The notes under the pieces were generated by a model that worked only from the letters and a program-made list of their open reading frames with translations, was not told the origin of the DNA and did not search any database. 33,595 nucleotides of DNA from an uncultured Verrucomicrobiales bacterium (GTDB lineage: Bacteria > Verrucomicrobiota > Verrucomicrobiia > Verrucomicrobiales > Akkermansiaceae). The stretch covers positions 1 to 33,595 of the forward strand of contig CALFVL010000102.1 of assembly GCA_937928425.1 (NCBI GenBank), written 5' to 3'. Numbering within the stretch: position 1 is the first letter of the stretch; every line of letters begins with the position of its first letter. Below are positions 1 through 33,595 of this stretch, one piece after another. The translations under genes and the position numbers were made by a program.

Positions 1-339
1 GTCAGCAAGGTCTACGAATTCCAGCGCCACGACTGAGGTGGCATTGAGATCCACCTTCGGGGCGCAGCCATGGTCTAGAGCTTCCTTCCAACGCAGCGTG
101 CAGAGGCACCAGTGGTCACCTGCTTTTAGGCCGGGAAAAGAGAACTCAGGGCGCGGGGTGCTGAGGTCATTTCCTTGCTTCTGGCTGAAGGCCAAAAACT
201 CCTCTGTCATGACCGCGCAGACGCAGTGCAGGCCACGATCACCAGCCCCCGTGCGGCAGCAGCCATCACGGAAAAACCCCGTCATGGGTGAGGTGGAGCA
301 GGTGACGAGCTCCTCGCCGAGGACGTTAAGATGAGACAT
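1..339 (-). CDS. DUF2237 family protein (3' end cut by window edge)
   Basis: The reading frame is open from an ATG at 339-337 to the window edge (113 codons), so the last residues are missing. The protein begins MSHLNVLGEELVTCS and contains TGFFRDGCC, GLHCVCAVMTEEFLAFS, GNDLSTPRPEFSFPGLK and GDHWCLCTLRWKEAL. I recognise this conserved block series as the DUF2237 family, small cytosolic proteins of unknown function of about 115-125 residues, so only a few residues should be lost. Several conserved Cys residues (GCC, CVC, CLC) could bind metal or act in redox chemistry; this is inference. It starts 9 bp after the methyltransferase stop on the same strand, so it is probably co-transcribed with the restriction locus, although the family usually occurs without one. 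No Shine-Dalgarno sequence is visible. Confidence 0.85.
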   Translation of the reverse strand, partial: MSHLNVLGEELVTCSTSPMTGFFRDGCCRTGAGDRGLHCVCAVMTEEFLAFSQKQGNDLSTPRPEFSFPGLKAGDHWCLCTLRWKEALDHGCAPKVDLNATSVVALEFVDLAD

Positions 340-348
340 GGTTTTAAA

Positions 349-2691
349 TTATGGTGTGGAGATAGGGATGATGGTCATGGTGTCATTCCCGAAGATGTCC
401 ACGACTTTTACGGCGATTTTATATGAGCCAGCTTTGTCGTAGAGGTGAGGGGAAGAAGTGAGATCGAGCGAGCGGTCCTTACGGGTGCGGAAGGACTGCC
501 ACTCATTCTCGAAGATGTAGTCACCAGTCCATTTCTCCTCGTAGGTGATTAGCTCATCCTCGGCCGGCATGAGGTCAGGTTCATCGCCGGTGTCAGTCGC
601 GAGGCCGATGGGCTCTCGCACGATTTCTTTTTTAGATTCGTAGTCGTAGTCGATGGCCCAGTAGTCGATCCAATCGGACCAATGTTTCGTCAGGACTTCA
701 CGGGAGTGGGTGCCTTCTTTCGTTTTAGTCAGCTTGATGAGTTGCCCCTGTTCGCAGACCACTTGGGAGCCCGCCCCGCGCTTTTTATCGAGCTGGGCGA
801 TGGCGTTTTTAATCGCTCCTTGGGAGTAGTAAACGGAGAAGTCGGTCAGCTCGATCGCGATTTGATTCGGGTCTTTCCGGTCGTAGCGGGGGGTGGCCTC
901 GATGAAGGAGACATCGTGGAAGATCACTTGGTCCCGCTCGATGGCGCGTTTGTCGAAGACTTCTTTAGGAATGTATTTCGGCTGGAGGTCGATGCCTTTT
1001 CCCTTCGCCTCGTCGAGGATGTTAGGAAAGAGGCCCATCTCGAACTCGAAGGCGAGGAGATCACAGCGGGTGAGGCGGCGCTTACGGCACTCCATGAGGA
1101 CTTCTTCTACAAAGAGGCGGTTCACCGGGAGATTGATGGGCCCTACGGAGACGGCGCGGCCTGCTTTTTTTCCTTGGAAGAATTCATCGTCCGCTTTGTG
1201 AGCATAAGGCTCCGCTTTGTAGGCCTTCAGGATGAGGGCGATGAACTCGCGGGTGCGCTGGGCCAGTTTTTCTTGGCGGTCCTTGCCACGGAGGTTCCCA
1301 GGGACCGCGACGTAGTGCCGGCGCTCGTACCGGCCCAGATTCAGAATCTCAAAAGCGCGCCAATCTTTGTCGTCTTTACGGAGGTCGCGCTGCACTTGGA
1401 TCATGCGCTTGCGGGTGGTGTGGATGCCGAATTTCCCGAGGTCGGTGGCGATCCACTTACGACCGAGTTTTTCGGCCACGGCGGCGGTGGTGCCGGAGCC
1501 GCAAAAGAAGTCTGCGACGAGGTCGCCGGGGTTGGAGGAGGCTTTGATGATGCGCTCGAGGAGGGCTTCGGGTTTTTGGGTATTGTAGCCTTGATACTCA
1601 TTTGCCATGGAATTAATCACGTCGACATCGTTCCAAAAATCCGAAATGTAGACTCCTTTTGCTTCAGAGAGGTAGTATTTTAATTCTGGAATCCCTTTCG
1701 AATTCCATACGACCAGATGTTGGTCATCAAGTTTATCTAAGATAGCTGGTTTTTTTAGCCAATGCATACCGTTTTTTCCACGGGTGTTTGGATCAATACC
1801 TTTCCACATTTCTCCTGTTTCACCCGCCGAACGGCCACTTGCCATTAAGGGCACCACTCGATATTGGCCATTTTCATCCTTCCTTGAATAGTGTTTCTTT
1901 GAAGACTCTGAATATTCCCCAAACTGAGGATTGAAGGTGTGATCTCCTGTTTTTGAGAAGAAGAGAATAAAATCCTGACTGTTGCGCCACTGAGTTTTGA
2001 CACCAGCTGCTAATGCCGAGCGTTTCCACGAAATCACATTTTCGAATTCTGGAAAAATATCGCTCATTATTACCCTGAGATTACCGACGAGTCTCCAGTC
2101 GCAGTGGACATAAATACTCCCATCATCGGCCAGTAGATCTCTCATGAGAATGAGCCTTTCATAAATCATGGCGAGGAAGGAATCCGCTCCCTTTCCCCAT
2201 GTGTCGCGGTAGGCGATTTGTTCGAGGATGTTGGCTTCTTTATGGAAGGTTTCGCCACCGATTTCGATGTCCATGGAGAAGTCGGCGCCGACGTCGAAGG
2301 GGGGGTCGATGTAGATGAGCTTGAGGCCGCCGGCTTGCTCGATCTGTTGGCGGAGGGGGCCGTTTTTGAGGGAGGAGAGGATGAGCTTATTATCACCCCA
2401 GATGAGTTTGTTAGTCCAGCCGGAGAGTTGGCGGCCTCGGGAGTCGAAGTCGAAGCCGAGGTCGGCTTTGTCCGTCTTTTCGGAGCGTGGTTCGTCAATG
2501 ACCTCGATGGTTTGGAAGGGGAGGACGGTGTTGGTGACGTGGTTGGTTTTGCCATTCCAGATCAGCTCGACTTGGCGCTTGTCCTCGAAGAGGAGGAAGC
2601 GGTATTTGTCTGGGAGCGGTTTGCGCTCTTGGAGGAGCTGGATGGCGTCGCGCAGCTCGGCGTCGCTGAGGTCTTCGATGGGATGAGGCAT
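349..2691 (-). CDS. Type III-like DNA adenine methyltransferase (Mod subunit)
   Basis: A site-specific DNA methyltransferase of 780 residues that would methylate adenine in the host's recognition sites and protect them from the partner nuclease (4608-7310). The catalytic DPPF motif (residues 129-132, context [11 protein letters not shown]) comes before the SAM-binding motif FFCGSGTT (395-402, context [16 protein letters not shown]). This is the beta-class order of the N6_N4_Mtase family used by Type III Mod proteins. The region between them (about 200-365) is the expected target-recognition domain. It is coded by unusually AT-rich DNA (about 1600-2160) compared with its flanks, suggesting domain exchange. 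The C-terminus (about 740-780, [21 protein letters not shown]) resembles a PKD/Ig-like strand pattern. The ATG at 2691 fits the family N-terminus. A 282-bp gap with repeated motifs lies upstream, so the gene may have its own promoter. Confidence 0.93.
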
Positions 2692-2784
2692 GTTGCAGTG
2701 GTGACTTTTGAGTGAAATTTTCCTGTTGATGGAGTGTGGGTTGATCGTGCGATGTTTTGTGAGTGAGGTGAGTGTTGATTTGCC

Positions 2785-2918
2785 TTTATTGCGTCAGAAG
2801 TGTGTTTTTGGTTTGTTGATGAAGGTGGCTGGAGTGCGTTAAAATAGGGAGGGGAGGGTTTATTGCGTCAGTGAATTGAGTCAGTTATTGCGTCAAAATT
2901 GGACTGCTGACGCAATAA
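2785..2918. promoter_or_regulatory. Cluster of four TTATTGCGTCA motifs upstream of mod (putative operator)
   Basis: The 11-bp word TTATTGCGTCA occurs at 2786-2796, 2860-2870 and 2885-2895 on the plus strand and inverted at 2908-2918. The last two copies form a perfect inverted repeat with 11-bp arms and a 12-nt centre. The cluster lies in the only sizeable gap of the restriction locus, between the end of the ATPase gene (2974) and the start of mod (2691). It is therefore positioned to control mod transcription. The helix-turn-helix tail of the neighbouring AlbA_2 protein is a possible binder, which is inference. A hairpin at transcript level is also possible, but no T-run follows on either strand. 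Confidence 0.6.
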
Positions 2919-2973
2919 GTGTGGTGGTGGATGAGGACAGTTAAGGATGGGTGTTTTTCAATGGGAGGAAGAG

Positions 2974-4608
2974 CTATGGAGTTAAGTCTTGCTTGATTAG
3001 CTGCCACTTTTGTGCTGGGCCTTTTCCGATGAGCTGGACTTTTCCTCTTTCTTGAAGCTCTTTGAGCATGCGGAGGATTGCGCTGCGTGATTGGGCGGGG
3101 AGGACTTGCTCGAGTTCTCTGATGGGTGCGCAGTGGTCACGGCAAGAGGAGAGGTGTTGCAGGAGGAGGGCTTTATTGGTCTCATGATCCAAGCCTTTTC
3201 GGCGGGTGTGGACGCCGGGTTTACCCATTTCTTCGTAAAGAGGGCGGGAGAGGAAGTGGTGTTGACCTTTTCCACGTCCTTGGGATTCGACCGCACCCGC
3301 TTCGAGGAGTTTTGGGATGCGGGATTTCATGGCGTCTGTGAGTGCCTGTTCCCGTGCCAGTGAGTCGAGGGTGAGGAAGTCGATGGTTTGGAAGGAGGAG
3401 AGGGCGTCTTCGCCGAGGCGGTCGATGTAGCGGAGGAAGGCGGGGTTCTGGACGACCCCATTCAGGATCAGCGAAACTTCATGGCCTAAAGATGCGGAAA
3501 AATCAGGCAGGGGCTTTGTTTGGCGAACTGCTTGTTCGATCATCAGATTGACTCCTTGGCCCGAGCGCTCAATGAGGCCGCACTTGTTGAGAGCTTCGGC
3601 GAGTCTACGATTTCTGGGATTTTGTTGATCGGCGATGTTCTCCGGTGTGATGCCCATGGGGAATCCCCCGGGACTGACAATCTCAAGCCTTCTCGAATAC
3701 TGACGAAGAAAGACAGATCCACCAGCGCGATAATCTCGATGACAAATGGCATTCAGAATAGCCTCGCGAATAGAGAACTCGTCAAAGGTGGGGATTTCAT
3801 AACGAAAGAAATCATCTTGATAGCTTTGTTTATCGTTCCGAAGATTAATGGTGGCCCAGAGTTGGTCGTGGAAAAGAAGAAAAGGTTCCCGAAACTCGAT
3901 GCGTGAGGCGGCAGGTCCGGCTGTTTCATTTGAGCGATACTCGAAGATCATCTCAGCTTGGGAGAGATGCCGGTCGATGGAGCGGGGCTTGCCAAGTAGG
4001 ATAAGCGCGGCATAGGTGGGGTGGCCATCGATGAGTAGATCGGCATCGGATAGGCATTGCTGAGGGTCAGCAATGTCGAGTCTAAGGGAAGGATTTTTCT
4101 TCTGCCATCTCTCGATGAAAGCGTGCACGGCCTCTTGTTCCAAATCGGCATAGGACAGTGAGGAAAGGACTTCAGAGGTGAAATCAGGGCCTGTTTCTGA
4201 AAAAATCTGCCTGAGCTCTGCATCAGTTAAATCACAAAGATCATCACCCTCCCGTTTTAAAAAGCGTCCTTTGTGGCTCCACGCTGCTCCAGGGAGTCTG
4301 CTAGGGATATGGATGATGAGAAGCCTCTTATTCTGGTAGGAAAGTTCTTCTAGGGGAATGCGGTAACCGAGCTCACGATGGAGTCCTGCTTCAGTTCGAC
4401 CAGGCTCATCGTAAGCGTGAGTGCCGACTATTTTCCGAGGGCGAGCATCTGAGACTCCGAGGATAATCTTCCCGCCCCCTTCGTTCGCTAGAGCGACGCA
4501 ATAGTTCTTAAGTTTCTCAAAGTCATATCTATTTTTAGCCTCCTTGAACTCGATATTGAGGCCCTCAGGCTGCGCGAGATAGTTTTCGAGTTGTTTGAGA
4601 CTAGTCAT
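2974..4608 (-). CDS. AlbA_2 (Schlafen-like) DNA-binding, ATP-binding protein of the restriction locus
   Basis: A 544-residue COG2865-type protein. The N-terminal AlbA_2 domain (about 10-130) shows LNIEFKEAK (18-25) and ANEGGGKIILGVSD (41-54). A GHKL-like ATPase segment as in the RecG C-terminal/HATPase_c_4 group follows: REAILNAICHRDY (281-293), then NPRNRRLAEALNKCGLIERSGQGVNLM (330-356). The C-terminal 60-70 residues look like a winged helix, with the segment SRSAILRMLKELQERGKVQLIGKG. Such proteins are considered nucleic-acid-binding regulators or accessory factors and often sit between the two subunits of Type III-like systems. Its ATG overlaps the stop of the upstream Res gene by one base (TAATG), indicating translational coupling and shared dosage. 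The coding DNA of roughly 3480-4600 looks more AT-rich than the helix-turn-helix end, so the gene may be mosaic. Its exact role, regulator or effector, cannot be told from sequence. Confidence 0.88.
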   Translation of the reverse strand: MTSLKQLENYLAQPEGLNIEFKEAKNRYDFEKLKNYCVALANEGGGKIILGVSDARPRKIVGTHAYDEPGRTEAGLHRELGYRIPLEELSYQNKRLLIIHIPSRLPGAAWSHKGRFLKREGDDLCDLTDAELRQIFSETGPDFTSEVLSSLSYADLEQEAVHAFIERWQKKNPSLRLDIADPQQCLSDADLLIDGHPTYAALILLGKPRSIDRHLSQAEMIFEYRSNETAGPAASRIEFREPFLLFHDQLWATINLRNDKQSYQDDFFRYEIPTFDEFSIREAILNAICHRDYRAGGSVFLRQYSRRLEIVSPGGFPMGITPENIADQQNPRNRRLAEALNKCGLIERSGQGVNLMIEQAVRQTKPLPDFSASLGHEVSLILNGVVQNPAFLRYIDRLGEDALSSFQTIDFLTLDSLAREQALTDAMKSRIPKLLEAGAVESQGRGKGQHHFLSRPLYEEMGKPGVHTRRKGLDHETNKALLLQHLSSCRDHCAPIRELEQVLPAQSRSAILRMLKELQERGKVQLIGKGPAQKWQLIKQDLTP

Positions 4609-7310
4609 TAGGACTGGAACTTGGTGAAGGATTGAGAGAGGCCGGTGAGGGTCTTAGGGCGGGTGTCTTCCTTTTCGAAGGAGGCCTGATCGACGTAGAT
4701 CAATTGATAATTGTGGTCAGAGTCTGCGGCGCTGGCATCGCGGCACCACTGGGCGAGGCGTTCCATTTTACCTTCGAGGGCGCGTTCTTCTCCGCCCTTG
4801 GTCTCGATGATGTAGAGGGTGCCATCGCTGTGGCGGGCGAAGAAATCGGGGATGTAGTTAGAGAGTTCACCATCCGGTTTGACGTAGTCGAGCGAGAATC
4901 CGCAGGCGAGAAAGTTCTTGGCGAAGGTGGTGACGTCGGGGCAGTCATCGAGCCACTGGGCGAAGGTGAGCTCGAAGCCAGAGTCTCCGACGATTTTATT
5001 AAAGAGGGACTTCTTGGGAAGGTGGAAGTCGCTGCGGGTGGAGAGAAAGGGGCGGGTCTCGCGGAGCTTAAGATGGGACTCGATGCGGGAGCTTCCGGAT
5101 TTTTGAATGGTGAGTGAATTGAGCGCGGATTTGAAGCTATCGAAGATGAGTTTGGAAGCTTGAGGGGTGGCGAGGTTACGCAGGGTGTTGGGTGCTTCGA
5201 GGTCGACGGGCTCTTCAAAAAGGTGATCACGCATGAAGTCGCGGATGGCGGGGTAGAGGTGCTCATAGCCACCCACGAGGCGGAGTTCTTTAAGGAGTGT
5301 CCGGGCAAAGTAGGCGACGACGGAGCGGTAGTCGGCGGGGCCAGAACCGTCTAGGACGGTGGTGTGGTCGTGTTCGCCATCGAGGAGGGTTTTGAAGATG
5401 ATTTCCCGTGAATCGGAGAGGTCGAAGGTTTCGAGAGGAAGTTTTTTGTGCTGAATCGTTGCTGGATCGAGGTCGGCGAGGTTTTTAAAATCACGGTGGT
5501 AGCGGCGGGTAAGGCGGGGGATCTGGATGTCGAGCTGGTCGAGGTCCTTCTCTTCGTTCTCTTCGTCAATTTCGATGAGAGTTTTGTCCTTTACCCCTGA
5601 GCTGGGGCCCATGGATTTATATTCGAACTCGACGCCTTCGCGCTGGATGTCTTCGACAAATTCCATGAAGGCAGGGGTGCCGAGAACAGAGACTTTTTCG
5701 GGGGTCTCTGAGCCAAAATACATGCGGCGGAGCCCACGGCCCAGAGTCTGTTCAGGAAGGATATTTGATTTCGAGGAGTAGGCGCGTAGACCGACGATGG
5801 TGGTGACGTTTTTGACATCCCAGCCTTCTTTAAGCATGAGGACGGAGACGATGGCTTTGTAGGGGGACTTCCAAGAGTCGATGTCGTTTGAGGCAGCGCG
5901 AAGGGCTTGGAGTTCTTCGAGTTTTGCTTTTGATTGGGCCTCTGAAATGTCGCCTTTGGTGTTGGTGTGGATGACTAGGACGGCTCCATCGAGTTCTGGG
6001 CAGATTTTTTCGAGGTGTGAGCCGACGTCGTCACAGTTCTTGGTGTCATCCACCATGACGAAGAGGACGGCTTTTTTTCCAAGCGCTTTGTGCTCATCGT
6101 AGGAGGAGCGCCATTCTTCGACGCCGAGGTGGAGGTAGTCGTCGTATTTTTCGTGAAAGAGGGCAGATTTTTTTTCTTCGAGCTGGGCACGTGAGGCGGC
6201 GTCTGGGAGGACGGGGTGTTTGACGACATTCTGATGGATGGCCTCGACGAGGGGGTAGTCGGAAACGGTTTGGACGAAAATCGAGCCGTTGTTGTGTTTT
6301 GGGGTGGCGGTGACGTCGAGCTGGAGGGCGAGGGAGCCTTCTTTTTGGAGGAGGCGGTGGTGGATGTCTTGGATGGATTTAAACCAAGCGAGTTTTGAGT
6401 CGTGGATGTGGTGAGCTTCGTCGTTAAGGATGATGAGTTCGTCAATCTCGCGGAGGATTTCGCCGAGGTCGGTCTTGTTGTCGTTTGTTTTACCAGAGGG
6501 TTTGGGGCCGAAGGGGTGGAGGAAGTAATCGAGGGTGTTTTCGTCATCGAGTGAGGGCTCGATGTCCTCATTCCAATAGACGCGGTGGATATTAGTGAGG
6601 AAAAAGTTGCCGGTGGGTTGGGTGATGCGGACGTCGTCCTGAATGTGGAGGGTGAGTTGGAAGTCATCGTGCCAGTCTTGACCTTCGTATCCGGAGGGCG
6701 GGAGGATGGGGTCTTGGAAAAAGATTCGTAGGGAGTCGAAGTCAGCTCGGAGGCGGTCGAGGACGATGATGTTAGGAGCGATGAGGAGGAAGTTGCGAGC
6801 GAGTGGGGAATCTGCTTCGTAGAGTTTGTGGAAGTAGGCCCAGGCGATGAGGAGGGAGAGGACCTTTGTTTTACCGCATCCCGTGGCGAGTTTAAGAACG
6901 TAGCGGGGCCATTCTTCATCGAACATTCCGCTGGCTACGTTTCCGGTGGCGTCAAATCGCATGAGTTCGAATTTGTCACGGGCTTCTTGGACTTCGTAGA
7001 GCCAGATGGCTGTCTCGACTGCTTCTTGCTGGGCAAAGTAGTATTGAAAGGGGCTAGAGGAGCCGTCTGGCTGTTCGATGAGGTGGGTGCTGTGAAACCA
7101 GTGATGGAGAAGGGCGCGGGAGGTAGGAGATGCGCCTTGATATTTATTGTTGCGCCACTGAGAGACTTTTCGGCGAATGGAATCGACGAGAGGAGGGAGA
7201 AGTTTTTCGGCACCACCGGAATCTCGGATGGCATCGTCACCGGGGAACCATCGGTGCTCGGGATCGAGGATCTGGTGAGGGGATGGTGGGAAAAGTGAGT
7301 GCAATGCCAT
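4608..7310 (-). CDS. Type III-like restriction enzyme, DEAD/DEAH helicase-nuclease (Res subunit)
   Basis: An SF2 helicase with a nuclease end, expected to translocate on DNA using ATP and cut unmodified sites. Numbering from the ATG at 7310 (900 residues): Walker A ATGCGKT at about 142-148, Walker B DEAH at 297-300, motif VI QTLGRGLRRM in the second RecA lobe, and a C-terminal PD-(D/E)xK signature (PDFF, D822; then IIETKGG, E836 and K838). The frame stays open to a TTG at 7409, but that start would run into the divergent aquaporin gene. The segment beginning MALHSLFPPSPHQ, followed by LPPLVDSIRRKVSQW, looks like the usual family N-terminus, so I take the ATG at 7310. An AGAGGA lies 13 nt upstream of it. 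It is the first gene of the res-AlbA_2-mod set, coupled to the next gene by TAATG. No frameshift or missing catalytic residue is seen. Confidence 0.9.
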   Translation of the reverse strand: MALHSLFPPSPHQILDPEHRWFPGDDAIRDSGGAEKLLPPLVDSIRRKVSQWRNNKYQGASPTSRALLHHWFHSTHLIEQPDGSSSPFQYYFAQQEAVETAIWLYEVQEARDKFELMRFDATGNVASGMFDEEWPRYVLKLATGCGKTKVLSLLIAWAYFHKLYEADSPLARNFLLIAPNIIVLDRLRADFDSLRIFFQDPILPPSGYEGQDWHDDFQLTLHIQDDVRITQPTGNFFLTNIHRVYWNEDIEPSLDDENTLDYFLHPFGPKPSGKTNDNKTDLGEILREIDELIILNDEAHHIHDSKLAWFKSIQDIHHRLLQKEGSLALQLDVTATPKHNNGSIFVQTVSDYPLVEAIHQNVVKHPVLPDAASRAQLEEKKSALFHEKYDDYLHLGVEEWRSSYDEHKALGKKAVLFVMVDDTKNCDDVGSHLEKICPELDGAVLVIHTNTKGDISEAQSKAKLEELQALRAASNDIDSWKSPYKAIVSVLMLKEGWDVKNVTTIVGLRAYSSKSNILPEQTLGRGLRRMYFGSETPEKVSVLGTPAFMEFVEDIQREGVEFEYKSMGPSSGVKDKTLIEIDEENEEKDLDQLDIQIPRLTRRYHRDFKNLADLDPATIQHKKLPLETFDLSDSREIIFKTLLDGEHDHTTVLDGSGPADYRSVVAYFARTLLKELRLVGGYEHLYPAIRDFMRDHLFEEPVDLEAPNTLRNLATPQASKLIFDSFKSALNSLTIQKSGSSRIESHLKLRETRPFLSTRSDFHLPKKSLFNKIVGDSGFELTFAQWLDDCPDVTTFAKNFLACGFSLDYVKPDGELSNYIPDFFARHSDGTLYIIETKGGEERALEGKMERLAQWCRDASAADSDHNYQLIYVDQASFEKEDTRPKTLTGLSQSFTKFQS

Positions 7311-7388
7311 TGACGAGATTGTGTCCTCTGAGCAAGAGAAGTGAAGGTTGAAGTCGGTAGACTTTGTGGGTGAGATTTCATTGGCAAG

Positions 7389-8210
7389 ATGGATCAGTCG
7401 GGGCTTCAATGTGGCGTGAAGTTGCCGAGCTGGGTGATGGGAGAATTTCTGGGGACCTTTTTATTGGTCTTGATCGGCTGTGGGAGTGTGTGTGTTGCCG
7501 TAGTGACTGAGGTGGACTTAACCCTAGTGGAAATTGCGGGGATCTGGGGGAGCGGGATCGCCTTGGCGATTTATGGGACGAGGGCGATGAGTGGAGCGCA
7601 CTTGAACCCAGCAGTCACGCTCGCTTTGGCCGTATTTCATGATTTTAAGAAGGAGCGGGTGCTCGGGTATTTTGCAAGTCAGGTGATGGGAGCCTTCTGT
7701 GCTGCGATGGTGTTGCATGGTGTTTTTGGAGGAGTGATTCAGGAGTTCGAAAAGGAGCAGGGAATTCAGCGGGGGGAGTCAGGGAGCGAGGCCTCGGCAA
7801 TGGTTTATGGCGAATATTTCCCGAATCCCGAGGGGAACCCACTCGATGAAGCTGAAAAAGAATCCATGCATCTGTGGCAGGCTTTTCTGGTAGAAGCTGG
7901 AGGGACAGCTGTCTTGGTGTGCGTCATTTTTGCGTTGATCCGCTGCAAGAGACGCTGGTTGAACTATGCCTTGAGCCCTCTCTTGATCGGTGGAACAGTC
8001 ATGTTGCTCATCATCTTACTCGCCCCCATGACTCAGGGAGGATTTAATCCGGCGCGGGATTTTGCTCCGCGAGTTTTTTCAGCGTGGGCCGGTTGGGGAG
8101 AAGTGCCATTTACTACGAATGGGCAAGGTTGGTGGCTGGTCTACATTCTGGGACCTTTTGCGGGAGCTCTCGTCGGGGCCTTGGGGATGAAGTTTTGGAA
8201 AGCCCCTTAG
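7389..8210 (+). CDS. Aquaporin / glycerol facilitator (MIP family)
   Basis: A 273-residue inner-membrane channel with six hydrophobic spans and two NPA half-helices: GAHLNPAVT (N73-A75) and GGFNPARDFAPR (N220-A222). The Asp right after the second NPAR (D224) is the usual mark of glycerol-conducting aquaglyceroporins as opposed to strict water channels, so glycerol or a small polyol is a likely cargo. The loop after the third span (about 115-158) is long and acidic (GESGSEASAMVYGEYFPNPEGNPLDEAEKE). The gene is divergent from the restriction operon with only 78 bp between starts, so promoters must be compact. The ATG at 7389 is taken because the first span begins about 15 residues later. No glpK or glpD is next to it, so the link to glycerol metabolism rests on the protein alone. 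Confidence 0.92.
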   Translation: MDQSGLQCGVKLPSWVMGEFLGTFLLVLIGCGSVCVAVVTEVDLTLVEIAGIWGSGIALAIYGTRAMSGAHLNPAVTLALAVFHDFKKERVLGYFASQVMGAFCAAMVLHGVFGGVIQEFEKEQGIQRGESGSEASAMVYGEYFPNPEGNPLDEAEKESMHLWQAFLVEAGGTAVLVCVIFALIRCKRRWLNYALSPLLIGGTVMLLIILLAPMTQGGFNPARDFAPRVFSAWAGWGEVPFTTNGQGWWLVYILGPFAGALVGALGMKFWKAP

Positions 8211-8334
8211 AATATCCGCCGCTATTTCGGGAAAAAAGGCATGGGCAATTGAGCTGTCTGAAGAAAGGGCTTAACGAGAAGTCGTGGCTGGATCTCTCTG
8301 TCTTTTTACTTCAGACTCCGCCTAGATTATTTTT

Positions 8335-9717
8335 ATGAAAAAGCTTCTCATCACACTCATGCTCTTTTTTCAGGGTGCTGTCGCCCTCGCCGCAGATCAT
8401 TCTCTTCCTAAAAAGATCATTCTGATCATGGCAGATGACATTGGCTTGGAAGGCTTGGGCTGCTACGGTGGATCGTCCTATAAAACTCCTCGTCTCGATG
8501 AACTGGCTGCCACTGGTCTGCGTTTCACCCACGCTTATTCGCAGCCACTTTGTTCACCCACCCGCTTGGAAATCATGACTGGGAAAGAGAATCACCGGAA
8601 CTGGACTTACTTTGGCATTCTCCCCCCGGAGGAAAGAACCTTTGGCCACCTCATGCAGTCTCTCGGATACCAGACCTGCATCGCTGGAAAGTGGCAGTTA
8701 CAGTCATATGATCCGCCCGATTTCCCAAATGCTGAAAAACGAAGAGGAACTGGAATGCACCCGAAAGATGCAGGCTTTCACCAATATTCACTCTACCACG
8801 CTCTCCATACAGAGGACAAAGGGTCACGCTACGCTGATCCCACCTATCTAGAGAACGGAGAGCTCCATAAAGCAGTCGAGGGGAAATATGGTGAAGATAT
8901 TTCGGTGGAGTTCATGCTAGATTTCCTAAAAAATCATCAGGACCAAAAAGCATTTATTTACTACCCCATGGCACTCCCGCACTGGCCGGTCAATCCCACC
9001 CCTCATTCAGAGATTTGGAAAGATGATCCCTCAAAACGCTTAGAGGAAGACGATAAATACTTCCCTGATATGGTCGCCTATATGGACACGATTGTAGGGC
9101 GCATCGTCGATGGAGTCTCAAGTCTCGGGCTCGCTGAAGAAACACTCATCCTGTTTTATTCCGATAACGGAACGAATAAGACAGTCACCTCACGTCTTAA
9201 CGGGAAATTGGTAAAAGGGGGGAAAGCTCAGCCGACTCAGAGCGGAATTCGTGTTCCCCTTATTGCTCATTGGCCTACTAAGATTAAGCCTGCTGTGACT
9301 GAGCAACTCATTGACCCCTCAGACTTCTTGGTGACTCTTGCAGAGCTCGCTGGTGGGGAAATTCCTGCTGATTGGCAGCACGATGGTGTGTCCTTCGCGC
9401 CTAGTCTTCTCGGTAAAAAGGGCAGCCCTCGTGATGCCGCCTTCTTCTGGTATGACCCACGCCCAGGTTGGGATAAAATGGCCTTCACTCGGAGCATCTT
9501 CGCTCTGGATCATCACTATAAACTCTTCTCTGACGGTCGTCTCTATGCCATCGATGGTGTCGATTACAAAGAAGTGCTTCTTGATCAAAAAAAACTCCCT
9601 CTCGCTGCGCAAATTGCTCAGTCTAAATTATACAAAGTCATCGCGAAAATGATGCAGGGTCCTATCTCAGAAGGCGCTAAAATCGAGGTCGATGCCTTCG
9701 GGAACCGCCTTAACTAA
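8335..9717 (+). CDS. Exported sulfatase (S1 type, CSPTR active site)
   Basis: A 460-residue arylsulfatase-superfamily enzyme that would hydrolyse sulfate esters, probably on a polysaccharide, in the periplasm or outside. The signal peptide is MKKLLITLMLFFQGAVALAA. Metal-site Asp pair D34-D35 (IMADDIG), and D277-N278 (FYSDNGT) near the C-terminal half. The formylglycine motif is C73-S-P-T-R77: the CxPxR core needed by formylglycine-generating enzyme is kept, but the usual Ser is Thr. The common GKWHL motif is GKWQL (K119-W120-Q121). C-terminal sulfatase elements SGIRVPLIAHWP and the later FFWYDPRPGW are present. A possible -10 box (TAGATT, 8323-8328) lies 6 nt before the ATG with no Shine-Dalgarno. 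Another sulfatase follows after 50 bp on the same strand, so they may be one transcript. Confidence 0.92.
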   Translation: MKKLLITLMLFFQGAVALAADHSLPKKIILIMADDIGLEGLGCYGGSSYKTPRLDELAATGLRFTHAYSQPLCSPTRLEIMTGKENHRNWTYFGILPPEERTFGHLMQSLGYQTCIAGKWQLQSYDPPDFPNAEKRRGTGMHPKDAGFHQYSLYHALHTEDKGSRYADPTYLENGELHKAVEGKYGEDISVEFMLDFLKNHQDQKAFIYYPMALPHWPVNPTPHSEIWKDDPSKRLEEDDKYFPDMVAYMDTIVGRIVDGVSSLGLAEETLILFYSDNGTNKTVTSRLNGKLVKGGKAQPTQSGIRVPLIAHWPTKIKPAVTEQLIDPSDFLVTLAELAGGEIPADWQHDGVSFAPSLLGKKGSPRDAAFFWYDPRPGWDKMAFTRSIFALDHHYKLFSDGRLYAIDGVDYKEVLLDQKKLPLAAQIAQSKLYKVIAKMMQGPISEGAKIEVDAFGNRLN

Positions 9718-9767
9718 GCCCTCATTATCATCTTTAGCTATCCTCCTTCTAAATCATTCTCACTATT

Positions 9768-11243
9768 ATGAAATATCGTCTCCACCTCTTAGTAATCTTC
9801 CTCTTCCTGAGCTCTAATCTCTTCGCTGAAAAACCGAATATCATCCTCATCATCGCAGATGATATGAACTGGGATGATTGTGGAGCCTACGGCCATCCAT
9901 CGATTAAGACCCCTCATATCGATGCGCTCGCGGAGTCTGGCCTCACCTTTCAGCACGCCTACCTCACTGCGAACTCCTGCAGCCCCAGTCGTGCGAGCAT
10001 CATCACAGGACGCTATCCTCATAATACGGGAGCAGAGCAGCTCCACTGGCCACTCCCTGCGGATTCCCTCACCTTCGTGGAGCAGTTAAAATCTGCAGGC
10101 TACTACACGGCGGCCGCTGGTAAATGGCACCTCGGGGAAGCCGTGAAAAATCGTTTCGATGACATCTTTGAAGCAGATACCGCTGGTTTTATCCTGCCGA
10201 GCGGAACGGGTGAAAACCCTGGCAAAATGGTCGCGAAATCTCCCAGTGGCTGCGAAGCGTGGGTATCTACCCTACAAGGCCGCCCGAAAGATCAGCCCTT
10301 TTTTCTCTGGTTCGCCGCCCTAGATCCTCATCGCGCTTATGAAAAAGGGGCCCTAGACCCACCGCATAAAAGCACAGATATCCAGATCCCTCCCTACATG
10401 CCGGACACTCCAGAAGTCCGTGAAGATTTCCGCCTTTATTATGACGAAGTCGGCCGTCTTGACCAATACGTCGGCCAAGTCGTTGAAGAGCTTGAAAAAC
10501 AAAAGATCAGCGAGAACACCCTCATTCTTTTCATCAGTGATAACGGACGCCCCTTCCCAGGTGATAAAACCACCCTCTATGACGGAGGGATTCGCACTCC
10601 TTGGATCATGAAATGGCCTGCTGGGATCAAAGCGGGGCAGCGTAGCACGAGCCTCGTTTCCTCAGTTGATATCGCCCCGTCTTTCACCCAGCTTGCAGGT
10701 TTGGAAAAGTCTGATCGTTTTGAGGGGACGTCATTTTTGCCTATTATCAAAAAACCTACTGCCATCACTCGGACTCATATCTTTGCTGAAGATCATTGGC
10801 ATGATTATGAAGACCACGGACGCGCAGTCGCCACCCAGACTTGGAAGCTAATTCATAATACCTACCCAGACCTTCCTAATACACCTTCTGCAGATGCTGG
10901 CCGCAGCCCCACTTGGACTGCCATTCAGAAACTCCAGAAGAGCGGGGGACTGAGCGAAGCACAGCAACGCTGCCTCAGTAAGCCCCGGGCTGAATTTGAG
11001 CTCTACCACCTTAAGGATGATCCCTTTGAGCTCAAGAACCTAGCCTCTGATCCGGAACACCAAGCAATTCTCGCAGAGTTGAAGAAGGCCCTCGCGAAGC
11101 AGTTCAAAGAAACAAATGACTATCTCCCATCGAAGCGCACTCCAGATGAGTTCGACCGTGAGACCGGCGCGCCAGATCACTCTGTGCGCCGTCGTCCACG
11201 GGCCTCTAAAAAGGAAATGTTCGGAACTGAGGGGCCTTACTAA
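9768..11243 (+). CDS. Exported sulfatase (N-sulfoglucosamine sulfohydrolase-like)
   Basis: A 491-residue sulfatase with a signal peptide ending near SSNLFA (residue 20). It has the canonical active site: D31-D32 (IIADDMNWDDCGAYG), formylglycine motif C71-S-P-S-R75 followed by ITGRYPHNTGAE, GKWHL at 118-122, and D258-N259 (ISDNGRPFPGDKTTLYDGG). The ADDMNWDDCGAYG start and the PHNTGAEQLHWPLP segment resemble heparan N-sulfatase/SGSH-like members. That would suggest N- or O-sulfated amino-sugar or uronate glycans, but the exact substrate cannot be read from sequence. The C-terminal domain carries the usual AEDHWHDYEDHGRAVATQTWKLIHN and FELYHLKDDPFELKNLASDPEHQ elements. It lies 50 bp after another sulfatase and converges, with 8 bp between stops, on the large haem-binding fusion gene. 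No formylglycine-generating enzyme gene is in the window. Confidence 0.93.
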   Translation: MKYRLHLLVIFLFLSSNLFAEKPNIILIIADDMNWDDCGAYGHPSIKTPHIDALAESGLTFQHAYLTANSCSPSRASIITGRYPHNTGAEQLHWPLPADSLTFVEQLKSAGYYTAAAGKWHLGEAVKNRFDDIFEADTAGFILPSGTGENPGKMVAKSPSGCEAWVSTLQGRPKDQPFFLWFAALDPHRAYEKGALDPPHKSTDIQIPPYMPDTPEVREDFRLYYDEVGRLDQYVGQVVEELEKQKISENTLILFISDNGRPFPGDKTTLYDGGIRTPWIMKWPAGIKAGQRSTSLVSSVDIAPSFTQLAGLEKSDRFEGTSFLPIIKKPTAITRTHIFAEDHWHDYEDHGRAVATQTWKLIHNTYPDLPNTPSADAGRSPTWTAIQKLQKSGGLSEAQQRCLSKPRAEFELYHLKDDPFELKNLASDPEHQAILAELKKALAKQFKETNDYLPSKRTPDEFDRETGAPDHSVRRRPRASKKEMFGTEGPY

Positions 11244-11251
11244 AAGGCCTC

Positions 11252-14200
11252 TTACTTGGATTTATAAGTCTCAAGATAGGCAGCAAGATCGACTAACTGA
11301 TCAGCGGTGAACCCTAGTTGATCCGCTGAGAGCATCAGAGACTGCTTCCACATCGGCTTCCTAGACTGGATACGGTCTTTAGGAATCATCTGTTCTAGGC
11401 CACCAGTAGACTGGATAATCACTGGATCACTGTTGCTAAACATCAGACCTTCTACGACATCACCGTTCTTTAGAGTGATCCTCTGTCCAGTGAAACCGTG
11501 TGCGAGGTCCTTCGTCGGGTAAATTAGGGCATCGTAGAACGCCTCTTTTCCTTGGTTAGCCACCCAGTCGATGAGGTCAGGGCCGTAACTGACTCCTTGG
11601 CCCTCGATCTGGTGGCACATAAAGCACCTTGCCGCCTGAGCCTTACCCATCACGGGATCTCCCTTACGTGTGGCGAGTTCTTTTGCTGAAGGAAGTTGAG
11701 TTTTAGGAGCTGGGGGAACGGACATCGGCTGGATTTTGATGGTCTCCGGATCATAAATACCGCGTTCCTTCAGTGACTCTCGCACCCCGAGTTCGGCCCA
11801 CTCATCGAGTCCCTTACTTACCAACCAGCTTGTTGCGGTAATCGCCAACTGACCTTCACCCTCTGCGACGTGGATAATCGCGTCAACGGACTCTTGAGTC
11901 CCACAGAAGACTAAGCTCGTCAACGCCAGTTCCCGCTCCTCAAATGAAAGAGTCTCGGAGTTCACCCGCTGGATTAAACCAGAAACGGCGGCGGCTGGGT
12001 GCAGCCTCCATGTCGTCCAGCTATGTCTTGGAGACCACTCTAAAGCAGGTTTTCCCTCCTCTTGGTTTAAAACATCCCATACCTCTTTCTCGATGTCTTC
12101 GGCAGCTAAGCCACAGGCCTCAAGAGCGTGACGGTCGTCCCCATCTACCGCGCGGAAGAGCTGGAGCACGAATGGTAATTTCTTTTGAGAGTCAACATCA
12201 CGCAGAGACACCGCAAGCTCTCTGCGGATCACAGGAGAGGGGGACTCGATGAGTTGTTGCACCATCTCTAAAACATCGCGGCCTGCTGCTCTAAGGGCCC
12301 GGAAGGCCAGTAACTGCTGCTCGACTGATTCACCTGCCAAAAGAGCCTCACAGCGCTTCATTCCCGCTTCTCCTAAGTAAGGTAAGAGCCAAATTCCACG
12401 TGCTCGGACCCACTTATTTTCATGCTTTAAAATGTCCTCCACCAGAGGAAGGGCCTCAGCACCAGCAGATTTTAAGATATGGAATCCCGCATGCCTCACA
12501 CTCACTGCGGGGCTTTGTAAATGCCTCGCAGCGTCCTTCAGGCGATCTCCGGTAGACTTTGCGATCACAGGCTGAAATCCCTTCGGAGCGATGCGATAGA
12601 TCGAGCCCGAATGAGTCACGTCCTCCGCTCGGTGTCCACCCACCTTGGTATCGAAAAAGTCACACACATAAAGTGCGCCATCTGCTCCTACGAAGACGTC
12701 AGAGGGGCGGAAATTCAGATCACTCTCGCACTGGACTAAAAGACTCCGCTCGCCGAGTTCCATTGCTGCGCCTTCTTTTGATAACTCAGGGTGGTAACGC
12801 AGAATCGTCCGTGCTCGCGCTTCACAACTGAGCAGCATGCCCTCGTATTCTTTAGGCAGTGCTCCATTCTCGTAAAAGGCGACGCCAGTGGGGGAGCCTC
12901 CTCCGTAAATGTCACCAGCAGGGATCACGCCCGGATCATCTTGTCTCCAATGCGCGCGTTCAGTGGCCTGTCCGGGCCGGCGATCAGTCTCCCAAGAACG
13001 CCGTCCATTCTTAGAGTAATATCCTAAATCACCTCCCTCGAGCAACCAAGTCACACGGCATGACAAGCGGTCATCGTTATCATTCTGGAATAAATCTCCT
13101 AAAGAACTGACACACATTTCATAGCTATTTCGTGAGCCGCTACTGAGAATTGCCATCTCACTGCCGTCAGGATTGATCCTCGCTGCAAAGCCACCCACGT
13201 AAGTGTTCCCATCATCAGATTGCTTCCCTGCATACTTCGTGGGATCTGTGAACCACTCCGGATTTCCCGCACCATCTAAGTAGTAGGGACCACCAATAGA
13301 AAAGGTCTTCCCACTCCGGTCCGTCACCTCGGCACCACAGTTTCCTTGAGTGAAATACCACTTCCCATCTGGCCCAGGAACGATTGTGTGGAGTGAGTGA
13401 TCGTGATTTCGGGCATTGAAGCCACTGAGTAATTCCTCTCGCTTATCCACCGCAGGATCGAATTTTAAATCACGGTCCACATCAGTATAAACTAAGATGT
13501 GAGGCGGTTGAGCAACGATGATTTGGTTGTCAAAAACCGTGATTCCCAGTGGTGAAATCAGCTCAGGGTCCTGCACAAAAACGTGGGATGAATCGGCTTT
13601 GCCATCTCCGTTTGTATCTTCTAGGACCATAATACGGTCTCCCTTTTCCTGATGAATGTGTCGGCGGTAATTCACCGCTTCAGCCACCCAGATGCGTCCA
13701 GCGGCATCCACATCCATATTTGCGGGATTTCGCAGCATGGGTGAGCTCGCCCAGAGCGTCACTTCTAGGTCAGCAGGGACCTCAATCGCCTCGGCAGGGA
13801 CTGAGAGTTCTGTGAGTCCTTGGCGTAGCTCTTTCAAGCGCTTCACGCCTTCTAGATTTCTCTTTGAAAGTTCAATGTCACCTTTCTTGACTCCTCCACC
13901 CTGCTCAAAGACGAGCCACCCCTTATAAGCTGTCTTATCAAGAGTTCCTGCAAGTTTCTCTAGATCTGTTCCGTCATTCTCCCCGAAGTAAAAGCCCTCC
14001 TTAGGTTTTAAGTGAAGTTCACAAATGCCATTTTGCCCCAGAGCAATGAGCGCTTTGTGAATGTTCTCACCCTGTCTACCCATGTTCCCGGTATCGTAAT
14101 ACATTTTCACCTCTTTCGGATTTCCAAGGCGCTTCAGTAACTCCTTAACCCGGCGGAAAGTTGCGGGAGACTCCAGCCCGAGTGTCACCCCATGTTTCTT

Positions 14201-14680
14201 GGCAAGTGGTAAAATTTCCTCGATAAACACTGCGACTCCCTCGAGGACTTCATCCTTTTTTTGGAAATTCGACGGCCCAAAAAACGGGAAAAGGAGAACC
14301 TCACAGCCGAGAGCCTCGCAAGCTGCCAAGGACTGCTTCATCACCTTCAGGCCATCTTCTCTCGCTTTCCCTGCTTCCCAAATGTTCAGGCGGTTCATCG
14401 ACCCCGCGCAGAGGGAAAAAATTTCCACCTCATGGTCAGCGGCGGCCTTTTTAAAAGCAGCCTGCAGCGCTGGATCAGAAATCGTTAACTGGCCGTCTTT
14501 TTCCAATCGCCCTGTGTGGATCTGCACCCCCTCATAGCCAGATTCTTTTGCCAAGCGCACACTTTCCACTTCACAGCGTAAGCCAAAGGCCGTCTCCATG
14601 ACCCCGATCTTACTATCGCCAAAAACCAGCCCAACACTCGCAAACAAAGCTAATAAGTATTTCACCCCGCCAGTAAACAT
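11252..14680 (-). CDS. Exported fusion: TIM-barrel isomerase-like + PVC-type dehydrogenase + HEAT-like repeats + CxxCH cytochrome domain
   Basis: A 1142-residue protein. A signal peptide (KYLLALFASVGLVFG) is followed by a xylose-isomerase-like/AP-endonuclease-2 TIM barrel (about 22-290; GLESPATF, MYYDTGNMG, CELHLKPKEGFYFGENDGTDL). Next is a PVC-type beta-propeller dehydrogenase domain (about 300-680; DLEVTLWASSPMLRNPANMDVD, RIWVAEAVNYR, NDGNTYVGGFAARINPDG). HEAT-like repeats follow (about 690-950), then a C-terminal haem module with C1019-F-M-C-H1023 and YGPDLIDW. The PVC part matches the predicted membrane-associated dehydrogenase/haem-binding proteins of Planctomycetes and Verrucomicrobia. 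It probably oxidises sugars and passes electrons to the haem. The N-terminal barrel suggests isomerisation or epimerisation of the sugar in the same polypeptide; this is inference. The ATG at 14680 is used; a GTG six codons in (VKYLL...) would give an equally good signal peptide. It is divergent from a sulfatase gene 87 bp away. Confidence 0.9.
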   Translation of the reverse strand: MFTGGVKYLLALFASVGLVFGDSKIGVMETAFGLRCEVESVRLAKESGYEGVQIHTGRLEKDGQLTISDPALQAAFKKAAADHEVEIFSLCAGSMNRLNIWEAGKAREDGLKVMKQSLAACEALGCEVLLFPFFGPSNFQKKDEVLEGVAVFIEEILPLAKKHGVTLGLESPATFRRVKELLKRLGNPKEVKMYYDTGNMGRQGENIHKALIALGQNGICELHLKPKEGFYFGENDGTDLEKLAGTLDKTAYKGWLVFEQGGGVKKGDIELSKRNLEGVKRLKELRQGLTELSVPAEAIEVPADLEVTLWASSPMLRNPANMDVDAAGRIWVAEAVNYRRHIHQEKGDRIMVLEDTNGDGKADSSHVFVQDPELISPLGITVFDNQIIVAQPPHILVYTDVDRDLKFDPAVDKREELLSGFNARNHDHSLHTIVPGPDGKWYFTQGNCGAEVTDRSGKTFSIGGPYYLDGAGNPEWFTDPTKYAGKQSDDGNTYVGGFAARINPDGSEMAILSSGSRNSYEMCVSSLGDLFQNDNDDRLSCRVTWLLEGGDLGYYSKNGRRSWETDRRPGQATERAHWRQDDPGVIPAGDIYGGGSPTGVAFYENGALPKEYEGMLLSCEARARTILRYHPELSKEGAAMELGERSLLVQCESDLNFRPSDVFVGADGALYVCDFFDTKVGGHRAEDVTHSGSIYRIAPKGFQPVIAKSTGDRLKDAARHLQSPAVSVRHAGFHILKSAGAEALPLVEDILKHENKWVRARGIWLLPYLGEAGMKRCEALLAGESVEQQLLAFRALRAAGRDVLEMVQQLIESPSPVIRRELAVSLRDVDSQKKLPFVLQLFRAVDGDDRHALEACGLAAEDIEKEVWDVLNQEEGKPALEWSPRHSWTTWRLHPAAAVSGLIQRVNSETLSFEERELALTSLVFCGTQESVDAIIHVAEGEGQLAITATSWLVSKGLDEWAELGVRESLKERGIYDPETIKIQPMSVPPAPKTQLPSAKELATRKGDPVMGKAQAARCFMCHQIEGQGVSYGPDLIDWVANQGKEAFYDALIYPTKDLAHGFTGQRITLKNGDVVEGLMFSNSDPVIIQSTGGLEQMIPKDRIQSRKPMWKQSLMLSADQLGFTADQLVDLAAYLETYKSK

Positions 14681-14767
14681 CCCTGAACCCTACAAGTCCC
14701 TCAAAAAAAAAGAAAAACCTTCATCTTACTCACCTCATCTTATTCACTCGAAAAAATCATTTCGAAA

Positions 14768-16342
14768 ATGAAGTTCCTCCACCTCCTTCTCCCATTCGTG
14801 TTTCTGAGCTCAGCACTCAGTGAAGAGACCAAAAAACCCAATATCCTTTGGATTACCATAGAAGACTGGTCACCTGATCTTTCCTGCTATGGGACTAAGG
14901 GCATTTCCACTCCCCACGTCGATCAGCTCGCTTCGGAAGGCATCCGTTATCAATGGGCCTTCACCACCTCACCAGTCTGCTCCACCTCTCGTTCAGCCAT
15001 GATGACAGGCTTTCATCAAAACTACATCAAAGCCCATCAACACCGCACGAGGGAAAAACAAGCCCTCCCACATGGGATTAAGCCCATTCCTCATCTCCTC
15101 GCCGAGAACGGTTATCACACCTCTCTCATGAGCTGGAAGGTGGATTGTAATTTCCTTCCAGACAGAAAAGAAGAGCTCTTTCAAGGCACCGATTGGAACC
15201 AGCGTAAAGAAGGACAGCCCTTCTTCGCCCGCATCACCTTCAGCGGAACCCACCGCCTTTGGAATCGTGATCCCGTGCGCCCCATTGATATAAAAGATGT
15301 CGAGATCCCTCCTTACTATGCAGACACCGACTTTATCCGCCGTGACTGGGCAAATGGCCTGGAGCAAATGCAGCTCGTCGACCGTGAGGTAGGTGCTCTC
15401 CTAAAACGCCTTGCTGATGAAGGTCTCGCAGAAAATACCCTCGTCTTCTTCATCGGCGATCATGGTCGCTGCCACATCAGAGGAAAGCAGTTTCTCTACG
15501 AGGGTGGCATCCGCATCCCCATGATCCTCCGTTGGCCTGGTAAAGTCACCCCCGGTCAGGTGAATACAGATCTCGTCAGTTCCCTTGATATCTGCGCCAC
15601 CATTCTAGAAGTGGCGGGTATTCAGGCTCCAGTCCCACTTCACGGGAAGAGCCTCTTTAAAGATGGGGTCAAAAAACGCCCTTACCTCTTCGCGGCACGT
15701 GATAAGATGGATGACACCCATGATGCCATGCGCAGCATTCGCAGCCATCAGCATAAGCTCATCCTAAATCTGATGCCCCAGCGCCCTTACTGCCAGTTCA
15801 GCCACTATAAAGAAGGAGCCTATCCGGCCCTTGCTGAAATGAACGTCCTGCACCTCGAAGGAAAACTGAACGAGGCCCAATCGCATTTCATGGCTTCCAA
15901 AAAACCTGAAATCGAGCTCTACGACCTTAAAAAAGATCCCTACGAGTTAAATAACCTCGCCGGAGACCCTGCCTACGCCGATGTGCAGGCGGAGCTCCTC
16001 ACTGAACTCGCGAAATGGCGAAAAGAAGTCATCCACGATCAGGGCCTGAGCGAGGAATTTGGAGCTGCCAATACCATCTTCCCAGAAAAATGTCCCACCC
16101 CGACCGTCGGTGAATGGGTCAATGCCAACACCAAGAACTATGATTTCTTTAAAGTAGGACTGCCCGGCTGGTATCCCACCCGCACCCTCGCGGAGTGGAA
16201 GAAAGTTCGTGATCTCTGGACTCCCTATGTGTTTCGGGACCCCAGTTCGGAAATGTCCCGCCCTGTCGTCCCTCATAGCCAGAAAAAGCGGGTGAAGAAA
16301 AAGAAGGTAAAAAAGAAGAAGCCTAAGAAAGCCAAAAACTAA
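14768..16342 (+). CDS. Exported sulfatase-like hydrolase with divergent active site and polybasic tail
   Basis: A 524-residue S1-superfamily protein with a signal peptide (MKFLHLLLPFVFLSSALS). Overall fold motifs are clear: KPNILWITIEDWSPDLSCYG, EGGIRIPMILRWPGKV and IELYDLKKDPYELNNLAGDP. Three active-site spots deviate. The Cys motif is C71-S-T-S-R75, with Thr where formylglycine motifs carry Pro or Ala. The first metal pair is E32-D33 rather than Asp-Asp. The GKWHL motif is replaced by SWKVD. The second metal site reads D231-H232, as in phosphonate monoester hydrolase-like members. The C-terminal 20 residues are almost all Lys/Arg (KKRVKKKKVKKKKPKKAKN), an odd tail for an exported enzyme. 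It may be a real sulfatase of a specialised subfamily or a sulfatase-fold hydrolase with another substrate. A short inverted repeat (TCGAAA/TTTCGA, 14748-14765) touches the start. Confidence 0.88.
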   Translation: MKFLHLLLPFVFLSSALSEETKKPNILWITIEDWSPDLSCYGTKGISTPHVDQLASEGIRYQWAFTTSPVCSTSRSAMMTGFHQNYIKAHQHRTREKQALPHGIKPIPHLLAENGYHTSLMSWKVDCNFLPDRKEELFQGTDWNQRKEGQPFFARITFSGTHRLWNRDPVRPIDIKDVEIPPYYADTDFIRRDWANGLEQMQLVDREVGALLKRLADEGLAENTLVFFIGDHGRCHIRGKQFLYEGGIRIPMILRWPGKVTPGQVNTDLVSSLDICATILEVAGIQAPVPLHGKSLFKDGVKKRPYLFAARDKMDDTHDAMRSIRSHQHKLILNLMPQRPYCQFSHYKEGAYPALAEMNVLHLEGKLNEAQSHFMASKKPEIELYDLKKDPYELNNLAGDPAYADVQAELLTELAKWRKEVIHDQGLSEEFGAANTIFPEKCPTPTVGEWVNANTKNYDFFKVGLPGWYPTRTLAEWKKVRDLWTPYVFRDPSSEMSRPVVPHSQKKRVKKKKVKKKKPKKAKN

Positions 16343-16374
16343 TTAATCGCCTCTCTCAGATAGAAGAGGTCCTC

Positions 16375-16403
16375 TTGACCGCTTCTATTTCTAGTTTTAT
16401 CTT
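16375..16403 (+). promoter_or_regulatory. Sigma-70-like promoter for the thioredoxin-like gene
   Basis: TTGACC (16375-16380) and TATCTT (16398-16403) are separated by exactly 17 bp. Transcription would start about 16410, at or next to the ATG pair at 16409 and 16412, so the mRNA would be leaderless or nearly so. It lies 33 bp after the sulfatase stop, which makes the small gene a separate unit. Prediction from consensus only. Confidence 0.55.
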
Positions 16404-16408
16404 CTAGG

Positions 16409-16933
16409 ATGATGAAACTCCTTTTCGCTATTTTTCTCCTCGCGCTGCCAGCCTATGGCGATCGGAATCGCCAAGCAGCTCAAGGGAGTGTTGATGACAT
16501 CCGCTGGGGCCGTCACTGGGCTGGCCCTGTCATTCAGGGCTCTTCTGAATTAAAAGGAAAAGTCACCTTGCTCGTCATCTGGGGGGGATGAATCGGCTGT
16601 CAGCAGCTCACGGAGGGCATGGTCAGTTTGGCCAAGTCGCTTCAGGATCAACCCTTCCAACTCATCGCCTCCTACTGCCAGCGTGGAACTAAGGAAAGTG
16701 CCCTCTCACTGCTCACTCGGAAGGGCTGGAGTGAGGAACTTAAAAACACCTCAGTCATGTACCAGAGTGCCTTTCCTAAGGTTCCCATTAAGTATGTTCC
16801 GTACTGCCTCGTCTTTGATCATAACGGAAAACTACGCTACCATCACATGGCTGGTCCCTATCATGGCGGAAATGGCAATACCTACCAAAGCCGCGTAAAA
16901 GCCCTTTTAAAGGAAGTTCCCAAAGTGGAATAA
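16409..16933 (+). CDS. Exported thioredoxin-like protein with in-frame UGA (candidate selenoprotein, UxxC)
   Basis: One frame of 174 codons plus stop, interrupted only by TGA at 16589-16591 (codon 61). The part before it is a signal peptide (MMKLLFAIFLLALPAYG) and the start of a thioredoxin-like domain (SSELKGKVTLLVIWGG, 45-60). The part after continues in the same frame: IGC (62-64), a helix, FQLIASYCQRGTKESA, and KYVPYCLVFDHNGKLRYHHMAGPY with the cis-Pro-like VPYCLVF element. If UGA is read as selenocysteine, the motif is U61-I-G-C64, where a redox-active CxxC is expected. A hairpin can be drawn 18 nt downstream (16597-16626). Alternatives are a nonsense mutation in a CxxC gene or a sequencing error. 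The 7-G run before the TGA cannot explain it, because both sides share one frame. TGA is a normal stop elsewhere (GntP gene), so it is not a Trp codon. selA, selB, selC and selD are not in this window. Confidence 0.65.
16597..16626 (+). other. Possible bacterial SECIS-like hairpin after the UGA
   Basis: The RNA can pair GCUC (16606-16609) with GGGC (16615-16618) around the loop ACGGA, and CUG (16597-16599) with CAG (16624-16626), with an internal loop between. The apical loop begins 18 nt after the UGA, inside the 16-37 nt range described for bacterial SECIS elements. The preferred G among the first two loop bases is not clearly met. Competing pairings exist (GGCUG/CAGCU at 16595-16608). Weak support; drawn by eye. 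Confidence 0.3.
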
Positions 16934-16957
16934 CAAACCTTCACAGAGAGAATGAAA

Positions 16958-17010
16958 GAGCCAGAAGCTCCTCGGGAAATTTTCCGAGAGAAGCATCTGG
17001 CTCGATTTTT
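16958..17010. terminator. Bidirectional rho-independent terminator
   Basis: An outer stem GAGCCAGA (16958-16965) / TCTGGCTC (16996-17003) encloses an inner stem CTCGG (16971-16975) / CCGAG. On the plus strand it is followed by GATTTTT. It sits between two convergent genes, the thioredoxin-like gene (ends 16933) and katG (ends 17041), and can serve both, although the minus-strand side has only a short T-rich stretch. Confidence 0.75.
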
Positions 17011-17040
17011 AAGTGAGGGACCGCTCTTACTTTCTTTAGC

Positions 17041-19419
<2,379 letters not shown>

Positions 19420-19424
19420 TTAAC

Positions 19425-19438
19425 GGTCCACGTGGACC
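19425..19438. promoter_or_regulatory. 14-bp perfect palindrome upstream of katG (putative operator)
   Basis: GGTCCACGTGGACC is a perfect palindrome ending 26 bp before the katG ATG (19398-19396). No T-run follows on the minus strand, so a terminator is unlikely and a dimeric repressor or activator site is the better reading. It does not resemble Fur or PerR box consensus sequences. The bound protein is unknown. Confidence 0.5.
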
Positions 19439-19451
19439 ACGAAAAATGGGT

Positions 19452-19482
19452 CATTCTTCTCACTTTCGATAAGTGAGGAATG
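19452..19482 (-). terminator. Hairpin between gluconokinase and katG (possible terminator)
   Basis: CTCACTT (19459-19465) pairs with AAGTGAG (19471-19477) around a 5-nt loop, extended by CATTC (19452-19456) / GAATG (19478-19482) with a two-base bulge. Read on the minus strand it is followed by ACCCATTTTT. It lies 79 bp after the gluconokinase stop and just upstream of the katG promoter area. It may end the gluconate operon or act as a katG control site. AT-rich stem, so moderate support. Confidence 0.45.
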
Positions 19483-19560
19483 GACTTAGTCAACAAGAAG
19501 AATGAGTCTATTATGGAGAATGATTGGCCTTAAGACGGGGCCTTTCTCGCGGGGGGGGAT

Positions 19561-20043
19561 TTAGAGGTGGAAGTGGGCTCTAATTTGCGAAACGAGCTGG
19601 GGGGGTGGGCTGCCGATGTCGAGTGTGAGTGCGGTCGCTGCGGTAGGGGTTTCGAGGGTATCGAGCTGAGATTGGAGTAGGTCAGGGGGCATGTAGTGAT
19701 TTTCCCGCTGTGCTAGACGTTGGCTGAGGAGTTCTGGGCTGCCTTTTAAGAAGACGAAGTCTGCTCCTTTAAGAATCTCGCGGTAGCTGGCTTTCAGCGC
19801 GGAGCAGGCGATGATGCTGAGTTGATGAGTTTCCCGTGATTTACGGATAAGGTCGGCGAGCTGTTCTAACCAGCCTTGGCGGTCTTCATCAGTGAGGGGA
19901 ATGCCCTTTGACATCTTTGCGATGTTTTCAGGTGGGTGGAAGTCATCTCCATCGAAGAAATGACCTCCGCTTTCGGCGGCGAGGAGTTGGCCGATGGTGG
20001 ACTTTCCTGATCCACTGACGCCCATGATGACGAGGGGATTCAT
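19561..20043 (-). CDS. gntK: Gluconokinase
   Basis: A cytosolic P-loop kinase of 160 residues that phosphorylates D-gluconate to 6-phosphogluconate with ATP. Walker A is GVSGSGKST (8-16). Family blocks follow: FFDGDDFHPPENIAKMSKGIPLTDEDRQGWL, SIIACSALKASYREIL, and LAQRENHYMPPDLLQSQLDTLE. The length fits GntK/IdnK enzymes. The ATG at 20043 is chosen because MNPLVIMGVSGSGKST is the usual beginning; an upstream ATG at 20115 would add 24 non-family residues inside the permease gene. The ATG overlaps the permease stop as ATGA, so translation is coupled. Function is well supported by both sequence and the neighbouring GntP permease. Confidence 0.94.
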   Translation of the reverse strand: MNPLVIMGVSGSGKSTIGQLLAAESGGHFFDGDDFHPPENIAKMSKGIPLTDEDRQGWLEQLADLIRKSRETHQLSIIACSALKASYREILKGADFVFLKGSPELLSQRLAQRENHYMPPDLLQSQLDTLETPTAATALTLDIGSPPPQLVSQIRAHFHL

Positions 20044-21491
20044 GAGACGATGACCCAGACGAGAGAGGCGATGGAGATGCCAATCAGCGCGACAGCGGTA
20101 GAGACCATGCTCCAAGTCTTAAAGGTCTCCTTTTCAGTCATCCGGAGGTAGCGACTGACCATCCAGAAGCCGCTGTCATTCACGTGTGAGAAGCCAGCCG
20201 CGCCACAGGCGATGGCGACGACGATGAGGGAAAGCTTAGCATCTGATAGATCCAGTGGTCCGAGGATGTCACCCATGAGGGAGGCTGCCATGACCATGGC
20301 AATGGTGGCAGAACCTTGGGCGATCCGGGAGATGGCAGAGAAGAAGAAGGCGATGAAAATGACGGAGATTCCGAGACCGTCGATGGAGTTGGCAAGGGCT
20401 TGGCCGACTCCAGAAGCTCCCAGAATGCCTTTGAAAACACCACCTGCTCCGGTGATGAGGATGATGATGCCAGCTGGGCCGAGGGCACGGGTAGAAACGT
20501 CCATGAGGACCTCACGGCTCGCGCCGCGCTTCGTCCCCAGGAGCCAAAGGCTGAGGCAGGTAGAGAGGAGCAGGGAGATGACGGGATGTCCTAGGAAGGT
20601 GACGATCTGTTGCCACATGGGTGCTTTTTCCATGAGGTCACGGATGGCACTGGCACGATCAGAGCGAGCTAGCCCAGAGGGGAGCGAGCTGCTCACAGAC
20701 TGTTCGACTAGAGAGCCCGCAACGATGAGGATGATGGGGAGTAAGAGAATGGCCGCGATCATGCCAAAAGAGGGGGGATTGGACTCCTCTTCCGCTTTCA
20801 GTTCTGGGGGGGCGATGTGAACGGTCTTGGCAATGCGGCCTCCGTAGAAAATACCGGCAAGGATGGCGGTGGGTAGACCGACTAAGGCACTGTAAAGGAT
20901 GACGGTGCCGATAGGGATGCCGAGGGTGTAAGCGACCCAAGTGGGACCAGGAGTCGGCGGGACGAAGGAGTGGGTGACCACCATGCCGGCGAGCAGGGGC
21001 ATGCCGTAAACGGTGAGAGACTTCCCACTGCGCCGGGCGAGGGCGTAGATGATGGGAGCTAGGATCACGAGGGCGACATCTAGAAAGACTGGAATGGAGA
21101 TGAGGAAGCCAGTCAGGAGCATGGCCCAAGGTGAGCGTTTCTCGCCTGTGATCCGCAACATCCCATTGGCGAGGCTTTGGGCCCCACCACAGTGTTCTAC
21201 CATCGCGCCGAAGATAGCTCCTATCCCGATGATGGTCGCGATGAAGCCAAGGCTGGAGCCCATGCCATCAACGATCGTTTGACCGATCTCAGTGATCTGC
21301 ATGGTCCCCGAGGCGAGTCCTACAAAAATACTGGCGATGAGCAGGGCAATAAAGGCCTGCACTCTGAGCTTTAAAATCAGAATCAGGATCAGCGCGATGG
21401 CGGCAACAAGGGTGCCGATCAAACGGCCCGTATTCCCCCCACTGGCTTCCGCAAGAATGAAGTGATCTAAAAATAAATTGCCAAGCAGCAT
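20040..21491 (-). CDS. GntP family gluconate:H+ symporter
   Basis: A 483-residue inner-membrane permease with about 12-14 hydrophobic spans. It carries GntP-family segments such as GFIATIIGIGAIFGAMVEHCGGAQ, ISIPVFLDVALVILAPIIYALARRSGKS, and THSFVPPTPGPTWVA. C-terminal blocks ISRIAQGSATIAMVMAASL and HVNDSGFWMVSRYLRMTEKETFKTWS are also typical. It would import gluconate or a related aldonate with protons. The downstream gluconokinase overlaps by 4 bp (ATGA), so import and phosphorylation are coupled. The upstream oxidoreductase ends 83 bp before it on the same strand. No Shine-Dalgarno; the stretch before the ATG reads CTACCTCC. The exact substrate among aldonates is not decided by the sequence. 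Confidence 0.93.
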   Translation of the reverse strand: MLLGNLFLDHFILAEASGGNTGRLIGTLVAAIALILILILKLRVQAFIALLIASIFVGLASGTMQITEIGQTIVDGMGSSLGFIATIIGIGAIFGAMVEHCGGAQSLANGMLRITGEKRSPWAMLLTGFLISIPVFLDVALVILAPIIYALARRSGKSLTVYGMPLLAGMVVTHSFVPPTPGPTWVAYTLGIPIGTVILYSALVGLPTAILAGIFYGGRIAKTVHIAPPELKAEEESNPPSFGMIAAILLLPIILIVAGSLVEQSVSSSLPSGLARSDRASAIRDLMEKAPMWQQIVTFLGHPVISLLLSTCLSLWLLGTKRGASREVLMDVSTRALGPAGIIILITGAGGVFKGILGASGVGQALANSIDGLGISVIFIAFFFSAISRIAQGSATIAMVMAASLMGDILGPLDLSDAKLSLIVVAIACGAAGFSHVNDSGFWMVSRYLRMTEKETFKTWSMVSTAVALIGISIASLVWVIVS

Positions 21492-21574
21492 GGAGGTAGT
21501 TCAACACAGAAAAAGTGCTGAGGTAAATCCCTCATTCAGAGAATACCACGCTGCGTGGCGGGTGAGGCTGTGGT

Positions 21575-22726
21575 TTACGCTTTTTTCACCTCGACCCACT
21601 GCCCAGATTTCGCGGATTCTAGGACGGCATCACAGACGTATTGGGTGCCGAGGGCATTACGGAAGTCTGGGTAGGCCTTTTGGGCGCTGGGATCATCTAA
21701 GCTTTTCATGAACTCGACGGTCGCATGGACGAAGGAGTGCTCATAGCCGAGGCAGAGACCGGGGACCCACCAGTTTCCGGTGTAGGGGTGGTCTCCATCA
21801 GAGACGTGGACGCTAGACCAGCCACGGGTTTCTCCCGGAACTTCGTGATCGAAGTAGGAAAGGCGGTTCAGGTCGTGAAGATCCCAGGAGAGAGATTTAT
21901 GATGACCATTGATCTCGAAGGTTTTGAGCGATTTATGGCCACGAGCGTAGCGGGTGGACTCAAAGATGGCGGTGGAGCCGTTTTCAAAGCGGGCGAGGAA
22001 GGCGCAGGCATCATCAATCGTGACGGGGTGTTTTTCTCCGGTTTCTTGGTGAACGCGCTCTTTGATGAAGGTCTCTGTCATGGCGGAGACGGAGACGATG
22101 TCGCCATTGATCCAGCGGGCACAGTCGATGTTATGGGCGAGAAGATCACCGGTGACTCCAGAGCCTGCAGAGGCTGCATCGAGCCGCCAGAGAGCAGCTC
22201 CACCCTGCGGGAGTTCATCAGACATGGTCCAGTCTTGCAGGAAGTTGGCGCGGTAGTGGTAAATGCGTCCTAGGTCACCACGGTCTACGATTTGCTTCGC
22301 CAAGGTGACGGCAGGAAGGAAGCGGTAGTTATACCAGACAAGGTTAGGGAGGCCGGCCGCTTCGATCGCCTCGACCATTTTAAGTCCCTGTTCACCATTG
22401 AGAGCGAGTGGCTTTTCGCAGAGGATCATTTTACCATTCTCAATCGCAGCGAGGGCGATCTCGTGGTGAGAATCATTCGGGGTGCAGATGTCGATGGCGT
22501 CAACGTCATCCCGCTTTACGAGTTCTCGCCAATCGGTCTCAGTGTCAGCGTATCCCCACTTCTCAGCGAAGGCTTTCACTTTTTCCTCGGAGCGTCCGCA
22601 GATCACTTGCCTCACTGGGACGTGCTCAGTTTCAAAAAAATGGTCGAGTTGGGAGTAGGCGTTAGAGTGGGTGCGGCCCATGAAGCCGTAGCCAACAACC
22701 CCGATGCGGACAGGTTTTTTACTCAT
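21575..22726 (-). CDS. Gfo/Idh/MocA family NAD(P)-dependent oxidoreductase
   Basis: A 383-residue cytosolic dehydrogenase. The N-terminal Rossmann fold shows [12 protein letters not shown] (G12-Y-G14-F-M-G17). The family motif is CEKPLALN (E104-K105-P106). A catalytic-type segment [13 protein letters not shown] (H198, D201) lies in the C-terminal alpha/beta domain. There is no signal peptide. Members oxidise or reduce sugars, inositols and sugar acids. Next to a gluconate permease and kinase it may feed or tap an aldonate pathway, but this is inference and the substrate is unknown. It is first in a three-gene minus-strand set and divergent (127 bp) from the large cytochrome-DUF1549 gene. The shared gap contains an imperfect inverted repeat (CAGGCCG near 22790 / CGGTCTG near 22815). 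Confidence 0.9.
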
Positions 22727-22853
22727 TTGTGTGATAGATTAAGAGGCGAGGAGGAGGGAGCAAGAGTAATGTGTCATTCATAATTTTCAGGCCGATTAAC
22801 AATTTACTTTCCGGTCTGATGTAAGACATCTTTTAGAAGCTAAGTAAACTATT

Positions 22854-25800
22854 GTGATTTCCGTGAAGACCATCGTTATTCTCATTTGCACTCTGAGCTC
22901 TCTTTCTTTCTCACAGGGGGAAGAGATTTCTTACAATGCGGACATTCGGGGTATTCTCTCTGATAAGTGCATCGCCTGTCACGGGCCAGATGCGAAGAAG
23001 CGGGAAGCAGACCTACGTCTAGATACCTTTGAGGGAGCGACGGCCCCTTTAAGCACAAATCAGAAATCATTTGCGATCGTGGCCGGTCAGCCTGCGCGGT
23101 CTGAGATTTTTCAGCGGATTGATTCTCAAGATGAAAATGAGGTCATGCCCCCGCCTCACTATCATAAACACATCACGAAAGAGGAGCGTGAACTCCTCTG
23201 GAAATGGATCGAGCAGGGGGCGCAGTATGAGCAGCACTGGGCCTACACGCCGATTCAGAAGAGCGTGCTCCCTGCGCTGGCAAAAAATCCGATTGATGCC
23301 TTCATCCTGGATCAACTGAAAGAGAAGGGGGTCAAGCCCTCACCGCGTGCAGAAGCGGCCCAACTTCTCCGGCGACTCTCGCTAGATCTTAGCGGCCTCC
23401 CGCCAACTCCTACTCAGGTGAGGGCTTTTGAGAAAGCGTTTGCTAAAGACGATAACCTCGCGGTGGAGAGGGAGGTATCTCGTCTTCTAGACAGTCCGCG
23501 CTTTGGTGAGCGCATGGCGGTCCCTTGGCTCGATATTGTCCGCTTTGCTGATACCGTAGGTTATCACGGTGATCAGAACGTCCGCATCTTTCCTTACCGT
23601 GATTACGTCATCCACTCCTTTAATAAAAACAAAGGCTTCGATCAGTTTATCACTGAACAACTCGCCGGTGATTTATTAGAAAACCCCACGAGTGAGCAAC
23701 TGACCGCAAGTGGATTTAATCGCCTCGGCATGATGTCACGGGAGGGTGGTATTCAGGCAAAGGAATATCTTACAAAGTATGCTGCAGATCGCGTGCGCAC
23801 GATCGGGCAGGCTTTTCTAGGCCAGACCACGGGCTGTGCTGAATGTCATGATCATAAGTTTGATCCTATTTCGGCGAGGGACTTCTACTCTCTTGCAGCC
23901 TTTTTTGATGATGTCCTAGAGTGGGGAGTTTACCAAGATTACAGCCCGCTCTACGAGGGGATGAAGCCTTATAAAAATGACTCTCCCTTCCCACCTGAAC
24001 AGATTCTCAAATCAGATTCCCAGCTCGCTCAGCTCCGTCTCCTAGAGAAGCAAATGATTCACGATCTTACGGAGCTGCCCCGAGATTCTCCGAGCTATGA
24101 GATTTGGAAAAATGAAATCCTACCTTTGATTAAATCTTCCACAGAAGGGTGGTGGCTTGCTCAGCCAGTCGCAGTCATCAGTGACAAAAATACCCCTTTT
24201 GAGAATCTCGAAGATGAGAGCATTGAACTCAGTGGCCGTCCGAGGAAAAATGATGTCTTGCGGATCGAGTTAGATCCCATGCACCCACACCTAGGTTCCA
24301 TCGAGATTCAGGCTCTTCCTAGTCAGGAGCATGGAAGAGTGGGGCGGAGTGAGGATGGGGGATTTTTGGTTCAAGGGCCGTCAAAGTCTCAGGAGGCCCG
24401 TAAAAAAGGAAAGTCCCTCCCTTCTTCTGAATCTGGATTTGAGATTTACCTTAAAAAGGCTGACGGGAGCACCCAGCCACTAGAACTGGCGTGGGCACAG
24501 GCAGATCTCTCCGCTCATAATCCCCGCCTTTTCCGTAATGGTTCTCCGCGCTCTCATGCCCTTGGTGGGGTGTGGCACTCTGCGCCGGGGCGTTACGAGT
24601 TTCCTAAATCTCTAAACCGCGAAGCCCAGACTGCCATTTTCCAATTAAAATCTGTGGTGAAAATGGAGGCCGGTGATCTACTTAGCGTCGTTATCCACTC
24701 CTCGGATATTTCACGGCTTAGATTCCGGACTAGTCCTTTTCTAGATCCGGTGCCGGGCCGAGGGGCCGTGCCGGAAGCACTCTTCGCGGGGATCGTAAAT
24801 GACCGTCCCCAGTCACTTCACGCAGCTTTCCAGCTTTCTCACGGTACTTTCCCTAAGAAGCTGCATAAGCTCCGCAGCCGGATCCGTCAGCTTGAAGCTG
24901 GCTGGGCCCGCAGCCTCGTCACGGCCACTCGCCCGCTGAAAGACCGCCTTACGACGACCCGGATCCTAAACCGTGGTGATTGGCAAGATGAGAGTGGGGA
25001 GCCAGTCGAGCCGGCGGTCTTCCATTTCCTACCATCAGAGTCCGTGGCGAAGAACCGCCGACTGACCCGCCTTGATTTGGCCAAGTGGCTCACCGCAGAT
25101 GAAAATCCGCTTACGGCGCGTCATTTTGTAAATCGCACCTGGAAGCAGTTCTTTGGCTCAGGGCTTTCAAATGTCCTCTCAGACCTGGGGGCACAGGGAG
25201 AATGGCCCAGCCACCCTGAACTTCTCGATTGGCTTGCCGCCGACTTCCGCGAAAGCGGGTGGGATGTCAAAAAATTGATTCGTAAAATCGTCTCTAGCGA
25301 GGCTTACCAGCGTAAGGCTGCTCACCGCTACGATCTGAAAGAGATCGATCCCAGCTACCGTCTTTACGCGCAGCAAGCTCCCCGCCGACTCGATGCCGAG
25401 TTCGTCCGTGATAACGCCCTCGCCATTGCTGGTCTCCTAAATACCGACCTCATTGGAGGCCCCTCCGCCCGCCCTTACCAGCCGGAAGGCTACTACCAAG
25501 CGATTAATTATCCCAAGCGTCGATACGCTGCCTCCACTGATGAAAGGCAGTATCGCCGTGGCGTTTATATGCACTGGCAGCGCAGCTTCCTTCACCCCAT
25601 GTTAGCGAATTTTGACGCGCCCACCAGGGCGGAGTGCTCTGCGGACCGCTTGCAGGCCAATTCTCCACAACAGGCTCTGACTTTGCTTAATGACCCCTCG
25701 TTCACAGAAGCGGCCCGCGCCTTTGCTGTGCGTCTCATGGAAGATCCATCTCTGAAAAGTGATGAGGAGGTCATCAGCGCCGCCTACCGATCTGCGATCT

Positions 25801-26012
25801 CGCGTGAGCCTCGTGAGGCGGAATTAAAATCTCTGATGAGCTTCCTTGCCAAACAGAGGGAAAATATTGCCAGCGGGAAAGACGATGCGGAGAAGTTTCT
25901 CGCCATCGGGTCTTACCGCGCTCCTGCTCATCTCGATTCTCAAGAACTCGCCGCACGTGCCCAGCTCTGCCGCGTGATTCTTAATCTTCACGAAACGATT
26001 ACCCGTTATTAA
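22854..26012 (+). CDS. PVC cytochrome-type protein with PSCyt1, DUF1549 and DUF1553 domains
   Basis: A 1052-residue exported protein typical of Planctomycetes and Verrucomicrobia. After a signal peptide (IVILICTLSSLSFSQG) comes a PSCyt1 domain with C39-I-A-C42-H43 followed by GPDAKKREADLRLD. Then DUF1549/PSCyt2 (about 130-345; NPIDAFILDQLKEKG, LRRLSLDLSGLPPTP) with a second haem-type motif C328-A-E-C331-H332 (DHKFDPISARDFY). The C-terminal DUF1553/PSD1 (about 745-1045) shows NPLTARHFVNRTWKQFFGSGL and ANSPQQALTLLNDPSF. A carbohydrate-binding-like middle part lies around 440-640. Function is not proven; such proteins are thought to form periplasmic redox modules for glycan use together with the DUF1501 protein, whose gene follows after 4 bp. 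The start is a GTG at 22854; a second GTG at 22863 is possible. Confidence 0.92.
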   Translation: MISVKTIVILICTLSSLSFSQGEEISYNADIRGILSDKCIACHGPDAKKREADLRLDTFEGATAPLSTNQKSFAIVAGQPARSEIFQRIDSQDENEVMPPPHYHKHITKEERELLWKWIEQGAQYEQHWAYTPIQKSVLPALAKNPIDAFILDQLKEKGVKPSPRAEAAQLLRRLSLDLSGLPPTPTQVRAFEKAFAKDDNLAVEREVSRLLDSPRFGERMAVPWLDIVRFADTVGYHGDQNVRIFPYRDYVIHSFNKNKGFDQFITEQLAGDLLENPTSEQLTASGFNRLGMMSREGGIQAKEYLTKYAADRVRTIGQAFLGQTTGCAECHDHKFDPISARDFYSLAAFFDDVLEWGVYQDYSPLYEGMKPYKNDSPFPPEQILKSDSQLAQLRLLEKQMIHDLTELPRDSPSYEIWKNEILPLIKSSTEGWWLAQPVAVISDKNTPFENLEDESIELSGRPRKNDVLRIELDPMHPHLGSIEIQALPSQEHGRVGRSEDGGFLVQGPSKSQEARKKGKSLPSSESGFEIYLKKADGSTQPLELAWAQADLSAHNPRLFRNGSPRSHALGGVWHSAPGRYEFPKSLNREAQTAIFQLKSVVKMEAGDLLSVVIHSSDISRLRFRTSPFLDPVPGRGAVPEALFAGIVNDRPQSLHAAFQLSHGTFPKKLHKLRSRIRQLEAGWARSLVTATRPLKDRLTTTRILNRGDWQDESGEPVEPAVFHFLPSESVAKNRRLTRLDLAKWLTADENPLTARHFVNRTWKQFFGSGLSNVLSDLGAQGEWPSHPELLDWLAADFRESGWDVKKLIRKIVSSEAYQRKAAHRYDLKEIDPSYRLYAQQAPRRLDAEFVRDNALAIAGLLNTDLIGGPSARPYQPEGYYQAINYPKRRYAASTDERQYRRGVYMHWQRSFLHPMLANFDAPTRAECSADRLQANSPQQALTLLNDPSFTEAARAFAVRLMEDPSLKSDEEVISAAYRSAISREPREAELKSLMSFLAKQRENIASGKDDAEKFLAIGSYRAPAHLDSQELAARAQLCRVILNLHETITRY

Positions 26013-26016
26013 TATC

Positions 26017-27432
26017 ATGTTAGCGATGGATCCTAAGAGAGCACTCGAGCTCAACCGGAGAACTTTTCTGGAAAAGTCCTTTGCTGGGCTAGGCGGCATG
26101 GCCCTTGCCACGATGGCCACGCAGCGGGCTTCTGGAGGAGAAGCCTGGCCCGCATACTATGGCAATGGGCTCCCACATCCCGCTAAGATTAAAAACATCA
26201 TCCACCTCTGCATGGCAGGAGGGCCCTCTCACCTTGATACCTTTGACCCTAAACCTAAGCTCAATGAGCTAGACGGCCAAGCCTTCCCAGAGTCCTTCAC
26301 CAAGGGGGAGCAACTTGCCCAATTACAGGGGAAGGCTCTCAAAGTACGGGGACTCTCGCTGAAGTTCAAAAGGCACGGCCAGTCTGGACTGCAATTTGCG
26401 GAAAATCTAGAGCACATGGGGAAGCTGGCTGATGACCTCTGCATTCTACGCGGGATGCACACGGAGCAAATTAACCATGATCCCGCTCACGCCTTCATGA
26501 ATACGGGGTCGATCATCAAGGGCCGTCCCTGCATGGGTTCATGGACTCTTTACGGTCTAGGGGCAGAGACCGAGGAGCTCCCCGGATATGTCGTCCTAAT
26601 GTCTGGCGGAGGTCAGCCAGTCTCCTCCCAGCAATGGTCAGCGGGATTTCTCCCTAGCCGTTTCCAAGGAGTCCAGTTTCAAACTCAAGGCGATGCGGTC
26701 CACTACGTCGGAAATCCGGACGGAGTCTGCCAATCAACTCAGCGGCAGGTCATCGATGAGATCAAACACCTGAACGGCCTACAAACTGGGCAGGTCATCG
26801 ACCGCGAGCTGGAAGCCCGGATTTCTCAGTATGAAATGGCCTTCCGGATGCAGACCTCCGTTCCTGAACTGACTGACCTTTCAGGGGAGTCAGCCTCTAT
26901 TAAAAAGATGTATGGTGTCGAGGAGGGAGGGAATGTCTACGCCTCGAACTGTCTTCTAGCCCGCCGTCTCGTGGAGCGTGGGGTCCGCTTTGTCCAACTT
27001 TATCATCGTGGCTGGGATCATCACGGTGGGATTGATAAGGGCATCAGACAGCGTATCAATGAGGTGGATCAGGCCTCGGCGGCTCTCATTACGGATCTTA
27101 AGCAGCGTGGACTTCTCGATGAAACGCTCATTATCTGGGGGGGAGAATTCGGGCGCACCCCGATGGGGCAGGGCACGGGGCGGGACCACCATATTAATGC
27201 CTTCTCGCTCGTCTTAGCGGGTGGCGGGATTAAGGCTGGCCACGTTCACGGCGTGACTGATGAACTGGGCTACCATGCCGTGGAAGGTCGCACCAGCGTC
27301 CATGATCTTCACGCTACCATGCAACATCTCTGCGGCATCGACCCTCACGCGTTCACCCATAAATTCCAAGGCCTCGAGTTTAAGCTCACCGGAGTGGAAG
27401 GCGGAAAAGTGATTAAAGAAATCTTAGCCTAA
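26017..27432 (+). CDS. DUF1501 family protein with Tat signal
   Basis: A 471-residue exported protein of the DUF1501 family (alkaline-phosphatase/sulfatase-like fold by family knowledge). The N-terminus has a twin-arginine signal, NRRTFLEKSFAGLGGMALA (RR at 14-15), suggesting export in folded form with a bound metal or cofactor. Conserved blocks seen: HLCMAGGPSHLDTFDPKPKLN, RGMHTEQINHDPAHAFMNTG, YHRGWDHHGGIDKGIRQ, IIWGGEFGRTPMGQGTGRDHH, and a C-terminal HDLHATMQHLCGIDP. These His/Asp-rich blocks are the likely metal site. It lies 4 bp after the DUF1549/DUF1553 gene, the standard PVC pairing, so the two surely form an operon. Either ATG at 26017 or 26026 could start it. The biochemical role is unknown. 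Confidence 0.93.
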   Translation: MLAMDPKRALELNRRTFLEKSFAGLGGMALATMATQRASGGEAWPAYYGNGLPHPAKIKNIIHLCMAGGPSHLDTFDPKPKLNELDGQAFPESFTKGEQLAQLQGKALKVRGLSLKFKRHGQSGLQFAENLEHMGKLADDLCILRGMHTEQINHDPAHAFMNTGSIIKGRPCMGSWTLYGLGAETEELPGYVVLMSGGGQPVSSQQWSAGFLPSRFQGVQFQTQGDAVHYVGNPDGVCQSTQRQVIDEIKHLNGLQTGQVIDRELEARISQYEMAFRMQTSVPELTDLSGESASIKKMYGVEEGGNVYASNCLLARRLVERGVRFVQLYHRGWDHHGGIDKGIRQRINEVDQASAALITDLKQRGLLDETLIIWGGEFGRTPMGQGTGRDHHINAFSLVLAGGGIKAGHVHGVTDELGYHAVEGRTSVHDLHATMQHLCGIDPHAFTHKFQGLEFKLTGVEGGKVIKEILA

Positions 27433-27494
27433 ACAGGGTGGCTTGGAAAAACTTGGAACAAATCATCAGCCCTTGTCGTTTTATAGATAGTAAG

Positions 27495-27884
27495 ATGCCT
27501 CTTCTCAGTCATGCCCTTCTACGAGTCACGATTGCCCTCGTGTTCTCCGTGGGCTTGCTGTCATCAGGGCTTGCAGTTTCTTCCAATGCCACATCAGTGA
27601 CGTGCTTGAGCTGCTTAGAAGAGAGTGAAAATTCTTCTGATGAGGCGGCGAGCTGCTGCAGTTTAGCAGGGGAAGATGCTCCTACGGCTCCATGTGAAGA
27701 GGGTGACTGCTCCTGCCCGGACTGTCCTTTCTGTATCACACCATCCCCTTCACTGAGTGCGATTTTTTCTTCCGTCCTGTCTGGCGTAGCTTTGACAGGG
27801 CGCTCTCTGTTCTCGCCGAGTTTCGGTCTGAGTTTTCGGAGCTTTAAAGAAGCTCCGGTCCCTCCACCACCGCAGTGGGGTTAA
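27495..27884 (+). CDS. Small exported Cys-rich protein, function unknown
   Basis: 129 residues from the ATG at 27495. The signal peptide is LRVTIALVFSVGLLSSGLA. The mature part has a cysteine cluster (CLSC, SCC, and CEEGDCSCPDCPFC; 11 Cys), then a less polar Ser/Phe-rich stretch and a Pro-rich end (VPPPPQWG). An upstream in-frame ATG (27438) would put hydrophilic residues before the signal peptide and sits almost on the preceding gene, so I reject it. A -10-like TATAGA (27482-27487) lies 7 nt before the chosen ATG. CxxC and CxC pairs suggest metal binding (Cu, Zn or Cd) or disulfide-rich structure. The layout recalls short secreted metal-related proteins, but I do not recognise the family. 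It is followed 81 bp later by another Cys-rich exported peptide. Confidence 0.7.
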   Translation: MPLLSHALLRVTIALVFSVGLLSSGLAVSSNATSVTCLSCLEESENSSDEAASCCSLAGEDAPTAPCEEGDCSCPDCPFCITPSPSLSAIFSSVLSGVALTGRSLFSPSFGLSFRSFKEAPVPPPPQWG

Positions 27885-27965
27885 AAAACATCCGTCATGA
27901 AAATAGGATTTTAAGTCCTGTTTCTTATCGCCCGTTTTTTTAACCCAATAGAATATTGTGAAACC

Positions 27966-28118
27966 ATGAAAATCTTGATCGCTATCTCAGTGGTCGCGCT
28001 TTCGAGCTTCGCGTATTCCTTCCAGCCTGTTGCAAATGCTCAGGCCTGTGCCTGCACCGAGTGTGCATGTGAGGTCTGCATCGATTGTGAGGACTGTGAA
28101 GGCTGCGAGTGCAAGTAG
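27966..28118 (+). CDS. Metallothionein-like exported peptide (50 aa)
   Basis: A 50-codon gene. The first 26 residues form a clean signal peptide (MKILIAISVVALSSFAYSF, then QPVANA). The mature part of about 24 residues holds nine Cys in CxC and CxxC spacing (CACTECAC, CIDCEDCEGCEC), with acidic residues between and a single Lys at the end. This is the composition of a metal-binding metallothionein-like peptide, but exported instead of cytosolic. A -10-like TAGAAT (27949-27954) precedes it, and a strong terminator starts 26 bp after the stop, so it looks like a real, well-delimited gene. I know no named family for it. Metal storage or delivery in the periplasm, perhaps together with the preceding Cys-rich protein, is inference. 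Confidence 0.72.
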   Translation: MKILIAISVVALSSFAYSFQPVANAQACACTECACEVCIDCEDCEGCECK

Positions 28119-28143
28119 ATTGCCGACCTTCTCTTAATAAAGC

Positions 28144-28179
28144 AAAACGCCTGTTCCATCACTGGAGCAGGCGTTTTTT
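28144..28179. terminator. Bidirectional rho-independent terminator
   Basis: AAAACGCCTG (28144-28153) pairs with CAGGCGTTTT (28168-28177), extended inward by TCCA/TGGA around a TCAC loop. A T6 run closes it on the plus strand and a T4 run on the minus strand. It separates the Cys-rich peptide gene from the convergent TIM-barrel gene (ends 28212). Confidence 0.9.
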
Positions 28180-28211
28180 ATAAGAAGGGAAGAGGGTCAC
28201 TCCTCTTTGTG

Positions 28212-29222
28212 TCAAACGGCGTCTCTCACGTCTAGCATGGTAGCGAGGATGCGATTCCAGGTGTCTTGCTTTTCGAGCAGCTCGTTTGAGAACATACAGC
28301 CGTCCCAGCAGATGTGCTGGATGTGACGCTCAGGGTGGTCTTTGAGCCACTCCGCAGAGCAGGCTACGATGTCTAGCTTACCCTTAGGATCATCCGCTGG
28401 GCAGTGGCGGCCGGTCTTGTCATGATCTCCAGTGCCGTGGACGCTTCCATCATTCTGGGCCACGTGGAAGTCGATCGTCCATGGGCGCAGTTTATCAACC
28501 ATAGGGCGGTAGGCGGCCCAGAACTCTTCCTCACTGTGGTCCGGCTTTACGAGGGCGTGCTGAGGAGCATTATATCCTAGAAGATAAAGGTAAGTGTGGG
28601 CGAGGTCCGCTTGGAAGCCCACGGTCTCTGGCAGGCCGATCGCTTCCAGTAAGTCTAAGCTGTCTTTCCAAGAGTGGATCGCGCCCCAGCAAATTTCCCC
28701 CTCCATGGCGAGGCGTTCGCCATGATCTGCGGCGATCTTTGCGGCCCGTTTGATGGTCTCGGCAGCCAGTTGAGTATTGGCAGCGGGGTCCTTGGCCCAG
28801 TCTTCGACCGAGCCGGCGGTGTCGATGCGGATCGCGCCATATTCACGCACTCCATGTGCTTTAAAAATCTGGGCGACTCGGCAGGCCTTCTCCACCGCGA
28901 GGACGTAGTTATCCCGATCACTTGCGGAGCCGAAGGCTGGCCCTCCTACGGTGCCCTCCCAGACTGGTGCCACGAGGGTGCCGACTTTGAGGTTTTTTGA
29001 GGCGATGAGATCGGCGATTTTTTTCAAATCATCCTCGCTCGCGTCGGGGTCAGTGTGAGGGTGGAAGAGGAAGTAGTCGACCCCATCGTACTTCTGGCCA
29101 TGGGCCTCGGAGTTGACGGTGAGTTCGAGCATTCGCTCCAGGGAGATCGGCGGGTGATCTGTGCCTTCTTCTTTCCCGACGAGGCCGGGCCACATCGCAT
29201 TATGAACTTTCAGTTGACTCAT
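28212..29222 (-). CDS. Sugar phosphate isomerase/epimerase family protein (TIM barrel)
   Basis: A 336-residue protein without a signal peptide. Pattern and motifs fit the xylose-isomerase-like TIM-barrel/AP-endonuclease-2 superfamily: [28 protein letters not shown], a metal-ligand-type Glu in [27 protein letters not shown], and [26 protein letters not shown] with His and Asp ligands. Members isomerise or epimerise sugars and sugar acids using a divalent metal; the exact substrate is unknown. PVC genomes carry many paralogues, and one is fused to a dehydrogenase elsewhere in this window (11252-14680), but this copy is cytosolic and separate. The start ATG at 29222 is preceded by TTGTCT, 17 bp, CAGATT, a weak promoter match 9 nt from the ATG. 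It may also be read through from the M3 peptidase gene, which ends 46 bp upstream. Confidence 0.88.
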
Positions 29223-29268
29223 GAGTTAGGAAATCTGCGAGAATGTGATTTGTAAGACAAGACGAGAT

Positions 29269-31305
29269 TTAGGCCAGGCCTGAGCGCTCTAAGAGAGCCG
29301 CCTGATCTGGACCACGGCCCATAAAGTGATGGTAGGATTCATCCACGGGGCGGGAGTTCCCTTTCGCTAGGACTTCACGGCGGAAGCTCATGCCAGTTTC
29401 AGGATTTAGGATGCCTTCTTGGCGGAAGCGGGTGAAGGCGTCTGCATCTAGGACCTCAGCCCATTTATAGGAGTAGTATCCGGCGGCGTAGCCCACGGGA
29501 GAGGAGAACAGATGGCTGAAACGGCGGATCATGGAAGGGCCCTCGCTCGCTAGTGGAGCCTTATAATCGGCGAGAATTTCACGGTCGATCTCATCTAGAT
29601 CACGCCCTTGGTATTTTTCTGAATGGGCGTGCATCTCGAGGTCTAGCTTACCGAGTGAGAGCTGGCGCATGAAGGCGGAGGCAGACATATAGTTCCGCGC
29701 TGCGGTCATTTTTTCAAAGAGTTCATCAGGGATGTTCTCGCCCGTTTCATGGTGCTTAGCGAAGAGTTTCAGGGCATCACGGTCCCAGCAAAAGTTCTCC
29801 ATAATCTGAGAGGGGAGCTCTACGAAGTCCCAGGGAACATTCACTCCGGCGAGCGAGCGGATCTCCACGTCCGAGAGGAGGTGGTGGAGAAGATGGCCGA
29901 ATTCATGGAAAACGGTTTCCACTTCACGGTGCGTGAGGAGAGCAGGCTGGTCTCCACTCGGCTTACTCATGTTTCCACAGATGAGGCCTAAGTGGGGAGT
30001 GCGGGGATTAGGGAGCCCCGTTTCTAGGTAGTTCATCCAAGCCCCCCCTCGCTTGGATTCCCGTGGGTGCCAATCAGCGTAGAATGAGCCTAGGTGTTCC
30101 GCAGAAGCGCGGTCATGGATTTTGTAAAAAGTCACTTCAGGGTGCCAGCTCTCAGCCTCAGCGGGGGTGATTTCTATGCCGAAGAGAGTCGAGGTGAGAG
30201 AAAAGAGCCCCTCCATAACTTGAGTGACCGGGAAGTATGGACGCAGCGCTTCATCATCGAAGTCATAGAGTTCTTTGCGCTGTTTTTCTGTCCAGTAAGC
30301 CACTTCCCAAGGCTGGAGAGGAGCGGAGGAGGTGTTGGTTTTTGAGGCCTTATAGTTCTGGAGTGCTAAGGTCTCCTCTTGGAAGCGTTCCTTGATCTTT
30401 GCGTGGAGGTCACTGGTGAAGTCCAGTGCTCCTTGGCCACTCTTTGCCATGCGGCGTGCTAGGACTTGGTCTGCGAAGTTGGTGAAGCCGAGGAGGTCTG
30501 CTTTCTCTTGGCGCAGGGCGATGATCTTCCAGATAGGCTCCGAGTTATCATGCTCACCACCGTGGCCGATGCTGCCGCTCCCTTCCCACACTTTTTTACG
30601 CAGCGCATCACTCTCGGCATACTGCATGATGGGATACATTGAGGGGAACTGCTGGGTGAAGCGCCATTGTCCTTCCTTTCCCTTCGAGCTGGCATCTTCT
30701 GCCGCGGCTGCCTTGGCAGATTCTGGAAGGCCGGCCAGTTCAGCCTCATCACTGAGGTAGATTTCCCAAGCATTAGTAGAATCTAGGACATTCTCACCGT
30801 ATTTTTGAGTCTCTTGGGCCAGCTCGCTATTAATCTCAAACATCCGCTTTTTCGCCTCCGTGGAGAGGTCTGCACCAGCCCCCTTGAAATCGGCACAGGT
30901 TTCTTGGATGAAGCGTTGCTGGATGTCACTCAGGGAGGCTGCAGCAGGGGAGTCTGCGTAGGATTTGAGAACGGCCCAAAGCTCGCCATCGAGAGAGATT
31001 GAAGAGGAAAACTCTGAGACAAGCGGGAGCATCTCATTCAGGGCCTCCCGGAGTGGGTCAGAATTAGCGACAGAGTCGAGGTGGTTTACACGACCCCAGC
31101 CCCGGTCGAGGTCTTCAGTGGCATCTTCCAGCGCGCCGAAGGTATTTTCAAAGCTGGCCTCATCTGGGGTAACGGCCTTGATCTGGGCGATGTTCGCTTT
31201 CCCTACCTCGATCGCTTTGCGAATGTCAGTGGCGATGTGGTCTGGACTGAGGGTAGACCACTTGATGTGAAAATCAGGAGAGAGGAAGGGATGGGAATCG
31301 CTCAT
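29269..31305 (-). CDS. M3 family zinc oligopeptidase (oligopeptidase A-like)
   Basis: A 678-residue cytosolic metallopeptidase that degrades short peptides, for example cleaved signal peptides. The zinc site is H467-E-F-G-H471, with the third ligand E496 exactly 25 residues later (WDFVELPSQIMENF). The downstream M3 substrate-binding region YAAGYYSYKWAEVLDADAF and the end HHFMGRGPDQAALLERSG are typical. Length is close to E. coli oligopeptidase A (PrlC), and no signal peptide is seen, so that subfamily is preferred over secreted dipeptidyl carboxypeptidase; the two are not fully separable by eye. The gene is intact. A promoter-like pair lies directly before the ATG. It is followed by the TIM-barrel gene after 46 bp. 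Confidence 0.94.
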   Translation of the reverse strand: MSDSHPFLSPDFHIKWSTLSPDHIATDIRKAIEVGKANIAQIKAVTPDEASFENTFGALEDATEDLDRGWGRVNHLDSVANSDPLREALNEMLPLVSEFSSSISLDGELWAVLKSYADSPAAASLSDIQQRFIQETCADFKGAGADLSTEAKKRMFEINSELAQETQKYGENVLDSTNAWEIYLSDEAELAGLPESAKAAAAEDASSKGKEGQWRFTQQFPSMYPIMQYAESDALRKKVWEGSGSIGHGGEHDNSEPIWKIIALRQEKADLLGFTNFADQVLARRMAKSGQGALDFTSDLHAKIKERFQEETLALQNYKASKTNTSSAPLQPWEVAYWTEKQRKELYDFDDEALRPYFPVTQVMEGLFSLTSTLFGIEITPAEAESWHPEVTFYKIHDRASAEHLGSFYADWHPRESKRGGAWMNYLETGLPNPRTPHLGLICGNMSKPSGDQPALLTHREVETVFHEFGHLLHHLLSDVEIRSLAGVNVPWDFVELPSQIMENFCWDRDALKLFAKHHETGENIPDELFEKMTAARNYMSASAFMRQLSLGKLDLEMHAHSEKYQGRDLDEIDREILADYKAPLASEGPSMIRRFSHLFSSPVGYAAGYYSYKWAEVLDADAFTRFRQEGILNPETGMSFRREVLAKGNSRPVDESYHHFMGRGPDQAALLERSGLA

Positions 31306-31312
31306 GAAGATT

Positions 31313-31340
31313 GATTTAGCCCATAGGTCAGGAAATGCAA
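31313..31340 (-). promoter_or_regulatory. Promoter candidate for the M3 peptidase gene
   Basis: Read on the minus strand, TTGCAT (31340-31335), a 16-bp spacer and TAAATC (31318-31313) end 7 nt before the ATG at 31305. This predicts a leaderless transcript, as for the thioredoxin-like gene. Consensus match only, with a slightly short spacer. Confidence 0.4.
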
Positions 31341-31432
31341 TGCAGCCTTAGCATCTTATCCCACGCCCTACCTGAATTTTCCCGAGAGAACTCTCTCTAA
31401 GTCATTTGAGCTGGATTCTCAAAAACCCCCGA

Positions 31433-32425
31433 TCATCCCCCTAGATAACTCATTTCTGCCTTATCTTTCACCACCTTCCCTCTAAGCTCAGAATAGCGAT
31501 CTTCTCGCTGCCCCCACAAGTTCCTCAGGAAATCTACCAGCTCTGCATCAGTCTGCCCAGACCGTAAACACTCGCGTAAGTCCACTCCAGAACCTGCGAA
31601 AAGGCAGGTAAATGCCTTGCCCTCAGCAGACACACGGAGCCGCGAACAATCACCACAAAAAGGCTGACTCACCGAGGAAATGATTCCGAATTCTCCAAGC
31701 CCATCTTGAAACTGCCAACGCTTCGCCACCTCCCCAGCGTATGATGCAGCCACCGGTTCCGCCGGAAAGACACTCGTAACCTCTTCCAAGATTTCTGCTG
31801 CCGTCATCACCTGCGCCGTCTTCCAGCCATTCGTCTCCCCCACATCCATGAACTCGATAAAACGCAGCGTCACCCCTGCATCACGGCACCACCGCGCCAT
31901 CGGGATAATTTCCTGCTCATTGACTCCACGCTGCACCACCATATTCACCTTCACTGGGAGCCCACTTTCCTGAGCACTCGTGATGCCTAAGAGAACTCTC
32001 TCTAACTTCGCTCCCACGCCATTCATCTCGGAAAAGACCTTCTCATCTAGGGCATCTAAACTCACCGTGACTCGGTCTAGGCCCGCCTGTTTCAGCGCCT
32101 CAGCATGGTGATTGAGTAAAATCCCATTTGTGGTCATCGCCAGATCCTCCACCCCGGCTAGTGCTGAAATCATCGTCACTAAGTCCACCACACCTCGCCG
32201 AAGTAAAGGCTCGCCACCTGTCAAACGCACCTTGCTCACCCCTAGTTCTACTCCTGCCTGAACAGTGCGCAGCATCTCGTCGAAGCTCAGGATTTCTTCC
32301 CTCGGGAGAAATTTATAACCCGGCCCAAACACCTCCACCGGCATGCAGTAACGACAACGCAAGTTACAGCGATCGGTCAGTGATAATCGTAAATCACGAA
32401 GAGGTCTCTCTAGTTGATCAAGCAC
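31433..32425 (-). CDS. moaA: GTP 3',8-cyclase MoaA
   Basis: A 330-residue radical SAM enzyme that makes the first intermediate of molybdenum cofactor synthesis from GTP. The N-terminal 4Fe-4S cluster motif is C20-N-L-R-C24-R-Y-C27, with LTGGEPLLR (69-76) for SAM. The second cluster uses C257, C260 and C274 (PFCGDCSRLRVSAEGKAFTCLF). The protein ends in Gly-Gly (329-330), needed for catalysis in this family. The start is GTG at 32425, with AAGGA about 11 nt upstream; residues DLRLSLTDRCN follow as in the family. It lies 37 bp after lpxK on the same strand and may be co-transcribed. No other moa genes are in the window. Intact and confidently assigned. Confidence 0.97.
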   Translation of the reverse strand: MLDQLERPLRDLRLSLTDRCNLRCRYCMPVEVFGPGYKFLPREEILSFDEMLRTVQAGVELGVSKVRLTGGEPLLRRGVVDLVTMISALAGVEDLAMTTNGILLNHHAEALKQAGLDRVTVSLDALDEKVFSEMNGVGAKLERVLLGITSAQESGLPVKVNMVVQRGVNEQEIIPMARWCRDAGVTLRFIEFMDVGETNGWKTAQVMTAAEILEEVTSVFPAEPVAASYAGEVAKRWQFQDGLGEFGIISSVSQPFCGDCSRLRVSAEGKAFTCLFAGSGVDLRECLRSGQTDAELVDFLRNLWGQREDRYSELRGKVVKDKAEMSYLGG

Positions 32426-32462
32426 TGGGAGAATGTTCCTTTTCTCTGCGAAAATACCAGCG

Positions 32463-33553
32463 CTAAGCTAACCCCATTTTACGAATTCTCTCCTCCGCCC
32501 AGTCCTCAGGTTCCCGTTCCCACTTCTGGCAAATTCGCTCTACACAACGCTCCCAGACTTCTTCACCATCTAAGATCTTCACCTCGATTCTAAGATAGTA
32601 GATCGGCACATCCAGCTCCTCAGGGACTGGGAAACGCACGGCATCTTTCTCCGTAGTGACGATCATATCTACCCCGCGAGTGATGCAGCGGTGCATGAAA
32701 GGCGCAATATCCTCCGAACTATAGGCGTGGTGATCGGAAAAAGTTGTATGAAAGAGCACCTTCCCGCCCAGCTTCTTAAGAAGACGATCGAAACTCTCCG
32801 GCTGGGCGATTCCAGAAATCGCCCCGATGTATTTCCCTTCTAATTCCTCCAGCGCCAGCACCTCATCATGAAATACCCCTTGTAAGTGCTTCGGTCCATG
32901 CGTGCACTGTAAGATCTCAGCCTCCTTATTATACTTGCGGACCCGCTTCACCAGTGCCTCCAGAGGCTGGCCGTCACACTTCGTTAAAAAGACATAATCC
33001 GCCCGGCACAGATTCGCTGGAGGCTCCCGCAGCGTCCCTCGTGGTAGAATGTAACCATTTCCAAAAGGCGCATTTTGATCCACCAACACCACATCCACCG
33101 AGTGCTCTAGATCTAAGTATTGTAAACCATCATCCAGAAGCAGCGTATCCACCCCCAGTTCCCTCACCGCAAAACGCCCCCCTCGCACGCGGTCCCGATC
33201 CACAATCACGGCCACCCCAGGTAAATTCTTAGCCAGCATAAATGGCTCGTCCCCTGCATATTTCGCCTCCAATAAAACCTCCACGCCATCACTCACGATT
33301 TTAGGAGGACTGAGCACCTTATGTCCCCTCTGCGGATGTCTCCATTCTTGTGGTTCTTTTAACTCCTTACTCTTATAGCCTCTGCTTAAAATCGCCACCT
33401 TGCGCCCCCGCTTACTCAGCTCTCTTGCGAATCGCTCCACCACCGGAGTCTTCCCCGTGCCCCCCACCGTGATATTGCCGATGCTCACCACCATCGTCCC
33501 TAAATGAGCTTGCGGCTTCCAGCCCTTTCGATAGAGCCGCAACCTGATCTTTA
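32463..33553 (-). CDS. lpxK: Tetraacyldisaccharide 4'-kinase LpxK (5' end missing)
   Basis: A lipid A biosynthesis kinase that phosphorylates the 4' position of the disaccharide at the inner membrane. Seen: [24 protein letters not shown], then the P-loop [62 protein letters not shown], and TEKDAVRFP. The frame can be followed back to 33553. There it enters a 42-bp copy of the gene's own P-loop-region sequence and then a stop. The usual LpxK N-terminus (about 30-50 residues with a hydrophobic segment) is therefore absent. A TTG at 33542 is the only local start and is not credible. I read the gene as truncated by a faulty assembly end and not as a natural pseudogene. moaA follows after 37 bp. 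Confidence 0.9.
33460..33501. repeat. 42-bp direct repeat, copy 1 (inside lpxK)
   Basis: This 42-bp stretch codes for the LpxK P-loop region (minus strand [12 protein letters not shown]) and is identical to 33554-33595. The two copies are 52 bp apart. This copy is in a proper coding context and is the genuine one. Confidence 0.95.
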
Positions 33554-33595
33554 CCCCCCACCGTGATATTGCCGATGCTCACCACCATCGTCCCT
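33554..33595. repeat. 42-bp direct repeat, copy 2 (ends at the window edge)
   Basis: Identical to 33460-33501. It interrupts the lpxK frame (in-frame TGA on the minus strand at 33581-33579) and finishes on the very last base of the window. A repeat that stops exactly at a sequence end is most easily explained as a contig-end assembly artefact; a natural duplication is possible. Confidence 0.9.

Follow-up and report, generated by a model that had tools for sequence, protein, structure and literature searches.

A recoded reading frame and its parts

The window, i.e. the whole stretch of 33,595 nucleotides that was analysed, belongs to a 2.57 Mb marine verrucomicrobial genome (G000) that is 97% complete. 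On its forward strand, positions 16409-16933 form a reading frame that is open throughout except for a TGA at 16589-16591. Translated with TGA as U, the frame encodes a thioredoxin-fold protein of 174 residues with a TAA stop at 16931-16933, which reads MMKLLFAIFLLALPAYGDRN...KVTLLVIWGG-U-IGCQQL...KYVPYCLVFDHNGKLR...VPKVE-stop (Table 1). Its N-terminus, MMKLLFAIFLLALPAYG, is signal-peptide-like and is followed by VTLLVIWGG-U61-I-G-C64 and, later, by a VPYCLVF motif. A preliminary description of this DNA, made from the letters alone, had proposed this single frame with the same start, UGA and motifs, and all of them were seen on translation; its count of 114 codons after the UGA holds if the stop is included, with 113 residues lying C-terminal of the selenocysteine (Sec).

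Table 1. Features of the UGA-containing gene, in window coordinates
Feature	Position	Strand	Evidence
Selenoprotein gene, 174 residues + TAA, UGA as Sec61	16409..16933	+	Frame open under TGA=U; 10 homologues with UGA in the same column; purifying selection
Signal-peptide-like N-terminus MMKLLFAIFLLALPAYG, likely cleavage after G17 (by eye)	16409..16459	+	N-terminal hydrophobic stretch in 11/11 family members
Redox motif U61-I-G-C64; UGA Sec codon 16589-16591	16589..16600	+	TGA in 11/11 close family genes, Cys64 invariant; aligned with CxxC of solved thioredoxin-fold proteins
V130-P131, expected cis-proline position of the thioredoxin fold	16796..16801	+	Invariant in 11/11 proteins; role inferred from fold family
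SECIS hairpin UGGUC-AGUUU-GGCCA, loop start 33 nt past UGA	16620..16634	+	Stem and (A/G)GU(U/C)U loop in 11/11 genes; synonymous-constraint peak; fits bSECIS model

The standard list of open reading frames holds only a 104-residue tail starting at an internal ATG (16619), and the gene is therefore missed by ordinary annotation; a truncated gene or a 104-residue fragment in its place keeps the whole family hidden in databases. The 17-bp-spaced promoter reported earlier does exist (TTGACC-17-TATCTT at 16375-16403), but shuffled sequence averages 0.6 such sites and we dropped it as evidence. No match was found in the window to Rfam at gathering scores, nor to the gene among phage records. The gene is recoded and intact, not broken by a stop, and encodes a redox protein for which Sec insertion and export are predicted.

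Conservation and decoding of the UGA

To find homologues, we searched 97 relatives at the protein level, scanned GTDB contigs and ran profiles against two overlapping sets of genomes, 260 from the family and 388 from the phylum. The close family comprises 11 genes in nine genomes, including the gene of the window, to whose protein the ten homologues are 40-67% identical. All 11 genes have TGA in one and the same alignment column, a degree of conservation far beyond chance that makes a base-calling error untenable in genes so diverged. The weakest family member, a fragment at a contig end, scores 228 bits and the next match below it 67 bits, indicating that there is no close Cys form among the 260 and 388 genomes covered by the profile searches. 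Downstream of the UGA, differences from the window gene amount to 0.15-0.38 per nonsynonymous site and 0.69-0.88, near saturation, per synonymous site. Such low nonsynonymous divergence against near-saturated synonymous divergence implies that translation past the UGA is maintained, and purifying selection acts on both sides of it, bearing out the earlier impression that the codons beyond the UGA are conserved. The homologue comparison suggested in the preliminary description thus gave UGA at position 61 in every close homologue and UGA or Cys in distant relatives.

Some members of the close family are extended. An SHD1-like tail is present in three (L019, L024, L026), and one G001 homologue (L085 619-2826) is extended in frame by leishmanolysin-like (Peptidase_M8) and TraB/PrgY/GumN domains; its contig holds a second family copy some 3 kb further downstream.

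Within conserved-residue columns, codon choice is most constrained at codons 8 to 14 past the UGA (permutation p 0.004; GTC in 11/11, AGT in 7/7 and GCC in 11/11 genes), which is the expected site of an RNA signal inside the coding sequence. Indeed, every close family gene carries the segment UGGUC-(A/G)GU(U/C)U-GGCCA with its loop starting 33 nt past the UGA, and in four of the 11 the loop is GGUCU, the pentaloop of the genome's own selD at nearly equal distance. Five distant UGA-containing relatives have other stems (UGCCAC/GUGGCA, UGCCGC/GCGGCA, CCAUCU/AGAUGG and others) with xGUxx pentaloops. All 17 of the 17 listed genes fit the pattern. Among control codons it turned up at 6 of 3259 within these genes and at 12 of 4771 within other genes of the window, a rate of about 0.2%. 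These figures are to be read in the light of the pattern having been defined after the folds were seen and of the 11 close genes not being independent.

The published bSECIS model specifies a loop of 3-9 nt, a stem of 4-16 bp, a spacing of 16-37 nt and an energy of at most -7.5 kcal/mol, with a G within the first two nucleotides of the loop and, in most cases, G or U after it (PMC13188914). The window hairpin conforms to it, with 33 nt spacing, a 5-bp stem, an AGUUU loop and -8.4 kcal/mol when flanking pairs are included (-5.1 kcal/mol for the 15-nt hairpin alone), and it lies in the stretch where a SECIS search had been proposed. As a whole, the region does not fold with unusual energy (z -0.18 and -1.19), and it is the conservation of the sequence, its position and the constraint on its codons that make the case for a SECIS element; the stem hardly varies in the close family, so that there is no covariation within it.

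All four components of the bacterial Sec machinery that were searched for, as the preliminary description had recommended, were found in the genome: selA (487 bits), selB (above the curated cut-off, with its N-terminus on a second contig end), selD (375 bits) and tRNA-Sec (54 bits; called tRNA-SeC with anticodon tca by ARAGORN). The selD gene itself has an in-frame UGA, in MASCGGUASKLG, a known selenoprotein form; at L045 1399-2451 (-), a strong hairpin with a GGUCU loop lies downstream of this UGA. At least one Sec-machinery gene scores above cut-off in each of the nine close-family genomes; G001, whose assembly is 86% complete, has selB and lacks selA and tRNA-Sec. Neither an absence of Sec machinery nor homologues with neither Cys nor UGA, the outcomes named beforehand as telling against a selenoprotein, was seen.

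A DsbD is also encoded in the genome (L088 481-2691; G000:C88:13046-15253); of its 736 residues, number 647 corresponds to an in-frame UGA, in the sequence W-U-A-T-C of the C-terminal thioredoxin domain (DYTADWUATC). Directly downstream of DsbD come a gene that was judged by eye to be IF-1-like and then selB. One internal UGA in DsbD was found in most genomes of the genus; in G051, which holds a family member, the best DsbD match is without it. The DsbD UGA does not fit the strict hairpin pattern and is followed by a 6-bp hairpin whose loop, CGGGU, agrees with the published rule for loops.

A recent nonsense mutation or a sequencing error, leaving a pseudogene with an ancestral Cys at position 61, had been regarded as the main alternative. 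It would take a single base change from TGT or TGC to TGA, and Cys does occur at the Sec position in distant relatives, but a UGA in the same column of 11/11 genes from nine genomes already refutes it, and the purifying selection on downstream codons, the SECIS hairpin with its synonymous constraint and the full Sec machinery argue in the same direction, so that we consider it vanishingly improbable. The UGA might instead stand for another amino acid, such as the Trp of reassigned codes, or be passed by simple read-through, given that the frame is open whatever the UGA encodes. This is very improbable: UGA is an ordinary stop in three other genes of the window, indicating that the code has not been reassigned, the genome has tRNA-Sec and SelB, the distant relatives have Cys and not Trp in this column, and the genome's other UGA-containing genes are the known selenoproteins SelD and DsbD. 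With mutation, sequencing error and code reassignment rejected on the conserved UGA column and on the use of UGA as a stop elsewhere in the window, the gene product is, from its sequence, almost certainly a selenoprotein with a thioredoxin-like redox role.

Placement among thioredoxin-fold proteins

No Pfam or NCBIfam match of the close family (Thioredoxin_8, Redoxin, AhpC-TSA, TlpA) reaches its cut-off; since the TlpA, ResA, Redoxin and AhpC-TSA matches do not reach the curated values, we file the protein as related to these named families and not as a member of them. A profile of the 11 proteins run against PDB sequences matched a Redoxin domain protein best (28db, 1.9e-8), along with YkuV (2b5x, 8.6e-8), SOQ1 (7djj, 9.2e-8), DipZ (2hyx, 1.1e-5) and the solved structure 3kcm. 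In these alignments the Sec takes the place of the first Cys in the CxxC motif of solved thioredoxin-fold proteins, in agreement with the earlier placement of the UGA at the first residue of a CxxC-type motif. The active site of the close family reads W-G-G/S-U-x-G-C, with an invariant resolving Cys. An AlphaFold model built on three sequences was too poor for use (mean pLDDT 43).

Compared with the CxxC reductases of the TlpA, ResA, YkuV and redoxin-domain type, which are exported or soluble, the family shares the Trp-Gly before and the Cys after the redox residue as well as the cis-Pro position, but has Sec in place of Cys and Gly in place of Pro before the resolving Cys. The spacing from Trp to the redox residue is one residue shorter in the close family than in relatives of the WGVNCPPC type (WGxxCxPC). 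NCBIfam NF041054 (WAxxUGC_long) likewise describes a ResA-like selenoprotein with a thioredoxin fold, but only one of the 11 members matches it (E 0.0054; cut-off 300 bits), its motif is UGC instead of UxxC and the model is much longer.

Distant verrucomicrobial redoxin-like relatives occur both with Sec (L027, L030, L041, L059 and L062, all five with SECIS hairpins) and with Cys aligned at the Sec (L028, L029, L034, L043 and others). They share the thioredoxin-like domain and the N-terminal hydrophobic stretch, and several also have an SHD1-like tail, but they are about 25-30% identical and have an active site that is one residue longer (WGxxU/CxPC). In a tree of 45 domains the 11 Sec genes form one clade with full support, and overall the tree requires a minimum of four switches between Sec and Cys. 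The five distant Sec forms constitute a second, distinct redoxin-like group (WGxxUxPC) that is interspersed with Cys forms on the tree and has a weak SHD1-like C-terminal domain.

UxxC proteins of related kinds have been described before. A 2026 inventory of prokaryotic selenoproteomes lists UxxC TlpA-like or thiol-disulfide isomerase-like proteins (cd02966) and a 'Redoxin family protein' (PF08534) (PMC13188914), and several Trx-like and Prx-like UxxC families were reported from marine metagenomes (PMC2398784). In the inventory, the 'Redoxin family protein' is entered with the sequence HEU0032618.1 and the 'thiol-disulfide isomerase-like protein' with MGB1650493.1. The inventory proteins resemble ours in the thioredoxin-like fold, in Sec as the first residue of UxxC, and in having been found by genomics with a predicted function; judged by their descriptions, they are set apart by the WGGUxGC motif and the lack of any Pfam or NCBIfam match above cut-off in our family. 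We found no listing of the WGGUxGC motif in the inventory, the comparison being with its descriptions and not with its representative sequences, and a literature search on selenoproteins in Roseibacillus or Verrucomicrobiota returned nothing relevant. With UxxC TlpA-like, thiol-disulfide isomerase-like and redoxin proteins already listed and the inventory representatives outside the comparison, the claim of a new selenoprotein stands at the subfamily level only: within the Sec-containing TlpA/redoxin-like proteins, the close family constitutes a new subfamily, thioredoxin-like and Sec-only, of Roseibacillus-type Verrucomicrobiota.

Genomic surroundings and likely role

The sulfatases and KatG noted near the gene are both real, but no gene consistently adjoins the close-family genes across genomes; the sulfatases are not shared, and only KatG recurs, in one other species: the window gene and its G004 homologue (L081) both have katG as their convergent neighbour, and in G004 a PerR/Fur-like gene lies directly upstream of katG. 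In a third genome (L083), a Fur-family gene is located about 590 bp from the family gene. An oxidative-stress repair setting is possible, solely by virtue of these katG and Fur-family neighbours.

The earlier proposal of a periplasmic thiol oxidoreductase was supported and could be narrowed, with export predicted, to a TlpA/ResA/redoxin-like thiol reductase, which is the best-supported role. We propose that SelB, together with Sec-tRNA, is brought in by the SECIS hairpin 33 nt downstream, whereupon the ribosome would read the UGA at 16589 as selenocysteine. The product would be exported and carry a thioredoxin-like domain of the TlpA/ResA/redoxin type with U61-x-G-C64 as redox centre. In a periplasmic substrate, Sec61 would then attack a disulfide or a comparable oxidised group; the intermediate would be resolved by Cys64, as in related proteins. 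By analogy, the resulting Se-S bond would most likely be re-reduced by a membrane reductase, perhaps the DsbD that also contains a UGA in this genome; a disulfide reductase with DsbD as its partner is a reading that we favour with moderate confidence.

The main functional rival is that the selenoprotein is instead a peroxidase, peroxiredoxin-like and with Sec as the peroxidatic residue. The weak Redoxin and AhpC-TSA matches, the convergent katG in the window and in G004 with the PerR/Fur-like gene beside the latter, and the suitability of Sec for peroxide chemistry are in keeping with this. However, the Sec corresponds to the leading Cys in the CxxC motif of TlpA/ResA/YkuV-type reductases and is followed by an invariant resolving Cys, katG does not adjoin the gene in most genomes, and the TxxC or TxxU site typical of peroxiredoxins was not found, the site being W-G-G-U-I-G-C and the AhpC-TSA match below cut-off. 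A peroxidase is thus rather unlikely.

More tentatively, the family could be an obligately Sec-using branch with a remodelled, one-residue-shorter WGGUxGC site that, together with the Sec-containing DsbD encoded beside selB, would form an envelope relay with selenium in both the membrane donor and the soluble acceptor; we hold this to be a speculative reading, less probable than its opposite. Most of the genus, this genome included, has a Sec-containing DsbD, so that the use of selenium in envelope redox chemistry is directly testable there.

Two further observations concern other genes of these regions. The KatG of the window (17041-19398, -) has an N-terminal extension resembling a signal peptide, and the katG of G004 (L081 3639-5837) begins without one. 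At 349-7409 (-), a 544-aa gene that matches defence models only weakly lies between the methyltransferase and the restriction helicase of a Type III restriction-modification pair identified with PADLOC models.
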